Assembly (NCBI GenBank): GCA_021775005.1
Contig: JAJFIK010000050.1
Location: 1-64,000, forward strand
Length of the DNA: 64,000 bases
Source: Rhodospirillales bacterium
GTDB taxonomy: Bacteria; Pseudomonadota; Alphaproteobacteria; JAJFIK01
Reading direction: 5' to 3'
Below the pieces are notes generated by a model that was not told the DNA's origin, ran no database searches, and saw nothing but the letters and a program-made list of their open reading frames with translations. Made by a program: the position numbers and the translations under genes. Below, piece after piece: positions 1-64,000 of this stretch. Position 1 is the first letter of the stretch, and each line of letters begins with the position of its first letter.

Positions 1-69
1 CCCGCAATAAAAGGCAGTGGCGGCAATCAGAAAAACAGTTTTATAGAGCACTCGGACGCTGGATTCCAA
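1..69 (-). CDS. Possible 5' end of a secreted or membrane protein (partial)
   Basis: A reading frame with a TTG start at 69 runs off the left edge after 23 codons. GGGAG lies five bases before the TTG, which decides the start. The peptide opens with a short polar stretch (ESSVR) and then a hydrophobic run (VFLIAATAFYCG), as in a signal peptide or first membrane helix. It lies 19 bases downstream of the 58-aa membrane gene, on the same strand, so it may close the ruvC-ruvA transcript. Too little is present to name it. It does not look like the start of RuvB. Confidence 0.3.
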   Translation of the reverse strand, partial: MESSVRVLYKTVFLIAATAFYCG

Positions 70-88
70 GTTGACTCCCGCCTCACAT

Positions 89-265
89 CTATCGCGAAAG
101 CCAGGTCAGGCCAAACCCAATCAAGATCACAACAACAAGCCCCGGCAAGGAACTAAAGCTCCAGATATGAATGCCCAGCAAACCAAGCAGCCACAGGGCG
201 AGGCCGACAACGCCCACCACAATAAAGAATGAGCCGATGAGGCTCACAAGTCGTCCCATATTCAT
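89..265 (-). CDS. 58-aa membrane protein coupled to ruvA
   Basis: The ATG overlaps the ruvA stop codon (ATGA), so translation is probably coupled. The product is 58 residues, with a hydrophobic helix at about 8-30 ([20 protein letters not shown]) and a second at about 38-55, joined by a short HIWSFSS loop and ending in LSR. Two membrane passes are likely. I do not recognise a named family. The coupling, the clean two-helix pattern and the coding-length frame argue that it is real. Its position at the end of the ruvC-ruvA chain gives no functional clue beyond co-transcription. Confidence 0.7.
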
Positions 266-885
266 TGACTCAATTCCTTCAGTCCTTCGCGGATGAGCAG
301 TTTCACTTCCGCGCCTTCGTCCAGCCGCCGTAATGCCTCTGATATGGCGGCAGCGGCCTGGGCTTCAGGATAGCCCAAGTTCATCAAGGCAGAAACCGCA
401 TCGGCCTTGGCGATAATTTCAGGCGCAATATGGGGCGCAGCGCCGCCTTTGATGGCGGTTCCGATGGGGATGATGGTGGCCGAGGCGGGGGCGCGGTCTT
501 TCAGTTCCGCCACTATGCGCTTGGCGAGCTTGGGGCCCACGCCTTTGGCCCGCACGACAGCGGCGTGGTCTTGCATAGCGACCGCACTGGCGACATCATC
601 AACGCTCAGCACACTGAGGATTTCCATGGCGACCTTGGCACCGACGCCTTGCACGCTTTGCAGCGCGCGGAACCAGTCCCGCTCACTCTCGGTCTCAAAA
701 CCATAAAGGCGAATCATATCTTCGCGCACCACGGTCTCAATAGACAGGGTGACCGCTTCGCCCACCCCCGGCAGGCGGCTGAGCACACGTGCAGGCGCAA
801 AGATCACATAGCCCACGCCCTGCACATCGATGATGGCGGAGTCGGTGCCGATTGAATCCAGAACGCCTTTGAGCTTTCCAATCAT
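262..885 (-). CDS. ruvA: Holliday junction branch migration protein RuvA
   Basis: RuvA binds four-way DNA junctions as a tetramer and loads the RuvB motor for branch migration during recombinational repair. The 207-residue protein starts at MIGKLKG, the usual family start; the longer in-frame start 24 bases upstream is rejected. Domain I (OB fold) covers about 1-63. Two helix-hairpin-helix motifs are visible, around QSVQGVGAK (about 77-85) and [10 protein letters not shown] (about 113-122). A C-terminal RuvB-contact helical domain covers about 160-205 ([13 protein letters not shown]). Its start overlaps the stop of the upstream membrane gene (ATGA). ruvB is not the next gene, which is unusual. 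Confidence 0.97.
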
Positions 886-1310
886 TTCGCGCGCTCCGGC
901 TGCGACCAATCAAATATGAATGTCAGATAAGTGAGCCCCGCAAGGGCCGACAAATGAACAATGTGAAATGCCCATATGAGAATCTCGAGGATGGCATTAG
1001 CGCCAGAAAGGGACATGCCATCATATTGCATGCTTCGGCCTGCCTGGTCCGCCATATCCCACAAGGCCATATAAATTACATAGGCCTCAAGTTGAGCCCA
1101 CAACATCACCCAAAGCGATATTACGATAACCACAATGCCAACAAATGCATAAATGCGAAGCGGCAATCGCGCGCTATGCAGGAAAAAGTGTGTCCCTGCC
1201 ACATAGGCAAAGAGCAAGCTGAATTCGGCTGTCAGGATCATCACGATCGCCTGCGCAGAGGCGGTCGTGTACATCAGCCCTTCCATGTCAGTGGGAAGTG
1301 TCGGCTCCAT
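882..1310 (-). CDS. 142-aa membrane protein inserted between ruvC and ruvA
   Basis: The start ATG at 1310 shares a base with the ruvC stop (TGATG), and the stop overlaps the ruvA start (ATGA), so the gene is translationally coupled on both sides. The protein has about three membrane helices: about 20-42 ([20 protein letters not shown]), about 50-75 ([18 protein letters not shown]) and about 108-132 ([20 protein letters not shown]). A polar loop with [10 protein letters not shown] lies between the second and third. I do not recognise the family. Its place inside the resolvase cluster is conserved-looking but gives no proven link to recombination. The longer upstream frame only overlaps ruvC out of frame. 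Confidence 0.8.
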
Positions 1311-1810
1311 CAGCTTGCTCCTGTTGGCATGCGAAAGTGATGCGCATGAGTAATCGCAATGGCGAGGGCGTCGGCGGCGTCTTCTTGCTGAACTTTGCAG
1401 CCCGGTAATAGCACGCTGACCATCAGTCCGATTTGTTCTTTTGCGGCGTGACCCGAACCCACCACGGATTTTTTCACTTTGTTGGGCGAGTACTCTGCAA
1501 TGGGCACGTCGGCCTCCGCAGCGGCGAGCATACATACCCCCCGCGCCTGACCGAGCTTCAAAGTCGATTGCCCATTCACGTTCACAAAGGTTTCTTCAAT
1601 GGCGATGGTGTGGGGGCTGTGCTCCAGGATCACTGCCGTCAGCCCCTGATGAATTTCGCGCAGCCGGTTTGGCAGCGCGTTTTTGGCCGCTGACACAACG
1701 ATGCCGTGGTTGATGTGGCGCAGCTTGGTGCCCTCGCACTCAATCACCCCCCAGCCGGTTCGCTGAAGGCCCGGATCAATGCCGAGAATGCGTCGCGCCT
1801 GAGTCGCCAT
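1310..1810 (-). CDS. ruvC: Crossover junction endodeoxyribonuclease RuvC
   Basis: RuvC is the dimeric, Mg-dependent nuclease that cuts Holliday junctions after RuvAB branch migration. The chosen start (MATQARRILGIDPG) gives 166 residues, the usual length; the longer frame adds 12 residues with no ribosome site. Catalytic acidic residues are visible: Asp12 in GIDPG, Glu72 in IAIEETF, and the Asp pair in QQEDAADALAIA near 143-147. The GQARG motif of the family is also present. It is the first gene of the coupled ruvC / membrane protein / ruvA / 58-aa chain. yebC, its usual neighbour, lies upstream but is separated by a GIY-YIG gene on the other strand. Confidence 0.97.
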   Translation of the reverse strand: MATQARRILGIDPGLQRTGWGVIECEGTKLRHINHGIVVSAAKNALPNRLREIHQGLTAVILEHSPHTIAIEETFVNVNGQSTLKLGQARGVCMLAAAEADVPIAEYSPNKVKKSVVGSGHAAKEQIGLMVSVLLPGCKVQQEDAADALAIAITHAHHFRMPTGAS

Positions 1811-1881
1811 AGAACACAAGGTGAACTGAGCTGACCGGTGATGCAAGGCAAAAGAGGTTAACCGGCCTCACACCACCGTCA

Positions 1882-1902
1882 CCCTCCGGCTTGACCGGAG
1901 GG
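1882..1902. repeat. Palindromic hairpin, left of the GIY-YIG gene
   Basis: A perfect 8-bp stem (CCCTCCGG / CCGGAGGG) with a CTTGA loop. The copy at 2242-2264 has the reverse-complement loop (TCAAG), so the two form an inverted pair around the GIY-YIG gene. Elements of this style (CCGG-CTTGA-CCGG) are dispersed intergenic palindromes in many alphaproteobacteria. Confidence 0.8.
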
Positions 1903-1925
1903 TCCAACCAGTGTGGCATTTTGCT

Positions 1926-2225
1926 ATGGCGGAGCAATTCTACGTCTATATCTTGGCGAGCAAACCAAACGGCACACTTTACGTGGACATGACCAACAAC
2001 CTCATTAGGCGTGTCTATGAGCATCGCGAGGCGCTGGTTGATGGGTTTACCAAACGGCACGGCCTCAAGCAGTTGGTCTATCTCGAAATCCACAAAGACC
2101 CGCGAGAAGCAATCCGCCGCGAGAAGCGCCTTAAACATTGGGTGCGCAAGTGGAAGATCGATCTGATCGAACGCGACAATCCCGAGTGGCGCGATCTATG
2201 GCACGACATTGCGGGTCTATATTGA
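1926..2225 (+). CDS. GIY-YIG family small nuclease-like protein
   Basis: A 99-residue single-domain protein of the small stand-alone GIY-YIG (UPF0213-like) type. FYVYILAS at about 5-12 is the first motif strand. LYVDMTNN at about 18-25 is the second, RRVYEHR the conserved helix, and YLEIHKDPREAIRREKRLKHW the metal-ligand and basic region. The usual second motif is LYVG(V/I)TN; here the glycine is Asp, so catalysis may be altered or lost. I start at MAEQFYVY rather than five codons upstream because family members begin there. The gene interrupts the yebC-ruvC order, lies on the opposite strand to its neighbours, and is bracketed by opposed palindromic hairpins, which suggests a small mobile cassette. 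Confidence 0.85.
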   Translation: MAEQFYVYILASKPNGTLYVDMTNNLIRRVYEHREALVDGFTKRHGLKQLVYLEIHKDPREAIRREKRLKHWVRKWKIDLIERDNPEWRDLWHDIAGLY

Positions 2226-2241
2226 ATTTTTGCCAACCTGG

Positions 2242-2264
2242 ATGCTCCGGTCAAGCCGGAGCAT
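2242..2264. repeat. Palindromic hairpin, right of the GIY-YIG gene
   Basis: A perfect 9-bp stem (ATGCTCCGG / CCGGAGCAT) with a TCAAG loop, followed by GACA. It is in inverted orientation to the element at 1882-1902. It may also act as a transcription end structure, but no T-run follows. Confidence 0.8.
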
Positions 2265-2326
2265 GACAAGATAGTTGAGAGATTCTGATTGCCCTCAAGG
2301 TTCGGGGAAGCAGAGATACCGATCAA

Positions 2327-3073
2327 CTAACCGGCGAGTTCTGCCATGGTTTCGTCTGACATCTCAAAATTGGCATAGACGTTCTGCACGTCGTCATTGT
2401 CTTCAAGGAATTCAAACAGCTTGAAGATCGTACTGGCGGTTTGGCCCTCAACCGCGATGGTGTTTTGCGGCTTCCAGATCATCTTGGCGGAGGACGCCTC
2501 CCCCAGCTTGACCTCGAGGGCGTCTTTTACGGCTGCAAAACTGCTCGGATCGCAGGTGAATTCATGGGTTTCGTCATCAGAGATGCATTCGTCTGCACCT
2601 GCATCAATGGCGATCTCCAACATGTCATCTTCTGAGCCTTTGTCGGCTGGGTACACAAACGCGCCCACTTGATCGAACATGAAGGAGACCGATCCCGTCT
2701 CACCCATGTTGCCGCCGTACTTGGTGAAGATGGAGCGCACATCGCCTGCAGTGCGGTTCTTGTTGTCGGTCAATGTTTCAACGATGAGCCCAATGCCGCC
2801 AGGGCCAAAACCTTCATAGCGCAGCTCTTCATAGTTTTCTGCTTCGCCGCCGATGGACTTTTTGATAGCGCGTTCAATGTTGTCCTTGGGCATGGACAAT
2901 GCGCGGGCGTTTTGTACGGCCAGCCGCAAACGCGGATTTGTATCCGGCGTCGGGTCGCCCATCTTTGCGGCCACGGTAATTTCTTTTGACAGTTTGGCGA
3001 ACTGCTTGGACCGCTTCGCGTCCTGCGCGCCCTTGCGGTACATGATATTCTTGAATTTGGAATGCCCTGCCAT
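2327..3073 (-). CDS. yebC: YebC/PmpR family transcription/translation factor
   Basis: A 248-residue full-length member of the YebC/TACO1 family. It begins with the hallmark [21 protein letters not shown] and contains the central [20 protein letters not shown] segment. The acidic third domain ([20 protein letters not shown]) is intact. Family members have been reported as DNA-binding regulators and, more recently, as ribosome-associated factors that relieve stalling; the sequence does not say which applies here. It precedes ruvC on the same strand, the classic yebC-ruvC order, with the GIY-YIG cassette in between. It follows the YmdB-type gene after a 39-base gap. Confidence 0.97.
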
Positions 3074-3112
3074 GGAACTCTCCGACTACGTGTTTCAGGT
3101 TATGGGTTGGGT

Positions 3113-3928
3113 CTAGACCTCAGGCATTGCGAGGGTCAAGAGACCGCCCACCCGCACCGGCTCGCAGCGGCGGGCAAGACCGGTCTGGTCATCCACCTCA
3201 ACAAATGTGCCGCAGAGGGTGCCCACGCCGCTGGCCACCTCAAGGCGCGATGAATTGACCTTGGTGATAAAGCGGTTCACGGGCTCTGTCTTGTCCATGC
3301 CAATAACGGAATCATACGACCCGCACATGCCAGCGTCGGTCTGATAAGCCGTGCCCCCTGGCAAAATCATCGTGTCTGCTGTCGGCACATGGGTATGGGT
3401 GCCAACGCAGAGCGACGCCTTGCCATCCACAAAATGCCCCATGGCCATCTTCTCTGATGTGGCTTCGGCATGGAAATCTACAATGATCGCATCGGCGACT
3501 TGTTTCAGCGGCGCATTGGCCAGTTCCTGTTCGATGAGCGCCCAAGGATCATCAAGGGCGTGCATGAAAAGCTGCCCCATGCCGTTAATCACCAAGACCT
3601 GATGCCCATTGCGGCCTTCAAACAGCCCGACGCCCTTGCCCGGCGTACCGGCGGGATAGTTGAGCGGACGCAGTAAGCGCGGTTCATCAGCGATGAAATG
3701 CAGCGCTTCTTTTTGATCCCAGACATGATTGCCCGTGCTGATCACGTCAGCACCGGCTTCAAACAACTCGTCGCAGATCTTTTTGGTGATGCCAAAACCC
3801 GCAGCTGCGTTTTCCCCGTTCACCACAACAAAGTCGATGCGTAATTCTTCCCGCAAGCGCGGCAAATGTTCGGTCACCACATCGCGGCCAGGCCGCCCGA
3901 CCACATCACCCAAAAATAACAAATGCAT
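3113..3928 (-). CDS. YmdB/TIGR00282-type metallophosphoesterase
   Basis: A 271-residue calcineurin-like phosphoesterase of the YmdB type, whose studied members hydrolyse 2',3'-cyclic nucleotides. Metal-site motifs in order are FLGDVVGRPGRD (about 5-16), VVNGENAAAGFG (about 35-46), STGNHVWDQKE (about 64-74), VDFHAEATSEKMAMGHF (about 149-165) and GTHTHVPTADT (about 176-186). All Asp, Glu, Asn and His ligands expected for a two-metal centre are visible. It sits between fau and yebC with gaps of 21 and 39 bases, probably one transcript. This zapA-6S-fau-ymdB-yebC order is common in the class. Confidence 0.9.
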   Translation of the reverse strand: MHLLFLGDVVGRPGRDVVTEHLPRLREELRIDFVVVNGENAAAGFGITKKICDELFEAGADVISTGNHVWDQKEALHFIADEPRLLRPLNYPAGTPGKGVGLFEGRNGHQVLVINGMGQLFMHALDDPWALIEQELANAPLKQVADAIIVDFHAEATSEKMAMGHFVDGKASLCVGTHTHVPTADTMILPGGTAYQTDAGMCGSYDSVIGMDKTEPVNRFITKVNSSRLEVASGVGTLCGTFVEVDDQTGLARRCEPVRVGGLLTLAMPEV

Positions 3929-3949
3929 CGATAGTTCCGTTCTAAGCCC

Positions 3950-4519
3950 TCAGGCGGGCCGCCGTCTGACGCCTCGCGGCGTGATTATCCAATCAAGTTG
4001 GGCGTCGTGGCTTTCAACGGGCAAGCGCTCAGCCACTTGCTCTTCATACCCAACGCCAACCGCAACAATTTCTCGCACGCCCCGCAAGCCTGCCAGGGTG
4101 CGGTCATAGTTTCCCGCGCCATATCCCAGACGATGGCCCTGCCCGTCAAATGCCAATCCTGGCACAATGACAATATCAGGCGGTATTTCCGGCGCTGTCT
4201 CTGGCGGCGTTGGGATATCCCACGCATCTCGCGCGCTGGGAATGCCGCCTTGATACTCGCGAAATACCAGCGCACCGCCCACCTCGCTCGTGACCGGCAG
4301 TGCCAACACAGCACCTCGCGCCCGTAGTTCATCGAGCAGCGGGCGCACATCAATCTCAGAGCGGAAGGGCCAATACCCTGCCACCACCATGTTTGGGCGC
4401 ACTTCTGGTCCGTCGCCCAGGAAAACCAGTGCCAGGCGCCGGGCCGCTTCATCGCCAGCAAGGGCTGCGGTAGCGCGCCGTTCTGCGAATTGTTCTCGAA
4501 GGGTTTTCTTTTCGCTCAA
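3950..4519 (-). CDS. fau: 5-formyltetrahydrofolate cyclo-ligase
   Basis: Converts 5-formyl-THF to 5,10-methenyl-THF with ATP. Family features are the basic N-terminus KKTLREQFAERR, the substrate-loop EIDVRPLL, IPTPP, and the ATP-site signature FDGQGHRLGYGAGNYDRTL near the C-terminus. The start is uncertain. No ATG exists at the family position. I use the TTG giving MSEKKTLREQ (189 aa); a TTG 48 bases upstream (4567) also works but would abut the 3' end of 6S RNA. The gene is directly downstream of 6S RNA, as in many proteobacteria, where 6S and fau (ygfA) are co-transcribed. Confidence 0.88.
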   Translation of the reverse strand: MSEKKTLREQFAERRATAALAGDEAARRLALVFLGDGPEVRPNMVVAGYWPFRSEIDVRPLLDELRARGAVLALPVTSEVGGALVFREYQGGIPSARDAWDIPTPPETAPEIPPDIVIVPGLAFDGQGHRLGYGAGNYDRTLAGLRGVREIVAVGVGYEEQVAERLPVESHDAQLDWIITPRGVRRRPA

Positions 4520-4571
4520 AATGCTCAGTGCTTTGGGCTTAATGAAGAGAGGTCGCGGGACCGCCAAGGCC

Positions 4572-4715
4572 GTGGGAACATGGTATCATCCTCTGTGGCC
4601 TGCCAGTAGACAGGTGGGTGCCGTGATGCCAAGGACCACGGTCCGAGGCAGGGACAGCTCCCTAGAGATCGGTATGGCCCCAGGGATTTGGGTTCCACAC
4701 AAACCAGGCAGTACC
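4572..4715 (-). ncRNA. ssrS: 6S RNA (SsrS)
   Basis: The 160-base gap between zapA and fau holds a long imperfect hairpin on the minus strand. The closing stem pairs TGGTTTGTGTGG (RNA sense, 4695-4706) with CCACAGAGGATGATACCA (4581-4598), and GCCTG pairs with CAGGC just outside and inside it. A central G/C-rich rod carries GGGAGCTGTCCC and CGGACCGTGGTCCTTGG, like the 6S open-bubble region. 6S RNA mimics an open promoter and sequesters sigma-70 RNA polymerase in slow growth. Location between zapA and fau is diagnostic. Ends are approximate; identification rests on position plus fold, not on a covariance search. Confidence 0.8.
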
Positions 4716-4728
4716 CGCGATCTTTAAT

Positions 4729-5088
4729 CTAGGTGGCCGCGAGGCGTCCGGCAATCTCTTCAATGCGGGTGGTGACCCCATCGATGGCTTGGACAGCGTG
4801 AGCCTCGAAATTCTTGGAGTGGTCTTCCAGTGACGTTTGCTGCTCGCGAATGGCCGTCAGCTCGGTTTCAAGCTCATCTAGCCGGGCAAGAGATTCTGAT
4901 AGCTCATCGGCCACCATAAGGCCCGCCAGCAGCATTAACCGGCCATTGCCCACAGAGCCCACACTCTCATTGAGTTGATCCACATGGTGGTTGAGGTAGC
5001 TCGCCAGCTCGGCAATGTGGTCTTCCTGGCCGTCGTCACAGCCCACAGTGTAGGCGCGCCCGTTGATGGTTACAGATACCTGTCCCAT
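4729..5088 (-). CDS. zapA: Cell division protein ZapA
   Basis: ZapA bundles FtsZ filaments at the division site. The 119-residue protein has the family N-terminal domain (QVSVTINGRAYTVGCDDGQE, then HIAELASYLNHHVDQL) with the conserved LMLLAGLMVADEL segment at about 51-63. A long coiled coil to the C-terminus follows (about 65-115), which forms the dimer and tetramer. It follows the DUF4164 gene after four bases and precedes 6S RNA, so the three are likely one transcript. Confidence 0.95.
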   Translation of the reverse strand: MGQVSVTINGRAYTVGCDDGQEDHIAELASYLNHHVDQLNESVGSVGNGRLMLLAGLMVADELSESLARLDELETELTAIREQQTSLEDHSKNFEAHAVQAIDGVTTRIEEIAGRLAAT

Positions 5089-5092
5089 GGCC

Positions 5093-5404
5093 TCAGCCCT
5101 CCAACACTTCTTTGATGCCCGCGATAGCGCCGTCCAGCCGCCCGGCCACTTGTTCGCTCACTTCTTCCAGGGCGGCGGCTTCAGAGCGCACCAGATTCAA
5201 CTCCTCGGCGAGCTGATCGCGCTCGGTTTGCAACCGGGCAATGGTCGCCTCCGCAGCAGCCCTGGCCTCAACGACTGCTTCGACTGCCACGTCATCACCG
5301 TCAGCTCCCGCAGCCATGGCGGCAGCGAGGCGATGTTCAACCGCTGTCTCAAGGGTCCCGAGAGCCGACTGAAGCCGATCCAATGACGCGGAAAGCTCGT
5401 TCAT
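5093..5404 (-). CDS. DUF4164 coiled-coil protein
   Basis: A 103-residue protein that is almost entirely helical with heptad-like leucine/alanine spacing (MNELSASLDRLQSALGTLE, then ARLQTERDQLAEELNLVRSE). This is typical of the DUF4164 family found immediately upstream of zapA in alphaproteobacteria. The ATG at 5404 is preceded by AAGGA at seven bases, so it is preferred over the GTG at 5410. No catalytic features are visible. A role with ZapA is inferred only from the four-base spacing and conserved neighbourhood. Confidence 0.85.
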   Translation of the reverse strand: MNELSASLDRLQSALGTLETAVEHRLAAAMAAGADGDDVAVEAVVEARAAAEATIARLQTERDQLAEELNLVRSEAAALEEVSEQVAGRLDGAIAGIKEVLEG

Positions 5405-5584
5405 ACGCACGTCCTTCGTAGTTAGCCTGCGAATTTAGGCTTTATCTGAGCCCAAACGGGTGAGGCAAATTGACCATATGCCCCGCGTGTTTCCCGCGTC
5501 AACGAGAGGTGTTGCTCTCAAGGCCTGAATCGGGGCTTGAATGCCGTTGCATTCGCCCCTGTCCCCCCTTAAGAAAGCGCCGCA

Positions 5585-7597
5585 ATGACCGACTCCATGA
5601 CAGCCGAGGCCGCCAGCGCCGCCACCCCAACCGATTCTGCTTCTCCACGGGAGCTGGCGAACGCGATTCGCGTGCTTTCCATGGACGCTGTGGAAGCTGC
5701 CAATTGTGGCCATCCTGGCATGCCCATGGGCATGGCGGATGTGGCGACGGTGCTATATTCGCGCTTTTTGAAATTTGATCCGACCCAGCCGCAATGGCCC
5801 GACCGCGACCGCTTTGTGCTCTCTGCTGGTCACGGCTCGATGCTGCTTTATGCGCTGCTGCATCTGACTGGTTACAAAGACATGACCATGGATCAGATCA
5901 GAAATTTCCGGCAGCTCGGCGCGATCACCGCAGGTCACCCTGAATTCGGTCACGCCACGGGCATTGAAACGACCACCGGCCCGCTGGGCCAAGGCTTTGG
6001 CAATGCCGTGGGCATGGCCATTGCCGAGCGTCATTTAAACGCCCGCTTCGGCGATGATCTTGTGGATCATTACACTTATACCGTTGTCGGCGATGGTTGC
6101 TTGATGGAAGGCATCAGTCAGGAAGCCTTGACGCTGGCGGGGCATCTTAAACTCAACAAGTTGATCGTCTTGTTTGACGACAACAACATCACCATCGACG
6201 GGCCGGTGTCGCTGAGCGACTCAACGAACCAACTGGAACGCTTCAAGGCCAGCGGTTGGGACGTCATTGCCATTGACGGCCATGACCATGACGCGATCGC
6301 AGGCGCCATTGCCGCTGCACGGATTAGCGAAAAGCCATCGCTCATCGCCTGTCGCACAACCATCGGCTATGGCGCACCAAACAAAGGCGGCACCTCTGCC
6401 ACGCACGGTGCGGCATTGGGCGCCGACGAAGTTGCCGGCACGCGCGAGGCCCTTGGCTGGACCGCAGCTCCCTTTGATATTCCCGGCCCCATCGCTGCCG
6501 CGTGGCGCGATATTGGCGCGCGTGGACATGACAACTACAAAGCATGGGCGACGCGGCATAAAGCCAGCCCACAACACAACGCTTTTGACATCGCTATCGC
6601 AGGCGGGCTTTCGTCCGCGCTTGGCGCCAAGATCAATGAGCACAAAAAGGCGCTTGCTGAAGCAGCTAAACCAGTGGCGACGCGCAAGGCCTCAGGCGCA
6701 GTGCTTGATGTCATCAACGCCATCGTGCCCGAAACTATTGGCGGCTCTGCAGATCTCACCGGCTCCAACAATACCGACTGGAAGGGCGCGGTGGTGATGA
6801 ACGCCGCTGATTATGGCGGGCGCTTCGTCCACTACGGCATTCGCGAACATGGCATGGCCGCGGCCATGAACGGTATGGCGCTTCACGGCGGTATTATCCC
6901 CTATTCCGGGACGTTCTTAGTGTTCACAGATTACTGCCGCGCCTCCATTCGCCTTTCAGCGCTGATGGGCCTGCGGGTCATCTATGTCATGACCCACGAC
7001 AGCATCGGCCTGGGGGAAGACGGCCCCACCCATCAGCCTGTTGAGCATCTCGCCGCCTTGCGCGCGATCCCCAACCTTGCAGTGTTCCGGCCCGCGGATG
7101 CCGTCGAAACAGCAGAGTGCTGGGAGCTGGCGCTTGAGCGCACCGACGGGCCAAGTGTCATCGCCCTCACCCGCCAGAACTTGGCCCCGGCGCGGACCAC
7201 CCACACCGACGAAAACCTTAGTGCCAATGGGGCCTATGAGCTTGCCGCGCCAACAGGTGAAGCGGCAGTCACATTGCTCGCCACCGGTTCAGAGGTTGAA
7301 ATCGCTCTCGACGCGAAACACACGCTTGAGTCCGATGGCATTGGCACCCGGGTTATCTCGGTGCCGAGCTGGGAGCTCATCAGCAGCGACAATCCCATTT
7401 GCCGTCAGGATGGCACCGTGCGCATCGCTGTTGAAGCAGGCATTGGCATGGGTTGGGAGCGCTTTACCGGCGCGCGCGGCGGCTTTGTCGGCATGTCGAG
7501 TTTTGGGGCCAGTGCCCCGGCAAAAGATTTGTATCGCCACTTCGGTATTACGGCAGACGCCGTCGCCGCCTTGGCCAAGAAAAAACTAACCGCATAG
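5585..7597 (+). CDS. tkt: Transketolase
   Basis: The ThDP-dependent enzyme moves two-carbon ketol units between pentose-phosphate and glycolytic sugars. At 670 residues it is full length. Visible features are the N-terminal [11 protein letters not shown] (about 42-52), the thiamine-diphosphate motif GDGCLMEG with downstream [22 protein letters not shown], the central [16 protein letters not shown], and the catalytic loop [18 protein letters not shown]. The first of four carbon-metabolism genes (tkt-gap-pgk-fba) on one strand with gaps of 42, 11 and 11 bases. There is no RuBisCO or phosphoribulokinase nearby, so this is a sugar-phosphate rather than Calvin cluster as far as seen. Confidence 0.97.
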
Positions 7598-7639
7598 TCA
7601 ACCGGGCTTTTGAACCCGGGACGTAGAGGAGACCATATC

Positions 7640-8647
7640 ATGGCGATCAAAGTAGCGATCAATGGCTTTGGCCGAATTGGACGGCTGGTGCTGCGCGGCA
7701 TATTAGAATCGGGCCGCAAGGACATCGAAGTAGTTGCGATCAACGATCTTGGCCCGGTGGCGACCAACGCGCATCTTTTGCAATGGGATTCAGTGCACGG
7801 CAAATTCCCAGGCGACGTCACTGTCGACGGCGACACCATCAATGCGGGACGCGGGGCCATGAAAGTGACCGCCATTCGCGACCCCAAGGAACTCCCCTGG
7901 GGCGATCTTGGTGTTGATATCGCGCTGGAATGTACCGGGCTCTTCGCCTCAAAAGAAAAAGCCTCCGCGCATTTGACCGCCGGAGCCAAGCGTGTGCTTG
8001 TGTCCGCGCCCGCCACCGAGGCCGACAAGACCATCGTTTATGGCGTCAATCACAACAGCCTGACGGCCGATGATCTTGTGGTTTCTAACGCCTCTTGCAC
8101 CACCAACTGCCTTGCGCCAGTGGCGTGGATCCTCAACGAAGCGGTGGGCATTGAGCGTGGCTACATGACCACCATCCATGCCTATACCGGTGACCAGCCG
8201 ACCCTCGACACCATGCATTCTGATTTGTATCGCGGACGAGCGGCAGCGCTTTCCATGATCCCCACCTCCACTGGCGCTGCCCGCGCGGTCGGCCTGGTGT
8301 TGCCGGAACTCAAAGGCAAGCTCGACGGCTCGTCGGTGCGCGTGCCGACACCGAATGTTTCTGTTATCGATCTCAAGTTTGTGCCCTCTCGCGACACCAA
8401 CGTTGAAGAAATCAATGGCGCGATTATCGCGGCGGCCAATGGCAAGCTCAAAGGCATTCTGGATGCCACTGAGGTGCCGCATGTCTCATCAGACCTCAAT
8501 CACAATCCGGCATCATCAACCTTTGCCCTACCGCAAACCTCGGTCATCGAAGGCAAGTTGGTTCGGGTACTGAGCTGGTACGACAATGAATGGGGCTTTG
8601 CCAATCGTATGAGCGACACCGCCGTTGCCATGGGCAAATTGCTCTAA
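7640..8647 (+). CDS. gap: Glyceraldehyde-3-phosphate dehydrogenase, type I
   Basis: Oxidises glyceraldehyde-3-phosphate to 1,3-bisphosphoglycerate, and runs in reverse in gluconeogenesis. The start is the ATG at 7640 behind a strong AGAGGAGA; ten extra upstream codons in the frame are not used. The 335-residue protein shows the Rossmann motif INGFGRIGR, Asp in VAINDLGP consistent with NAD preference, catalytic Cys153 in SNASCTTNC, and the C-terminal [12 protein letters not shown]. It is second in the tkt-gap-pgk-fba operon. The absence of proline and serine changes typical of NADP enzymes supports NAD use, but this is inference. Confidence 0.97.
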
Positions 8648-8658
8648 AGGAAAACCAC

Positions 8659-9864
8659 TTGGCTGCTTACCGTCCTCTTAGTGATGCAGATGTTCACAGC
8701 AAGCGCGTTCTTGTGCGCGTTGACCTGAATGTACCCATGCAGGACGGCAAGATTTTTGACGCCACGCGGATTGAGCGCATCCTGCCCACCATCAATGAGC
8801 TTCGCCATGGCCGTGCGAAGATCATGTTGTTGAGTCACTTTGGCCGTCCCAAAGGCAGAGTGGTGCCGAAGATGAGCCTTGGCCCCATCGCCGATGCCAT
8901 TGCCAACGCCCTGGGGGAGCCAGTGTTCTTTGTGGATGATTGCGTGGGTCACAAAGTACGTGACGCGGCCGACGCCTTGAAGCCGGGCCGCGTGCTGCTG
9001 CTGGAGAACACACGCTTTCATGCGGGCGAAGAAGCCAATGACCAGAACTTTGCGCGGGAGCTTGCGGGCGAGGCCGATGTTTTCGTCAGCGACGCCTTTT
9101 CCGCCGCCCACCGCGCCCATGCCTCCACCGAAGGCATTACCCATTTTCTGCCGACCTTTGCCGGCCGCGCCATGCAGACCGAACTTGATGCCCTCGAAGC
9201 AGCGCTGGGCAGCCCGGCGCATCCGGTGGTGGCCGTTGTCGGCGGCGCAAAAGTTTCCACCAAACTTGATCTTTTGAGCAATCTGGTAAGCAAAGTTGAC
9301 ATGCTGATCATCGGCGGCGGTATGGCCAACACATTTCTGGCCGCCCAAGGCAAGCCGGTGGGCAAATCGCTTTGCGAACATGACCTCACCGATACCGCCG
9401 CAAAAATCATGAAGCTGGCCAAAAGCGCTTCGTGCGAAATTATTTTGCCAACAGATGTTGTGGTCGCCAGTGAATTCAAAGCGGGCGCGGCCTCCAAAGT
9501 CGTGGGCATCAATGATGTGGCAAACGAGGACATGATCCTCGATGTGGGCCCGGACAGTATCGAAGTGGTGGCAGACAAATTCGCCGCCGCTAAAACCTTG
9601 GTTTGGAACGGCCCGTTCGGCGCATTTGAAATTGAGCCGTTTGACAAGGGCACCGTTGCTGCCGCGCAAAAAGCAGCAGAGCTAGTCCAGGCAGGAAAGC
9701 TTATTGCTGTCGCCGGAGGCGGTGACACGGTGGCGGCGCTTAATGCTGCAGGCGTTGCAGATAAGTTCACATACGTCTCCACAGCCGGGGGCGCATTTTT
9801 GGAATGGATGGAAGGCAAGGAATTGCCAGGGGTCGCCGCGCTTGCCGCGCGCGCCACAGCTTGA
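8659..9864 (+). CDS. pgk: Phosphoglycerate kinase
   Basis: Transfers the acyl phosphate of 1,3-bisphosphoglycerate to ADP. The start is a TTG at 8659 (product [12 protein letters not shown]), preceded by AAAGGAAA and eleven bases after the gap stop; upstream in-frame ATGs lie inside gap and are rejected. It is 401 residues. Motifs are [12 protein letters not shown], the substrate loop [30 protein letters not shown], the nucleotide-binding WNGPFGAFE, and the terminal GGGDTVAAL with the hinge [19 protein letters not shown]. It is third in the carbon operon. Confidence 0.97.
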
Positions 9865-9875
9865 GGGAGTAAAAC

Positions 9876-10913
9876 ATGAACTTGGACGCACTAAACAAAG
9901 TGGCAGTGCAAATCGTAGCGCCGGGCAAGGGCATTCTTGCTGCGGACGAAAGCACCGGCACGATCAAAAAGCGTTTTGACAGTATTGGCGCGCAGTCGAC
10001 CGAAGACAGCCGCCGTGATTATCGCGAGATGTTGTTCCGCACCACCAGCGCCATGGAAAACAACATCTCCGGCGTCATCCTTTATGATGAAACCATTCGC
10101 CAAAACGCCAAGGATGGCACGCCGCTGGTAAAACTCATTACCGATGCAGGCAGCCTGCCCGGCATCAAAGTCGACGGCGGCGCCAAGGAATTGCAATTCT
10201 GCGAAGGCGAGAAAATCACCGAAGGCCTTGATGGTCTTCCCGCTCGTGTGGCGGAATACGTCAAGCTCGGGGCCAAGTTCGCCAAATGGCGTGCGGTTAT
10301 TGATATGGGCCGGGGCGGTGATCGCTCCATCCCCTCATACACCTGCATTCAAACCAACGCTCATGCCCTCGCGCGCTATGCAGCGATCTGCCAGGAAGGC
10401 GGGTTGGTGCCAATCGTTGAACCTGAAATTCTTATGGACGGCGATCACGACATTGATGCCTGCGCCGCGGCCACCGAATGGGCGCTGAAAGAACTTTACC
10501 AACAGCTCTACTTCAATCGCGTGGCGCTCGAAGGCACCATCTTGAAACCGAACATGGTGATCTCTGGCAAGCTCGCCAAAAACCGCGCCAGCGTTACTGA
10601 AGTGGCGGAAAAGACTGTGCGCATCTTGAAGGCCAGCGTGCCCGCTGCCGTACCAGCGGTTTGCTTCCTTTCCGGTGGTCAATCGGATGAAGAAGCCACC
10701 GCGCATCTTTCCGCGATGAACGCAGCCTTCGACTTGCCGTGGGGGCTTTCGTTCTCCTACGGTCGCGCGCTTCAACACGCCGCGCTCAACGCTTGGGGCG
10801 GCAAAGAAGAAAATGAACCCGCCGCGCAGGCTGCCTTTGCCCATCGCGCCCGCATGAATGGCCTCGCCGCCAAAGGCGAATGGACACAAGCGCTTGAGAA
10901 AAGCGCCGCCTAA
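9876..10913 (+). CDS. fba: Class I fructose-bisphosphate aldolase
   Basis: A 345-residue Schiff-base (class I, eukaryote-like) aldolase that splits fructose-1,6-bisphosphate. Key features are the N-terminal GKGILAADESTGTIKKRF (about 18-34), KWRAVIDMG (about 137-145), VPIVEPEILMDG and the Schiff-base Lys224 in GTILKPNMV. The phosphate site SGGQSDEEATAHLS and the closing LSFSYGRALQ also fit. It is fourth in the operon after a GAGGGAG ribosome site. Many alphaproteobacteria use class II aldolase in this spot, so the class I form is a useful trait. A palindromic repeat element follows before thiE. Confidence 0.96.
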   Translation: MNLDALNKVAVQIVAPGKGILAADESTGTIKKRFDSIGAQSTEDSRRDYREMLFRTTSAMENNISGVILYDETIRQNAKDGTPLVKLITDAGSLPGIKVDGGAKELQFCEGEKITEGLDGLPARVAEYVKLGAKFAKWRAVIDMGRGGDRSIPSYTCIQTNAHALARYAAICQEGGLVPIVEPEILMDGDHDIDACAAATEWALKELYQQLYFNRVALEGTILKPNMVISGKLAKNRASVTEVAEKTVRILKASVPAAVPAVCFLSGGQSDEEATAHLSAMNAAFDLPWGLSFSYGRALQHAALNAWGGKEENEPAAQAAFAHRARMNGLAAKGEWTQALEKSAA

Positions 10914-10921
10914 ATCTTTCC

Positions 10922-11019
10922 GTCATTCCGGGGCTTCGCAATGCGAAGAAACCGGAATCTCACTCGTCTTGCCGCGTCGCAAGATCCCGGGTTCGGACAA
11001 TCGTCCGCCCCGGGATGAC
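10922..11019. repeat. Bipartite palindromic intergenic repeat
   Basis: Two stem-loops lie back to back. One is ATTCCGG (10925-10931) with CCGGAAT (10952-10958), with an inner CTTCGC/GCGAAG. The other is ATCCCGGG (10984-10991) with CCCGGGAT (11009-11016), with an inner CGGAC/GTCCG. The two ends GTCATTCCGGGG and CCCCGGGATGAC are also near-complements. This is the style of dispersed palindromic repeats in alphaproteobacterial genomes. It lies on the fba-thiE transcript and might stabilise the upstream message. Confidence 0.75.
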
Positions 11020-11030
11020 AAGGGACAAAT

Positions 11031-11690
11031 ATGAACGACGACCGCTGCCGGCTCTACCTAATCACGCCGCCCCGTCTGGATGATGTCGCCGCGTTTGCGG
11101 CTGAACTGGAAGCAGCATTAGGTGCTGGCGATGTGGCTTGTCTGCAATTGCGCCTGAAAGATGCCAGCGATGATGTGGTCTTGACCACGGCGGCGGCGCT
11201 CTTGCCCCTTTGCCATGCACATGATGTAGCGTTGATTATCAATGATCGCCCAGATTTAGCGATTCAGGCCAGCGCTGACGGCGTCCATGTGGGCCAGGAT
11301 GATACGCCCTACCACGACGCCCGCGAAGCGCTCGGCCCTGACCGCATCGTCGGCGTCACCTGCCATGACAATCGCCATCTTGCCATGGCCGCAGGCGAAG
11401 CAGGGGCGGATTACGTGGCCTTTGGCGCCTTCTTCCATACGGCCACCAAGGTGCCCAAATCCCATGCTGAAATGGACTTGCTTGAATGGTGGGCGACATT
11501 TTTCACGGTGCCGTGTGTCGCTATCGGCGGAATTACGTTGGAAAATGCTGCGACAGTTGTTAAAGCAGGGGCTGACTTCATCGCCGTCTCGGGCGGCGTG
11601 TGGTCATATCCGGGGGGAGCGGCGGAAGCGGTTTGGGAATTCAACACCCTTATTGACGACGCCATGACGGCAAGAACGATAACGGACTGA
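11031..11690 (+). CDS. thiE: Thiamine-phosphate synthase family protein (ThiE-like)
   Basis: A 219-residue (beta/alpha)8 protein that would join HMP-pyrophosphate and thiazole phosphate. Motifs match ThiE in order: LYLITPP (about 8-14), CLQLRLKDA (about 39-47), ALIINDRPDLAIQ (about 68-80), DGVHVGQDD (about 84-92), GVTCHD, YVAFGAFFHTATK, IGGI and FIAVSGGV. The pyrophosphate motif is FGAFFHTATK rather than the common GPVFPTPTK, so it may belong to a divergent subgroup. It lies five bases before the Sel1 gene and 117 after fba. No TPP riboswitch is recognisable in front of it, and thiamine genes such as thiC or thiG are absent here. Confidence 0.82.
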   Translation: MNDDRCRLYLITPPRLDDVAAFAAELEAALGAGDVACLQLRLKDASDDVVLTTAAALLPLCHAHDVALIINDRPDLAIQASADGVHVGQDDTPYHDAREALGPDRIVGVTCHDNRHLAMAAGEAGADYVAFGAFFHTATKVPKSHAEMDLLEWWATFFTVPCVAIGGITLENAATVVKAGADFIAVSGGVWSYPGGAAEAVWEFNTLIDDAMTARTITD

Positions 11691-11694
11691 CGCC

Positions 11695-12738
11695 ATGCGC
11701 AACTTCGGATTTCTTCTCACATTGACTTTGGGCCTTGCCATCAGCGCGCCTGCGGCAGCTGATTTCAATGGCGCGTTGCGCGCCTATGAAGCGGGCGATT
11801 ATCAATCAGCGCTGGGGGAATTTCGCACCCTTGCAAACGCCGGCGATTCCGATGCCCAAACTATTCTCGCGTTGATGTATCTCGAAGGCCAGGCGGTCGA
11901 GACAAACATGGCTGAAGCCATTCGCTGGTATGCCAGTGCCGCCGAGCAAGGCCAGATTGATGCCCAATACGCCCTTGCCTTGATCGCCATGGAAGGCGCA
12001 GGCGGGGCCGCGCAAGATGCGGCGACCGCAGCCCTTTGGATGACAGAAGCGGCGCGGCGTGGGCATGTCTTTGCGCAATTTGATCTGGGCAATATGTATG
12101 CCCAGGGCGACGGTGTTGCAGCCTCAGACGCAGACGCGGCCCGCTGGTTTGAAGCCGCTGCCAATCAAGGTCACCGCGACGCGCAATATAACCTAGGCGT
12201 GCTTTATCTCGCCGGACGCGGTGTGGCCCAAAGCGCGCCCACAGCTCTGAGTTGGTTTGAACAGGCTGCCGAACAAGGCCATAGAGACGCGCAATATAAC
12301 TTGGGTATTTCATTCCTCACCGGGCGCAACGTGGAGGCCAACCCGGCCGAAGCGGTGCGCTGGCTCCAGGCCGCTTCGGACCAAGATCAACTCAATGCCG
12401 TAGTCGCGCTGGGCTTGCTGCACTTTGAAGGTCAACAAGGGGTGGAGCGCGACGAAGCGCTTGCCGCCCAGCACTTCCTGCGCGCCGCCGAAGCAGGCAA
12501 TGCCGAAGGGCAATACTTCCTTGCCGTGCTTTACTCTCGCGGCATGGGCGTCGAGCAGAACCCTGTTGAAGCTTATGCCTGGAATGACCTCGCCAGCCGC
12601 CGTGCGCAGGCAGGTACTGAGCTTAGCACGCGGATTGAGTCCCTTCGCCAGTCCTTGACAGGCCTCATGAACCCCAGCGAGGTTGCCCAAGCTGAGACCC
12701 TGTCCCGAGATCGGGCCCAAACCATCGCTGGCAACTAG
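11695..12738 (+). CDS. Secreted Sel1-repeat (TPR-like) protein
   Basis: 347 residues with a signal peptide (NFGFLLTLTLGLAISAPAAA, cleavage after about residue 22). At least six Sel1-like repeats of about 36 residues follow. They carry the signature A..WY..AAEQG...AQY.L..(M/L)Y..G.GV at about 60-280 and include two near-identical units ending in AEQGHRDAQYNLG. Such solenoids scaffold protein contacts, often in the periplasm or envelope. It follows thiE by five bases. The charged tail after residue 295 is unique. No enzymatic function is visible. Confidence 0.88.
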   Translation: MRNFGFLLTLTLGLAISAPAAADFNGALRAYEAGDYQSALGEFRTLANAGDSDAQTILALMYLEGQAVETNMAEAIRWYASAAEQGQIDAQYALALIAMEGAGGAAQDAATAALWMTEAARRGHVFAQFDLGNMYAQGDGVAASDADAARWFEAAANQGHRDAQYNLGVLYLAGRGVAQSAPTALSWFEQAAEQGHRDAQYNLGISFLTGRNVEANPAEAVRWLQAASDQDQLNAVVALGLLHFEGQQGVERDEALAAQHFLRAAEAGNAEGQYFLAVLYSRGMGVEQNPVEAYAWNDLASRRAQAGTELSTRIESLRQSLTGLMNPSEVAQAETLSRDRAQTIAGN

Positions 12739-12761
12739 CTACGCCTTAACCCATCTGAGCA

Positions 12762-12790
12762 TTGCCCCACCGATAACCCCCTGATAGGTT
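12762..12790 (+). promoter_or_regulatory. Candidate sigma-70-type promoter for efp
   Basis: TTGCCC (12762-12767), a 17-base spacer, then TAGGTT (12785-12790), about 75 bases before the efp ATG. The -35 is good and the -10 is weak. It lies in the only untranslated gap between the Sel1 gene and efp. Confidence 0.35.
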
Positions 12791-12866
12791 CCGCGCGGCT
12801 CGTAGAGGGACGCTTGCATGAGCGCCCGCCGCATCGGACATTCACATCAAATGCAAGCAGGACGTT

Positions 12867-13430
12867 ATGAAGATCAACGGCAATGAAATTCGCCAAGGCA
12901 ATGTGATCGAGCACAAGAAGGGCCTTTGGGTCGCGGTGAAGTGCCAATCTGTAAAACCAGGTAAGGGGGGCGCGTTCAACCAGGTTGAACTGAAAAATCT
13001 TATCGATGGCTCAAAGCTCAATGAACGCTTTCGCTCCAGTGAAACTGTTGAGCGGGTGCGCCTTGAGCAAAAGGACCATCAGTTTCTTTATGGCAACGAC
13101 GAGACCCTCACATTCATGGACCTTGAGAGCTTTGATCAGATTGAACTTCAACGCGACTTTGTTGGCGATCGTGCGGCGTATCTACAAGACGGTATGAAAG
13201 TCGTCGTGGAAATCCATGAGGAGCGCCCCATCGGTATTTCCATTCCTGCGCAAGTGGTGCTTGAGATTACTGAGACCGACCCCACCGTTAAAGGTCAAAC
13301 GGCGGCGGCGTCCTACAAGCCAGCGGTGCTGGAAAATGGCATTCGCATCATGGTGCCGCCTTTTGTGACAGTTGGTGAGAAGATCGTTGTCGACACAAAC
13401 GAAAGCGCCTACGTGCGCCGCGCTGACTAA
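12867..13430 (+). CDS. efp: Translation elongation factor P
   Basis: EF-P rescues ribosomes stalled at polyproline. At 187 residues it is full length, with the three OB-like domains. The loop that reaches the peptidyl-transferase centre reads KPGKGGAF, with Lys33 at the tip as in lysine-type EF-P that can be beta-lysylated by EpmA. No epmA or epmB is in the window. The C-terminal signature [25 protein letters not shown] is complete. suhB starts five bases after the stop, so the two are co-transcribed, a common pairing in this class. Confidence 0.97.
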
Positions 13431-13435
13431 CGCCC

Positions 13436-14230
13436 ATGGCCCTCACCTCCCCCACTATGACTGTGATGACTGCGGCGGTGCGCAAAGCGTCGCGGAAACT
13501 TTCGCGAGATTTTGGCGAAGTCGAAAATCTTCAGGTCTCAAAAAAAGGCCCCGCTGACTTTGTCACGGCAGCTGATCTTGCAGCAGAGAAAGTCCTGCGC
13601 GAGGAATTAGAGCGCGCGCGCCCGGGATACAGCTTCTTGCTGGAAGAAGGCGGCGTGATAAAGGGGACTGACGCAACACACCGCTGGATCATTGACCCCC
13701 TCGATGGCACCACGAATTTCATGCACGCCATACCGCATTTTGCAATTTCAGTGGCGCTTGAGCGCAACGGTGTGATCGTTGCGGGCGTCGTCTATAATCC
13801 TGTCACCAATGAGCTCTACACCGCAGAGCGGGGACGCGGTGCCTACATCAATGACCGCCGCTTACGAGTCTCATCGCGAACCAATTTGACCGAGTGTTTA
13901 TTCGCCACCGGGCTGCCGTTTCACGGCAAGGCCCATCACGAATCAACCCTCTCAGAAGTGGGTGCCGTAATGACCATGGCGGCAGGCGTGCGCCGATTTG
14001 GCGCCGCTTCGCTGGATCTTGCCTATGTGGCGGCAGGGCGCTTTGACGGCTATTGGGAGCGCGACCTCGCCCCTTGGGACATAGCGGCAGGTATTTTGCT
14101 GGTTCGCGAGGCCGGCGGTATGGTTTCAGACTTCGTCGGTCGCGATAACTCATTGAAATCAGGGGAAATTCTGGCAACAAACGGCGTGGTTCATGACCGT
14201 TTTCGCACCTTATTGGCCGGCGGGCGCTAA
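13436..14230 (+). CDS. suhB: Inositol monophosphatase family protein (SuhB-like)
   Basis: A 264-residue Mg-dependent sugar/inositol phosphatase. Metal-binding motifs are LLEEGG (Glu70/Glu71), the first signature WIIDPLDGTTNFMH (Asp87 and Asp90) and the second signature APWDIAAGILLVREAGG near 211-227. KKGPADFVTAAD near 37-48 is the usual N-terminal loop. SuhB homologues hydrolyse myo-inositol-1-phosphate and in E. coli also act in rRNA transcription antitermination; the latter cannot be judged here. It is probably transcribed with efp. Confidence 0.94.
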   Translation: MALTSPTMTVMTAAVRKASRKLSRDFGEVENLQVSKKGPADFVTAADLAAEKVLREELERARPGYSFLLEEGGVIKGTDATHRWIIDPLDGTTNFMHAIPHFAISVALERNGVIVAGVVYNPVTNELYTAERGRGAYINDRRLRVSSRTNLTECLFATGLPFHGKAHHESTLSEVGAVMTMAAGVRRFGAASLDLAYVAAGRFDGYWERDLAPWDIAAGILLVREAGGMVSDFVGRDNSLKSGEILATNGVVHDRFRTLLAGGR

Positions 14231-14415
14231 AAAGAACCCCCCGCTGCACCGCAAAAAAGGTTAATTTTTCGCGTCAAACGTCACCGAATCGCATGGAACC
14301 CGTTTTAATCTGCGGCGTTAAAGGTTAAAACGTCCTTAGGTGGGGGGGCGAGTTGAGGTACATCTGTGCGGCTGGGGACAAGCCGCCAACGTGCAACGCT
14401 TGCCAGGAACGAGAA

Positions 14416-15231
14416 ATGAACTCGGACACCAAACAATCGGCGCAGGCCGAACATATTGGGAAGACGCTTAGGCGCTCAAACACGGCGCGCATCGCAGCGT
14501 TAACGGCTGTGGCTGTGATCGTTGTAATTGCAGGCCCCCCAGGGCTTGCGACCGGACCAAGCCCAACCAACACATCTGCCTCAACGCTGCTGAGCGGGAA
14601 CACCGCTGTCTTTCGCGCGCAGATCGAAACCACGCGGATTTCCTTTGAACTGATTGAGACCACCGACACGCTTTCAGAAGAAAGTTCTTCTTACGCTGAG
14701 CGCCGTGTGGGGCCACTGTCTTTTCCCGACGGGGCCATAAACGTGCCTTGGGGGCCCTCCATTGGATCGACCACAGGGCGAGCCTATCCCGCTAGTGAAG
14801 AGAGCCAAACTGCCGGAGCAGGACAAACCATTACCGCGCCTCGCCTTGAAGGGGCGTTGGATGTCTTAAACGTTGCCTTGCGGCCTGGCCCCTCCGATGC
14901 CGACACTGTTGCTGCCATTGACGCCGTTCGCACCTCAGTCGCTTTTGATCAAACCAGCACGCATCTAAGCCAAGACGCAGAAGACAGCCTGGACCAACTT
15001 GCCGCGCAACTCTTGCAAGGTGACTTCCGTATTCAATTGCGCGCCTTTGGCGGTTCGGCCTCAGATCGCTCCCATAACGCGCGGCGTCTTGCCCTGCGAC
15101 GAGCATTGGCGGTGCGCAATCACCTGATGGAGCGCGGTGTGAGCCAGGACCGCATGATTGTGCGGGCATTGGGCGGCGCGGTTGATGGTGGCCCGGCAAA
15201 TCGGGTCGATGTGGTCGCTGCAACCAGTTAA
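14416..15231 (+). CDS. OmpA-domain membrane-anchored protein
   Basis: 271 residues with one N-terminal transmembrane helix (about 28-48, AALTAVAVIVVIAGPPGLA), a low-complexity Ser/Thr-rich linker to about 150, and a C-terminal OmpA-like domain. The domain runs from VAFDQTSTHLSQDAEDSLDQLAAQL through RIQLRAFGGSASD, NARRLALRRALAVRNHLMERGV and MIVRALGG. The start is the ATG at 14416 behind GGAACGAGAA; the longer TTG frame is rejected. The domain lacks the full GHTD peptidoglycan signature, so binding may be weak. It is the first of three envelope genes with the TolQ-like and MotB-like partners. Confidence 0.85.
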   Translation: MNSDTKQSAQAEHIGKTLRRSNTARIAALTAVAVIVVIAGPPGLATGPSPTNTSASTLLSGNTAVFRAQIETTRISFELIETTDTLSEESSSYAERRVGPLSFPDGAINVPWGPSIGSTTGRAYPASEESQTAGAGQTITAPRLEGALDVLNVALRPGPSDADTVAAIDAVRTSVAFDQTSTHLSQDAEDSLDQLAAQLLQGDFRIQLRAFGGSASDRSHNARRLALRRALAVRNHLMERGVSQDRMIVRALGGAVDGGPANRVDVVAATS

Positions 15232-15312
15232 CGAGCACCTCCCACTTGTTCCACGCTCACGCCACAATTCAAAGCTAGCGTCCGCACCAACACATAGGGG
15301 CGGATCTGCGAC

Positions 15313-16227
15313 ATGGCACGACGCAAGAAAGACGACGACTTTGAATTCGGGTTCAGCTTCACAGAGCCGCGCGCCTATATTTTCCGAATGCTGCTTTGCG
15401 TGATTTTTGTGGTGCTGATCGGTGCGGTTCTATTTGAACCTTTGTGGCTCTCCTTTCAGGCAAACGTGGTCATCAATGGGGTGATCCTGGGTGCCCTTGC
15501 CATTGGCATTATCTATACCTTCCGACGCGTCACCACGCTGTGGCCAGAAATTCGCTGGATCAAAGAATTCAGACGCGCCGAACCCGGCCTCACTGTTCCC
15601 ACACGAACGGCCCTTTTGGCACCAATGTCCGCCATGTTGCGCGAACGCACCGGACCTATGCGCCTCAACACGCTCACCATGCGATCCATTTTGGATTCTA
15701 TCGGCGCGCGGCTTGATGAAAGCCGGGACCTTTCTCGCTACATGATCGGTCTGTTGATTTTTCTCGGGTTGCTGGGAACCTTTTGGGGCCTGCTCGACAC
15801 AGTGAATTCTGTGGGCACCGCTGTTCGCTCCCTTTCTGTTGATACGGGAACCTCTGAAAACGTGTTCGCTGATTTCCAAAGCGCCCTTGAGGGCCCCTTG
15901 GCCGGCATGGGCACGGCATTTTCTTCATCGCTCTTTGGTCTTGCGGGATCACTGGTAGTGGGATTTCTCGACTTGCAAGCCGCCTCTGCACAAAACCGAT
16001 TCTATAACGATCTTGAGGAATGGCTCTCAACGGTCACCACCATTGATATGGCGCCGGACCCTAGCGGCGCAGGAGGCGGAACGTCTACGGACCGCCTTGC
16101 GACGCAATTGGCCGCGCAACAGCAAGTCACAGCAGATCTTCTTGATAGCAATCGTCAACTGTCGGCAGAGCTCGCGCGGCTGTTCCATGCCATCGAGGGG
16201 CGCAACGGCCCCCGAAACGACGGCTAG
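15313..16227 (+). CDS. TolQ/ExbB/MotA-family proton channel protein
   Basis: 304 residues. Two N-terminal helices (about 26-46 and 52-72, YIFRMLLCVIFVVLIGAVLF and ILGALAIGIIYTF) precede a cytoplasmic segment. The family core then follows at about 138-225: YMIGLLIFLGLLGTFWGLLDTV followed by GPLAGMGTAFSSSLFGLAGSLVVGFLDL, the pattern of MotA/TolQ channels. The tail is short and polar. It lies two bases before the MotB-like gene. Such pairs turn proton flow into movement or force on the cell wall. The pair is not flagellar MotAB: no flagellar genes are seen and the lengths differ. Confidence 0.88.
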   Translation: MARRKKDDDFEFGFSFTEPRAYIFRMLLCVIFVVLIGAVLFEPLWLSFQANVVINGVILGALAIGIIYTFRRVTTLWPEIRWIKEFRRAEPGLTVPTRTALLAPMSAMLRERTGPMRLNTLTMRSILDSIGARLDESRDLSRYMIGLLIFLGLLGTFWGLLDTVNSVGTAVRSLSVDTGTSENVFADFQSALEGPLAGMGTAFSSSLFGLAGSLVVGFLDLQAASAQNRFYNDLEEWLSTVTTIDMAPDPSGAGGGTSTDRLATQLAAQQQVTADLLDSNRQLSAELARLFHAIEGRNGPRNDG

Positions 16228-16229
16228 CC

Positions 16230-17270
16230 ATGGCCTATACGCGATACAATCGCGGGCGAAATGTCAGCGCCGATTATTGGCCGGGCTTTGTGGACGCCCT
16301 TGCATCGTTGCTTCTTGTCATCATATTTCTGCTCACCGTTTTCATGATGTCGCAGTTTTATCTGCGCAATGAGCTCACCGGCCGCGACGAAACTTTGGCG
16401 CGACTGGAAAGCCAAATCGCTGAGCTTTCATCATTGCTTTCACTGGAGCGCCAAACCGCCGAAGACCTCCACGCGGAAATGACCACACTGACAGCCACAC
16501 TTGCGAGCGTAAGTACCCGCGCCCAAGATGCCGAAGCGGAAGTTAATCGGTTAGGCGGGCTCATTATCGGCATGGAGGGCGGCGCGGGGGAGCGTTCGGA
16601 CCTGGAAACAGAACTTGCTGACGAGCGCGAGCTGAGCGCCGAAGCGCAAGCGGCCCTGGCCATTGCCAATCAACAAATCGCGGCCCTTCGCCTGCAACTG
16701 GCGAGCATTCAGGAAGCCCTTGAGGCGTCTGAGGCCCGCGACCAGGAAAATGGCGCGGTAATTGCGGACTTGGGCCGTCGTCTTAATGCCGCCTTGGCGC
16801 AGCGGGTGCAGGAGCTTGCACGCTATCGCTCGGAGTTTTTCGGACGTCTGCGGGAAGTGCTTCAAGCGCGCGACGACATTGAAATTGTCGGCGACCGATT
16901 TGTGTTTCAGTCGGAGCTCTTTTTTGCGTCAGGGTCTGCAACGTTGAGCCTCGAAGGTCGCGGGGAATTGCAACGCCTTGCCGGGGCGTTAAACGAGATT
17001 TCCACCGCCATTCCCGAAGACATCAATTGGGTCTTGCGCGTGGACGGTCATACGGATCGCCGCCCCATAGCCACGGCAGAATTTCCGAGCAATTGGCACC
17101 TCTCCGCGGCACGCGCCATTTCCGTGGTGCAGTTCCTGCGCAGCGAAGGCGTACCGCCAGAGCGGTTGGTGGCAGCCGGCTTTGGTGAATATCAGCCACT
17201 GGACCCCGCTGATACTGTCGAGGCTCTGCGGCGCAATCGGCGCATTGAGTTCAAACTCACAGAACGCTAA
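16230..17270 (+). CDS. MotB/OmpA-like peptidoglycan-binding protein with coiled coil
   Basis: 346 residues. A single helix near 22-45 carries the channel-partner Asp (YWPGFVDALASLLLVIIFLLTV), as in MotB and TolR. A long coiled coil covers about 50-205. An OmpA-like domain covers about 220-346 with ELFFASGSATLSLEGRGELQRLA, VLRVDGHTDRRP, NWHLSAARAISVVQFLRSEGV and NRRIEFKL. It fits the stator partner of the preceding TolQ-like protein. Its stop overlaps the convergent lactonase-like gene by four bases. Confidence 0.9.
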   Translation: MAYTRYNRGRNVSADYWPGFVDALASLLLVIIFLLTVFMMSQFYLRNELTGRDETLARLESQIAELSSLLSLERQTAEDLHAEMTTLTATLASVSTRAQDAEAEVNRLGGLIIGMEGGAGERSDLETELADERELSAEAQAALAIANQQIAALRLQLASIQEALEASEARDQENGAVIADLGRRLNAALAQRVQELARYRSEFFGRLREVLQARDDIEIVGDRFVFQSELFFASGSATLSLEGRGELQRLAGALNEISTAIPEDINWVLRVDGHTDRRPIATAEFPSNWHLSAARAISVVQFLRSEGVPPERLVAAGFGEYQPLDPADTVEALRRNRRIEFKLTER

Positions 17271-18391
17271 TTCGACGCCCCATTTACGCGGGGGTCCGCC
17301 ACATCGCAGATCACCACATGCTTGTCGAATATGACGCCGATGACCATTTGCCCATTGTGATAGGCGGCCACCGAAGACCCTGACGCCAATACGCCGCTCC
17401 CAAGATAAACCTCAACAACACTGTCAGATCCGTTCTCGCTTGGCGTGAGCATAGAGACTCGCGCGGGCGAGAGATTGGCCGGAGTTTCCATATGCGGACC
17501 AATATCAAAGAGACGTGGATGCGACGCGACCCAAACCCGGCCCATCGCATCAATATCAATATTGTCAGGGCCGGTGCCAATGCGCATCAATCCGTCGGTG
17601 CCAGTGCGGAGCCTTAGTGCCCCCGTGGCAATATCGCGATCATAGATGCGCAAAGTGCCGTCAGTTAATTCGGTGAGATAAAGCGTGCGCCCGTCGGGTG
17701 AAACATTCACACCGTTGGCATAGGTCAAACCATGGGCCGCGATACTGGCCCTGCCATCATCAAAGTGGACAAGCGTGGTTCTGTTCAGTCGCCCAAATAA
17801 TTCCAATGAATAGTTCAGCCCCTCCCGGTCGCGGGTGGTAAAGTCATTGGTCGTGTAAAAACTGCGAGGGCCGACGGCAACCAAATCATTCGGTGAGACA
17901 ATTAAAGGATCGCTGAGGGTATCTACATGTGCCAGCGAAGGTACTCCCCTCGCACCATAAGCCACATCAAACAACTCAATTGCTTGTGTGCCATCACCTT
18001 GGTGGCTGATCACAAAGAGCCGCATTCCTTCAGGGCCATCATAGAGAGAGACGCCATGAGGCCGAAAATCCGCTGGCGTCGCAGGTGTCAGATCAATGAT
18101 ACCAGCATCCAGATTGCCCAATTGGAACGCCTCGATGCGCCCGCGATGTTGCCCGTTTTGAAAGATCTCTGCCCGGCGGTCATAGCTGGAAACAAACACC
18201 CAGCCCGTCTCGTGATCAATGGTCAGATCTTCTGTGCCGCCATCAAACCCTGCATAGCGGGCGCAGGTACCCTCAAAATGGGTGGTGATCTCGCTAAAGG
18301 CCCCGGAGTCATACATAAGCCGCAAGAAAAACAGCCCAATGCCAATTGCGACGATTAATATCGCGCCAAGGCAGTAAAATATCCAGCGCAT
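17267..18391 (-). CDS. Paraoxonase (PON)-like arylesterase/lactonase
   Basis: 374 residues with an N-terminal membrane anchor (about 6-26, FYCLGAILIVAIGIGLFFL) followed by a six-bladed propeller. Every paraoxonase-1 active-site position has a counterpart at nearly the same number: Ca ligands Glu54 (GGTEDLTI), Asn168 (SPNDLVAVGP), Asn226 (TYANGVNVSPDGR), Asp276 and Asn277 (GPDNIDID), and the catalytic His112 in FRPHGVSLYDG. PONs are lactonases that open acyl-homoserine and other lactones. The start at the ATG behind GGGGGAC is preferred over a TTG five codons up. Substrate is unknown. It is convergent with the MotB-like gene and downstream of the ABC exporter. Confidence 0.85.
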   Translation of the reverse strand: MRWIFYCLGAILIVAIGIGLFFLRLMYDSGAFSEITTHFEGTCARYAGFDGGTEDLTIDHETGWVFVSSYDRRAEIFQNGQHRGRIEAFQLGNLDAGIIDLTPATPADFRPHGVSLYDGPEGMRLFVISHQGDGTQAIELFDVAYGARGVPSLAHVDTLSDPLIVSPNDLVAVGPRSFYTTNDFTTRDREGLNYSLELFGRLNRTTLVHFDDGRASIAAHGLTYANGVNVSPDGRTLYLTELTDGTLRIYDRDIATGALRLRTGTDGLMRIGTGPDNIDIDAMGRVWVASHPRLFDIGPHMETPANLSPARVSMLTPSENGSDSVVEVYLGSGVLASGSSVAAYHNGQMVIGVIFDKHVVICDVADPRVNGASN

Positions 18392-18430
18392 GGTCACGTC
18401 CCCCAAATGAAAACTCGCGCGCAGTCTAGC

Positions 18431-20266
18431 TTATTCCGCCGCTGTGTCGCCCACTTCTGAAAATCCAAATTGAAGCCGTGCCAACCGAGCGTATAGGCCA
18501 CCTTGTGCAATCAGATCTTCATGCCTGCCGCTCGCAACAATGCGCCCGTGATCCATCACAATAATCCGATCGCACATTTTTACTGTGGCCAGACGATGAG
18601 CAATAACGATGGTGGTACGCCCTTTCATGACATGCGAGAGCGCGCCCTGCACCAGGCGCTCGTTCTCTGCATCAAGAGCGCTGGTGGCCTCATCAAGCAG
18701 CAAGATCGGCGCATCGCGCAGTATTGCGCGCGCGATGGCTAGGCGCTGGCGTTGGCCGCCGGAAAGGGTCACGCCGCGTTCACCCACGGCACTGGCATAG
18801 CCCTGAGGCAGGGCTTCGATGAATTCATGGGCAGCTGCTGCTTTTGCAGCTGCAATGACATCGCCCGCACTGGCATCGGGGCGGCCGTAGCGAATGTTGT
18901 CTTCGATGGTGCCAGCAAAAATTACCGGGTCTTGTGGCACCAAAGCGATGTGCTGACGCAGTTCCGTTGGATCAAGCTCGCCGGTGGACAAACCGTCAAA
19001 AGTGATGCGACCGGCCTGCGGATCATAGAACCGCAAAAGCAGCTGAAACACGGTGGACTTGCCCGCCCCCGACGGCCCGACCAGAGCGACGGTCTCGCCC
19101 GGACGCACCGCAAGGGAGAATTGCTCCAACGCCCTGTCGCTCGGCCGTGTGGGGTAGTGGAATGTGACATCCTCAAAGGTGATTGCCCCGCTGGCATTGG
19201 CAGGCATAGCGCGCGGCGCGGCGGGTGCCGCAATCTCGGGCTCAATGGCGAGAATCTCCATCAGCCGCTCCGTTGCCCCCGCGGCCCGTTGCAGCTCGCC
19301 CCAAACCTCGCTCAAGGCACCAAAGCTGGATGCAACAAAAACCGCGTAGAGAACAAATTGGCTCAATTCACCACCGGTCATGGTTCCCGCCAGAACCGCT
19401 TGCGAGCCGGTCCAGAGAACACCAACAACCGCACCGAATATGGCAAAGATCGCGACCGCTGTGAGCGCCGCGCGCACCGATATGCGCCGTACAGCAACTT
19501 TGAACGCCGCCTCCACCGACACGCCAAATGATTGGCGATCTATATCTTCGTGCGTGAAGGCCTGCATGGTCTGGATGGCGTTTAGGCTTTCGCCCGCGTG
19601 GGCGCTGGTATCCGCCACACGGTCCTGGCTCGACCGGGAAAGGGTCCGCACCAGGCGGCCCAAAAATATCAACGGCAAGATCACAAACGGAAATGCCAAC
19701 AAAACCAGAAGCGAGAGCCCCGGTGCGGTCAACACCAGCATAACCATGGCCCCGACGATCATCACCGAATTGCGCAGCGCAATGGAGGCACTTGAGCCCA
19801 CAACAGATTGCACAAGGGTGGTGTCGGTGGTGAGGCGCGACAGCACCTCCCCCGTGCGTGTGACCTCAAAAAAGCTCGGACTGAGTTTGGTCAGATGGGC
19901 ATAAACATCCCGGCGCAGGTCCGCCACCATCCGCTCACCAATCCAACTGACAAAGAAAAACCGCGTCGCTGATGCAATCCCCAACAGCAGCGCCACAAGC
20001 AGCATGAGCAGGAAGTACTGATCAATGACCCCGGCGTTGTCGGCGGAAAATCCATGATCAATCATCTGCCGCACGGTGAGCGGCACAACTAACGTCACCC
20101 CAGCAGCAAAGGCCAAAAACACCGCAGCGCCCAAAAGCTGCAATGGATAGCGCCCCAGATAGGGCAGCAACTTGCCTAGCGCCCCCATATCGCGCCCCTT
20201 GGGACGCCTGGCGGCATCATGCTCGATCGATTGTGCCGGGAGCTGAGCTGGGTCGGTCTGCGCCAT
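18431..20266 (-). CDS. ABC exporter, fused permease and ATPase (MsbA/ABCB-type)
   Basis: A 611-residue half-transporter that dimerises. The N-terminal tail (about 1-35, charged) leads into six helices at about 40-320, including [19 protein letters not shown] and [18 protein letters not shown]. The nucleotide-binding domain follows: Walker [11 protein letters not shown]-loop [10 protein letters not shown], signature [14 protein letters not shown], Walker [13 protein letters not shown], and H-loop VIAHRLATV. The chosen ATG (MAQTDPAQ) skips 18 weak upstream codons. Substrate (lipid, drug or peptide) cannot be read from sequence. It is divergent from rpmE across about 180 bases. Confidence 0.93.
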
Positions 20267-20388
20267 GGGGGCCTTTATACCTAACGGACAGGACCCCACA
20301 AAAGGGGCAACACTGCCCATATAAGCGCCTCAGGGCCCCAATACAAAGGCTACAGGGACGCACAAGGGCCGTTGGCCCCTTTGAGGGG

Positions 20389-20417
20389 TTGCCCTGCCTT
20401 ATTGGGGGCGTTATAAG
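20389..20417 (+). promoter_or_regulatory. Sigma-70-type promoter for rpmE
   Basis: TTGCCC (20389-20394), a spacer of exactly 17 bases and TATAAG (20412-20417), about 30 bases before the L31 start. Just upstream the leader holds G/C-rich palindromes (such as CCCCTTTGAGGGG). Confidence 0.6.
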
Positions 20418-20446
20418 CCGCGCTTCACAAATGTAGGTCAGAGACG

Positions 20447-20671
20447 ATGAAACCAGATACCCACCCCGATTATCACTTCATTACATTGAAGCTGACGGAT
20501 GGAAGCGAGTACATCACGCGCTCCACTTGGGGCAAAGAAGGCGATTCGCTCACCCTCGACATTGATCCGACCACCCATCCCGCTTGGACCGGTGGCGGTC
20601 AGCGTCTTGTGGACCGTGGCGGCCGTGTGTCGCGCTTTAAAGATAAGTTCGGCGGGTTCCTGGGCTCTTAA
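20447..20671 (+). CDS. rpmE: 50S ribosomal protein L31
   Basis: 74 residues: [20 protein letters not shown] at the start and [14 protein letters not shown] at the end are diagnostic. It has no cysteine at all, so this is the zinc-independent (C-minus) form, which does not need Zn for ribosome binding. Transcribed alone from the promoter just upstream; the opposite-strand DUF1465 gene ends 16 bases past its stop. Confidence 0.96.
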
Positions 20672-20687
20672 GCCAGGCCTTAATCTA

Positions 20688-21236
20688 TCAAGTAAATTGA
20701 TTGGCAAACGCGGCGGCTATGCGGTCGTGTTGTGTTTGTACGCTTGATTGAGCGAGGGGCGCACGCCCCTCGCGGTAGAGCTGAACATCAAGACGCTCGA
20801 CCCGATCATAAAGATTGGCGCTACGCTCCAATAAATCCTTCAAACGATCCGGGATTTGATCCGCACCCTCTAAAGGTTTAGCCCGCGCTACATCCTGGGC
20901 CGCAAGGCGATACTTAGCGTCCACCGCTTCGTCTGCGGTCATTTCTGATTCGCGCACCGCCCGTTGCACCAATAGCCACGACGCCACCTGCATCAGCCGC
21001 GTGGTCAGACGCATGCTCTCGCCGGCATAGGCAAGAGCACCCTGACGCTCCAAATCTTTGGATTCTGTGCGACCTGGCCCGTCGAGATAGGCTGCGGTTT
21101 CCTCCACCAGCGCCATGCCGTCATCAAAGGTCCGCTGAAACAGATTGGACGAGGCGAAATCCACCACTGCCGCTTTGATACGATGCGTTTCAGCCGCGTC
21201 GGGCGCCCGGGGGATGTTGTGCCGCTCATCGGTCAT
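20688..21236 (-). CDS. DUF1465 family protein
   Basis: 182 residues, mostly helical. The family core VDFASSNLFQRTFDDGMALVEETAAYLDG lies at about 26-54 and EGPGR-like RTESKDLERQ next to it. MRLTTRLMQVASWLLVQRAVRESEMT at about 75-100 is another family stretch. DUF1465 is an alphaproteobacterial family of unknown biochemistry, generally found beside DUF1192 as here. The ATG at 21236 has an AGGAG upstream; the longer frame is rejected. No membrane segment or catalytic motif is seen. Confidence 0.88.
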   Translation of the reverse strand: MTDERHNIPRAPDAAETHRIKAAVVDFASSNLFQRTFDDGMALVEETAAYLDGPGRTESKDLERQGALAYAGESMRLTTRLMQVASWLLVQRAVRESEMTADEAVDAKYRLAAQDVARAKPLEGADQIPDRLKDLLERSANLYDRVERLDVQLYREGRAPLAQSSVQTQHDRIAAAFANQFT

Positions 21237-21355
21237 ATATCGGACGCTCCTGTCCCGTTTTGAGCCAAGAATCATGGCCCTTTGGGTCAGAGATGAAATT
21301 CGCATGCCAATTCTTAAGAATTATTGACGAAATCCTAATAGGCTTAATTTCCAGT

Positions 21356-21547
21356 CTAGGACTTGAATACAGATTCCGCCGCCGAAAGCGCCCCGTGTTT
21401 AGACTTGAGAACCGCCTTGGTGCGCTCGATCTCAGCTGACAAGTACCCAATACGCGCCTCAAGCTCGCTCACGGAGAGACGATTCAGTTGATCATTTGTG
21501 GGCGCGACATCAAATCCGCTCAGCTTTGGGCGCTCTTCCTCTTCCAT
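21356..21547 (-). CDS. DUF1192 small coiled-coil protein
   Basis: A 63-residue protein: an acidic head (MEEEERPKLSGFDVA), then LNRLSVSELEARIGYLSAEIERTK, the DUF1192 signature, then an AAESVFKS tail. The long frame reaching 22657 is antisense to the quinone oxidoreductase and only its last 63 codons are the gene. It is transcribed toward DUF1465 with 119 bases between them. The oxidoreductase starts divergently 75 bases away. A cell-envelope or cell-cycle link is often presumed for this pair, but nothing here shows it. Confidence 0.85.
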   Translation of the reverse strand: MEEEERPKLSGFDVAPTNDQLNRLSVSELEARIGYLSAEIERTKAVLKSKHGALSAAESVFKS

Positions 21548-21622
21548 GACGCATCTGCCTTTTTCCAGCTCAGGATAGGCTATAGTCTGCGCTTCAATGC
21601 CGACCGCATCAAGGATTGCCCC

Positions 21623-22630
21623 ATGAACCACGCCGCGCCTGCCACCATGACCGCCATCGAAATCAAGATGCCCGGCGGTCCTGAAGTTCTGACGCCCGTA
21701 TCGCGGCCAGTGCCCACCCCTGGCCATGGCGAACTCTTGGTGAAAGTCGCCGCCGCAGGGGTTAATCGCCCTGATGTGATCCAGCGCTTGGGGCTTTATC
21801 CGCCGCCGCCGGGGGCATCCGATATCCCCGGTCTGGAAGTAGCGGGCACCATCATTGATGTGGGATCTGGCGTCAGCCGTTGGCGTGTGGGCGATGAGAT
21901 CACCGCATTGGTTGCCGGGGGCGGTTACGCGGAATATTGCCTCGTCGATGCGCGGCTGGCCTTGCCCATACCAAAGGGGATGAGCCTGACCCAGGCAGCG
22001 GCCCTGCCGGAGACATTCTTTACTGTTTGGACAAATGTGTTTGATCGCGCCGCGCTTTGCCCCGGTGAAACCATCCTCATCCATGGCGGCTCCAGCGGCA
22101 TTGGCACCGCTGCGATCCAATTGGCCACCTGTTTCGGCGCGCGCGTGCTTACCACAGCGGGGAGCGCTGAAAAATGCGCTGCCTGCACGACCCTTGGCGC
22201 CCATCGCGCGATCAATTATCGCGAGGAAGATTTCGTAAAAGTCGCGATGGCTGAAACCAATGGCCAAGGCGTGAATGTCATCTTGGATATGGTGGGCGGT
22301 GACTATGTGGCACGCAATATCAAGGTACTGGCCACCGACGGCCGCTTGGTCAACATCGCCTTTCTGCAAGGGCCGAAGGTAGAGCTCAATTTGATGCCGG
22401 TCATGCTCAAGCGCTTGACGCTCACCGGATCGACGCTCAGGCCGCGCGCGCTTGAAGAGAAAACAGCCATCGCTGAGGCCCTGGAAGCCCGGGTCTGGCC
22501 GCTTCTGAACCAGGGTCGAATCGGCCCCGTAATCGATGGCGTATTCCCGCTGGATCGGGCGTCCGAGGCCCATGAACGCATGGATTCCGGGGCTCATATT
22601 GGCAAAATTGTCCTGCAAACAGGGGCCTAG
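21623..22630 (+). CDS. NADPH:quinone oxidoreductase (zinc-free MDR family)
   Basis: 335 residues of the medium-chain reductase family. Visible features are GPEVLTPVSRPVPTPGHGELLVKVAAAGVNRPDVIQR at the N-terminal domain, the linker LPETFFTVWTNVFDRA, the nucleotide-binding GGSSGIGTAAIQLA near 153-166, and DMVGGDYV. No zinc-ligand cysteines are present, which fits quinone reductase (PIG3/QorA-like) rather than alcohol dehydrogenase. The ATG at 21623 with AAGGA seven bases upstream is chosen; an internal ATG 24 bases on is a second choice. Confidence 0.92.
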   Translation: MNHAAPATMTAIEIKMPGGPEVLTPVSRPVPTPGHGELLVKVAAAGVNRPDVIQRLGLYPPPPGASDIPGLEVAGTIIDVGSGVSRWRVGDEITALVAGGGYAEYCLVDARLALPIPKGMSLTQAAALPETFFTVWTNVFDRAALCPGETILIHGGSSGIGTAAIQLATCFGARVLTTAGSAEKCAACTTLGAHRAINYREEDFVKVAMAETNGQGVNVILDMVGGDYVARNIKVLATDGRLVNIAFLQGPKVELNLMPVMLKRLTLTGSTLRPRALEEKTAIAEALEARVWPLLNQGRIGPVIDGVFPLDRASEAHERMDSGAHIGKIVLQTGA

Positions 22631-22791
22631 AGAAAAACCGTTCCCATTGCCGCCCAAACCCCTTATAAGCGGCGTCAGAAATTCCCCCTAAACGACGCAA
22701 GCGAGGTGGGACCCCGTGAAGAGGTGACACTCTCGCGGCTCAGGACACCCTTTACGCGACCGCCGCCAATGAAAGATTGAAGGAGCAAAAA

Positions 22792-23469
22792 ATGGCTCAA
22801 GACCTTCCCCTCATGCCAAAGGCAACCGCGGTCTGGCTTGTGGACACCACCGCGCTGACGTTCGATCAAATTGCGACGTTCTGCGGACTGCATCCGTTGG
22901 AAGTCAAAGGCATTGCCGATGGCGAGGTTGCCGCCGGCATTCGCGGTCGCGATCCTATCTTGAACGCTGAACTGTCACGCGAAGAAATAGAGAAAGCTGA
23001 AGCTGACCCAAGCCATCAACTGAAAATTCTTGGGCGCAGAAAAGTCGCCGCGGAAAAGAAGCGGGCCGCCCCTCGTTACACGCCCGTTTCACGACGCCAA
23101 GACCGCCCCAATGCAATTCTTTGGCTCGTGCGCAATCATCCGGAACTTTCAGATGCGCAAGTGTCGCGTCTTGTGGGTACCACTAAACCCACTATCGTCT
23201 CCATTCGCGACAAGTCTCACTGGAATTTCAGCAATCTGAAACCGACCGATCCGGTATCTCTGGGTCTTTCCAGCCAGATTGATCTTGATGCGGCCGTGCT
23301 CAAGGCCGCCAAGCGTCGTGGAAATGTTCCACCCGAGGCAACCGGCCCCACACTTCAACCGGCCAGCACGACGATTGCCGAACCAAAAGAAGAACAAAAG
23401 AAAAAAGAAGACCACAGCGCGGAAGCTGTGTTCGCGCAATTTGAGTCGAGTGATAATTCAGACGACTAA
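22792..23469 (+). CDS. trcR: Cell-cycle transcriptional regulator TrcR (DUF1013)
   Basis: 225 residues with the DUF1013 core: LPLMPKATAVWLVD, ALTFDQIATFCGLHPLEVKGIADGE, then RPNAILWLVRNHPELSDAQVSRLVGTTKPTI and SIRDKSHWN. Two HTH-like segments are evident (about 26-47 and 115-145). In Caulobacter this family (TrcR) travels with RNA polymerase and controls cell-cycle promoters. Start ATG at 22792 behind AAGGAG. The tail after 190 is polar and lysine/glutamate-rich (EPKEEQKKKEDH). The family is nearly exclusive to Alphaproteobacteria, so it is strong taxonomic evidence. Confidence 0.93.
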   Translation: MAQDLPLMPKATAVWLVDTTALTFDQIATFCGLHPLEVKGIADGEVAAGIRGRDPILNAELSREEIEKAEADPSHQLKILGRRKVAAEKKRAAPRYTPVSRRQDRPNAILWLVRNHPELSDAQVSRLVGTTKPTIVSIRDKSHWNFSNLKPTDPVSLGLSSQIDLDAAVLKAAKRRGNVPPEATGPTLQPASTTIAEPKEEQKKKEDHSAEAVFAQFESSDNSDD

Positions 23470-23472
23470 TCG

Positions 23473-24276
23473 CTATTTCTTTTCGATGACGTAGTTAAGC
23501 GCCAAGCGACCGCCATCAGCGTATATGCATTGGCCGGTGATATAGCTCGCTTCTGGCGACGCCAGGAAGACGGCCACGCCCGCAACTTCTTCGGGGTCGC
23601 CGATGCGCCCCAGCGGCGTGCGCGACAAAATTGTTTCTCGTGACGCCCCTTCGGCAGGTTCATCCCCTGCCAAATGGGTATTGATCGCGCCGGGACCGAT
23701 CGCGTTTACGCGAATACCGTGCTCGGCAAGCGATAACGCCATGGCTTTTGTGAGCTGGTTTACCGCGCCCTTCGACACCGTATAGGGCACACGGTCCGGC
23801 AGGGCGAGAACCGCACTGACGGAAGACATATTGATAATCGAATAGGTTCGGCCTGACTCAGTGACCCGTCCTTCGCGTTCAATCTGTTGAATCATCTGGC
23901 GCGCAACAGCTTGACCAGCCAAAAACGTGCCCTTCAAATTAACCCGCATTACTTTGTCAAAATCACTTTCGTCGAGGGATAAAAAGTCGCCGCTGCCAAA
24001 TACCCCGGCGCAGTTCACCAAAACATCGATACGGTCATAAGCCTCAAGGGTTGCGGCGATGAGATTATGTATGTCGAGCCGCTCTCCCACGTCGCAACCT
24101 ACAAATATGGCTTGCCCTCCATTGGAGACAATTTCCTCGCAGGCATCTTTGCCCGCCGCCTGATCAATATCTGCGATAACCACTTTGGCGCCCTTGCGCG
24201 CAAAGCGTCGTGCGCTCGCGTGGCCAATGCCCGCTGCGCCGCCTGTTATGATGGCAACTCGATCTCCCCAGCTCAT
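23473..24276 (-). CDS. Short-chain dehydrogenase/reductase
   Basis: 267 residues of a classical SDR. Cofactor motif ITGGAAGIGHASARRFARKG (about 10-29) with acidic Asp in VVIADID, which favours NAD. Then NCAGVFGSGDF, Ser in NMSSVSAVLAL, and the catalytic Tyr/Lys in VPYTVSKGAV. The C-terminal NAIGPGAINTHLAGDE and ITGQCIYADGG are typical. The substrate is not evident. It is convergent with trcR (three bases between stops) and follows the MFS gene upstream after 36 bases, so a shared transcript is possible. Confidence 0.9.
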   Translation of the reverse strand: MSWGDRVAIITGGAAGIGHASARRFARKGAKVVIADIDQAAGKDACEEIVSNGGQAIFVGCDVGERLDIHNLIAATLEAYDRIDVLVNCAGVFGSGDFLSLDESDFDKVMRVNLKGTFLAGQAVARQMIQQIEREGRVTESGRTYSIINMSSVSAVLALPDRVPYTVSKGAVNQLTKAMALSLAEHGIRVNAIGPGAINTHLAGDEPAEGASRETILSRTPLGRIGDPEEVAGVAVFLASPEASYITGQCIYADGGRLALNYVIEKK

Positions 24277-24312
24277 GGGCGCGATCCTTTCAGGTTCGGC
24301 AACTCAGTGCAA

Positions 24313-25569
24313 TCAGCTGGCAGGTATGGCTTCATCTTCGGGCTCCGCGCGTGGGTCAAGCACCGCTGATTCATGAGAAGTGCGGTTCACCGGCTGGTAG
24401 TCGCCCCGATCTGCGTTGCTGACCCCTGATTGGACCCGGATCCGATAAATAACAAAAAGGAATACAGCGCCGTGCACCGCGGTGGTGAAGGCGAACAAGT
24501 ATTCAGGGCCAAGCCACTCGGTGAACAAGGATGCCAAAAATGGGCCAAGCATGGCCCCAGTGCCGTAAAGTAGAAGCAACCCCCCTGCCACGCTGACAAA
24601 TTCATTGGGTGCCGACCGGTCATTCGCATGGGCAACTGCAACGGCATAGACTGACATGGAGAAGGCCCCAAAGAAGGTTGCAGCGACAAACAATAGAACG
24701 GTTCCGGCAGCGCCTGCCGCAAAGAAGAACAACAACGCGCCCATCAGGGATGCGCCCGCAAATTCAAATGCAACGATGATGCGTCGGTCAATGAAGTCAG
24801 ACATGCGCCCAACTGGCCACTGCCAAAGGGCCGCGCCCATGATGGAGACCGCCATGAATGTCGCAATACCTACTTGATCCAGCCCAAGCCGTTGAGCAAA
24901 TACAGGGCCAAGGGTCCAAAATGCACCGCCCACCAATCCCACAGCCAGCGCCGCGCCGACAGCAACTGGTGAAATTACCCAAAGCCTGCGTAGATCAAGC
25001 CGCGCCGTGGCAATGGGTGCCGGTTGCACCGCCGATGTTAGTGATACCGGCACAAGCGCAAGCGACAGCAATACGGATGCCAATGCGAACAGTGTGAAAT
25101 CTTTGGGGTCAGCGGTCATCAGAAGCAGCTGGCCCACCATCAATGCGCCCTGGTTAATGACGTTGTAGGCCGACAAAACGCCGCCGCGAGCACTGGCTGT
25201 CGTGCGTTCATTGAGCCAGCTTTCAATCACCATATAGAGCCCGGCAAAACAGAACCCGGTGGCAGCCCGGAAGAACGCCCATGCGGCCGGTTCAACCAAG
25301 ATGGCGTGCAGCAGAGGCATCGCAGACGCCGTCGCCGCCAGAGCGGAGAACGTACGAATGTGCCCGACCCGGTGCACAAGATAGGGCCCCATTAGGCAGC
25401 CGCCGATGAAGCCGCCGAAATACGCACTCCCCATGAAACCGACCCAGATATCTGAGAAGGCTTCAATGGACGCGCGCACAGGCAGCAACGTGCCCTGCAG
25501 CCCTTGCCCTGCTAGCAAGATGGCCATCGCAAAAAGTAGGGCTGAAATGGAAATCAGGGTGCGATACAT
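24313..25569 (-). CDS. MFS transporter (YcaD-like)
   Basis: 418 residues with about 12 hydrophobic helices. The early segment FMGSAYFGGFIGGCLMGPYLVHRVGHIRTF carries the between-helix-2-and-3 motif of the family, GLYMVIESWLNERTTASARG is typical for the YcaD/UMF1-like group, and the second-half loop is MSDFIDRR. A soluble tail after 390 is acidic. Substrate unknown. It is divergent from the TauE/SafE permease (about 96 bases) and may be co-transcribed with the SDR. Confidence 0.87.
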   Translation of the reverse strand: MYRTLISISALLFAMAILLAGQGLQGTLLPVRASIEAFSDIWVGFMGSAYFGGFIGGCLMGPYLVHRVGHIRTFSALAATASAMPLLHAILVEPAAWAFFRAATGFCFAGLYMVIESWLNERTTASARGGVLSAYNVINQGALMVGQLLLMTADPKDFTLFALASVLLSLALVPVSLTSAVQPAPIATARLDLRRLWVISPVAVGAALAVGLVGGAFWTLGPVFAQRLGLDQVGIATFMAVSIMGAALWQWPVGRMSDFIDRRIIVAFEFAGASLMGALLFFFAAGAAGTVLLFVAATFFGAFSMSVYAVAVAHANDRSAPNEFVSVAGGLLLLYGTGAMLGPFLASLFTEWLGPEYLFAFTTAVHGAVFLFVIYRIRVQSGVSNADRGDYQPVNRTSHESAVLDPRAEPEDEAIPAS

Positions 25570-25665
25570 GAAACGCCGACAATCCTGCCTCGAAAACTTT
25601 GTTTCAAGGCTGCTACAGAACTAGACACTGGTCAGCCTACTGCAAAGACTGTATCGAAGCATCCC

Positions 25666-26445
25666 ATGTTTGATCTGGGCGACATCATTACTAATCCCTG
25701 GTTTTATGCGGCGGCGGTCCCCGGCGTCTTACTGACCGGCATATCCAAAGGCGGCTTTGCTGGCGGCATTGTGCTGATTGCTGTGCCGCTGATGGCGTTG
25801 ACGGTAAGCCCCGTGCAAGCGGCAGGCATCATGTTGCCGATCCTAATTTTGATGGACGCCATTGGGGTTTGGGCGTACCGCAAATCCTTTGACCGACGAA
25901 ATCTCATCATCATGCTCCCGGGTGCCGTTGTCGGCATAGCTATTGGCGGGCTGACGGCACATTTGGTTTCTGACGACAGTGTGCGGCTAATTATCGGTGC
26001 CATTGCGGTTGCCTTCACCCTGCATCATTGGTTGCGTGGCGGAGAAACCCGCATGGCCAACGGTACAAGCATTCCAAAAGGCGCTTTTTGGGGCGCGGTA
26101 GGCGGCTATACCAGTTTCGTCGCGCACGCTGGCTCGCCGCCCTTTCAGGTCTATATGCTGCCGCAAAAGCTCGACAAGAAACTGTTTGTGGGCACCTCGG
26201 TGATGTTCTTTGCCGTGGTCAACTGGGTCAAGCTGGTGCCCTATGCCATGCTGGACCAGCTCTCTCCGGGAAACCTGATGACGTCAGCCCTCCTGCTGCC
26301 TCTTGCCCCCATCGGCATGATGCTGGGTCTTTGGCTCCACGATATCGTGCCGGAAAAACCGTTCTATCGGATTATTTATGCGATGATATTTCTAGTTGGC
26401 CTCAAGCTCCTATGGGACGGGGCGAGCGCGCTCTTTTTTGGGTAG
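25666..26445 (+). CDS. TauE/SafE family sulfite/sulfonate-type permease
   Basis: 259 residues with eight predicted helices, the family size. The first repeat begins AAVPGVLLTGISKGGFAGGIVLIAVPLMAL. The second repeat begins near FWGAVGGYTSFVAHAGSPPFQVYMLPQKLDKKLFVGTSVMFF, the characteristic TauE/SafE half-motif. Proteins of this family export sulfite, sulfoacetate or related anions, but the substrate is not predictable. The stop codon lies one base before the left inverted repeat of the fic island, so this gene marks the island edge. Confidence 0.9.
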   Translation: MFDLGDIITNPWFYAAAVPGVLLTGISKGGFAGGIVLIAVPLMALTVSPVQAAGIMLPILILMDAIGVWAYRKSFDRRNLIIMLPGAVVGIAIGGLTAHLVSDDSVRLIIGAIAVAFTLHHWLRGGETRMANGTSIPKGAFWGAVGGYTSFVAHAGSPPFQVYMLPQKLDKKLFVGTSVMFFAVVNWVKLVPYAMLDQLSPGNLMTSALLLPLAPIGMMLGLWLHDIVPEKPFYRIIYAMIFLVGLKLLWDGASALFFG

Positions 26446-26446
26446 C

Positions 26447-26461
26447 GGGTCACTCTGAAAT
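26447..26461 (+). repeat. Left 15-bp terminal inverted repeat of the fic island
   Basis: GGGTCACTCTGAAAT, one base after the TauE/SafE stop codon. It is exactly complementary to 28045-28059. Confidence 0.75.
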
Positions 26462-26471
26462 CTCCTTGCCG

Positions 26472-26600
26472 CTCCCCAGCTTCAGGTTTGGATACTGTGA
26501 TTTTTGATACGACCGAGACCCGTGCCGTGGCCCGTATCGACATGCCATCAAGCAGGCACCGAAGGATCGTAACGCGAGTTTGGAGTGGAAGCTGTCCCAT
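26472..26600 (-). pseudogene. Truncated IS1-like transposase N-terminus
   Basis: From an ATG at 26600 the frame reads MGQLPLQTRVTILRCLLDGM, then SIRATARVSVVSKITVSK, then EAGERQ before losing resemblance about 43 codons in. The pattern LP..R..IL..L.(E/D)GMSIRAT.R..(G)VS..TV.K is the N-terminal helix-turn-helix of IS1-like transposases common in alphaproteobacteria. The catalytic DDE portion is absent. The KP-EAGE junction looks like KLLVEAGE with an internal deletion. The fragment stops about 10 bases from the left inverted repeat. Identification is from memory of the family pattern. Confidence 0.6.
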
Positions 26601-26655
26601 GCATCATATGTAGTTTACAACTGTTTAAATATCAGTTATTATCTTGCATAGATCA

Positions 26656-26661
26656 TATAAT
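26656..26661 (+). promoter_or_regulatory. Candidate -10 box upstream of fic
   Basis: An exact TATAAT lies in an A/T-rich stretch about 40 bases before the fic ATG; the -35 region (CAGTTA at 17 bases) is poor. A different base composition from the host genes is evident here. Confidence 0.3.
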
Positions 26662-26697
26662 TATTGATATTTGTCAGTTGCAAAAAGGATATATTGC

Positions 26698-27819
26698 ATG
26701 TTGTTCACCCACCGTTCCCTCACCCACAGCGAGCGGCGCGTCATAGATCGGGTTTCTGAGATACGGCATAAGATGCGTTTCCAGGTGGTGCAAAACCCCC
26801 GTCGATGGACTGGGCTTTTGGCCCGCATGACACGGGCTAAAGCGCTTCGAGCCTCCAATAGCATTGAGGACATTAATGTTAGCGCTGAGGACGCGCTTGC
26901 CGTTGTTGACAATGAAGAAACCTCCGAGGCCGACAAAGCCACATACCAAGCCGTGCAGGGCTATCATGCCGCGATGGATTATGTATTGCAGAGATGCCGG
27001 TCCGAACATTTCAAGTTTAGCGAAGATATGATCCTTGCGATGCACTTCATGATTTCTCAACACGATTTGCAATCAAACCCCGGAAATTATCGCCCGGGCT
27101 GGGTTGGTGTGCACAATACAAAGACTGGTGATATTGTTCACGAAGGTGTTGATCGCGACAAGCTTGAGCCTCTTATGGTGGAGCTAGTGTCTTACTTGAA
27201 CGATCCAGATGTTGAATCGACCGTTTTAAAGGGTGCGATGGCTCATTTAAACCTCACACTCCTCCACCCGTTTTCCGATGGAAACGGCAGAACAGCGCGC
27301 TGTCTACAAACGGCAGTATTGGCAGACAAAGGTATTATGGCACCGGTATTTTCAAGCATCGAAGAATATATCGGACGAAACCAACAAGAATATTACGATG
27401 CCCTTGCGCAGACTGGCGGCGGCGGGTGGAACCCGCAACGTGACTGCTCCCAATGGGTTCGATTTTGTATCACTGGTCATTATAGACAAGCGCAAACATT
27501 AGTTCGCCGCCTCGACGAGTTCGAGCGTCTGTACGGAGAACTCTACGAAATTGTGCGGAAGGCGGGGCTACAAGAGAGAACAGCGCTCGCATTACTCCAA
27601 GCCGCCATTGGAGGGAGGGTTCGAAATTCGTCTTATAGGATTAGCGCTGATGTGTCGAACAACCTTGCAAGCCGCGACCTAAAATCTTTAGTCGATACGC
27701 GTCTTTTGATTGGAGAAGGAGAAAGACGCGGCAGATACTATGTTCCAAGCAAAGAGATACTGGAAATTAGAAAAAAAACACGGTTACCCAAATCTATTGA
27801 TGATCCGTTTGAAGATTAG
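26698..27819 (+). CDS. Fic-domain protein (predicted AMP-transferase)
   Basis: 373 residues. The catalytic motif HPFSDGNGRTAR at 190-201 is intact, so AMP transfer (or another nucleotidyl transfer) to a target hydroxyl is expected. An N-terminal SNSIED at 53-58 resembles the inhibitory (S/T)xxxE(G/N) helix of class II Fic proteins, with Asp where Gly/Asn is usual. NYRPGWVGVHN is the flap, and a C-terminal winged helix covers about 285-360 (ERTALALLQAAIG, VRNSSYRISADVSNN, DTRLLIGEGERRGRYYVP), as in Fic/DOC regulators. The ATG at 26698 with AAAAAGGA is preferred over TTG at 26671. It lies inside the inverted-repeat island; no antitoxin gene is adjacent. Confidence 0.92.
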   Translation: MLFTHRSLTHSERRVIDRVSEIRHKMRFQVVQNPRRWTGLLARMTRAKALRASNSIEDINVSAEDALAVVDNEETSEADKATYQAVQGYHAAMDYVLQRCRSEHFKFSEDMILAMHFMISQHDLQSNPGNYRPGWVGVHNTKTGDIVHEGVDRDKLEPLMVELVSYLNDPDVESTVLKGAMAHLNLTLLHPFSDGNGRTARCLQTAVLADKGIMAPVFSSIEEYIGRNQQEYYDALAQTGGGGWNPQRDCSQWVRFCITGHYRQAQTLVRRLDEFERLYGELYEIVRKAGLQERTALALLQAAIGGRVRNSSYRISADVSNNLASRDLKSLVDTRLLIGEGERRGRYYVPSKEILEIRKKTRLPKSIDDPFED

Positions 27820-28044
27820 TCTTTGCTGGGAGGCGGCGCAGAGCAGCCATCGTTGCTTGATTTGTAAGGGGCGCCTGGTCTCCGGGGTTTGCTCTCAACA
27901 CCATCTTTCGTTCATCATCTACTCGACCGCCGGCCACAGCATCAACAACGCGCTTAGCTAGCTGGTTGGTATATCTAGCCCGCTTGGCTGTTTTGGCTAT
28001 CATAGCCACAATTTGGCATTGCGGGGGGCTAGTTCCATAGCCAA

Positions 28045-28059
28045 ATTTCAGAGTGACCC
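28045..28059 (-). repeat. Right 15-bp terminal inverted repeat of the fic island
   Basis: ATTTCAGAGTGACCC on the plus strand, the exact reverse complement of 26447-26461. On the inner side, AAATTTGGCTATG and AAATTGTGGCTATG (reading the minus strand) form a degenerate direct repeat. Confidence 0.75.
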
Positions 28060-28148
28060 ACCGCTCTTTTTTGTTTCCACTTGAGCCCGAGACCCGCCGC
28101 CGCTAGCTTGTGCGCCGCTCGCCATATGGCGCTTTCAGGAGATATTTG

Positions 28149-29774
28149 ATGGGCAATCCTTACCTCAGCGATCTGGACAAAAACGAAGCGAACTATCAAC
28201 CGTTGACGCCGATCACCTATCTTGAGCGCTCCGCCACCACCTATCCGACCCGGCCCGCTGTTGTTCATGGGGAGATGACCCGCTCCTATGCCGAGCTTTA
28301 TGCCCGCTGTCGCCAATTGGGCTCGGCCCTCACGGCGCGCGGCATTGGCTCAGGCGACACGGTGGCGATTGTGTGCGCAAACATTCCGCCCATGATCGAA
28401 GCGCACTACGGCGTGCCCATGACCCGCGCTGTGCTCAACACCATCAACTATCGCCTTTCAGCAAAAGAGATCGCCTTCATTCTTGATCACGGTGAAGCAA
28501 AGGTCTTGATGGTCGACAAAGAGTTTTCCGCTCTTTGCAAAGAAGCTCTGAGAGAGTGTGACGCCAAGCCGATTGTGATCGACATTGACGATCCTGAATA
28601 TGATGGTCCGGGAGAGCGCATCGGCGAGATTGAGTACGAAGATTTTATCGCCAGCGGCGATGCCGACTTCGAATGGCTTTTACCTGAAGATGAGTGGGAC
28701 GCCATTTCCCTCAACTACACCTCCGGCACGACGGGGAACCCCAAGGGCGTGGTTTATCACAATCGCGGCGCGTATCTGCTGGCCATGGGCAATGTGGTCA
28801 CCGCATCCATGGGTCGCCATCCGGTCTATCTTTGGACCGTGCCCATGTTTCACTGCAACGGGTGGTGCTTCACCTGGTCGATCTCTATACAAACCGGCAC
28901 TCACGTGTGTTTGCGCCGCGTTGAGTCCGGCACCATGTTCGATGCGATCTCCAAGTACGGCGTGACGCACCTTTGCGGCGCGCCGGTGGTGATGGGTATG
29001 CTCATCAATGCGTCTGACGAGGATCGCAAACCGCTCGATCACATGGTGGAATTTTTTACTGCCGCCGCGCCGCCGCCTGCCGCAGTGCTCGCACAAATGA
29101 AAACTGCCGGTTTTAATGTCACCCACCTTTATGGGCTGACCGAAACCTATGGCCCGGCTGTGGTCAATGCTTGGCATGACGAATGGGACGATCTGCCCGA
29201 AGATGAGCAAGCCGCCGTGAAAGCCCGTCAGGGGGTGCGCTATGCGGTGCTTGAAGATCTCTCTGTGCGCGACCCCGAAACCATGGCCGAGGTGCCCAAA
29301 GACGGCGAAACCATGGGTGAGGTTATGTTTCGGGGCAACGTGGTGATGAAGGGCTATCTCAAGAATCCAAACGCATCTCGCGAAGCTTTTGAGGGCGGGT
29401 GGTTCCGTTCCGGTGATCTTGGTGTTTGGCACCCGGACAATTACATCCAACTTAAAGATCGCTCAAAGGACATCATCATCTCAGGGGGCGAAAACATCTC
29501 GTCCATCGAAGTTGAAGATGCGCTGTATAAACACGCCGCCATCAGTGCCTGCGGGGTGGTCGGCAAATCGGATGAAAAATGGGGCGAAACGCCGGTGGCG
29601 TTCATCGAGACCAAGCCCGGCGAAACCCTGACCCCCGAGGACGTCATCAGCCATTGCCGGGAGTATTTGGCCGGCTACAAAGTGCCACGTCTGATTGTGT
29701 TCACGGAGCTACCGAAAACATCCACCGGCAAGATACAAAAATTCAAATTGAGAGACAAAGCAAACGCGCTTTAG
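28149..29774 (+). CDS. AMP-forming acyl-CoA synthetase
   Basis: 541 residues of the adenylate-forming ligase superfamily, activating a carboxylic acid to its CoA thioester via an acyl-AMP. The ATP loop TSGTTGNPKG lies at 191-200. Next come HCNGWCFTW, the adenine motif LYGLTETYGP, the hinge WFRSGDLGVWHPDNYIQLKDRSKDIIISGGENIS, and the catalytic Lys in TSTGKIQKFKLR. It is most like the medium-chain/DmdB-type ligases with PMFHCNGW; the substrate cannot be fixed. AGGAG lies seven bases before ATG 28149. It starts 89 bases after the fic island, and its stop overlaps the small DUF465 gene on the other strand. Confidence 0.94.
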   Translation: MGNPYLSDLDKNEANYQPLTPITYLERSATTYPTRPAVVHGEMTRSYAELYARCRQLGSALTARGIGSGDTVAIVCANIPPMIEAHYGVPMTRAVLNTINYRLSAKEIAFILDHGEAKVLMVDKEFSALCKEALRECDAKPIVIDIDDPEYDGPGERIGEIEYEDFIASGDADFEWLLPEDEWDAISLNYTSGTTGNPKGVVYHNRGAYLLAMGNVVTASMGRHPVYLWTVPMFHCNGWCFTWSISIQTGTHVCLRRVESGTMFDAISKYGVTHLCGAPVVMGMLINASDEDRKPLDHMVEFFTAAAPPPAAVLAQMKTAGFNVTHLYGLTETYGPAVVNAWHDEWDDLPEDEQAAVKARQGVRYAVLEDLSVRDPETMAEVPKDGETMGEVMFRGNVVMKGYLKNPNASREAFEGGWFRSGDLGVWHPDNYIQLKDRSKDIIISGGENISSIEVEDALYKHAAISACGVVGKSDEKWGETPVAFIETKPGETLTPEDVISHCREYLAGYKVPRLIVFTELPKTSTGKIQKFKLRDKANAL

Positions 29775-29944
29775 GCCGGTTCCCGGCGTAGGCGCTCAAT
29801 TTCTTCCTTAATTCGCAATTTTTCGCGCTTTAGCGCCGATATTTCGCTATCGTGGGCGGATGGATGGGCGAGGACATTGCTGAGGGATTGTTCCAGTTTC
29901 GCGTGGCGGTTGTTCAATTCTGCGATCCGGGCCTCTAATGCCAT
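29771..29944 (-). CDS. DUF465 (YdcH-like) small coiled-coil protein
   Basis: 57 residues: MALEARIAELNNRHAKLEQS, a middle HPSAHDSEIS, then LKREKLRIKEEIERLRR, matching the DUF465 pattern (…RHxxLE…D..I..LK..KL.LK.EI). The ATG at 29944 has AAGGAG six bases upstream; the ATG two codons earlier is too close to it. The stop overlaps the acyl-CoA synthetase stop by two bases on the opposite strand. Function of the family is unknown. A second member lies at 31228. Confidence 0.85.
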   Translation of the reverse strand: MALEARIAELNNRHAKLEQSLSNVLAHPSAHDSEISALKREKLRIKEEIERLRREPA

Positions 29945-30038
29945 AGTCATCTCCTTGCGCTGTAGGGACTCAAATTAAAGCAGGTTCTAAGAGGTCTGTC
30001 AGGGAGATTTGAAGAAATGGCAAAGGGAATCTAACCAA

Positions 30039-30650
30039 GTGGGTGTGCAGCGCCTCATCGTGGGAATTTCCGGGGCTTCTGGTGCCGCCTATGGCGTGCG
30101 CCTGCTTGAGGTTCTGCGCGCCATGGATGTGGAAAGCCACCTGGTTATGTCGCGCGCCGGTGAAATGACCATTGGCTATGAGACAGCTCACAAACCTACG
30201 GATGTCGCCGCGCTAGCCCACACGCGCTATAATGTGAACGATGTGGGGGCCGCCATTGCCTCAGGATCATTCAAAACCCTCGGCATGATCATCGCGCCAT
30301 GCTCTGTGCGCACCATGTCAGAAATAGCCACCGGCGTAACCTCATCGCTGCTGACCCGCGCCGCAGATGTGATCCTCAAAGAACGCCGCCCGTTGATCCT
30401 TTTGGTGCGCGAAACACCGCTACATCTGGGTCATCTCAGAACCATGACCCAGCTTGCTGAAATGGGTGCCATTATCGCCCCGCCGGTACCAGCGCTTTAT
30501 GCCGAGCCGCAATCCATTACCGAACTGGTGGATCAATCAGTTGCCCGTGCCCTTGATCTTCTGGGCTTGGACACCCCCGGTGCCAAGCGCTGGGGGGAGG
30601 ATCTTGCCAAGGGCCGCCGCCGCGCCAATGAAGAAGGCAACGACCCATGA
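30039..30650 (+). CDS. ubiX: Flavin prenyltransferase UbiX
   Basis: Makes prenylated FMN, the cofactor of UbiD-type decarboxylases used in ubiquinone and aromatic-acid metabolism. Core features are RLIVGISGASGAAYGVRLLEVL, the FMN-binding SGSFKTLGMIIAPCSVRTMSEIATG, KERRPLILLVRETPLHLGHLRTM, and APPVPALYAEPQSITE. The start is uncertain: I use GTG at 30039 (203 aa, behind AAAGGGA), but TTG at 30009 is possible. The next gene overlaps by four bases (ATGA). ubiD is not in the window; COQ9, also in ubiquinone synthesis, is 3.3 kb away. Confidence 0.93.
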   Translation: MGVQRLIVGISGASGAAYGVRLLEVLRAMDVESHLVMSRAGEMTIGYETAHKPTDVAALAHTRYNVNDVGAAIASGSFKTLGMIIAPCSVRTMSEIATGVTSSLLTRAADVILKERRPLILLVRETPLHLGHLRTMTQLAEMGAIIAPPVPALYAEPQSITELVDQSVARALDLLGLDTPGAKRWGEDLAKGRRRANEEGNDP

Positions 30651-31183
30651 GCGATACGCGCGAAACTCCAAGTTTCTGGGATTGGTCCTTGCGGATCTAT
30701 GGTGAGCCGGAGGTGCAACGCACCTGCCTCATTCTTCAGGATCGTCATGGGCTCGACGTCAATATGGCGCTGTGGTGTGTCTGGGCCGTCGCCACCGGAT
30801 TTGGCATTGTTGATGACGACACTTTGGCGGGCGGTCAGGCTTATTCCATTGAATGGAATGCCAAGGTCACCCAGCACTTGCGTAACGCACGCCGCGGTTT
30901 GCGCCCGGCCCCGGCCGGGTGCCCTTCAGAGTGGGCCGAAGCGCTTCGCGCCAACGCTCTGGAGCTGGAACTTGATGCTGAGCGGGTGGAGCAGGACTTC
31001 CTCCAGGCGGTGCTTCTGGGTCTGCAAGACCCTACCGACACGCTTGATCTCTCCCCGCGCCGGGCGCGCGCTATCGCAGCGGATAATTTGGTCGCCTACG
31101 CCACCCTGGCTGGTGCTGACGGCGGCGCGCTGGAACAAGCGGGGGCTTTCGACCCCTTGCTTGCCGCCGCCTTTCCGGGGTAA
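30647..31183 (+). CDS. TIGR02444 family protein
   Basis: 178 residues with the TIGR02444 pattern: FWDWSLRIYGEPEVQRTCLILQDRHGLDVNMALWCVWA at 10-47 and a helical remainder (WAEALRANALELELDAERVEQD). This is a family of unknown function, typically encoded near ubiquinone or thioesterase genes. The ATG overlaps the ubiX stop, so the two are coupled. No catalytic motif is evident. Confidence 0.86.
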   Translation: MSDTRETPSFWDWSLRIYGEPEVQRTCLILQDRHGLDVNMALWCVWAVATGFGIVDDDTLAGGQAYSIEWNAKVTQHLRNARRGLRPAPAGCPSEWAEALRANALELELDAERVEQDFLQAVLLGLQDPTDTLDLSPRRARAIAADNLVAYATLAGADGGALEQAGAFDPLLAAAFPG

Positions 31184-31227
31184 AGCGCCCTACCCCTCAG
31201 GGGCCAACAGGGGCTTTAGCTTTTCTG

Positions 31228-31434
31228 ATGAATGACAAACGCCAAGATCAACTCAAACAGCGGCTCGTTGAACTGCAACAAGAGCACCGCGATCTTGATG
31301 CCGCCATCAGAGCCATGACGGACCAGCCGCCGTTCGATCAATTGCAGCTACAGCGGCTGAAAAAGCGCAAGCTGCAGCTCAAGGACGACATCTCGCGCAC
31401 CCAGGACATGCTTTACCCGGATATTATTGCTTAG
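31228..31434 (+). CDS. DUF465 (YdcH-like) small protein
   Basis: 68 residues: KRQDQLKQRLVELQQEHRDLDAAI, then DQLQLQRLKKRKLQLKDDISRTQDML, matching the DUF465 coiled-coil pattern. It lies 44 bases after the TIGR02444 gene. Its end overlaps by 11 bases the stop end of the convergent GGDEF gene. Function is not known. Confidence 0.85.
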   Translation: MNDKRQDQLKQRLVELQQEHRDLDAAIRAMTDQPPFDQLQLQRLKKRKLQLKDDISRTQDMLYPDIIA

Positions 31435-32230
31435 GCGGTTTTTCGAAATAGACCTTGGCCGGTTCGGGCTCAGGTTCAGGTTCAGGCACCGGTTCGGGTT
31501 CAGACGCCTTGTCTTCTTGCGGCGCTATGCTTTCATTTTCGGCTTCCGCAGCAAGACGGGCGGCTTCTTCATCCTCAGATTTACTTTCAGCCTTGGCCTT
31601 ATACATGGCCTCATCGGCGAGACGCAGGGCCTCTTCCACATCGACACCCTTTTGAAAAGTGTAGGCGCCATAAGATGTGGTCACTCGTACGCTGAGGCCA
31701 ATGCCGGTATCAACGCGCACCGTTTCAATCTGCGCCGCAAGGCGGGCGGCCTTGATTAGCGCGCCATCCAAATCTGCTTTCGCCAGCACCACGGCAAACT
31801 CGTCGCCCCCCAAGCGCCCGACAAAGTCAGTATCGCGGATCCCTGTTATCAGTATTTTTCCGATCGAGCGCAGCAACATATCCCCCACCGAATGGCCGTA
31901 TCGATCATTGATGGGTTTGAAGTTGTTGAGGTCAAAATAGAGCAGGCTGGTCTCGATGTCATACCGTTCGGCAAATGAAATTGCCCGCGCCAGTTCTCGC
32001 ACAAAGGCGCGGCGATTGAGCACATTGGCCATCAAGACGTCATGATCGGCAAGGGTTTCCATCTCGCGCAGACGGCTCTTGGCGCGCTCCAACTCACCGC
32101 GGAGATCGGACACGTCGTCCATCAAAGTGGTCAGTGCCTCCCGCACGCGCGGGGTCAATTCCGATTCCGGTATCGGCTCCGTCGACTTGCGGATGCTGCC
32201 TGATGAGGACTGTTGTTTGCCCGCCGCCAT
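31424..32230 (-). CDS. GGDEF diguanylate cyclase with Pro-Glu tail
   Basis: 268 residues. An N-terminal coiled coil (about 28-62) precedes a GGDEF domain. Motifs are LLYFDLNNFKPINDRYGHSVGDMLL, intact GGDEF at 141-145, and an inhibitory I-site RDTD at 132-135 spaced five residues before GGDEF. It is therefore predicted to make c-di-GMP and to be product-inhibited. No membrane or sensor domain is present, so input may come through the coiled coil. The tail from about 222 is acidic and ends in Pro-Glu repeats (EPEPVPEPEPEPEPAK). The gene is divergent from purE and convergent with DUF465. Confidence 0.92.
   Translation of the reverse strand: MAAGKQQSSSGSIRKSTEPIPESELTPRVREALTTLMDDVSDLRGELERAKSRLREMETLADHDVLMANVLNRRAFVRELARAISFAERYDIETSLLYFDLNNFKPINDRYGHSVGDMLLRSIGKILITGIRDTDFVGRLGGDEFAVVLAKADLDGALIKAARLAAQIETVRVDTGIGLSVRVTTSYGAYTFQKGVDVEEALRLADEAMYKAKAESKSEDEEAARLAAEAENESIAPQEDKASEPEPVPEPEPEPEPAKVYFEKPPKQ
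31455..31505. repeat. In-frame hexamer repeats encoding Pro-Glu dipeptides
   Basis: Near-tandem copies of GGTTC(A/G) (such as GGTTCGGGCTCAGGTTCAGG and continuing) within the C-terminal coding region of the GGDEF gene. Six-base units keep frame if copy number changes, so only tail length would vary. Confidence 0.7.
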
Positions 32231-32388
32231 TGGAAATTCCGTTTCGTTAAGGCACTTTTCCCCTGTTTTCTTTTAGGGCCAAACACTTAAGGCTTCCTGA
32301 GCCTCAAAATGATCCCTTGCCAGCACTGGGGGCAAGACTATACTCCCCCGCTTTCTGGAACCGCCCCTCACGCGAAAATTGGGCCAAA

Positions 32389-32889
32389 ATGACCGAAAAG
32401 CCAGCCGTCGCCATCATCATGGGCAGCCAGTCCGACTGGCCCACAATGCGCCACGCCGCCGAGACCCTTGATCTGCTGGGCATTGAACACGAAGCCCGGA
32501 TCATTTCGGCCCACCGCACTCCTGAACGCATGTACGAGTTCGCCAAGAGTGCTGAGGCAGAGGGCTTCAAGGTGATTATCGCCGGTGCCGGCGGCGCCGC
32601 CCATTTGCCGGGCATGACCGCCTCCCTGACCACACTGCCGGTTTTCGGTGTCCCCATCCAATCCAAGTCCTTACGAGGGCAGGATAGCCTTTTGTCCATT
32701 GCGCAGATGCCGGGCGGTGTTCCGGTGGGAACTTTGGCAATCGGAAAACCCGGCGCCGTCAATGCGGCGCTGTTGGCCGCTCGGGTACTCGCCCTGCTGG
32801 ACGATGAATTGGCTGAGCGACTTTCGGAGTGGCAGCGCAGCCAAACCGCCGCTGTGGCGGACTACCCGGCGGATGAGGATGACGAGTAA
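32389..32889 (+). CDS. purE: N5-carboxyaminoimidazole ribonucleotide mutase PurE
   Basis: Class I PurE converts N5-CAIR to CAIR in de novo purine synthesis. It is 166 residues. Substrate loop [12 protein letters not shown], active-site [25 protein letters not shown] and [25 protein letters not shown] are all present. The ATG at 32389 is chosen because family members begin just ahead of VAIIMGS. It precedes and overlaps purK, its pathway partner, by 11 bases. Confidence 0.96.
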
Positions 32890-33961
32890 GCCCCTCCCCC
32901 CTCTCAGCACAATTGGCATTTTGGGCAGCGGTCAGCTTGGGCGCATGCTGGCAACCGCTGCGGCGGAGATGGGCTTTCGCACACAGATATACTGCCCGGA
33001 GGAAAACGCCCCGGCGTTTCAAGTGGCAAATGACGTCACTGTTGCCGCCTATGACGATGCGGACGCCCTTGAGGCATTTGCCAACACCATTGATGTGGCC
33101 ACTTATGAGTTTGAAAATGTGCCGGAAGCGGCTGTGCGCCAGATCGCCAACAGCGTGCCGGTGCGACCTGACGCAGACGCCTTGGCGGTGGCGCAAGATC
33201 GTTTGAGCGAAAAACGCTTCATGGCACGGATCGGCGTGGCGACAGCGAAGTACGCGGCGGTGGAGAGCGCATCTGATCTAACGGCAGCTGTAAACGAAAC
33301 CGGCCTGCCGGGTATCCTGAAAACCCGCCGCATGGGCTATGACGGTAAAGGGCAAACCACCGTCACTAAAGACTCTGACCACAAGGAATTGTTTTCAGCG
33401 CTCCGCGAGATGCCTTCCATCCTTGAGGAGCGTATTTCATTTGAGCGCGAGCTTTCCATCATCATTGCGCGTGGCATGAACGGCGACATCGCTGCCTATG
33501 ATCCAGCGGAAAATGACCATCGCGACCATATTCTTTGGCATTCTCATGTGCCCGGCAGCATCCCCGCCGGGCAAGCTTCAGAAGCGCGCGATATAGCAGA
33601 GCGGATTGTTGAGGCGCTTGATTATGTGGGGGTCATGGGCGTTGAGTTTTTCGCCAAACCCGACGGGCATTTGCTGGTGAATGAAATTGCGCCGCGCGTG
33701 CACAACTCAGGGCATTGGACGCAAGATGCTGCTGACACCAGCCAATTTGAACAACACATTCGCGCTGTCGTCGGGTGGCCCCTCGCCGCCCCGACCCGCC
33801 ACTCCAATGTGGCAATGGAAAATCTGATTGGCGATGATGTTTTCAGCTGGGACGTGATCGCCAGTGAACCCGGCGCACACCTGCACCTCTATGGCAAACG
33901 AGACGCTCGTGCGGGGCGCAAGATGGGCCACGTCAATCGGATCTCAAAGAAAACGGGTTAG
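32879..33961 (+). CDS. purK: N5-carboxyaminoimidazole ribonucleotide synthase PurK
   Basis: The ATP-grasp enzyme makes N5-CAIR from AIR and bicarbonate. It is 360 residues. Start [10 protein letters not shown] leads into the nucleotide-like motif [21 protein letters not shown]. Next are TYEFENVP, the ATP-grasp P-loop [24 protein letters not shown], and the ligand-binding [18 protein letters not shown]. The frame overlaps purE by 11 bases and the start sits within the purE end. The stop overlaps COQ9, convergent, by four bases. Confidence 0.96.
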
Positions 33962-34620
33962 CGCCGCGTCCGCGGATAGCGCAAGCCGCTCAACACTTCC
34001 CAAGGCGAGCGCCAATCGGCTGATGCCTTGCGGACCTTAGCTTTGACTTTTTCAAATTGCATAACGTTTGCAATACGCCGATCAAGAAACGCCCAAGTGT
34101 TTGCATGATCTTCGGAGTCATCGCCAAAAAACCGCATGAGCGTGGTTGAATAGACCCCCGCCAAGGTCGCGCGCTTAGTATAAAAATTAAAGTCAGAAGA
34201 AGTGTCACCAATGGCGCGCCAAATGGCGTCCACTGTGTCATAGGTCAGCTTCGCCGCCAGAGGCGCGTTGTGGGGCAGCGCCAGCGTGTGTACCGCGCGC
34301 GCTGCGGAATCCTTGTCGCGCAACATGACCTCCAAACGCAATCGCACCGCCAAGGTTATCTTTTCGCGGATCTTGAGCGACGCAAGATCATGCGCCTCAA
34401 GCGCCGCCTGCATTTCGTCATCTGCGTGATGGGAAGCATAAGCGAGCAAATCCTCTTTGCCTTTCGGGAAGGCAAGTTTCGCCTTTGCCGGTTCGATATT
34501 GAGATTCCTTGCAGCGGCGGCCAACACTTGAAGCGTCCAGCCTTCAAAGGCGGCAAGGGTCAACACCTCTGCAAGCAACGCCTCGCGGACCTCATGAAGA
34601 TACGATTGATTGTCACTCAT
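33958..34620 (-). CDS. COQ9 family ubiquinone biosynthesis protein
   Basis: 220 residues. A TetR-like helix-turn-helix at about 10-55 (LTLAAFEGWTLQVLAAAARNLNI) leads to the COQ9 core: LTYDTVDAIWRAIGDTSSDFNFYTKRATLAGVYSTTLMRFFGDDSED and FLDRRIANVMQFEK. COQ9 is a lipid-binding accessory of the COQ7 hydroxylase step in ubiquinone synthesis. No COQ7 is visible. It overlaps def by four bases (ATGA), so def and COQ9 form one transcript. Confidence 0.92.
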   Translation of the reverse strand: MSDNQSYLHEVREALLAEVLTLAAFEGWTLQVLAAAARNLNIEPAKAKLAFPKGKEDLLAYASHHADDEMQAALEAHDLASLKIREKITLAVRLRLEVMLRDKDSAARAVHTLALPHNAPLAAKLTYDTVDAIWRAIGDTSSDFNFYTKRATLAGVYSTTLMRFFGDDSEDHANTWAFLDRRIANVMQFEKVKAKVRKASADWRSPWEVLSGLRYPRTRR

Positions 34621-35177
34621 TCCGCTGCCTCCGCATTTTCCTCGTGGTATCGCATCTCGCTCTCAAAGACCAACTCAGACAGATCATCCATCCGTTGCGG
34701 ATAAAGGATGCCGTCAAGATGATCGCACTCATGCTGCACCACGCGCGCGTGGAACCCTCGCGCCTCCCTGGAAAAGGCCTCACCCTTCTCATTAAGTCCA
34801 GAATATCGAATGTGATTGGGCCGCGACACATAGCCCCGCATGCCCGGAACCGACAAACAGCCTTCCCAGCCCGGCTCAATCTCATCGCCCAATATCTCAA
34901 TCACAGGGTTCATGAGGACAGTTAATGGCGCGGTGAGATCAAACCGCTCTTCCCCATCCTCAGGGCCTGTTGAGCGGGTATCAGGAGCCTGAAATATCAC
35001 CAGCTGGAGCGGCACATGGACCTGAGGGGCTGCCAAGCCCGCTCCATTGGCATCAATCATGGTTGCGACCATATCGCCAATCAGTCGCTGAATTTCCGGG
35101 CTCACCGGCGAATCGACCGGTTTTGCTGGTGTTTTGAGCACCGGATGCCCCATTTTCGCGATTTTCAATATAGCCAT
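34617..35177 (-). CDS. def: Peptide deformylase
   Basis: 186 residues. Removes the formyl group from nascent peptides. All three metal-site motifs are present: GAGLAAPQV (about 46-54), EGCLSVP (about 105-111) and QHECDHLDG (about 148-156). The family requires the Cys and two His ligands plus the catalytic Glu, all seen here. It is divergent from rpsU over about 180 bases. Its stop overlaps the COQ9 start. Confidence 0.97.
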   Translation of the reverse strand: MAILKIAKMGHPVLKTPAKPVDSPVSPEIQRLIGDMVATMIDANGAGLAAPQVHVPLQLVIFQAPDTRSTGPEDGEERFDLTAPLTVLMNPVIEILGDEIEPGWEGCLSVPGMRGYVSRPNHIRYSGLNEKGEAFSREARGFHARVVQHECDHLDGILYPQRMDDLSELVFESEMRYHEENAEAAE

Positions 35178-35216
35178 AGAGCGAAATCTAGGGCCGCACT
35201 GGGCCTTCGTCCAGCG

Positions 35217-35245
35217 TTGCGCTAGAGTGTGGACAAGCCGATAAT
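35217..35245 (+). promoter_or_regulatory. Sigma-70-type promoter for rpsU
   Basis: TTGCGC (35217-35222), a 17-base spacer and GATAAT (35240-35245). It lies about 115 bases upstream of the rpsU start and gives a leader with a strong hairpin. Confidence 0.55.
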
Positions 35246-35266
35246 CTTTGACTATGTTCCGCGCAA

Positions 35267-35292
35267 ATCGCGGGGGGCTTGCTCCCCGCGAT
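35267..35292 (+). promoter_or_regulatory. Stem-loop in the rpsU leader
   Basis: ATCGCGGGG (35267-35275) pairs perfectly with CCCCGCGAT (35284-35292) around a GGCTTGCT loop. It lies about 65 bases before the start. No T-run follows, so attenuation by a standard terminator is unlikely; it may stabilise the mRNA or bind a regulator. Confidence 0.55.
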
Positions 35293-35359
35293 GTCGTTTT
35301 AATACCTCGGTCCCGGGAACGCCCCCGCGGATCGAAAACCGGAAGGAATGGGAAGTCCC

Positions 35360-35572
35360 GTGCAAATTATCGTCCGCGACAACAACGTCGATCAAGCCCT
35401 GCGCGCGCTAAAGAAGAAAATGCAGCGCGAAGGCATTTTTCGTGAAATGAAATTGCGCTCTCACTATGAGAAGCCCTCTGAGAAGAAGGCTCGCCAAAAG
35501 GCTGAAGCCATTCGCCGCGCTCGCAAACTGGCGCGCAAGCGCGCTCAGCGTGAAGGGCTTTTGCCGAAATAG
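35360..35572 (+). CDS. rpsU: 30S ribosomal protein S21
   Basis: 70 residues starting at a [23 protein letters not shown], then [13 protein letters not shown] and the basic tail [15 protein letters not shown]. The ATG four codons upstream overlaps the AAGGA ribosome site, so the GTG is the likelier start. A rho-independent terminator follows 22 bases after the stop, and the promoter and leader hairpin lie in front. Transcribed alone. Confidence 0.94.
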
Positions 35573-35594
35573 GGCTGAGACCAAATCGAGACTC

Positions 35595-35633
35595 AAAAAG
35601 GCCGTGCGAGGGATTGTCCTCAGCGGCCTTTTT
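35595..35633 (+). terminator. Rho-independent terminator after rpsU
   Basis: Stem AAAAAGGCCG (35595-35604) and CGGCCTTTTT (35624-35633), ending in a T-run. Because both arms carry A/T runs it may also end transcripts from the minus-strand ECF cassette. Confidence 0.85.
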
Positions 35634-35653
35634 CTATGCCGTTGCTTTAAGAG

Positions 35654-35989
35654 TTAGACGCGGCTTGGCACAATCAGCGCAACAACAGCTGCAAGGCTGG
35701 CGATGCCCATAGTGACCAATGCCTCCGGCGTCAGCGCGCCCAAAAGGCCCGCCTGTTGGCCAAGATCGACAACTTCCATGGCGCCCATAAAGGATGTGGC
35801 CTGCGCGCCAGCGATGGCTGAACCGATGGAGCCGGCCGCACCGACCATAATGGCACGGCGACGACGGCGTTTGCCAATCTGCCCAATGACACCTGCAGAG
35901 AAGCCGTTATCGGCAATATCGTCCGCTGGGCTGCCCGGCAGCGCAGCGAGGGCTTCTAGTCTCAGATCATCCTCTGTCATCTTAATCAC
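35654..35989 (-). CDS. Two-helix membrane protein downstream of ECF sigma (possible anti-sigma)
   Basis: 111 residues. An acidic N-terminus (TEDDLRLEALAALPGSPADDI) and a basic RRRRR patch near 37-42 lie before two hydrophobic helices at about 46-66 and 90-108. The GTG start overlaps the sigma-factor stop (GTGA); an ATG three codons later is an alternative. Such placement is typical of ECF sigma plus anti-sigma pairs, but the zinc anti-sigma motif (HxxxCxxC) is absent. An anti-sigma role is inference only; no named family is recognised. Confidence 0.75.
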   Translation of the reverse strand: MIKMTEDDLRLEALAALPGSPADDIADNGFSAGVIGQIGKRRRRRAIMVGAAGSIGSAIAGAQATSFMGAMEVVDLGQQAGLLGALTPEALVTMGIASLAAVVALIVPSRV

Positions 35990-36549
35990 CTGCCTCCTCC
36001 CCCCAACGCGATCTTGAGCCGCTTGCGTCCCCTCAAGGCGTGGCTCTTTACTGTGCCAAGCGGGGTATTCATCAATTTGGCCACCTCAGAATGCGAAAAC
36101 CCATAGGCGTCGCAAAGGAGTATAACCTCTTTCTCAGGGCCCTTGAGAAGGGCCAAGTGGCGCTCCACGTCGATGGCAGCTTCCACCGCCCCGCCATGAG
36201 AGGGTTGCGCGCTTTGAAGCTCGCTTTCCTCGCCCTCTTCTCTGCCGCCTCCAATGAGGCCAAGCACCCGGTTCCAGCTTTTCGCCCGCCGCCGGGACAT
36301 CAAGAATTCCCGGTAGGCGATGGACAGAAGCCATGAGCGCAAGCGCCCAGGGCCCTTGTAGGAGCTGACCTTCTCAAACGCCTTGATGAAGGCGTCCTGG
36401 GCGAGGTCGTCAGCCTCTGCCATATTACCTGTCAGGCGGCGGAGAAATCCACGCACGACACCTTGGTGGCGGCGCACAATTTCTCCGAAAGCAGCTGCAT
36501 CGCCGCCCGTCGCCGCCAACATGGCGAGTTCGTCATCTCCAAGTGCCAC
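35986..36549 (-). CDS. ECF-type RNA polymerase sigma factor
   Basis: 187 residues with sigma region 2 (GDAAAFGEIVRRHQGVVRGFLRRLTGNMAEADDLAQDAFIKAF, about 16-58) and region 4 (VILLCDAYGFSHSEVAKLMNTPLGTVKSHALRGRKRL, about 141-178). The linker between them is Gly/Glu-rich. Region 3 is missing, so it is ECF class. The start is GTG at 36549. It lies 58 bases downstream of the DUF6249 gene and is coupled to the two-helix membrane gene. Target promoters cannot be predicted from this window. Confidence 0.93.
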   Translation of the reverse strand: MALGDDELAMLAATGGDAAAFGEIVRRHQGVVRGFLRRLTGNMAEADDLAQDAFIKAFEKVSSYKGPGRLRSWLLSIAYREFLMSRRRAKSWNRVLGLIGGGREEGEESELQSAQPSHGGAVEAAIDVERHLALLKGPEKEVILLCDAYGFSHSEVAKLMNTPLGTVKSHALRGRKRLKIALGGGGR

Positions 36550-36607
36550 GCGTCAGATCCCCATCCCGCGAGCGAAGCCCAATTGTTTGGGCTATGAAAA
36601 AGGCCGG

Positions 36608-36967
36608 TTAGTCGTTACCGCCGCCCATGAAGTGGAACAGGACATAGACCAGTCCCACAAGGCCGGGGAACAAGGCAACGCCGAGCATCGGACCGGTGGC
36701 TTGATCGTCTGGAACCAATTGACCCAATGATGCAAATGCAACGGCGATCGCAATAAGAATTAGACCCTTGCGTAGATCTGGATTTTTATGCTGGTGCGGG
36801 CGACCGATAGCTTGAACCAAATCGGTGCTCAATTCACCGGTCTTTTCCACCACCGAACGCACCGTCTCAAGTTCTGCCTCGCGCTTTCTCGTGCTGGCAT
36901 TAAAGCCAAACCAGAAAATCAGCACCATGGCACCAAACACCGATATTGGAACTAGTATGTCTTCCAC
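36608..36967 (-). CDS. DUF6249-type membrane protein
   Basis: 119 residues from a GTG behind GGGAGAG: a first helix MEDILVPISVFGAMVLIFWFGF, a linker with RKREAELETVRSVVEKTGELS, then two further helices from LRKGLILIAIAVAFASLGQLV onward to FHFMGGG. The order helix, coiled linker and DLRKG-IILI resembles DUF6249 proteins often found with ECF sigma factors. It is the first gene of the DUF6249-sigma-membrane cassette on this strand. Function is unknown. Confidence 0.78.
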   Translation of the reverse strand: MEDILVPISVFGAMVLIFWFGFNASTRKREAELETVRSVVEKTGELSTDLVQAIGRPHQHKNPDLRKGLILIAIAVAFASLGQLVPDDQATGPMLGVALFPGLVGLVYVLFHFMGGGND

Positions 36968-37110
36968 AATTTCTCTCCCTCGCAATTGCGCAGCAGGGCT
37001 TTTCCCCACCTTCGCAAAAGTAGATGCAACTCTTAGCGTGATTGGATGCGCCGCACCAAAATCGGCGGAATCCTGCCACTCTTTGATGGAATGGCGAGGG
37101 CGGTTTGGAC

Positions 37111-38511
37111 CTAATTGAGGGTCTTGACGATCTCTTCGACCATCTTCTTGGCATCGCCGAACAGCATCATGGTGTTGTCGCGGAAGAAGAGCTCGTTATC
37201 CACGCCGGCATAACCGGACCCAAGAGAGCGTTTGATGAAGAGCACGGTCTTGGCTTTCTCAACATCAAGAATGGGCATGCCATAAATGGCGCTTTGCGGA
37301 TCGGTTTTGGCTGCCGGATTGGTTACATCATTGGCGCCGATGACAAATGCAATATCAGCCTGCGCAAATTCGCTGTTGATGTCTTCAAGCTCGAAAACCT
37401 CATCATAAGGCACGTTCGCTTCCGCCAGCAACACATTCATATGTCCCGGCATGCGGCCTGCCACCGGGTGGATGGCATATGAAACTGAGACGCCTTCGGC
37501 TTTCAACAAATCAGCCATTTCACGCAAAGCATGCTGCGCTTGCGCCACCGCCATGCCGTATCCCGGCACGATAATAATCTTGCTGGCGTTCTTCATGATA
37601 AAGCTGGCGTCGTCTGCTGAGCCCTGCTTCACCGGGCGTTGCTCCCCACCGGTAGCAGAGGGACCAGCCACTTCGCCGCCAAAGCCCCCAAGGATCACAT
37701 TGAAGAAGCTGCGGTTCATCCCCTTACACATGATGTAGGAGAGAATCGCCCCAGAAGACCCCACCAGCGCGCCGACAATGATCAGCGCGGTGTTTTCCAG
37801 GGTGAAGCCAATGCCCGCCGCTGCCCATCCGGAATAGCTGTTGAGCATGGACACCACCACCGGCATATCCGCGCCGCCAATGGGAATGATGATGAGCACA
37901 CCCAAGGTGAGCGCGAGCGCGGTGATCATCCAGAAGGTGCCGGTTTGCTGATCAATGCAGAACCACACCACAAGCACGACCATCAAAATGCCCAGCACCG
38001 CGTTCAACGGATGCTGCATGGGGAACGTGGTGGGTGCGCCTGAGACAAGCCCCTGCAGCTTCGCAAACGCCACGATAGAGCCGGTGAACGTTACCGCACC
38101 AATGGCAACGCCCAATGACATCTCAATGAGGCTTTGCAGATGAATGTCGCCGGGCTGGCCAATGCCATAGGCTTGCGGCGAATAAAGCGCCGAGGCAGCC
38201 ACAAGAACCGCCGCCAATCCAACGAGACTGTGAAACGCAGCAACCAGTTGCGGCATGGCTGTCATGGAAATGCGCCGCGCAACAATGGCGCCAAAGCCGC
38301 CGCCGATAGCAACACCAAGGGCGATGAGCCCCCAGGTGGCCATGTTCGGCACATTGGCAAGCGCCAGCGTTGTACCAATGGCGATGGCCATACCGGCCAT
38401 GCCGAAGGTATTGCCCTGCCGCGCCGTGGCAGGCGAGGAAAGTCCGCGCAAGGCGAGAATGAATAGAATCGCCGAGGCGAGATAAAGAAGGGCTGCGAGA
38501 TTGGCGCTCAT
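37111..38511 (-). CDS. pntB: NAD(P) transhydrogenase beta subunit
   Basis: 466 residues. The N-terminal half is a membrane domain (about nine helices, starting SANLAALLYLASAILFILALRG). The C-terminal domain III binds NADP: IIIVPGYGMAVAQAQHALREM, YAIHPVAGRMPGHMNVLLAEANVPYDEV, IGANDVTNPAAKTD, and the close MFGDAKK. The enzyme couples proton flow to NADPH production. The start MSANLAALLY is chosen; 21 further codons upstream are not used. It is the last gene of pntAA-pntAB-pntB with gaps of 13 and 10 bases. Confidence 0.97.
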   Translation of the reverse strand: MSANLAALLYLASAILFILALRGLSSPATARQGNTFGMAGMAIAIGTTLALANVPNMATWGLIALGVAIGGGFGAIVARRISMTAMPQLVAAFHSLVGLAAVLVAASALYSPQAYGIGQPGDIHLQSLIEMSLGVAIGAVTFTGSIVAFAKLQGLVSGAPTTFPMQHPLNAVLGILMVVLVVWFCIDQQTGTFWMITALALTLGVLIIIPIGGADMPVVVSMLNSYSGWAAAGIGFTLENTALIIVGALVGSSGAILSYIMCKGMNRSFFNVILGGFGGEVAGPSATGGEQRPVKQGSADDASFIMKNASKIIIVPGYGMAVAQAQHALREMADLLKAEGVSVSYAIHPVAGRMPGHMNVLLAEANVPYDEVFELEDINSEFAQADIAFVIGANDVTNPAAKTDPQSAIYGMPILDVEKAKTVLFIKRSLGSGYAGVDNELFFRDNTMMLFGDAKKMVEEIVKTLN

Positions 38512-38521
38512 ATCGGTATCC

Positions 38522-39088
38522 TCAACCCTTTTTATACATGGCCAGCATGCGCTGGGTGACGAGGAAGCCGCCAAAGATATTTACGCTCGCAAGAATGATG
38601 GCGAAAAAGCCGAACCACTTGGATGCAGCGGCACCGGAAAATGAGAACCAACTTCCCGGAACCTCAACCGCTACGGCCAAAAGCGCGCCAACGATAATCA
38701 CCGATGAAATGGCATTGGTGACCGACATCAGCGGCGTATGTAGCGCCGGCGTCACTGACCAGACAACGTAGTAGCCAACGAAAATCGCCAACACAAAAAT
38801 GGTCAGCCGAAAAATAAACGGGTCGATGTTTACACCAACCGCGTGGCTGGCGGCGGCCAGGGTGTCGGCAACCATGTCTGTTTGCGCCATCATGGTGTCG
38901 CCGGTTTCGGCAAGCCCTTCGCCGCCGAATTCATTGAGCGGCATGTCGGACGCGCCGCCTTCATTGATCATCTCTTCCAGGGACGGCCCCGGATCATTGA
39001 TAAAATCGTTCACCGGCATGTCGTTCATGGGGACATCGCCAGGAGTTTTGTTTTCAGGTCCAGGATCGAGATCGTCTTGCTTTAGCAT
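38522..39088 (-). CDS. pntAB: NAD(P) transhydrogenase alpha subunit, membrane part (PntAB) with acidic N-terminus
   Basis: 188 residues. The C-terminal part has three membrane helices (about 94-112, 118-142, 155-178) with [16 protein letters not shown], the proton-channel segment of the alpha subunit. Before it is an unusually long soluble region (about 1-80), acidic and Asn/Met-rich, with imperfect repeats ([11 protein letters not shown] and [10 protein letters not shown]). Typical PntAB proteins are about 100-140 residues, so this extension is odd. It lies between pntAA and pntB. Confidence 0.92.
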
Positions 39089-39101
39089 GGCTTAACTCCC
39101 G

Positions 39102-40232
39102 TTATCCTTTAAGCGCTGGGTGAACCACCTGACCATCTTTGGTCAGGCAGGTGCCGGTGATAATCTCATCTTCCCAATTGATCTTAAGCGCTTGGGTTTC
39201 CTCATCGACAAGCAGCGCTACGAATTTCAAAAGATTGCGCGCGTAAAGTGACGAGGCATCAACGGGCAGACGCCCCGGTACATTGGCGTACCCCATGATC
39301 TTGACGCCATGGGCTTCCACAATCTCGCCAAGCTTGGAAAGCGGGCAATTGCCGCCCTGTTCCACCGCCAAATCAACAATGATTGAGCCGGGTTTCATGG
39401 ATTTGACGTGATCCTCGGTAACAAGTACCGGCGCCGCTCGCCCGGGGATCAACGCGGTTAGAACCACAATGTCCTGCCTGGGAATGTGCCCGGCGATGAG
39501 CTCAGCTTGCTGGCGCTTATAGTCGTCACTCATTTCCTTGGCGTAACCGGCGGATGTTTCTGCATCTTCGGTTTCTTCACTCTCGACCATGACGAAGGTG
39601 GCCCCAAGGGATTCCACTTGTTCCTTGGCCACCGGCCGCACATCTGTGGCGCTAACGATAGCGCCCATGCGCCGCGCCGTCGCAATGGCCTGAAGCCCCG
39701 CAACGCCAGCGCCCATCACGAAAATGCGCGCAGCAGGAATGGTGCCCGCTGCGGTCATCATCATGGGCAAAGCACGATGAAATTCAGCCGCCGCGTCAAT
39801 AACGGCCTTATAGCCCGCAAGGTTTGATTGCGACGACAGCACATCCATGACCTGCGCCCGGGTGATGCGCGGCATAAATTCCATGCCAAACGAAACCGCG
39901 CCCGCTGATGCCAAGGCATCCAGAGCTTCACGATCGCCTTGCGGGTTCATGATAGCAATAACGACGGCCCCTTGCTTAAGCTGAGCGGTTTCTTCAGGTG
40001 TGGGGCGCAGCACCTTGAGTAAGATATCGGCCTGGCCGAGAGCTACGCTGGCATCATCAGTAATTGTTGCGCCTGCGGCTTGATAATCTTCGTCGGCAAA
40101 CGCCGCGTGCGCGCCAGCCCCCGCCTCAATGATGAGTTCAACGCCAAGGGCTTTTAGTTTCTTGACCGTCTCTGGTGTCGCGGCAACGCGGGTTTCACCG
40201 GCGCGGGATTCTTTAATAACAGCGATTTTCAC
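39102..40232 (-). CDS. pntAA: NAD(P) transhydrogenase alpha subunit, NAD-binding part
   Basis: 376 residues, a split alpha-1 subunit without the membrane helices. Motifs are KESRAGETRVAATPETV (about 8-24), ITRAQVMDVLSSQSNLAGYKAVI, the NAD fold VMGAGVAGLQAIATARRMGAIVSATDVRP, and LIPGRAAPVLVTEDHVKSMKPGSIIVDLAVEQGGN. First of three pnt genes on this strand. The small cox subunit IV gene is just upstream, the usual alphaproteobacterial order. Confidence 0.96.
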   Translation of the reverse strand: MKIAVIKESRAGETRVAATPETVKKLKALGVELIIEAGAGAHAAFADEDYQAAGATITDDASVALGQADILLKVLRPTPEETAQLKQGAVVIAIMNPQGDREALDALASAGAVSFGMEFMPRITRAQVMDVLSSQSNLAGYKAVIDAAAEFHRALPMMMTAAGTIPAARIFVMGAGVAGLQAIATARRMGAIVSATDVRPVAKEQVESLGATFVMVESEETEDAETSAGYAKEMSDDYKRQQAELIAGHIPRQDIVVLTALIPGRAAPVLVTEDHVKSMKPGSIIVDLAVEQGGNCPLSKLGEIVEAHGVKIMGYANVPGRLPVDASSLYARNLLKFVALLVDEETQALKINWEDEIITGTCLTKDGQVVHPALKG

Positions 40233-40281
40233 GGGCGATGGGCTTCCTGATCAGGAGGATAAAAGCTGATACGTGGGCGCT

Positions 40282-40422
40282 TTAGGAGAACAGAAACATC
40301 AACACAAATACCAAGCCCAACACAATGACCGAGCCGTAGGTGCTGAGTTTCATGAAGGTGCCCCAGGTTCGATTGTGCTGGGTGATATCCATCGAACCCA
40401 GTTTGTAGTCGTCGTCAGCCAT
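40282..40422 (-). CDS. aa3-type cytochrome c oxidase subunit IV (46 aa)
   Basis: 46 residues: DDDYKLGSMDITQHNRTWGT then one membrane helix (SVIVLGLVFVLMFLF). The pattern (G)SMDI..(H)..TF..F(M/I)K matches the bacterial aa3 subunit IV family. It lies 49 bases ahead of pntAA on the same strand. The longer frame starting at 40497 has no ribosome site and is rejected. The other oxidase genes are elsewhere. Confidence 0.85.
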   Translation of the reverse strand: MADDDYKLGSMDITQHNRTWGTFMKLSTYGSVIVLGLVFVLMFLFS

Positions 40423-40509
40423 GTCCGGTGCCCCTGATGTCACTTGAGAATTCGCCGGGACTATATCAGAGCCGCCCGGCCCCGCAAGCGGCGACAAAGC
40501 GCCTCAGCT

Positions 40510-41496
40510 TCAATTTGATGGCCCCTGCCTGTGGGGCCGGGAATGGTCCCAGTCCGCCAATAGCGTTCGCAAGGCCGCAACAAACGCCAAAGGCTGATCC
40601 AGGATCAAATGATGGCGCGCTTTGGGGATTTCCACCACCGGCACATTGCGACCCAGGAGCTCAAACATATAGTCGCCCACGTCGGCGGGAAAAATGGCTG
40701 ACGATTCGCCGTGGAAGATGCCAATTCGGCACTTTGTCGCCCGCAACCGTTCTGCGGTGTCCCCGATGGTAAATCGCCGCCAAATCTGAGGATCAAATTT
40801 CCAAGTGAAGCCGCCCTCAACTTCCTTGATGGAGTGTCGCCCCACATAGTCCAGCAGATAAAGGTTCTCGCACGGCTGCTCGGGGGCAAGCCGAAAGCGC
40901 GCCAGGGCCTCAGAAAGGGTGCCATAGACGCGGCTGGGGCGGATCAGCCGCCTTGGTGGACCGCCAGGCCGATCAGGCGGGTTCACAGGGCTATCCACAA
41001 TCACCGTGCCCGCTAAACGATCGCCATAAAGGGCACCAGCCAGAATGGTGACAAAGCCGCCAAAGGAATGGCCCACAATGATGGGCGGTTCATCGCAAGC
41101 AAACATGCCCGCGTGGTCCATGACGGCCAATTGTTCTTCGGCAAACTGCTCCATGGAATATTGCTCGCGCCAACCGCTATCGCCCATGCCAGAAAATGTC
41201 AGCGCGGCGACATTGTAGTGGCGCGCCAAAAAAGGCGCAATAAACGCCCACCAGTGGGCATGTGCGCCGTTGCCGTGGCACAGCAGCAAGCCAGGTTTGG
41301 CTTTGTCGCCCCAGCGCAAATACTGGATGTCTGCACCATCGACGGCGACGCGAATTTCCTCATACGGCGCATCGAGGGCCTCCTGAAACCACTCAGGCGC
41401 AGGCGGATGCGCGCCTTGATAAGACTTCAGCGGGCCGTCTTTGTTGTCCTGCTCAGCGGCTTGAAGATTGGATTCCAGAGGTGATTTATTGCTCAC
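40510..41496 (-). CDS. Alpha/beta hydrolase
   Basis: 328 residues. LLLCHGNGAHAHWW forms the oxyanion region, the nucleophile elbow is IVGHSFGG (about 141-148), an acid lies in the GIFHGESSAIFPADVGD stretch and the catalytic His in KARHHLILDQP. An N-terminal extension of about 45 residues is polar. The substrate is not recognisable. It is preceded by two further minus-strand genes (PaaI thioesterase 13 bases away, DUF2332), a likely operon. Confidence 0.87.
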   Translation of the reverse strand: MSNKSPLESNLQAAEQDNKDGPLKSYQGAHPPAPEWFQEALDAPYEEIRVAVDGADIQYLRWGDKAKPGLLLCHGNGAHAHWWAFIAPFLARHYNVAALTFSGMGDSGWREQYSMEQFAEEQLAVMDHAGMFACDEPPIIVGHSFGGFVTILAGALYGDRLAGTVIVDSPVNPPDRPGGPPRRLIRPSRVYGTLSEALARFRLAPEQPCENLYLLDYVGRHSIKEVEGGFTWKFDPQIWRRFTIGDTAERLRATKCRIGIFHGESSAIFPADVGDYMFELLGRNVPVVEIPKARHHLILDQPLAFVAALRTLLADWDHSRPHRQGPSN

Positions 41497-41509
41497 GTTC
41501 TATTCCTGA

Positions 41510-41932
41510 TTAGGTTCCGGGCGGCCGGGCACCGAGCACTTTGAAAAGCGCGGTACCAGACAAAACCGTACGATCGCCAACCCAAATGCGGCCCCGTACA
41601 GAGATCATGTCGTCTTCATCTCCAACAATTTCAGCATTGCCCTCAACCCAATCGCCTTTTTGCGCCGAGGAGACAAAGTCCGTCAACAACCGGACTGTCA
41701 CCCAATAGCGCTGCCTTTGGACCGAGATGACACGCCCAAAGGCCATGTCGGCAAATGCCATCAGCATCCCGCCATGACAAATGCCCATGCCGTTTGTGTG
41801 CTGCTCGCCGACGGAAAAGGCAAGCGCGTAGCTTCCATCACCCGGCGCGCGCTCAAAGATCGGCCCGATCTGGTTGCCAAAGCCCTTTGACCACGTTCTT
41901 TGATGGTACCCACTTGGGGCGGCGTCAGGCAT
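41510..41932 (-). CDS. PaaI-type acyl-CoA thioesterase (hotdog fold)
   Basis: 140 residues of the PaaI/4HBT hotdog family. HTNGMGICHGGMLMAFADMAFGR carries the catalytic region (HGGMLMAFAD), followed by TVRLLTDFVSSAQKGDWVEG and GRIWVGDRTVLSGTALFKVL. It hydrolyses an acyl-CoA of unknown chain. Lies between DUF2332 (12 bases) and the hydrolase (13 bases). A second, more distant thioesterase of the same fold is at 50971. Confidence 0.88.
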   Translation of the reverse strand: MPDAAPSGYHQRTWSKGFGNQIGPIFERAPGDGSYALAFSVGEQHTNGMGICHGGMLMAFADMAFGRVISVQRQRYWVTVRLLTDFVSSAQKGDWVEGNAEIVGDEDDMISVRGRIWVGDRTVLSGTALFKVLGARPPGT

Positions 41933-41944
41933 CGGAGGTATTGC

Positions 41945-43033
41945 TCATAGGTAGTCGCGCGGGATCGGGTCGATCGGGTGCCAATCAATCCAGCGCCCGT
42001 GGGCATCACATACCGAAAGGCGCTGATAGCTCACTTCACCATCTTTGTAGCGGGCGATTCCCAATCCGTTGTCTGCGCCGCCGCCAATGCCGTCGCCGGT
42101 ATCGATCCATTCAAACCCCAGACGCCAAATGGGCCTTGTGGCGCTGAATTCACGCAAAATTTCTGAGAGCTCGGCTTTGCGGGCTTGGGGAATTTGATAC
42201 ATGCAGAACGAGTGGAAGACACATATGGCACCATCCGCCGGGATAGCCGCCAGGGCTTCATTAATGGTGCCGACAGCATCACCGCCTCTGATACGCATGG
42301 GGACGCTTCGTGCCACGCCAAAGGCCTCCACAATACGATTTGCCCGTTCAACATGCTCTGGCCAAATCAAGGCGAGTTGCCAGGCAAGGGTTTCAGGATC
42401 ATCGATATTGACCGGGTGCAATTCCAGGCCTGACCGGCTGGCAACTTTTGGCAGCGCAGTAAACAATTGCGGCGGCGGCGGCCGGCGCAGCTCCGGGCTG
42501 AGTTCAAACGAGCAATTCTCATCCCCAATGGAGGTTTGGTCATAGCGATAGCGATAGCGATCCCAGATCAAGTTAAGGCCGCAGCTGGGGCCGATTTCGA
42601 CGAGGTGAAGCGGCGTATCTGCTTCCGCAGCAATGGTGGCAAATCCTGGGAGCAAAGCAGCGCAGCGCGCCACTTCATTGGTGTTGGTAACACTATTGGC
42701 GATGATGGGTAGAATCTCGCGCTCGTGATCCCAGATGAAGCGTTCAAAAATCCCCACTGTATCAGGATCAAGCGCGCGGTTGCCGCCGAGTGTGGGGTAG
42801 TAGTGCGCCAAAGCGTCGTCGGGGTATTGTTCCCGCAAAAGATAGTGCACGGTCGCAAAAAGGAGATTGGCGGGGGGTTGGCCCTTTTTGCATTTTGCCG
42901 CTAGCTCAAGAAGATCTGGGGAGGCCGCAATATGGGCTGCAAACGCCTCATAAAGTTTTGAGTTCGGCGCGGCATGCACCGTTGAAAAAGCCTCAAAATA
43001 CTGTGCCGAACGATTGACATCGAAGAAATCCAT
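41945..43033 (-). CDS. DUF2332 family protein
   Basis: 362 residues. It matches DUF2332: CKKGQPPANLLFATVHYLL and LREQYPDDALAHYYPTLGG at about 50-85. LHLVEIGPSCGLNLIWDRYRY (about 143-163) resembles an SAM-methyltransferase first motif (EIG..GLNL). CVFHSFCMYQIP is in the C-terminal half. The family is uncharacterised; the motif suggests a Rossmann fold. The ATG at 43033 is used; 17 upstream codons are dropped. First of a probable three-gene unit with the thioesterase and hydrolase. Confidence 0.87.
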   Translation of the reverse strand: MDFFDVNRSAQYFEAFSTVHAAPNSKLYEAFAAHIAASPDLLELAAKCKKGQPPANLLFATVHYLLREQYPDDALAHYYPTLGGNRALDPDTVGIFERFIWDHEREILPIIANSVTNTNEVARCAALLPGFATIAAEADTPLHLVEIGPSCGLNLIWDRYRYRYDQTSIGDENCSFELSPELRRPPPPQLFTALPKVASRSGLELHPVNIDDPETLAWQLALIWPEHVERANRIVEAFGVARSVPMRIRGGDAVGTINEALAAIPADGAICVFHSFCMYQIPQARKAELSEILREFSATRPIWRLGFEWIDTGDGIGGGADNGLGIARYKDGEVSYQRLSVCDAHGRWIDWHPIDPIPRDYL

Positions 43034-43082
43034 AGCGCAGCATAAGCAATTTTGTGCGGTGCAGCAAATATTGTCACCGGGC

Positions 43083-43118
43083 AAAACAAACCCGCCGCCC
43101 CATTTCTGGGACGACGGG
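43083..43118 (-). terminator. Rho-independent terminator for the OmpA lipoprotein gene
   Basis: In RNA sense, CCCGTCGTCCCA pairs over 12 positions (with G-U pairs) with TGGGGCGGCGGG around a GAAA tetraloop, followed by TTTGTTTT. It lies 50 bases past the stop of the gene at 43171-44019. Confidence 0.85.
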
Positions 43119-43170
43119 AATGGTTCCCCTCAAGAATGTGGCCGAAGCCTCATTCCTCAGCTGCCCTGGA

Positions 43171-44019
43171 TTACGGGCTAACGGTTAGTTCAACACGGCG
43201 GTTGAGCGGCTCACGCACGCCATCCCCACTCGGAACCGCAGGGCGGGTTTCCCCGAACCACTGAGCCGAAGTCGTGCCCACCCCACGCTCAGAAAGCGCA
43301 TCGCGAACGGTGTCCACACGATTTTCCGAAAGGCCAACATTGTAGCTGCTGGAGCCGGACGTATCGGTGTGCCCATCAAGAGCGATATTGGGGCTGGCGT
43401 ACCGGCCAACGAAATCAACGATCTCGTTTACAGTCCGCACGGCCTCATCGGTGAGGTCATAACGATCCCAGTTGAAGTAGATGATGAACGTTTGGGTATC
43501 CATCATGCCTTCGCAAAGTGGGATCCATTCGTAATACGCGGCTTTTTCTGAAGCCACATAGTCTGGCTGAACCGGGCCTTTAAAGCCTGGGCCATAGTCA
43601 TTGTCGTGTGCCTGCTCAAGCCAACCATCATAATAGACTTGGCTTTTGGCACAGGCTTCCGGTGCGCGTTCGCGACCACCTGAGTTAAGGGCAGCCATCA
43701 AACGAGCGCGAGCGGCTTCGAGTTCCGCAAGATCACCATCGGCAACATTCCAATTTGATGGAACCCAAGGAAGGACACTTTCACCATGCATGGCGGCGTA
43801 GCCTTTTTCAGCTAGCCGACCCGCGTGGGTCCATTCCATATCAACGTTCCGTTCAACGCCGGTGCGGCGTTGATATTCATGTGCAAGCCAGCTGTTGAAA
43901 TTGCCTGGCGTAATATCTTCGCCAAGAAATGGATCAACCAAAAACGATCCGCCCATGTCGGCGCAACCGGCCAACCCAACGAACGCTGCAGCTGCCATGA
44001 TACGGGACAATGCTTTCAT
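43171..44019 (-). CDS. OmpA-family outer-membrane lipoprotein
   Basis: 282 residues with a lipoprotein signal (ALSRIMAAAAFVGLAGC, Cys19). A middle domain follows, then a C-terminal OmpA domain at about 165-282: FIIYFNWDRYDLTDEAVRTVNEIVDF, IALDGHTDTSGSSSYNVGLSENRVDTVRDALSERGVG, and LNRRVEL. It anchors the outer membrane to peptidoglycan, like Pal. Terminator after it. Upstream (44020-44422) is a 400-base gap shared with the divergent regulator gene. Confidence 0.92.
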   Translation of the reverse strand: MKALSRIMAAAAFVGLAGCADMGGSFLVDPFLGEDITPGNFNSWLAHEYQRRTGVERNVDMEWTHAGRLAEKGYAAMHGESVLPWVPSNWNVADGDLAELEAARARLMAALNSGGRERAPEACAKSQVYYDGWLEQAHDNDYGPGFKGPVQPDYVASEKAAYYEWIPLCEGMMDTQTFIIYFNWDRYDLTDEAVRTVNEIVDFVGRYASPNIALDGHTDTSGSSSYNVGLSENRVDTVRDALSERGVGTTSAQWFGETRPAVPSGDGVREPLNRRVELTVSP

Positions 44020-44422
44020 CCCACTCTCCGTCGTAAATTGTCCAAACTAACCCCCCGGTCATTAGAGCGGGTGGCCCCCAGCGAAAGCCGGAGCTCCTCT
44101 TTCAAGAACACAGGAAGAATCTCATAAATCGGTTAATTCTAGCAACACCATTCACCACACATCTAAGGGTTGGCCTTGAGGAGTCACGTTTGCGCAACAC
44201 CAATATACAGCAAATCTGCCGACGCTACTGAATCTTGCACCTCCCGGTTGAAACATCGCCTTTATCCAAGAGCCGAAACCGGCCTTTAACCTCTCTCTGA
44301 CATGATCGCCATGTGCAGCGCATGACCGGTTGTGGGAGCGAGCGCCGCATTTGGGGGAAGTCTGACGGTCAAATTCGCGCTTAACGCGAAAAGCGCCGTC
44401 AATTTGTGGGGTATTGGGCCAA
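44020..44422. other. 403-base divergent intergenic region
   Basis: No protein gene is supported between the OmpA lipoprotein gene (minus) and the sigma-54 regulator (plus). There is a small palindrome CGCGCTTAACGCG at about 44374-44386. Promoters for both genes must lie here, but no convincing -35/-10 pair or -24/-12 element was found by eye. The region is somewhat more A/T-rich near 44130-44220. Confidence 0.6.
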
Positions 44423-45919
44423 ATGGGTCAGCAAGTACTTATTGTCGACGACGATCCGACCCAGCGCCGGCTTATGGAAGCCGTGGTGACGCGCCAGGGC
44501 TTTCCTGTGGTTCAGGCAGGCGGCGGACGCGAGGCGCTGGAAATTCTTAACGGCCCTTCAGGCAATGACATTTCTGTCGTCTTGCTGGATCTCAATATGC
44601 CGGACGTCGATGGCTTGGGCGTACTGGAAGAGATTCGCCCGGTTCACCCAACACTGCCCATCATTGTTTTGACCGCCCAAGGCGGCATCGAAACTGTTGT
44701 CAAAGCCATGCGCGCAGGAGCCGATGACTTTGTCGTCAAACCGGCAAGCCCGGAGCGCATTCAGGTTTCCATCCAAACGGCGTTGAAACTTAGCGCGCTC
44801 ACCGGTGAAGTAAGCCGCCTGCGAAAAACCAGCTCTGGTGAGTTCGGTTTTGAAGACTTGATCGGCGACAGTAACGCCATGGGCCAAGTTGTGGCCCTGG
44901 GCGAGCGCGGCGCGCAATCAAACATTCCCATTCTCATCACTGGCGAATCCGGTGTTGGGAAAGAGGTGATCGCCCGCGCCATCCAAGGAGCGAGCGAACG
45001 GGCTGGCAAACCTTTTGTGACGGTCAACTGCGGCGCGCTGCCAGAGAACCTCATCGAAAGCATTTTGTTTGGGCACGAAAAAGGCTCATTCACTGGTGCC
45101 AGCAGCAAACATGCAGGCAAGTTTCAAGAAGCAAACGGCGGCACTCTTTTCCTCGACGAAATTGGTGAGCTGCGCCACGACATGCAGGTGAAACTTCTGC
45201 GCGCCTTGCAAGAAGGCGAGGTCGATCCCATTGGCTCAAAGAAACCGGTGAAGGTGGATATCCGCCTGATCTCGGCCACCAACAAAGATCTTCAGGTCCA
45301 GGTAGACAATGGCGAATTTCGTGAAGACCTCTTCTACCGCCTCAACGTATATCCCATTGAAATCCCGCCGCTACGGGCGCGCAAACAGGATATCCCACAG
45401 CTGATCAATCATTTTATTGATCGGTTTGCAGTGGAAGAAAGCAAAAAGATTGTTGGAGTAGAAGGCGCTGCTCTTGAAATGCTCAGTTCCTACGCGTGGC
45501 CCGGCAATGTGCGCCAACTGGAAAACGCCGTCTTCCGCGCTGTTGTTTTATGCGATACTGATGCGCTTTCCTTGCGCGACTTTCCGCAAATTGCCCAGTT
45601 CATGGATGTGGACCTGCCGCCGCAGGAAGCCGCATTACGCAAACCCGACTCAGACCTACCGCCTGTGCGTGGGAGCGTTCAAGCCGTGCCGGTACGCGAT
45701 GACACCCAACCCACCGATTTGCGCGGCCACATCAAAGCGCTGGCGGGTGACGGGCACTTGCGCGCGCTTGAGGACATTGAAGGCGAAATGATCCGCATGG
45801 CCATTGATCGCTATGCCGGGCATATGTCTGAAGTCGCCCGCCGCCTTGGCATTGGGCGCTCTACGCTCTATCGCAAGGTAAGAGAGCTTGGTATAGAGCC
45901 GCGCGCAAACGCGGGCTAG
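44423..45919 (+). CDS. Sigma-54-dependent response regulator (NtrC/DctD type)
   Basis: 498 residues. Receiver domain: acidic pocket Asp9-Asp11, phospho-acceptor Asp56 in VVLLDLNMP, Thr/Lys in VLTAQG and VVKPASP. AAA+ domain: Walker A GESGVGKE (174-181), the sigma-54 contact loop GSFTGA (221-226, usually GAFTGA), Walker [13 protein letters not shown], second region of homology [16 protein letters not shown] Fis-type HTH lies at the end ([22 protein letters not shown]). It should activate sigma-54 promoters when phosphorylated. A TTG frame nine bases upstream is possible. Convergent with gapR (stops overlap four bases). No sensor kinase is adjacent. Confidence 0.93.
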
Positions 45920-46185
45920 CTCACCATTCCCAGGGCCGCCAAGTAAGTATCAAGCAAGGCTTCTTGCTCGGCCCGCTCATGGCCATCCAATTTCCGAATG
46001 CGTACGACTTGCCGCATGATCTTGGCGTCATAGCCGTTCGCTTTGGCTTCTGCATAAACCTCACGGATGTCCCCGGCGATGGCGGCCTTTTCTTCTTCCA
46101 GACGCTCAATACGCTCAATGAAAGACTTCAGCTGCCCTTTGCTCACATTGGCAACGGATTCGGTGCTGGCGGCTTGTGCGGCCAT
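45916..46185 (-). CDS. gapR: GapR-type nucleoid-associated protein (DUF2312)
   Basis: 89 residues: [51 protein letters not shown] at about 17-66 is the complete DUF2312 core. GapR is an alphaproteobacterial protein that clamps overtwisted DNA ahead of polymerases and is needed for chromosome replication in Caulobacter. The ATG at 46185 is chosen with AGGAG nine bases upstream. It lies opposite the sigma-54 regulator, stops overlapping. Confidence 0.94.
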
Positions 46186-46298
46186 AACAGTGATCTCCTG
46201 CAAGAATGGTTCGGCACACGGTCACCGCGCCGGATTGAGGATCGGTTCCATAGCCGGGTTCGCCCGGGGGCCGCAAGGGTTTTTATAAGTACCTGAGC

Positions 46299-46586
46299 CT
46301 AGTCGCCTTTCGCGGCCTTCATGGCAGCCAGTTGTTCCGGCGTAGCTTCAAGCTGGTGCTGCTCCTTCCAATCGCTGTAGGACATGCCATAGACCTCTGC
46401 GCGGGCCTGATCTTTGGTCAACGCCACACCGCGCTCATTGGCGGCCTCCTGCACCCAATTTGAAAGGCAGTTGCGGCAAAACCCGGCCAGGATCATCATA
46501 TCTATATTCTGGACATCCGTACGCTGACGAAAGTGCGCCACAAGGCGGCGAAAGGCGGCTGCTTCAATTTCAGTTTGTTGGTCCAT
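46299..46586 (-). CDS. DUF1244 family protein
   Basis: 95 residues: FRRLVAHFRQRTDVQNIDMMILAGFCRNCLSNWVQEAANE with CRNC, then YGMSYSDWKEQHQ, a DUF1244 signature. Conserved Cys pair (FCRNCLSNW) and an acidic cluster suggest a metal site, but the function is unknown. It is 54 bases divergent from the DMT gene and upstream of gapR on the same strand. Confidence 0.9.
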   Translation of the reverse strand: MDQQTEIEAAAFRRLVAHFRQRTDVQNIDMMILAGFCRNCLSNWVQEAANERGVALTKDQARAEVYGMSYSDWKEQHQLEATPEQLAAMKAAKGD

Positions 46587-46640
46587 CTGTGTCTCGTTCT
46601 TGCTTGCCGCACCCGCCCCACTCAGGCAAGAGTGCGCAAG

Positions 46641-47555
46641 ATGACAATACCAGCCTCAACCCGCGACACCACCTTTGCGTTCCTGGCCCTCGTGCTGGGT
46701 TCGGTTGCCATTGGCGCCTCTCCCATTTTTGTGCGCCTCACCGATGTGGGCCCCTTTGCCTCTGCGTTCTGGCGCGTGGCCCTTGCCCTGCCCGTGTTGT
46801 GGGGTTGGCACATATGGGAATCCCGGGCCCGCGACGATCAGCCCAGCTTGCAAGGCTGGCAGGCCTGGAAGCCGATGATCCCTGCGGGGCTCTTATTCGC
46901 AGGTGACCTCACCTTCTGGCATTTGTCGATTTTGCATACGACGGTGGCGAACGCGACCTTGTTTGCGAATTTCTCCGCCATTGTTGTCGCCATCGGCGCG
47001 TGGCTCTTCTTGGGCGAGCGCATCACCCGGATGTTTGCCTTGGGGCTTGTGATTGCCATCATCGGTATGGGGTTGCTGGTTGGCGCGAGCATAGAGATTG
47101 ACCCGTCCCACGTGGCCGGCGATGGCTATGGCATGATCACCGCGCTTTTCTTTGGTAGCTATGTTTTGAGCGTCCGGTCTGTGCGCTCAAAAGTCCCCGC
47201 CGCCACCCTCATGTTCCGCTCGGGCGTGATAACCGCCGCGGCGTTGCTTGTGGTAACGCTTGTGGGCGGCGGTGATCTCTGGCCCGGCAGCGCTAGCGGC
47301 TGGGGAATCCTTCTTGGTCTGGCGCTCTTTGCCCATGCCGCAGGTCAGGGGCTGCTTGCCTACGCCCTTGGCCATGTCCCCGCAGCGCTTTCATCCTTGG
47401 TAATTTTGATCGAACCGTTGGCCGCAGCCATTTTGGGCTGGCTGATCCTTGCTGAAGCGATTACGCCGCTGCAAGGCCTGGGGGGTGTTGTCATCCTTGT
47501 CGGCATCCTGATTGCCCGCCATCAACGCCATGAGGCACCCGATGACCTCGCGTGA
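46641..47555 (+). CDS. DMT-superfamily (EamA) transporter
   Basis: 304 residues with ten hydrophobic helices in two EamA repeats. First repeat: ALVLGSVAIGASPIFVRLTDVGPFASAFWRVALALP; second begins near MITALFFGSYVLSVRSVR. LGERITRMFALGLVIAIIGMGLLV and ILAEAITPLQGLGGVVILVGI are the helix-5/10 family signatures. It likely exports small metabolites. The glycerate kinase start overlaps its end by 14 bases, so translation is probably coupled. Confidence 0.9.
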   Translation: MTIPASTRDTTFAFLALVLGSVAIGASPIFVRLTDVGPFASAFWRVALALPVLWGWHIWESRARDDQPSLQGWQAWKPMIPAGLLFAGDLTFWHLSILHTTVANATLFANFSAIVVAIGAWLFLGERITRMFALGLVIAIIGMGLLVGASIEIDPSHVAGDGYGMITALFFGSYVLSVRSVRSKVPAATLMFRSGVITAAALLVVTLVGGGDLWPGSASGWGILLGLALFAHAAGQGLLAYALGHVPAALSSLVILIEPLAAAILGWLILAEAITPLQGLGGVVILVGILIARHQRHEAPDDLA

Positions 47556-48849
47556 GGAAATGAAAGAGCTGCTGGTTAGTGCCTTTAAAGCGGGCATTGC
47601 TGCTGCGCACCCGGAGCAATTGTTTGATCGTGAGGGCATATGCGAAACGCTGAAAGAACTAGCGGTTGAAGTGAAGGGCAAGGTTGTCATTGTCGGTGCA
47701 GGAAAAGCATCTGCTGCCATGGCTTGCGCCTTTGAGCGCGAATGGGATGCGGCGGGCGGTGTCGTATCCGACGGATTTGTCGTCACCCGCGAAGACTATG
47801 AATGCAAAACGCAATGGACCGAAATTGCGCTCGCCGGCCACCCTTATGCGGATGATCGAAGCATTGATGCTACGGCGCGCCTTCTGCAGCTTGCGCAGTC
47901 ATTGAGTGCAGATGACTTATTGGTGAGCCTTTGGTCTGGCGGGGCATCATCGCTCCTATCGGCTCCAATACACGGCGTCGATCCTGCATCGTTGCAACAT
48001 CTCAGCAGAGCCTTGGTGAACGCGGGCGCTGACATCTTTGAAATCAACACCGTGCGCCGCCACCTCCTTGCCGCGTCAGGGGGACGCTTGGCAATGGCCG
48101 CCGCTCCGGCGCAGCTACTTAATATTGTGCTGCCAGACGTTGTGGACCCCGACAATGATGAGCTGTGGCTGGCGACCATCGCCTCTGGCCCCACAATGCC
48201 CGACCCCACAACGCTTCAAGATGCTGCTCAGGTGCTGAAGACGTGGGAGATTTTGCCGCCGCCAGACATTGCCGCCGCATTGGACGACGCCAAAAATGAA
48301 ACGCCAAAAACATGGGAAGAAATCCGTGTCACAGCGCAAACCACAATCGTGCTGCCCGGCAATGCCGCGATCGAAGGGGCGGCGGCCTATCTTGAGGCCC
48401 ATTGGGACGGCGACATTCATATGATTACCCCCGACCCGGCAGGTGACGCGACCGAGATAGGCGTTGAGTTTGGCCAAGGGTTTCAGCAAGCAAGCTTTGG
48501 CCGCGGCGTCTATTTGTGTGCCGGGGAGCTGACCGTGCAAGCCAGCGGCGACGGTGCCGGCGGGCCAAATCAGGAGTTTGCTCTGGCGATGGCTCTTACA
48601 TTGGATGGGGCGGTAAATATCTATGCGCTCTCCGGCGACACAGATGGCATTGACGGCAAGGGCACCCATGCAGGGGCCTTCATTGCGCCGGACACGCTGG
48701 CGCATTTTGCCAAAGAAGGCATCGATGCGGGCGAAGCGCTAATGCGCAATAATACCGCGCCCGCCTTTGCAGCCATCGGCGATGCGGTGATCACCGGGCC
48801 GACCTTCACCAACGTCAATGATTTGCGCCTTGTCGTCATCAATGGTTAA
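47542..48849 (+). CDS. Glycerate 2-kinase (MOFRL/GckA-TtuD family)
   Basis: 435 residues. Family motifs are VVIVGAGKASAAMACAFE (about 45-62), LAGHPYADDRSIDATARLL, SLWSGGASSLLSAPIHGVDPA (glycerate/ATP site), GDTDGIDGKGTHAGAFI and GPTFTNVNDLRLVVI. Phosphorylates D-glycerate to 2-phosphoglycerate, feeding the pyruvate kinase gene that follows 57 bases later. The ATG at 47542 has AGG six bases upstream; ATG 47560 is another possibility. A functional pair glycerate kinase-pyk is likely. Confidence 0.93.
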   Translation: MTSREEMKELLVSAFKAGIAAAHPEQLFDREGICETLKELAVEVKGKVVIVGAGKASAAMACAFEREWDAAGGVVSDGFVVTREDYECKTQWTEIALAGHPYADDRSIDATARLLQLAQSLSADDLLVSLWSGGASSLLSAPIHGVDPASLQHLSRALVNAGADIFEINTVRRHLLAASGGRLAMAAAPAQLLNIVLPDVVDPDNDELWLATIASGPTMPDPTTLQDAAQVLKTWEILPPPDIAAALDDAKNETPKTWEEIRVTAQTTIVLPGNAAIEGAAAYLEAHWDGDIHMITPDPAGDATEIGVEFGQGFQQASFGRGVYLCAGELTVQASGDGAGGPNQEFALAMALTLDGAVNIYALSGDTDGIDGKGTHAGAFIAPDTLAHFAKEGIDAGEALMRNNTAPAFAAIGDAVITGPTFTNVNDLRLVVING

Positions 48850-48906
48850 CAACTTCTTGCTTATGCTCAAAACCTGAAGCGATCTGATTCAAACCCCGGT
48901 AGGGAT

Positions 48907-50346
48907 ATGCAACGCCGCCAACGTAATGTGAAAATTCTGGCCACCTTGGGGCCCGCATCGAACACACCAGAAATGGTGGACAAGTTGTTTGAGACCGGCG
49001 TCGATGTCTTCCGCATCAATATGAGCCACACAGATCACGACGGTCTGGCCGAAATTCATGGCGTGCTGCGCGATATGGAGGCCACAAAAGGCCGCCCCAT
49101 CGCCATCCTGGTGGATCTTCAGGGCCCCAAATTACGCATCGGCAAATTTGAAAAAGGCGACGTGAAGTTGAAGGCCGGCGCGCGCTTTCGCCTCGATCTC
49201 GATAAAACCCCGGGCGACAAAACCCGCGTCCAGCTTCCTCACCCTGAAATTTTTGCGGCCGTGTCCCATGGCGCAACACTGCTGCTCGATGATGGCCGTA
49301 TTCGCCTCAAGGTCGATGCGGTGGGGGCAGACCACATTGAAACGGACGTCATCGTGGGCGGCACACTCTCTAACAAGAAAGGCGTCAACGTACCGGACAC
49401 GCCTCTCCCACTGGTGTCGCTGTCTGCCAAAGACCGCGCTGATCTCGATCGCGCGCTGGACCTTGGCGTGGATTGGATTGCAATCTCATTCGTGCAGCGC
49501 CCCGCCGATGTGGCCGAGACCAAAAAAATTGTTTCCGGCCGCGCCGGTGTGATGGCGAAAATCGAAAAACCCGCGGCTCTGGATCACTTGCAAGAAATCA
49601 TCGAGCTCTCTGATGCCATCATGGTGGCGCGGGGCGATTTGGGGGTGGAGCTGCCGGTGGAGCAAGTTCCCATCTGGCAAAAACGCATGGTCTATGCCGC
49701 CCGGCGTGCAGGGCGGCCGGTTGTGGTCGCCACACAAATGCTGGAGAGCATGATCTCTTCGCCCATGCCTACCCGCGCGGAAGTGTCGGACGTCTCCAAT
49801 GCCATTTATGAAGGTGCGGATGCGGTCATGCTGTCGGCTGAATCCGCCGCAGGCAAATACCCCCTTGAAGCTGTGGGGATGATGAACCGCATTGCCGAAA
49901 CCGTGGAGGCCGATCCCGCGTATCGCGTCGGGATTGATATGCAACGCACGGAACCCGAACCCACCACCGCTGATGCCATGATGGCCGCGGCCCATTCGGT
50001 GACGGAAACTATCGGTGTGGCCTCTATTGTTTGTTACACGACATCGGGCTCTACCGGTCTGCGCGCCAGTCGGGAGCGGCCCAACGTGCCTATCCTCGCA
50101 TTCACACCTGTGCCGGCGACGGCGCGGCGCTTGTCGATCGCATGGGGGGTTCATTGTGTGTTGACCGAAGACGCCAAAGACTTTGATGACATGGTGGGGC
50201 GGGCCTGCCGCATCGCCCGGCGCGAAGGCTTTGCTTCGGAGGGCGAACGGATCGTAGTCAGCGCAGGACTGCCCTTTGGCACGCCCGGCGCCACGAACAT
50301 GCTGCGCATCGCCCGCGTGGGGCGCGACGACAATTTGTCGAGCTAA
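48907..50346 (+). CDS. pyk: Pyruvate kinase
   Basis: 479 residues, full length. ILATLGPASNTPEMVDKLFETGVDVFRINMSH is the N-terminal barrel, then DLQGPKLRIG, VMAKIEKPAALDHLQEIIELSDAIMVARGDLGVELPVEQVP (catalytic Lys and Mg Glu/Asp). ATQMLESMI and DAVMLSAESAAGKYP follow. The C-terminal domain (ALTRRLS-type region near GVHCVLTEDAK) is present. It lies after the glycerate kinase gene; the product enters the tricarboxylic acid cycle. It is convergent with the TPR gene, overlapping by four bases. Confidence 0.97.
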   Translation: MQRRQRNVKILATLGPASNTPEMVDKLFETGVDVFRINMSHTDHDGLAEIHGVLRDMEATKGRPIAILVDLQGPKLRIGKFEKGDVKLKAGARFRLDLDKTPGDKTRVQLPHPEIFAAVSHGATLLLDDGRIRLKVDAVGADHIETDVIVGGTLSNKKGVNVPDTPLPLVSLSAKDRADLDRALDLGVDWIAISFVQRPADVAETKKIVSGRAGVMAKIEKPAALDHLQEIIELSDAIMVARGDLGVELPVEQVPIWQKRMVYAARRAGRPVVVATQMLESMISSPMPTRAEVSDVSNAIYEGADAVMLSAESAAGKYPLEAVGMMNRIAETVEADPAYRVGIDMQRTEPEPTTADAMMAAAHSVTETIGVASIVCYTTSGSTGLRASRERPNVPILAFTPVPATARRLSIAWGVHCVLTEDAKDFDDMVGRACRIARREGFASEGERIVVSAGLPFGTPGATNMLRIARVGRDDNLSS

Positions 50347-50903
50347 AAACCTGCGCCGGCTGCCAAGGCTTCATGGCGGCGCAATTGAATTTGCAATTCT
50401 TCACTCAATGGATACCGCGCCAAGGCCTCTCGCGTGGCGATTAGCGCACTGGCGTTGCGCCCTTGTGCCTCAAAGGCCTGCCCCAAAAGCCCAAGGGCGG
50501 CATAATAGTTTGGCGCCCGCTCTGCCGCCGCCATGGCGTCATTGAATGCGCCATCGATGCCGCCTTGTGACAACATGATTTCCCCGCGTAAAACGTAAGC
50601 CGCCACCAGGTTCTCATCGAGATCAATGGCGCGGGACAACTTATAGACAGCGCTGGAGGCGTCCTCGTCTTCAAACACCAGAACGGAATGGGTGTAGAGC
50701 ACGGCGGCGGTGGCGCTTTCTGATTCGCCGTAGACCTGACGCAGGGCTTCCGCGAGTTCCAATGCTTCTTCGGTGGTCACCGCAGCGGCCAGGCGAGCAG
50801 TGAGAATTTCAATGATCTCAGGCGTGGCCCCTTCCTCCGCCGCAAAAGCAGGCGGGACCAAGGCAAGCATAAGGCTCACGCAAAGGGTTGCTATACGTCT
50901 CAT
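50343..50903 (-). CDS. Secreted TPR-repeat protein
   Basis: 186 residues with a signal peptide (RRIATLCVSLMLALVPPAFA, cleaved near 21). About three TPR-like units at 80-170 follow (AVYKLSRAIDLDENLVAAYVLRGEIMLS, then AFNDAMAAAERAPNYYAALGLLGQAFEAQGR). Probably a periplasmic scaffold. The frame extends upstream but is rejected there, as the signal peptide begins at the ATG at 50903. Divergent from the thioesterase gene by 67 bases. Confidence 0.87.
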   Translation of the reverse strand: MRRIATLCVSLMLALVPPAFAAEEGATPEIIEILTARLAAAVTTEEALELAEALRQVYGESESATAAVLYTHSVLVFEDEDASSAVYKLSRAIDLDENLVAAYVLRGEIMLSQGGIDGAFNDAMAAAERAPNYYAALGLLGQAFEAQGRNASALIATREALARYPLSEELQIQLRRHEALAAGAGF

Positions 50904-50970
50904 CGGGCTGATGATAGGCCGATCACCCGCCCAAGGCCAATGGTGCCCAAGAGAAGTTGAAGGAGTTGTG

Positions 50971-51453
50971 ATGACCGATAGCCCCAAACCACCGCCGGAA
51001 GGGTTCAGCTTGCTCCCGGTGACGGACAGTTTCATGGACCATGTGGGGCCGGTATACGTCAAACAAGGCGAGGGCACGGAGATCCATATGGGGTTCTGGG
51101 TCGAGCGCCACCATTGCAACCCCATTGGCATCTGCCACGGGGGCATGCTGATGACCTTGATGGACACCGCCCTCAGCCTCAATGTTTCAACCTCCCGCGA
51201 GGGCGGCGCGTTCACGCCAACGATCAATCTTACCTATGACTTTGTCGCGCCGGGCCGCGTCGGCGATTGGCTGCAAAGTAAAATTGAGTGGGTCCACACC
51301 GGGCGTAAGACCGGTTTTGCCACTGGGTTTTTGTTGAAAGATGGGACGCCAATCATGCGAGCAAGCGTGGTCTGCAAGATCTTGCGCAAAGACGACCCGC
51401 GGTTTGATCAGCCGGCGTCGGGGACGTTCGCATTCCCCCCGAAGGAAGATTGA
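50971..51453 (+). CDS. PaaI-type acyl-CoA thioesterase
   Basis: 160 residues of hotdog fold. HHCNPIGICHGGMLMTLMDTALSLN carries the catalytic HGGMLMTLMD region, with TINLTYDFVAPGRVGDWLQ and TGRKTGFATGFLLKDGTPIMRASVVCKIL. It resembles the gene at 41510 in fold and motif (GICHGGMLM). The ATG at 50971 has AAGGAG just upstream. A rho-independent terminator follows. Confidence 0.88.
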   Translation: MTDSPKPPPEGFSLLPVTDSFMDHVGPVYVKQGEGTEIHMGFWVERHHCNPIGICHGGMLMTLMDTALSLNVSTSREGGAFTPTINLTYDFVAPGRVGDWLQSKIEWVHTGRKTGFATGFLLKDGTPIMRASVVCKILRKDDPRFDQPASGTFAFPPKED

Positions 51454-51468
51454 GCCCCCGCACATAGC

Positions 51469-51505
51469 AAAAGCCGCAGGGGCGACCGGCCCCGCGCGGC
51501 TTTTT
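51469..51505. terminator. Bidirectional rho-independent terminator
   Basis: AAAAGCCGC (51469-51477) pairs with GCGGCTTTTT (51496-51505), with an inner AGGGGC/GCCCC. T-rich on both strands, so it can end the thioesterase gene (plus) and rpmJ (minus). Confidence 0.8.
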
Positions 51506-51522
51506 GGCAAGGCGAGTGCTGC

Positions 51523-51648
51523 TTAGCCCTGGCGGGCTTTAAAGCGCGGCTGCACCTTGTTGATCACATAGGTCCGGCCCCGGCGGCGCACAACTTTACA
51601 AGCGGCGTGACGGCCCTTTAGTGACTTAATAGAATTGCGTACTTTCAT
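51523..51648 (-). CDS. rpmJ: 50S ribosomal protein L36
   Basis: 41 residues: [20 protein letters not shown], then [21 protein letters not shown]. Only one Cys remains of the four zinc ligands, so it is the zinc-free form, like L31 in this window. Transcribed alone on the minus strand. Confidence 0.95.
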
Positions 51649-51817
51649 TGGTCCATTCCCTAGGTCCCGAGCGATTTCTCGGGTCTGAACAAGGCGCGGA
51701 ACCTACCCAGCACCCCTGCCCCTGTCAACCAGCGGAAATGTGAGGGATTCTGCCCTCCCCAGCACGGTTTTTTCCGCTATGGTGGGACTGGCGGTGATGA
51801 AAGGGAGCGTCCTGAGT

Positions 51818-53011
51818 ATGAGGCAAATGATCGGGCGTGCTGTAGTGGCAGCCGCTTTGGCGCTGGGGGCCGTTCCGGCCGCCGCCCAGCAAAGCTTTGA
51901 TGAATGGGTGGCAGGCTTCCGCAGCGAAGCCCTGAACGCCGGTATTACCGCGCAAACCTTTGATAGTGCCTTTGAAGGCGTGGCTCTGAACCCCCGCGTT
52001 CTGGAGCTTGATGCCTATCAACCTGAGTTCAGCCGACCCATTTGGGATTATCTCGACGGTGCGGTATCGGACCGGCGAATCGCCAACGGTCAGGAACAAC
52101 TGGCCACCTATCGCGAGCTTTTAGATTTGCTAGAAGCACGCCACCACGTGGACCGCCACATTATCGTTGCCATTTGGGGGCTGGAAAGCGCCTATGGCGA
52201 GGTCAAAGGCAGCTTCAATATCATCGAAGCGCTCGCCACCCTTGCTTATGATGGACGCCGCGCCGGTTTTGCGCATTCTCAGCTGATTGCGGCCCTTCAA
52301 ATTCTCCAGGAAGGTGCCATGGCACCTGAGGACATGATTGGCAGCTGGGCCGGCGCCATGGGCCACACCCAGTTCATTCCCACGAGCTATTTGGAGTATG
52401 GCGTAGACCATGAGGGCGATGGCCGCCGCGACCTTGTAGGCAATCACCAGGACGCCCTTGCCTCCACCGCGAGCTACCTTGCACGCTTTGGCTGGATTGA
52501 AGATTGGCGCTGGGGCCGTGAGGTTATTTTGCCGGATGGATTTTCTTTCACCAACGCCGGCGATCACATTCAACAGAGCTTGAGCGAATGGCGCGCGCTT
52601 GGAGTGTTGCGCGCCGATGGACAACCGCTGCCTGATGATCCCACGCTCGCCTCCGTCATCATTCCTGGCGGAGCTGAGGGACCGGCGTTCCTCATCTACC
52701 AAAATTTTCGCGTCATTAAGCACTACAATAATTCAACCGCATACGCTTTGGCCGTCGGGCACCTGGCAGATCGCCTCGCAGGCGGATCAGGATTTGTAGG
52801 CACCTGGCCGCGCGATTCCCGGGCTTTGAGTTTTACTGAGCGCGAGGAAATGCAATCGCTGCTCAATGCAGCTGGCTATGATGCGGGGTCCGTGGACGGC
52901 ATCATCGGCGCGCAAACAAATTCAGCAGTGCGCGCATTTCAAGGTGACCAAGGCCTTGCGGAAGACGGCTTTGCCACATCGGAATTGTTGGAGTTGTTGC
53001 GCGGGAACTAA
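51818..53011 (+). CDS. MltB-type lytic murein transglycosylase with PG-binding domain
   Basis: 397 residues with a signal peptide (IGRAVVAAALALGAVPAAA). The catalytic domain (GH103/SLT_2) has Glu123 in IWGLESAYGEVKG, then GSWAGAMGHTQFIPTSYLEYGVDHEGDGRRDL, a family signature. A C-terminal PG_binding_1 repeat (SLLNAAGYDAGSVDGIIGAQTNSAVRAFQGDQGL) is at about 337-397. It cleaves peptidoglycan between MurNAc and GlcNAc with anhydro product. Start at ATG 51818 behind AAGGGAG; the upstream frame is weaker. Confidence 0.92.
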   Translation: MRQMIGRAVVAAALALGAVPAAAQQSFDEWVAGFRSEALNAGITAQTFDSAFEGVALNPRVLELDAYQPEFSRPIWDYLDGAVSDRRIANGQEQLATYRELLDLLEARHHVDRHIIVAIWGLESAYGEVKGSFNIIEALATLAYDGRRAGFAHSQLIAALQILQEGAMAPEDMIGSWAGAMGHTQFIPTSYLEYGVDHEGDGRRDLVGNHQDALASTASYLARFGWIEDWRWGREVILPDGFSFTNAGDHIQQSLSEWRALGVLRADGQPLPDDPTLASVIIPGGAEGPAFLIYQNFRVIKHYNNSTAYALAVGHLADRLAGGSGFVGTWPRDSRALSFTEREEMQSLLNAAGYDAGSVDGIIGAQTNSAVRAFQGDQGLAEDGFATSELLELLRGN

Positions 53012-53016
53012 ACGTC

Positions 53017-53232
53017 CTAAGAAATGATACTTAGCAGGAAGTTCGCAAGATAAAGGCTTCCTCCAAAAAAGCACGCAAACGATATGACTCCAGATGCTAT
53101 ACCGACCCAAGCAGTACGGTTTATAAGCGGCGCCCGTTTTTCTTGTCGTTTTTCAACGGCATCTCGGTTGGCCGAAAAATGCTTGTATTCATCATCACTC
53201 AATTCTTTAGGAGACATCTCAATTTCTGCCAT
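53017..53232 (-). CDS. 71-aa single-helix membrane protein of unknown function
   Basis: From the ATG at 53232 (MAEIEMSPKELSDDEYKHFS), 71 residues; the frame also has starts at 53244 and 53217. An acidic head and basic middle (DAVEKRQEKRAPL) come before one or two hydrophobic helices at the end (TAWVGIASGVISFACFFGGSLYLANFLLSII). It overlaps the end of the upstream gene by about 34 bases in another frame. Composition is A/T-richer than neighbours. No family is recognised. Confidence 0.6.
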   Translation of the reverse strand: MAEIEMSPKELSDDEYKHFSANRDAVEKRQEKRAPLINRTAWVGIASGVISFACFFGGSLYLANFLLSIIS

Positions 53233-53585
53233 CCAAAAAACCATAGGTAGTCGTCATAGGCATGACTTGCATGCATCCAGTAATTCAAATATGCCACGAA
53301 CATGCTGATCATCGCAGCGGTCAATCCAATGATGTAAGTTATGGCCGCGCCAATATATGCAGCATGTAGTTGTCCGGAAGTGGTTTCCACCGCCGAGACC
53401 ACCGCTGGAATCGAAATGAGACCGCCCCCATTCAGTGCAACAAGGCTTCCTAAGGCAAGACGCGAAAACGTAGCAGACACATCTTGAAATTTTAATGACT
53501 TTTCGGCGTGGGGCCGTAACTCCACTAGGTCATACTGTGACCTTTTCAGTCGATGCTCAATGAATTCTCGTCGCTGGTCAGGCAT
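53199..53585 (-). CDS. 128-aa membrane protein of unknown function
   Basis: The ATG at 53585 (MPDQRREFIEHRLKRSQYDL) has AGAGG five bases upstream and is preferred; the frame extends to 53618. A polar, basic head (to about 42) is followed by two or three hydrophobic segments (LALGSLVALNGGGLISIPAVVSAV at about 43-66, IGAAITYIIGLTAAMISMFVAYLNYW). The layout (soluble basic domain plus two helices) is like small membrane effectors, but no family is recognised. Overlaps the next gene on this strand. Base use is A/T-richer than the MFS gene before it. Confidence 0.65.
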   Translation of the reverse strand: MPDQRREFIEHRLKRSQYDLVELRPHAEKSLKFQDVSATFSRLALGSLVALNGGGLISIPAVVSAVETTSGQLHAAYIGAAITYIIGLTAAMISMFVAYLNYWMHASHAYDDYLWFFGWQKLRCLLKN

Positions 53586-53610
53586 CCTGGCCTCTTTCGT
53601 CATTGGTATA

Positions 53611-54975
53611 TTAAACATCGATCATTGGCGTTTCGTCGTCATAATCGATGGCCGCAAGGCGAAATCTTGGGTCCATTGTGGCAACAACAAAAACCACAAC
53701 TGACAAGATGGCGATGAGCCCGAACATGTAGGCCGGGTCGATGGGATAGAGGAAGTATGTCAGCGGCGGCACAAAAATAAATCCTGCCGCGCCCATCCCC
53801 CCCACAAGTCCCGACACCGATCCTTGCTCCTTATGGCTAACCGAAAGCGATGAGAGCCCGGCGAGGCCAGGGCGCTCGAGCCCCAAGCCCAATCCAATGA
53901 GCATCAAGCCAAAGATGAGCGTGCTGAACTCAGTTGAAAACATAAATGTAAGCCCGCCGAGCGCCACCGAAACGCTACCGATCTGAATGAGGCGTTTTGC
54001 GGACATATGAAAACGCTGCACGATCACAAGCTGCGAGAAGAGGGTCGCCATGGATAGCGCCATAAGCGCAACTGAAGTGAACTGAACCCCTTGGGTTTCC
54101 GCATCAAGGCTGAGCTTGTCCATGAGAAAAAAGCCAACGCTCTGGATCGGGATGGCGCTTGAGACCCCCATCAAAAGACTAACAGCCAAGAACGTGCGCA
54201 AACGGGGATCAAGCAAGGTGACCTTTGGCGTATCTTCGCGTTCGCGCGGCTCAGTTTTTTCCGGCAGTACGAACCACACCGCGCCCGCGCTGATCACGGC
54301 AAGACCGGCGACAAAATAAAGCGGTCCAAGCAGTCCGAAGAGTTCCGCTATGGGCCCGCCAATGCCGGCCCCCACGATAATGCCCAAGCCAAACGCCGCG
54401 CCGATGTTAGCAAGTTCCTTGGTGCGTTCAGCGCGCGTTGTGCGGTCCGCCACATAGGCTTGTGCCGACGCCATTGCGCCAGGGCCGAGCAAACCATAGA
54501 TCGTTCGCGAGGCGATCATCATAGGATAAAAAAGCCCGAACCCGATGGCGCCCATAAGGCCCGCTGACACGACGCTGGTGAATAGGATTGTCGAAACCGC
54601 ATAGCCCACAAGGCCGATCAGGATCACCGGCCGCCGCCCCATCATGTCAGAACGCCGCCCCCAAAACGGGCTCATGAAAACCCAGATAAAGGCGGAGAGC
54701 GAAAACACCGCCTGCACAAGATACTCAGGGATGGCCAGTTCGCGAGAAAGAGCGGGCAAAGTGGCAAACATGATGGAGTGCCCCATGCCGAGGCAAATCA
54801 GGCAGACAAACAACAGCCGAAAGGAAAACCGCCGGCGTTTCTGGGTCGCCGCAAAGTCAGCGATGGTCGCCGCCATGCGCGCCGATTGGCTTTGGGCGCT
54901 GGGGCCGTCGCCTGCCGCTTCATGGGCTACGGTCCTGGCTTTGGGGGGTGTTGAAGGGGGATCATTGCTGGTCAT
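53611..54975 (-). CDS. MFS transporter (TetA/DHA1-like)
   Basis: 454 residues. A polar N-terminal tail of about 50 residues precedes 12 helices. The DHA1 motif A occurs between helices 2 and 3 (FWGRRSDMMGRRPVILIGLVGY), and motif-C-like GAAFGLGIIVGAGIGGPIAELFG lies in helix 5. These suggest a proton-driven efflux carrier. The ATG at 54975 is chosen. It ends 26 bases before the unknown pair starts, so it could be co-transcribed with it. Confidence 0.88.
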   Translation of the reverse strand: MTSNDPPSTPPKARTVAHEAAGDGPSAQSQSARMAATIADFAATQKRRRFSFRLLFVCLICLGMGHSIMFATLPALSRELAIPEYLVQAVFSLSAFIWVFMSPFWGRRSDMMGRRPVILIGLVGYAVSTILFTSVVSAGLMGAIGFGLFYPMMIASRTIYGLLGPGAMASAQAYVADRTTRAERTKELANIGAAFGLGIIVGAGIGGPIAELFGLLGPLYFVAGLAVISAGAVWFVLPEKTEPREREDTPKVTLLDPRLRTFLAVSLLMGVSSAIPIQSVGFFLMDKLSLDAETQGVQFTSVALMALSMATLFSQLVIVQRFHMSAKRLIQIGSVSVALGGLTFMFSTEFSTLIFGLMLIGLGLGLERPGLAGLSSLSVSHKEQGSVSGLVGGMGAAGFIFVPPLTYFLYPIDPAYMFGLIAILSVVVFVVATMDPRFRLAAIDYDDETPMIDV

Positions 54976-55140
54976 GGCTGGAGCAGACGATAATGTGGCT
55001 TTCGCTGCACCGCAAAACAAATACGCTGCGAGTCCCCGAATTTGGCTTCTACCCTTGGTTGGGTGATGCGACCCGGCCACTCCAAAGACGCGATTTTCGC
55101 AATAAAGTCATGGCACCCTAACGAATTCATCATTTCGCCC

Positions 55141-55146
55141 TATAAT
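55141..55146 (+). promoter_or_regulatory. Candidate -10 box (TATAAT) for the barrel gene
   Basis: An exact TATAAT 40 bases upstream of the ATG at 55187; the -35 is weak (near CCTAAC). The gap also holds the divergent MFS start. Confidence 0.4.
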
Positions 55147-55186
55147 AGTTGTGGATAAGAATATCGGTTACGGAGCCGGCGGAGCT

Positions 55187-55843
55187 ATGCACAGAAAAAC
55201 GATCCTGGTCGGACTTCTGGTCGCTGCCCTTTGGGGTGGTGGGTCGGCGTATGCCCAAAGCAATAACAGCAGCTATCACGTCAACCCAAGCCTTTTGGGC
55301 ACCCCTGGGGCCTATGACACGCCCAACGACGAGCAGGGTCAATTTGCCCTTGGCTATACTCTAACGGGATACCGGGGCGTCGTCGGGCACTTAGAGCTCG
55401 GTCGTGTCAACCTATCTGATACGGTGATCGACCTGCCCGAGTTTGGCTCAACCACTCCGAGCCGGATCCTGGATGAAACCAATATCGAGTGGAACGTCTC
55501 GCCGCGATTGACGGTCGCATCAGGCTTCCGGCGGCAGACAGCGGATCCGCGCTTCAGCGATCAGCAATTCACCGAAGACACCTACTCAGGCGGCGTGGCG
55601 CTTTCCATTACCCCGCGCCTTCGCGTAACCGCGGCCGGGGCTGTAGCACTGAGAACGGAAAGCGGTACCAATAATTACACCACGCTAAACGGAGACGCCG
55701 CGCGGGTGGGCGCGACTTATTCGTTCCTGCCAGGGCTGCAAGGTTCAGTGAATTACACCTACGAGAGCTATGACGGCCAAGTCGGTAGCCTGGCGGGCGA
55801 CGCGGATACGACCTTGTCCCTTTCGGTCACGGGCCAGTTTTAG
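55187..55843 (+). CDS. Outer-membrane beta-barrel protein (OMP_b-brl_2-like)
   Basis: 218 residues: signal peptide (KTILVGLLVAALWGGGSAYA) then alternating hydrophobic/polar strands: FALGYTLTGYRGVVGHLELGRVN, IEWNVSPRLTVASGFRRQ, YSGGVALSITPRLRVTAAGAVAL and a terminal TLSLSVTGQF with the C-terminal Phe needed for barrel insertion. An eight- to ten-stranded barrel is likely. Function is unknown. Convergent with the flavodoxin-like gene. Confidence 0.78.
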   Translation: MHRKTILVGLLVAALWGGGSAYAQSNNSSYHVNPSLLGTPGAYDTPNDEQGQFALGYTLTGYRGVVGHLELGRVNLSDTVIDLPEFGSTTPSRILDETNIEWNVSPRLTVASGFRRQTADPRFSDQQFTEDTYSGGVALSITPRLRVTAAGAVALRTESGTNNYTTLNGDAARVGATYSFLPGLQGSVNYTYESYDGQVGSLAGDADTTLSLSVTGQF

Positions 55844-55877
55844 CTCGCGCCCATTTGCAACATCTACTCTACGCCCC

Positions 55878-56624
55878 TTAGCGATATTCCGGGTTCGGAT
55901 GATCGAAGCGACAACCCGCATCCCATTCTGACCGTTGATTGCCGTGAGAGGGGAACCCCCCGGCGCTCTTGAGCATCAATGCAAGATGCATCAGATTCCA
56001 CGTCATGAAAGTCGTGTTGCGCTGGGTGAAATCATTTTCCGGTCCACCTGACCCAGGATCGCGATAGGAAAGACCAGGGCCCGCCTCGCCAATCCAACCC
56101 GCATCTGCCTGAGGCGGAATGGAATATCCCAGGTGCTGCAAGGAATAGAGCACGTTCATGGCGCAATGCTTCACACCGTCTTCATTGCCGGTGACAAGGC
56201 ACCCCCCAACGCGGCCGTAGTAGGCGTACTGGCCATTTTCGTTGAGAGTGGATGAGGACGAATATAAACGCTCAATCGTTTGCGTGCAGACGGACGACTT
56301 CTCCCCCAGCCAAATGGGCATACCAAGGATCAAAATATCCGCAGCCATTACTTTTTCCTGGATTTGCGGCCAGTCATCTTTCGCCGCCCCGTGCGCGGTC
56401 ATGTCGGGGTAAACGCCAAAAGCAATATCAAAATCTACCGGCCTTAAAACTTCGACGGTAATGCCATTTTTTTCCATGATGGCTTTGGAAACATCAATCA
56501 GCCCTTCGGTGTGAGACAATGTCGGCGAAGGTTTGAGCGTGCAATTAAGGACCAGTGCGCTCAGGCTTGAGAAGTCCCAAGCATGGTTTTCACAAAGCGC
56601 TTCTTGTTTCGGTGACAAAGCCAT
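55878..56624 (-). CDS. Flavodoxin-like NADPH-dependent FMN reductase family protein
   Basis: 248 residues. SALVLNCTLKPSPTLSHTEGLIDVSKAIM near 21-49 is the FMN phosphate loop. DILILGMPIWLGEKSSVCTQTIERL (about 95-119) and GRVGGCLVTGNEDGVKHCAMNVLYSLQHLGYSIPPQADAGWIGEAG (about 137-182) fit the flavodoxin fold of the NADPH-dependent FMN reductase family. The ATG at 56624 is used with GGGG upstream; the longer frame is rejected. Its physiological substrate is not known. Downstream of the S66 peptidase on the same strand by 73 bases. Confidence 0.86.
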   Translation of the reverse strand: MALSPKQEALCENHAWDFSSLSALVLNCTLKPSPTLSHTEGLIDVSKAIMEKNGITVEVLRPVDFDIAFGVYPDMTAHGAAKDDWPQIQEKVMAADILILGMPIWLGEKSSVCTQTIERLYSSSSTLNENGQYAYYGRVGGCLVTGNEDGVKHCAMNVLYSLQHLGYSIPPQADAGWIGEAGPGLSYRDPGSGGPENDFTQRNTTFMTWNLMHLALMLKSAGGFPSHGNQRSEWDAGCRFDHPNPEYR

Positions 56625-56697
56625 TGCGGCACCCCTCTCAGTGATCTTTGAATGCGGCGACATCCTGCCATTGAATGCACGCACAGGCGATTTAGTT

Positions 56698-57618
56698 TCA
56701 CGATTGCTGAGAAAAACTACAGCTCTCTGCAGCCACAGTAAGATTTGATTCAGCACCCAGGGCCAATGTCAGCTTGCGTCGGCCGTGACCGGCGGGAACA
56801 CCTGCCACGATAGGCACATCGCCAAAGTGAGCGGCGATCATATCAATGGCTGAGATGCCAAAAGGCACTGTCCCGTCTTCCACATCCACAAGGTCCGCGA
56901 TTATCACGCCCTGCACCCCCTCAAGGGCCCCCGCTTGGCGCAATTGCACCAAGGCGCGGTCTAGCCGGTAAATGTATTCCGCGACATCCTCCAGCAACAA
57001 GATGGCCCCTTGTGCCGAAAACCCAGAGTCTGTTCCCATGATTGAAGCCAGCATAGTCAAGTTCCCGCCCACAAGCGGACCCGACGCCTGACCGGGTCGA
57101 ACAGGAACCACCGAGGCCATGCTAAGGGGGTCGTCAACGGGCGTGCCTTTGAGGGCCGCGATGAGGCTTTGCGCCGTGGGTTCGGCGGTATCTGCCGATA
57201 AATCACGCATAACAGGGCCATGAAATGCCCGCATCCCGCAGCGGTGCACTAACCGCGTCATGACGGCGGTAAGATCGCTATAACCGACAAACGGTTTGGG
57301 GTTCAAAGCAATGCGGTTCCAATCAACCAGCTCCATCAAGCGTGGACTGCCATAGCCGCCGCGGGCAGAAATAATCGCGGCAACGTCCGGATCGGCAAAG
57401 GCGGTCATCAGACTTTCCGCGCGCATTTGGTCAGACCCGGCAAATTGGCCTTCGCGTTCAAAGAGATTGGCGCAATAGTCAACTTTGAAGCCCGCTGCCT
57501 CAAGCATAGCCCGGCCAGGGGCCATAGCGGCTTCTGTCACATAATTCGCTGGAGCTATAATGCGAATGGTACTGTCGGCGCTCAGACCGGGAAAAGGCGG
57601 CAACGATGATACAGTCAA
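56698..57618 (-). CDS. LD-carboxypeptidase (peptidase family S66)
   Basis: 306 residues. IRIIAPANYVTEAAM, then the nucleophile Ser114 in FVGYSDLTAVM, ILLLEDVAEYIYRLDRALVQL with the catalytic Glu and, near the end, VPAGHGRRKLTLALG with the catalytic His complete the Ser-Glu-His triad of S66. These enzymes cleave LD-bonds between meso-DAP and D-Ala in murein tetrapeptides (LdcA) and some inactivate microcin C-like compounds (MccF). The family is clear; LdcA or MccF function is not decided here. Divergent from the acyltransferase over 137 bases. Confidence 0.91.
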   Translation of the reverse strand: MTVSSLPPFPGLSADSTIRIIAPANYVTEAAMAPGRAMLEAAGFKVDYCANLFEREGQFAGSDQMRAESLMTAFADPDVAAIISARGGYGSPRLMELVDWNRIALNPKPFVGYSDLTAVMTRLVHRCGMRAFHGPVMRDLSADTAEPTAQSLIAALKGTPVDDPLSMASVVPVRPGQASGPLVGGNLTMLASIMGTDSGFSAQGAILLLEDVAEYIYRLDRALVQLRQAGALEGVQGVIIADLVDVEDGTVPFGISAIDMIAAHFGDVPIVAGVPAGHGRRKLTLALGAESNLTVAAESCSFSQQS

Positions 57619-57755
57619 TGAATTGTCCTAAGGTTTGGATCAACGACCTAGCCGTACTGGCCCATTTGATATTTGGCAACCATGCCGATATGGCTGCCCT
57701 ATTGTGGCCATGAACAGTGTTCATATAATCGCCCGACGAGAGAGATGAGGCCCCC

Positions 57756-58619
57756 ATGAACAATGTAGAAGCGCAGCACATTGTGGACGCTTTGATCGAA
57801 GAGCGCGCCGGGCCTTACATGAAGCGCCCCAGGGTTTGGGCCGCCTTGCAGCGCGTTCTTTATCCCCTGTTGCGCTACCACACGGCCAAACGAATGACCG
57901 ACGCGGTTGCCACCCGCCCCGCCCATCGTGTGATGACCTTTGCCGCGCGGTTTCTTGATATGCAGCTAGAGATTAGCGGGCTTGAAAACATTCCTCGCGA
58001 GGGCAGTTTTCTTCTCATAGCCAATCACCCCACCGGCATTGCCGACGGTGTTGCCGTCTACCAGACGCTGCGCGCCTTACGCCCCGATCTTTGTTTCTTC
58101 GCCAATCGCGACGCGCTGCGCGTCAGTCCGGGTCTTTCGGACATGATCATCCCGGTGGATTGGCTGCCAAAAGATCGCGCGGAGGAGAAGTCGATTTCCA
58201 ACACGCGGGAGCTGGCAAAGAAAATGATCGCAGCGTTTAGGGCGGAGCGCGCCATTGCAATTTTCCCCTCTGGCGCGCCGGGTGTGCTGCGCAAAACGGG
58301 ATTTATTGAGCGACCCTGGAAGTCAACTTTTGTCGGGCTGGCCAAGCGAAACAAAGTACCGCTGGTGCCCATGGCCATCACCGCACATAACTCACCGCTC
58401 TATTATGTTTCAGACTGGATCAGCGACCCGTTACGAAATATGACGCTGTTCTTGGAGTTGCTAAACAAACGCAGACGGCGGTTTCGAATTCATATCGGCG
58501 AGCCCATTGCCTATGATGAGTTGCCCGCAGATATGAATGACGCATCAGAGGCTTTGCGACATCATGTGGAGAATGAACTTGCCAAGCGTCCGATGGCGAA
58601 ATTTACGCTGGCAAACTAA
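57756..58619 (+). CDS. Lysophospholipid acyltransferase family protein
   Basis: 287 residues. The acyltransferase motif is NHPTGIADG (about 90-98), the H-x5-D form found in the phospholipid/GNAT-hemolysin subgroup rather than the standard H-x4-D. FPSGAPGVL at about 169-177 is the second motif, IPLVPM-like VPLVPMAI the fourth, and HIGEPIAYDEL follows. A basic patch (NKRRRRFRIHIG) fits membrane contact. It probably moves an acyl chain to a glycerolipid or lyso-aminolipid. The ATG follows GAGAGATGAGG. Confidence 0.88.
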   Translation: MNNVEAQHIVDALIEERAGPYMKRPRVWAALQRVLYPLLRYHTAKRMTDAVATRPAHRVMTFAARFLDMQLEISGLENIPREGSFLLIANHPTGIADGVAVYQTLRALRPDLCFFANRDALRVSPGLSDMIIPVDWLPKDRAEEKSISNTRELAKKMIAAFRAERAIAIFPSGAPGVLRKTGFIERPWKSTFVGLAKRNKVPLVPMAITAHNSPLYYVSDWISDPLRNMTLFLELLNKRRRRFRIHIGEPIAYDELPADMNDASEALRHHVENELAKRPMAKFTLAN

Positions 58620-58626
58620 CGCGAGG

Positions 58627-58660
58627 CAAAAAAAGAGGGCCGCCTCGAAAGGCAGCCCTC
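58627..58660 (-). terminator. Rho-independent terminator for the outer-membrane protein gene
   Basis: In RNA sense GAGGGC..GCC pairs with GGC..GCCCTC around TTTCGA and is followed by TTTTTTT. It lies 23 bases past the stop of the gene at 58683-59663. Confidence 0.85.
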
Positions 58661-58682
58661 ATCATAAAATTCTTTGAATTGA

Positions 58683-59663
58683 TTAGTTCAGCATGTTCAG
58701 CGGGAAGGACAGGCTGACAATCGCATTGTGGCTGTCCATTTTGACGTCGGTTACACCGCCGATATCCGCATCAGCGCTACCGAAATAACGATATTGAGCC
58801 GACAACATCATGCCATTGTCGAATTCAAAATTGATGCCACCGCCAAGTTGATAGGCCAAGACAACATCATCGCCGGTTGTCGTAAAGCTGATGGAGCTTC
58901 CCAGCAGCGTCGTGCCGACCATACGGTGCTCAAAATCCAATCGCGCCGCACCAACGCCGCCACCAATAAATGGCATGGCATTGTCCGGCATGACGTTAAA
59001 GGGATCAAAGTCCAACCAAATATTGGCCATGAATGACCAGACATCCAGCGATCCATCCGTCGGCACATTGCCAACGATGGTGGTGTTGTAGGGCAGGTTG
59101 ACCGTAAAGGGCCAATACTGGCTTCCCGGTGTCGTACCGTAGAACCCCGTATTAAACCCGCCAACGGTCGTACCACCGCCCAATTTTACAACGTAATAGA
59201 GTGTGCCGTAGCCATAGATATAGGAGGAGCGGCCATCAAAGTTGTTGCTGGCTAACGTACCGTTGGCAACATCAAAGGTGCGATAGGCAAATTCCAATTC
59301 AGCGCGCCAGCCGCCAAAGTCTTGACCCAGCGCCGCACCAACAACAAAGCCGTCATCAAAGTCATCGTTCCAGGCAAATTTAGATGTACCATAGAGGCCA
59401 GATCCCAAATGAAGACCAAGGTACACATCCAGGTAGGTCCCGTACTTGCCATAGGGGATGTTGTTGTAAATCTGAGTATAGACGTACAAGAAAGCAGTGC
59501 GCGTTGACGCCGTGTTGGTCAGCCCTGCGAAATGGGGCTCATCGCCATTTGTGGAAACGCCGCCAAAAACACTAACGTAATAGTCGCTTGCCATGGCTCC
59601 TGACGCGCCAGCCGTTAAAGCCAGTGCCGCAGTTGTCGCTGTGAGTGCGCTACGCAAATTCAT
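58683..59663 (-). CDS. Outer-membrane beta-barrel protein (surface antigen-like)
   Basis: 326 residues: signal peptide (RSALTATTAALALTAGASGAMA, cleavage after about 25). A barrel then extends to the C-terminal Asn/Leu: DYYVSVFGGVSTNGDE, GFVVGAALGQDFGGWRAELEFAYR, AMPFIGGGVGAARLDFEH, VVLAYQLGGGINFEFDNGMMLSAQYRYFG and HNAIVSLSFPL. The Gly/aromatic strand pattern is that of OmpW/OMP_b-brl families. Terminator after it and a leader hairpin before the ribosome site. Monocistronic. Confidence 0.85.
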   Translation of the reverse strand: MNLRSALTATTAALALTAGASGAMASDYYVSVFGGVSTNGDEPHFAGLTNTASTRTAFLYVYTQIYNNIPYGKYGTYLDVYLGLHLGSGLYGTSKFAWNDDFDDGFVVGAALGQDFGGWRAELEFAYRTFDVANGTLASNNFDGRSSYIYGYGTLYYVVKLGGGTTVGGFNTGFYGTTPGSQYWPFTVNLPYNTTIVGNVPTDGSLDVWSFMANIWLDFDPFNVMPDNAMPFIGGGVGAARLDFEHRMVGTTLLGSSISFTTTGDDVVLAYQLGGGINFEFDNGMMLSAQYRYFGSADADIGGVTDVKMDSHNAIVSLSFPLNMLN

Positions 59664-59681
59664 TTTAATGCCTCCCTACGG

Positions 59682-59699
59682 CCGGTGGATGTCCACCGG
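59682..59699 (-). promoter_or_regulatory. Perfect stem-loop just upstream of the OMP ribosome site
   Basis: CCGGTGGA pairs perfectly with TCCACCGG around a two-base loop, ending about eight bases before the GGGAGG. It might gate ribosome access or protect the 5' end. No -10/-35 assigned. Confidence 0.5.
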
Positions 59700-59837
59700 T
59701 CCCCTGTCATTCTCGTCATTAATAGCAAGATTCCGCCTGAATCCCTTTTGGAATCGACACAGACTGACACTAAATCAGGCAGACCTGTTGCATTGGTGCT
59801 ACAGGATTACAGGTTAACGGGCCGTTTCAGCGTGGGA

Positions 59838-60764
59838 TCAGGCTTTTTCTTTGCTGGAAGCCTTCTTGACCGCCGGTTTTTTGGCAGCAGGTTCGGCATC
59901 CGCCTCGCTTGATTTGAGCTCTTTGGCGACCCCTTCGGGCATATCCAGCTTGGCTGTTTCAGCGGATTCGCCGGATTCAGCGGCAAGTTTCTCAAAAACC
60001 CCGCGATTTTTGGCGAACTCAAGATAGCTGGCGTCATAGGTCATGTTACCCAAATGGGCGACACCGCTGCCGATATAGGCAAATAGTTCCTGCCCCATGC
60101 CCTTGACCCAGCGATGGCAGAAGCTGAGATCTTCCGACAGCCAATATTTGTGCTTGGGAATCCAGACACGGTCAAAGAAGCCATAGTGGCCGCCTTGGGG
60201 CCAAAGTGGCGTTGGGCCAAGCTGTTCCAAGGTGGCTTTGGCTTTGTTCTTGATCAGGGTTGTAAAAACTTGCCGCTCGACCAGCATTAGCCCGGCAGGA
60301 ATCGCGTCGGCCAGGACATAGCCCTTTTGCACGCGCGCGCCGTTTTTGGCCATGAACGGAAATTGCGACGCGCGGGCCTGCGCAGCACGATAACGGTCTT
60401 CCGGCGCTTTGATGTGGTCTCCAAGATCGGCATAAGTCTGCGCAAACAGCTTCATGTCGATCTTGCGCTTGCAATATGCGGATCCAACGATGGGCTTCTT
60501 CATGGACAAAAAGTCACCAACAAGCTGCGGATCGAACGCGATATCACTATCGATAAAGAGCAAATGGGACGCATCAGTATCAAGGAAGTAGGCCGCTAGA
60601 ATATTGCGGTTCTCAATGATGTCGGCTGACTCCGCAAAGAAGAGAGATGTTGAAATCCCAATCCGTTGTAACGCCAAGGTCAGTCGATAGACCGACTTCA
60701 TCGTGCCGGTTTTGATGATTTGGTCGGCGGTCGGAATGCCGATGAAAATATGTCCCTTTGACAT
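59838..60764 (-). CDS. GT-A glycosyltransferase-like protein with Lys/Ala-rich tail
   Basis: 308 residues. The N-terminal (MSKGHIFIGIPTADQIIKTG) and the motif LLFIDSDIAFDPQLVGDFL (about 68-86), with DSD resembling the DxD of nucleotide-sugar-binding GT-A folds, suggest a glycosyltransferase. DAIPAGLMLVERQVF, FFDRVWIP, WLSEDLSFCHRWVKG follow. The tail after about 270 is Ala/Lys/Glu-rich and ends in KKPAVKKASSKEKA, like histone H1-type tails. Donor and acceptor are not predictable. It lies 174 bases upstream of the OMP gene. Confidence 0.72.
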   Translation of the reverse strand: MSKGHIFIGIPTADQIIKTGTMKSVYRLTLALQRIGISTSLFFAESADIIENRNILAAYFLDTDASHLLFIDSDIAFDPQLVGDFLSMKKPIVGSAYCKRKIDMKLFAQTYADLGDHIKAPEDRYRAAQARASQFPFMAKNGARVQKGYVLADAIPAGLMLVERQVFTTLIKNKAKATLEQLGPTPLWPQGGHYGFFDRVWIPKHKYWLSEDLSFCHRWVKGMGQELFAYIGSGVAHLGNMTYDASYLEFAKNRGVFEKLAAESGESAETAKLDMPEGVAKELKSSEADAEPAAKKPAVKKASSKEKA

Positions 60765-60886
60765 GTGTCAGGCCCCTGATCTTCCCAAGATAAAAAATTG
60801 CCGGACACACTCCCATATCCGGCGGTCAGCGGGCATTCCTTGCACGCTAGGCCCTGAAAAACAATGGGAAATTGCCGCTATGGGGT

Positions 60887-61297
60887 TCAGTCGTTGGAAT
60901 TGGCTTCGTGGCGGCCATCGTTAATAATACGGCGGATTTTCTTGGGGTTTGGCATCGCTTTGACATCGATCTCCCAACCATCTGACCCGGCCGATGCAAT
61001 GCGGACCGTGCCGATCCCTGTCATGCGTTCCCAAAAGGACTGATCAATCTCCACCGCTCGGATGTCTGCGATACGAATCTCGGTGGTCTTCACACTGAAA
61101 ACACCGCGATAAAAAATGACCTCATCTTCCGTGAGCCGAAGTCTGGTGGTGTAATTTTTGAACCACCAGCGGAAGAAGAGCACCAAACCCACAAGAAGGG
61201 GCCCAGTAATAAGATAGAGCAGCCAGCGAGGCGGCTCCGCCCAAAACATCGCGGGATAGCCAAAGTAAAGTATTTTTGGGTTTTGATTGACCGGCAT
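60887..61297 (-). CDS. PH-domain (bPH2) membrane protein
   Basis: 136 residues. Two hydrophobic helices lie near 14-44 (AMFWAEPPRWLLYLITGPLLVGLVLFFRWWFK). A bPH2 (DUF304) domain follows: RLRLTEDEVIFYRGVFSVKTTEIRIADIRAVEIDQSFWERMTGIGTVRIASAG. Function of such proteins is not settled. It lies 123 bases upstream of the glycosyltransferase-like gene on the same strand. Confidence 0.88.
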   Translation of the reverse strand: MPVNQNPKILYFGYPAMFWAEPPRWLLYLITGPLLVGLVLFFRWWFKNYTTRLRLTEDEVIFYRGVFSVKTTEIRIADIRAVEIDQSFWERMTGIGTVRIASAGSDGWEIDVKAMPNPKKIRRIINDGRHEANSND

Positions 61298-61499
61298 TCA
61301 TTCACCCTTCTTGAAGCCTCAACACTATACACGCTTGGCGCGGCATAATGATCTGCCGCACCGCCCCTGCGCTCGGCCGTGACATGTGCGCCACAAACCG
61401 ATCACGACGCGCAGATTTGTGCGGTTTCCTCACAGTTTACTTAGGCAGCAGGCGGCCATTATCAAGCGCACCACGGCCGTTTGCGCAGCAAAACCGAGG

Positions 61500-62909
61500 T
61501 CAGCTTTTGACTTTGCGCCAGGCCCGGACAATCGAAGCGGCGAGCTGATCAATCGCGGCAATATCAGTGGTTCGTGAGATAACTGAAACGCGCATCATCT
61601 GCCGACCCCTCCACAAAGCCCCGCCAACAAACGACGCATTTTCAGCCCTAATCTCTGCGACGACCTGTCGGGCATAGTCGTCGCGCACCGCCGCTGCTTC
61701 ATCTGGCTCACCAAAACTCACGGCGAGCTGATTGATCACAACATCATTGAGGATTTGAATGCCGGGCTCGGCGCTAAGCTTGTTCGCCAAATGCGTCGCA
61801 CACTGGCAATGGCGCGCCACCATTTCCGCAATGCCTTTTCGGCCCAAGGCTTGAATGGTAGCCCAAACCGCAAATCCGCGCGCGCGGCGCGAGAGCTCTG
61901 GCCCAAGTTGTGACGCGTTGCGTCCATCTTCCGGCGAAGCCGCAATGTAGCTGGCAGAGGTATCCATGGCGCGCATATGAGCAGCGGCATTTTTGACAAT
62001 AGCAAAGCCTGAATCATAAGGAACCTGCAGCCACTTGTGACCATCAACCGACCACGAGTCAGCCAAATCAACACCGGCACAATAATGCGCCTTGCCTGGA
62101 ACGCTTCGGACCCAAAGACCAAACGCGCCATCAACGTGGTGCCAGGCACCATGGAGCTTCGCGAGGCGGGAAATCTCAACAAAATCATCAAAGGCACCGG
62201 AATTAATTTGCCCGGCTTGGGTGATGATGATCTTGGGGCCGTCGTGGGCGCTGAGTTTGTTTGCAAGATCGTCCACATTCATGCGGCACTGGCCATCGGC
62301 TGCGATGGAAATCTTTTGGCGCTCCCCAAAGCCTAGGTACCTGAGCCCGGAATGAATTGTGGCGTGGGCTTCTTCGCTAAGGAACACTTTAACGTCCGGC
62401 GCACCCATCAGACCTTCTTGTTCCAGGTCCCACCCGGTATTGCGAAGCACATCTGTGCGCGCGGCGGAAAGGCAAATGAAGCTCGCCATGGTGGCCCCGG
62501 TGGAAAACCCAATGGAGCTTTCCCGCGGCAGATCGAGCAACTCAAGCAACCACTTGGCGGCCACCTCTTCGGCCACAGCGGCAGCGGGAGAGGTTTGATA
62601 AATACCAGCGTTCTGACCCCATGCGGCGGTGAGGAATTCAGCGGCAGTGCCAACGGGATGCGATGCCCCCATGACCCAGCCAAAGAAATGCGGCGAGGTG
62701 ATTCCAATGAGCCCCTGCTCCGCGCCGTTGGCGAGAGCTTCGATAATCTCCTCCCCGTCGCGACCCTGCTCTGGCAGGCCCACATCAAAGGCCGCCCGTA
62801 ATTGTTCCAAACTTGCGGTGGGTCGCGGCGGCAAATCCGCGCTCTTTTGGCGATAGGCGAGCGCGCGCTCATAGGCGCGTTTCATGGGCGCGGTAAATTC
62901 GTCTGACAT
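61500..62909 (-). CDS. Pyridoxal-phosphate-dependent group II decarboxylase
   Basis: 469 residues of the DDC/TDC/GAD-like group. FFGWVMGASHPVGTAAEFL, GFSTGATMASFICLSAAR, the His/Asp PLP stack region HHVDGAFGLWV, and the Schiff-base Lys in DSWSVDGHKWLQVPYD. Also ASYIAASPEDGRNASQLGPELSRRARGF. The substrate may be an aromatic amino acid or another, but the specificity is not clear. ATG at 62909 is chosen; 29 upstream codons are not used. About 105 bases after the HMG-CoA lyase gene on the same strand. Confidence 0.9.
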   Translation of the reverse strand: MSDEFTAPMKRAYERALAYRQKSADLPPRPTASLEQLRAAFDVGLPEQGRDGEEIIEALANGAEQGLIGITSPHFFGWVMGASHPVGTAAEFLTAAWGQNAGIYQTSPAAAVAEEVAAKWLLELLDLPRESSIGFSTGATMASFICLSAARTDVLRNTGWDLEQEGLMGAPDVKVFLSEEAHATIHSGLRYLGFGERQKISIAADGQCRMNVDDLANKLSAHDGPKIIITQAGQINSGAFDDFVEISRLAKLHGAWHHVDGAFGLWVRSVPGKAHYCAGVDLADSWSVDGHKWLQVPYDSGFAIVKNAAAHMRAMDTSASYIAASPEDGRNASQLGPELSRRARGFAVWATIQALGRKGIAEMVARHCQCATHLANKLSAEPGIQILNDVVINQLAVSFGEPDEAAAVRDDYARQVVAEIRAENASFVGGALWRGRQMMRVSVISRTTDIAAIDQLAASIVRAWRKVKS

Positions 62910-63015
62910 GAAGCCTCTCGTGCTCGCTTGCGTAGCTGGGGCGCATAGTGACGGGTGACTTGAATTGGTCAACCAACCTGAACGCTGGCCAGCCATGCAA
63001 GAGGAAGACGCATTG

Positions 63016-63906
63016 CTAGTTTGTGCGCGCCTTGGTCACCCGCGCACCAATTTCGCGACCAAGCTCTGACGATATCCAACGGCTCACATCCATCAACTTG
63101 GCCAAATCGACACCGGTGGTCATGCCAAGGCCTTCAAGCATATAGATCACGTCTTCGGTGGCGACATTGCCGGTCGCGCCGTTGGCATAAGGACAGCCGC
63201 CAAGGCCCGAGACCGAGCTATCAATCACCCGTACACCTTCTTCGAGGCAGGCAAAGAGATTTGCCAACGCTTGCCCATAAGTATCGTGGAAATGACACGC
63301 TAGCGCCGCCATGGGCACTTCGCTCGCAACGCTGCGCAGCATGGCGCGCGCCTTGCCTGGCGTGCCCACACCGATAGTGTCGCCTAAAGAGATTTCATAA
63401 CAGCCCATGTCATAGAGCCGCTTTGAGACCTCTACGACTTTTGCCACCGGCACGTCGCCTTCATAGGGGCACCCCAGAACGCAAGAGACATAGCCGCGCA
63501 CTTGAATGCCGTCGACCTTGGCCGCCTCCAAAATGGGGGCAAAACGTTCAAAGCCCTCCGCAATGGAGCAATTGGTGTTTTTCTGGCTGAAGCTTTCCGA
63601 CGCCGCGCCAAAGACCGCAACAATTTCCGCCCCCGCTTCTTTGGCTGCATCATAACCTTTCATGTTGGGGGTGAGCACCGGATATTTGGTGCCCTCGCGG
63701 CGGGTGATACCCGCCATCACGCCTGCCGAACCCGCCATCTGCGGCACCCACTTGGGGGAGACAAATGCGCCCGCTTCCACAAACGGCAACCCGCAACCCG
63801 ATAAGCGATCCACAAGGGCAATCTTTGTTGCAACATTAATGGGCCGCTTCTCATTTTGCAGCCCGTCGCGCGGACCCATTTCAGCAATGGTGACGTGGTT
63901 AGTCAT
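63016..63906 (-). CDS. Hydroxymethylglutaryl-CoA lyase
   Basis: 296 residues. Cleaves HMG-CoA to acetyl-CoA and acetoacetate in leucine breakdown. EMGPRDGLQNEKRPI (with the Arg/Asp active-site pair), PKWVPQMAG, YVSCVLGCPYEG, ISLGDTIGVGTPG, CHFHDTYGQALAN (metal His pair) and the signature SVSGLGGCPYANGATGNVATED (with the catalytic Cys). The ATG overlaps the stop of an upstream partial gene (ATGA); a TTG four codons upstream is rejected. Often next to methylcrotonyl-CoA carboxylase genes, which may lie beyond the edge. Confidence 0.95.
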   Translation of the reverse strand: MTNHVTIAEMGPRDGLQNEKRPINVATKIALVDRLSGCGLPFVEAGAFVSPKWVPQMAGSAGVMAGITRREGTKYPVLTPNMKGYDAAKEAGAEIVAVFGAASESFSQKNTNCSIAEGFERFAPILEAAKVDGIQVRGYVSCVLGCPYEGDVPVAKVVEVSKRLYDMGCYEISLGDTIGVGTPGKARAMLRSVASEVPMAALACHFHDTYGQALANLFACLEEGVRVIDSSVSGLGGCPYANGATGNVATEDVIYMLEGLGMTTGVDLAKLMDVSRWISSELGREIGARVTKARTN

Positions 63907-64000
63907 GCGCCGTCCCAAAGGTCTCGTAGTTGTTTGACGTTTACTTTGATATCGGATTTCTTCGCTTGTTCAAATCCCGCTTCACGGCGATCATCGGGGA
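63903..64000 (-). CDS. 3' end of an unidentified gene coupled to HMG-CoA lyase (partial)
   Basis: The last 31 codons of a gene that begins beyond the window: DDRREAGFEQAKKSDIKVNV, then KQLRDLWDGA and TGA. The stop overlaps the HMG-CoA lyase start (ATGA), so the two are coupled. The short end does not match a domain I recognise (it lacks a biotin-domain end). Confidence 0.6.
   Translation of the reverse strand, partial: PDDRREAGFEQAKKSDIKVNVKQLRDLWDGA

Follow-up and report, generated by a model that had tools for sequence, protein, structure and literature searches.

Positions 26441 to 28065 of the 64,000-nucleotide contig stretch analyzed here (the window) very probably represent a single inserted "transporter" element of the IS1 family, which carries a fic gene and is now decayed. 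A unit with the ends listed in Table 1 sits in the 3′ end of tauE, where 8 bp have been duplicated, and its transposase is reduced to the first 38 codons. As a fossil, the feature looks ordinary; it opens onto a family of elements that looks new in its cargo. In the scheme we propose, the ancestral IS1-family unit would have had terminal inverted repeats, with a transposase near one end, a small accessory open reading frame (ORF) near the other, and the cargo between them. IS1-type DDE transposases bind both terminal repeats and insert at staggered cuts, which gives rise to short duplications; such an enzyme would once have recognized both ends and mobilized the unit together with its fic gene. 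A deletion within the transposase gene would have left a nonautonomous cassette comparable to a mobile insertion cassette, which could now move only if the cell acquired a cognate transposase. The deletion may have preceded the insertion, in which case movement would have occurred in trans, or may have followed it.

Table 1. Features of the fic-bearing element and its neighbors in the window
Feature	Coordinates	Strand	Remarks
tauE/safE, 259 aa	25666..26445	+	Last codons replaced by element sequence
Left target-site duplication CTTTTTTG	26433..26440	.	Identical to 28066-28073; 8 bp, as in 21 of 25 relatives
Whole element, 1,625 bp	26441..28065	.	Extended inverted ends, abutting 8-bp duplication, and ends of 25 relatives
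Left terminal inverted repeat GGTAGCGGGTCACTCTGAAAT	26441..26461	+	One change from GGTAGTGGGTCACTCTGAAAT of L040
IS1-family transposase remnant, codons 1-38	26487..26600	-	79% identical to 297-aa transposase of L040 (G220)
AT-rich divergent intergenic region, transposase start to fic start	26601..26697	.	From the sequence
fic, 373 aa, SoFic-type	26698..27819	+	Pfam Fic, 1e-11; PADLOC SoFic, 2e-51; PDB SoFic, 3e-13
Small accessory ORF remnant	27794..28009	-	49% identity over residues 1-40 of L040 small ORF
Right terminal inverted repeat	28045..28065	-	Three transitions in outermost bases relative to family consensus (alignment)
Right target-site duplication CTTTTTTG	28066..28073	.	Copy of 26433-26440
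Acyl-CoA synthetase (AMP-binding), downstream neighbor	28149..29774	+	Pfam AMP-binding, 1.9e-75

The first-pass annotation had described perfect 15-bp inverted repeats around the region, and these are exact, with the 15-mer GGGTCACTCTGAAAT at 26447-26461 and its reverse complement at 28045-28059. Just two exact copies exist in the 2.85-Mb draft genome, both at the element ends, and among 384 other alphaproteobacterial genomes the 15-mer recurs once, in G220, again at an element end; the scatter over many unrelated places that the same annotation had named as evidence against an element was thus not found. Taken alone, the repeat is within chance: the window has one perfect 15-bp inverted repeat with arms 0.5 to 2.5 kb apart, and 13 of 60 Markov-shuffled windows have at least one. 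Its significance comes instead from the identical 8-mers that abut the extended ends (chance of about 4 × 10−5 for a random pair of positions) and from the presence of the same ends on true relatives. The tips of the window element are mutated (GGTAGCG and AGCGGTG), the relatives having GGTAGTG or close variants. The region lies between copies of a 12-bp direct repeat, CGCTCTTTTTTG, and the target-duplication match runs 4 bp (CGCT) beyond the 8 bp; we attribute the extra match here to chance similarity between the mutated right tip and the left flank. An 11- or 12-bp duplication, with 3 bp deleted from the right repeat, was considered and is less likely, because duplications in the relatives are 8 bp long and the right end can be aligned without a gap if it has three transitions; the right boundary could shift by 3 bp with an 11-bp duplication, the tip being off consensus at its three outermost bases. 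The G+C content is 49% in the element and 56% in the flanks. A plasmid DNA similarity search with both element ends gave no match.

The present stop codon of TauE (TAG, 26443-26445) is part of the terminal GGTAGCG of the element, and the insertion is therefore inside tauE; the earlier placement of the repeat one base after this stop is correct as to position, but not in setting the insertion beside the gene. When the flanks are joined without the element, a continuous TauE of 261 aa is obtained that ends in GASALFFVST and a stop. In G001, a congener, the acyl-CoA synthetase gene is linked to tauE without the element or fic, with 590 bp of other sequence between them; as an empty-site comparison, this is from a congener and not from the same species, with a TauE that is 74% identical and a different spacer of about 0.6 kb. 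The two genes are direct neighbors, about 100 to 160 bp apart, in the diverged genomes G117 and G124, again without the element or fic, and the second congener, G002, has no TauE match. The linkage in G001, G117, and G124 indicates that the element is a lineage-specific insertion, and none of the three has fic between the two genes, the arrangement that had been put forward as telling against an insertion.

The reported 5′ fragment of an IS1-like transposase was recovered as codons 1 to 38. Past codon 38, the sequence jumps to the left inverted repeat; i.e., nearly the whole gene appears to have been lost by internal deletion. This fragment alone is too short to pass the Pfam and NCBIfam IS1 models. 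The small-ORF remnant is recognizable over its N-terminal ~40 residues only, the rest being diverged or deleted. Searches of its own genome and of the two congeners found no other transposase copy able to move the element, and since none was found in its genome, the element is probably stranded.

The evidence that this arrangement belongs to a family comes from 25 two-ended elements of 2.4 to 4.2 kb in other Alphaproteobacteria, which combine similar ends with an IS1 transposase of ~295 aa, cargo, and an ORF of ~75 aa near the other end. Exact 8-bp duplications flank 21 of the 25, and 7 of 8 bp match in L074 and L084. In the remaining two (L071:5961-9187 and L115:1776-4900), the ends are well conserved and the target duplication is absent, suggesting later recombination between copies. 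A typical example is L040 (G220), in which an end is followed by a 297-aa transposase (minus strand), an HTH-ImmA/IrrE-like gene and a second gene (plus strand), an 82-aa small ORF (minus strand), and the other end; the transposase is open, and the target-site duplication is ACAGGAGA. An intact relative with the same ends and a full transposase, which the first-pass annotation had sought, is thus at hand in L040, and an element from G551 carries fic itself, with one in-frame stop in its transposase. The suggestion that the window holds an insertion sequence (IS) with cargo that lost most of its transposase accordingly stands, given the 8-bp duplication and relatives with same-type ends and open transposases.

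Searches with the transposase recovered matches in 30 of 289 genomes, and the small ORF, which pointed to further elements, is present in 34 of 371. Among full-length transposases of at least 55% identity (n = 18), 15 belong to elements that have both the paired ends and the small ORF; of the three exceptions, two are close to a contig end. The layout is common to four named plasmids, from Mesorhizobium loti, Hoeflea, Acidiphilium, and Methylocapsa. The tail of the small ORF product is basic and KGG-like, and the product is annotated as "histone H1" in M. loti, which suggests that it binds DNA. A P63C-domain cargo protein (L087:6250-7335) has an N-terminal KGGKARA...RW motif resembling the family small ORF, suggesting that the two may share a DNA-binding tail. 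An unannotated 34% relative of the transposase is encoded by Brevundimonas phage vB_BpoS-Gurke (ON529850.1, 174788-175666).

Cargo matches to anti-phage defense models (PADLOC) were recovered in at least 13 of the 25 elements, a lower bound in that the scan covered part of the cargo ORFs, and they comprise PD-Lambda-2, RosmerTA, SoFic, and PDC-S13. PD-Lambda-2_B was matched in L040, L071, L074, L127, L114, and L115 (1e-39 to 1e-49), RmrA of RosmerTA in L078, L089, L090, L125, and L112 (3e-61 to 3e-191) with RmrT in L089 and L112, SoFic in L135, the window, G202, and G012, and PDC-S13 in L085. Pfam matches in the cargo include a HigB-like toxin (L071), SocA/Panacea (L083), Bro-N (L085), P63C (L087), and GNAT (L076). 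As a control, the longest suitable flanking ORF at 20 of these loci gave no defense-model match at 1e-5; the comparison at the same loci (cargo, 10 of 20; flanks, 0 of 20; Fisher P of ~0.0004) is a small one, with one ORF per locus and elements that are not a random sample. For L072, L073, L113, and others, the cargo shows no obvious link to defense. In L072:5413-9425 and L073:3201-6432, it is lipoprotein-like with a related C-terminal motif (FYG...VGGT..R) and is not defense-like. Related cargo proteins of 250 to 310 aa with the motif P(A/F)I.L..A(I/L)(E/D)R occur in L082, L083, and L129; Pfam gave no match for those of L082 and L083 and PADLOC none for those of L082 and L129, and they are a candidate uncharacterized module. 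Just outside or at the edge of the element are additional defense or toxin-antitoxin genes, namely a Shedu nuclease gene on the Methylocapsa plasmid (L115:455-1633) and a RES/MbcA-Xre pair on the Acidiphilium plasmid (L113:4883-5721).

The window fic gene is intact, as had been stated, with a frame open from the ATG at 26698 to the stop at 27819, a purine-rich AAAAAGGA upstream, and a catalytic motif, HPFSDGNGRTAR, that fits HxFx(D/E)GNGRxxR. Its inhibitory-helix-like motif is SNSIED, set against the N-terminal inhibitory pattern (S/T)xxxE(G/N), and the other IS-borne fics have SNSIEG or SNTIEG. The combination of a catalytic and an inhibitory-helix-like motif in one chain is shared with the standalone SoFIC AMPylase, which is treated as a defense family (PMC10924106); the window protein differs in its low identity to the solved SoFic and in having SNSIED in place of SNSIEG. 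Viral contigs contained no relative of the window Fic. From homology, the chances are roughly even that the cargo Fic is a self-regulated AMP-transferase that acts as a one-gene defense or toxin-antitoxin-like module. The inhibitory helix of Fic itself would then replace a separate antitoxin, making a single-chain toxin with built-in restraint, and such a module would benefit the host or stabilize the element, which would explain why fic is intact while the transposase decays. It is also quite possible that the protein is a general regulatory AMPylase, beneficial in some other way and neither a defense nor a stability module: the PADLOC SoFic model is a homology model, the NCBIfam SoFic score of 70.7 bits is far below the 550-bit equivalog cutoff, and Fic enzymes have varied targets; against this, about half of the sister elements carry defense or toxin-antitoxin-like cargo.

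That Fic is not a standard IS cargo, as the first-pass annotation held, needs softening, as three further alphaproteobacterial elements (G551, G202, and G012) carry fic in the same cargo position. The element of G551 (L135:3178-5566) has GGTAGTGGGTCAGTTTGAAAT at both sides, identical over the 21-bp consensus, a target-site duplication of GGGCTCCG, a full-length transposase with a single in-frame stop, a truncated small ORF, and a fic 45% identical to that of the window. In G202 (L101), a decayed transposase is followed by fic, a truncated small ORF, and the right end, and in G012 (L105), fic lies beside a transposase with an internal deletion and a single diverged end. Across the four fic-bearing elements, including that of the window, the transposase is broken in 4 of 4 and fic is open in 4 of 4. 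The four IS-borne fics do not form one clade in a phylogenetic tree; a single origin was rejected, since well-supported branches of the tree require no fewer than three label changes, which implies either several captures of fic or loss of the element in other branches. Such repeated capture or decay would also fit a later entry of fic, by a separate insertion or by recombination, into an IS1 copy that was resident at tauE beforehand; we nevertheless consider this improbable, since fic occupies the standard cargo position (transposase-fic-small ORF) at unrelated sites in other genomes and G551 holds the whole unit inside one duplication. Chance bracketing of fic by two independent IS remnants, whether solo ends or a composite transposon, would fit a transposase that is only a fragment and ends that differ in decay, but it is highly improbable, as the transposase lies next to the left end and the small ORF next to the right end, these being the two ends of single elements (L040 and L135) and not a "composite of two IS ends" as had been offered, and one 8-bp duplication spans the whole unit.

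Against the preferred reading of a single decayed insertion, it can be said that IS1-type transfer of fic is not general, since the closest relatives of the window gene (67%, 64%, and 60% in G185, L026, and G363, respectively) are in no recognizable element. No recognizable IS1 pieces lie beside the other fic loci L026, L102-L104, and L106-L108. The fic gene of G061 lies between two copies of a 179-bp direct repeat that are 91% identical (L106:4124-4302 and 5599-5777), a signature of mobility or duplication of another kind. Preceding fic at L105:1321-1400, L101:2500-2576, and L026:930-989 are AT-rich palindromes related to TTGACTTA and TAAGTCAA; in L105 and L101 they adjoin the divergent start of the transposase, and a shared operator is possible.

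IS1-family terminal repeats have the form GGnnnTG, and the target duplications are of 8 to 9 bp. The relatives show both the end form and, in 21 of 25 as in the window, an 8-bp duplication. The L040 transposase scores 33.7 bits with Pfam DDE_Tnp_IS1 (cutoff, 24.1); for the NCBIfam IS1 equivalog, the family score is 65.7 bits, short of the 100-bit cutoff. We place the family with IS1 on account of its transposase (Pfam DDE_Tnp_IS1), end form, and duplication length, all shared with the single-ORF branch of IS1, and the transposase is predicted to be a divergent IS1 branch. It departs from IS1 in size, at 2.4 to 4.2 kb against about 0.8 to 1.2 kb, and in having cargo plus a fixed small ORF. One IS1 subgroup in ISfinder (ISMhu11) includes elements of up to several kilobases, and a group related to this family may already be catalogued there.

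ISs with passenger genes are termed transporter ISs, as for IS1595 in the statement for which PMC3129680 cites Siguier et al. 2009, and transposase-less cassettes with IS ends are termed mobile insertion cassettes (MICs), both kinds being known (PMC3129680, PMC2266710). The relatives, with an open transposase and paired ends, likewise have one transposase and, between the IS ends, passenger genes that have no part in transposition; the window copy has lost its transposase. Unlike the IS1595 transporter ISs, their transposase scores IS1 (5e-18) over IS1595 (9e-6), a small accessory ORF is recurrent, and the cargo is skewed to defense and toxin-antitoxin modules. The window element has MIC structure, with IS ends and a passenger gene and its own functional transposase absent, as in MIC231 and its kin; it differs in that MIC231 belongs to the IS231 group of the IS4 family and in that no helper transposase was found in the window genome. 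Tn7-like transposons, which carry defense cargo (PMC8649781), are comparable as transposons that spread systems against mobile elements, but they are larger and multiprotein, whereas this family has one transposase and usually one to three cargo genes. Searches of the open-access literature on IS1-family passenger, toxin-antitoxin, defense, or Fic cargo turned up no IS1-type family that combines this small ORF with this cargo. Passenger-carrying ISs are known, and an IS1-type family with this cargo appears to be new.

About 1 in 10 of the sampled genomes carries the family transposase or the small ORF. We consider it an evenly balanced proposal that a widespread alphaproteobacterial branch of IS1-type elements is a dedicated compact vehicle for small defense and toxin-antitoxin modules, in which one transposase is combined with a slot for exchangeable cargo and with a conserved small accessory protein of KGG type that may belong to the transposition machinery or serve to control the cargo. 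In the window, the element explains both the odd fic gene and the altered end of tauE. Defense systems move on prophages, plasmids, integrative conjugative elements, and Tn7-like transposons; if IS1-type elements with a single transposase routinely carry them too, a minimal vehicle has been overlooked. The cargo slot would then be a place to look for undescribed defense genes, and annotations reading "IS1 family transposase" and "hypothetical proteins" would hide complete mobile units.
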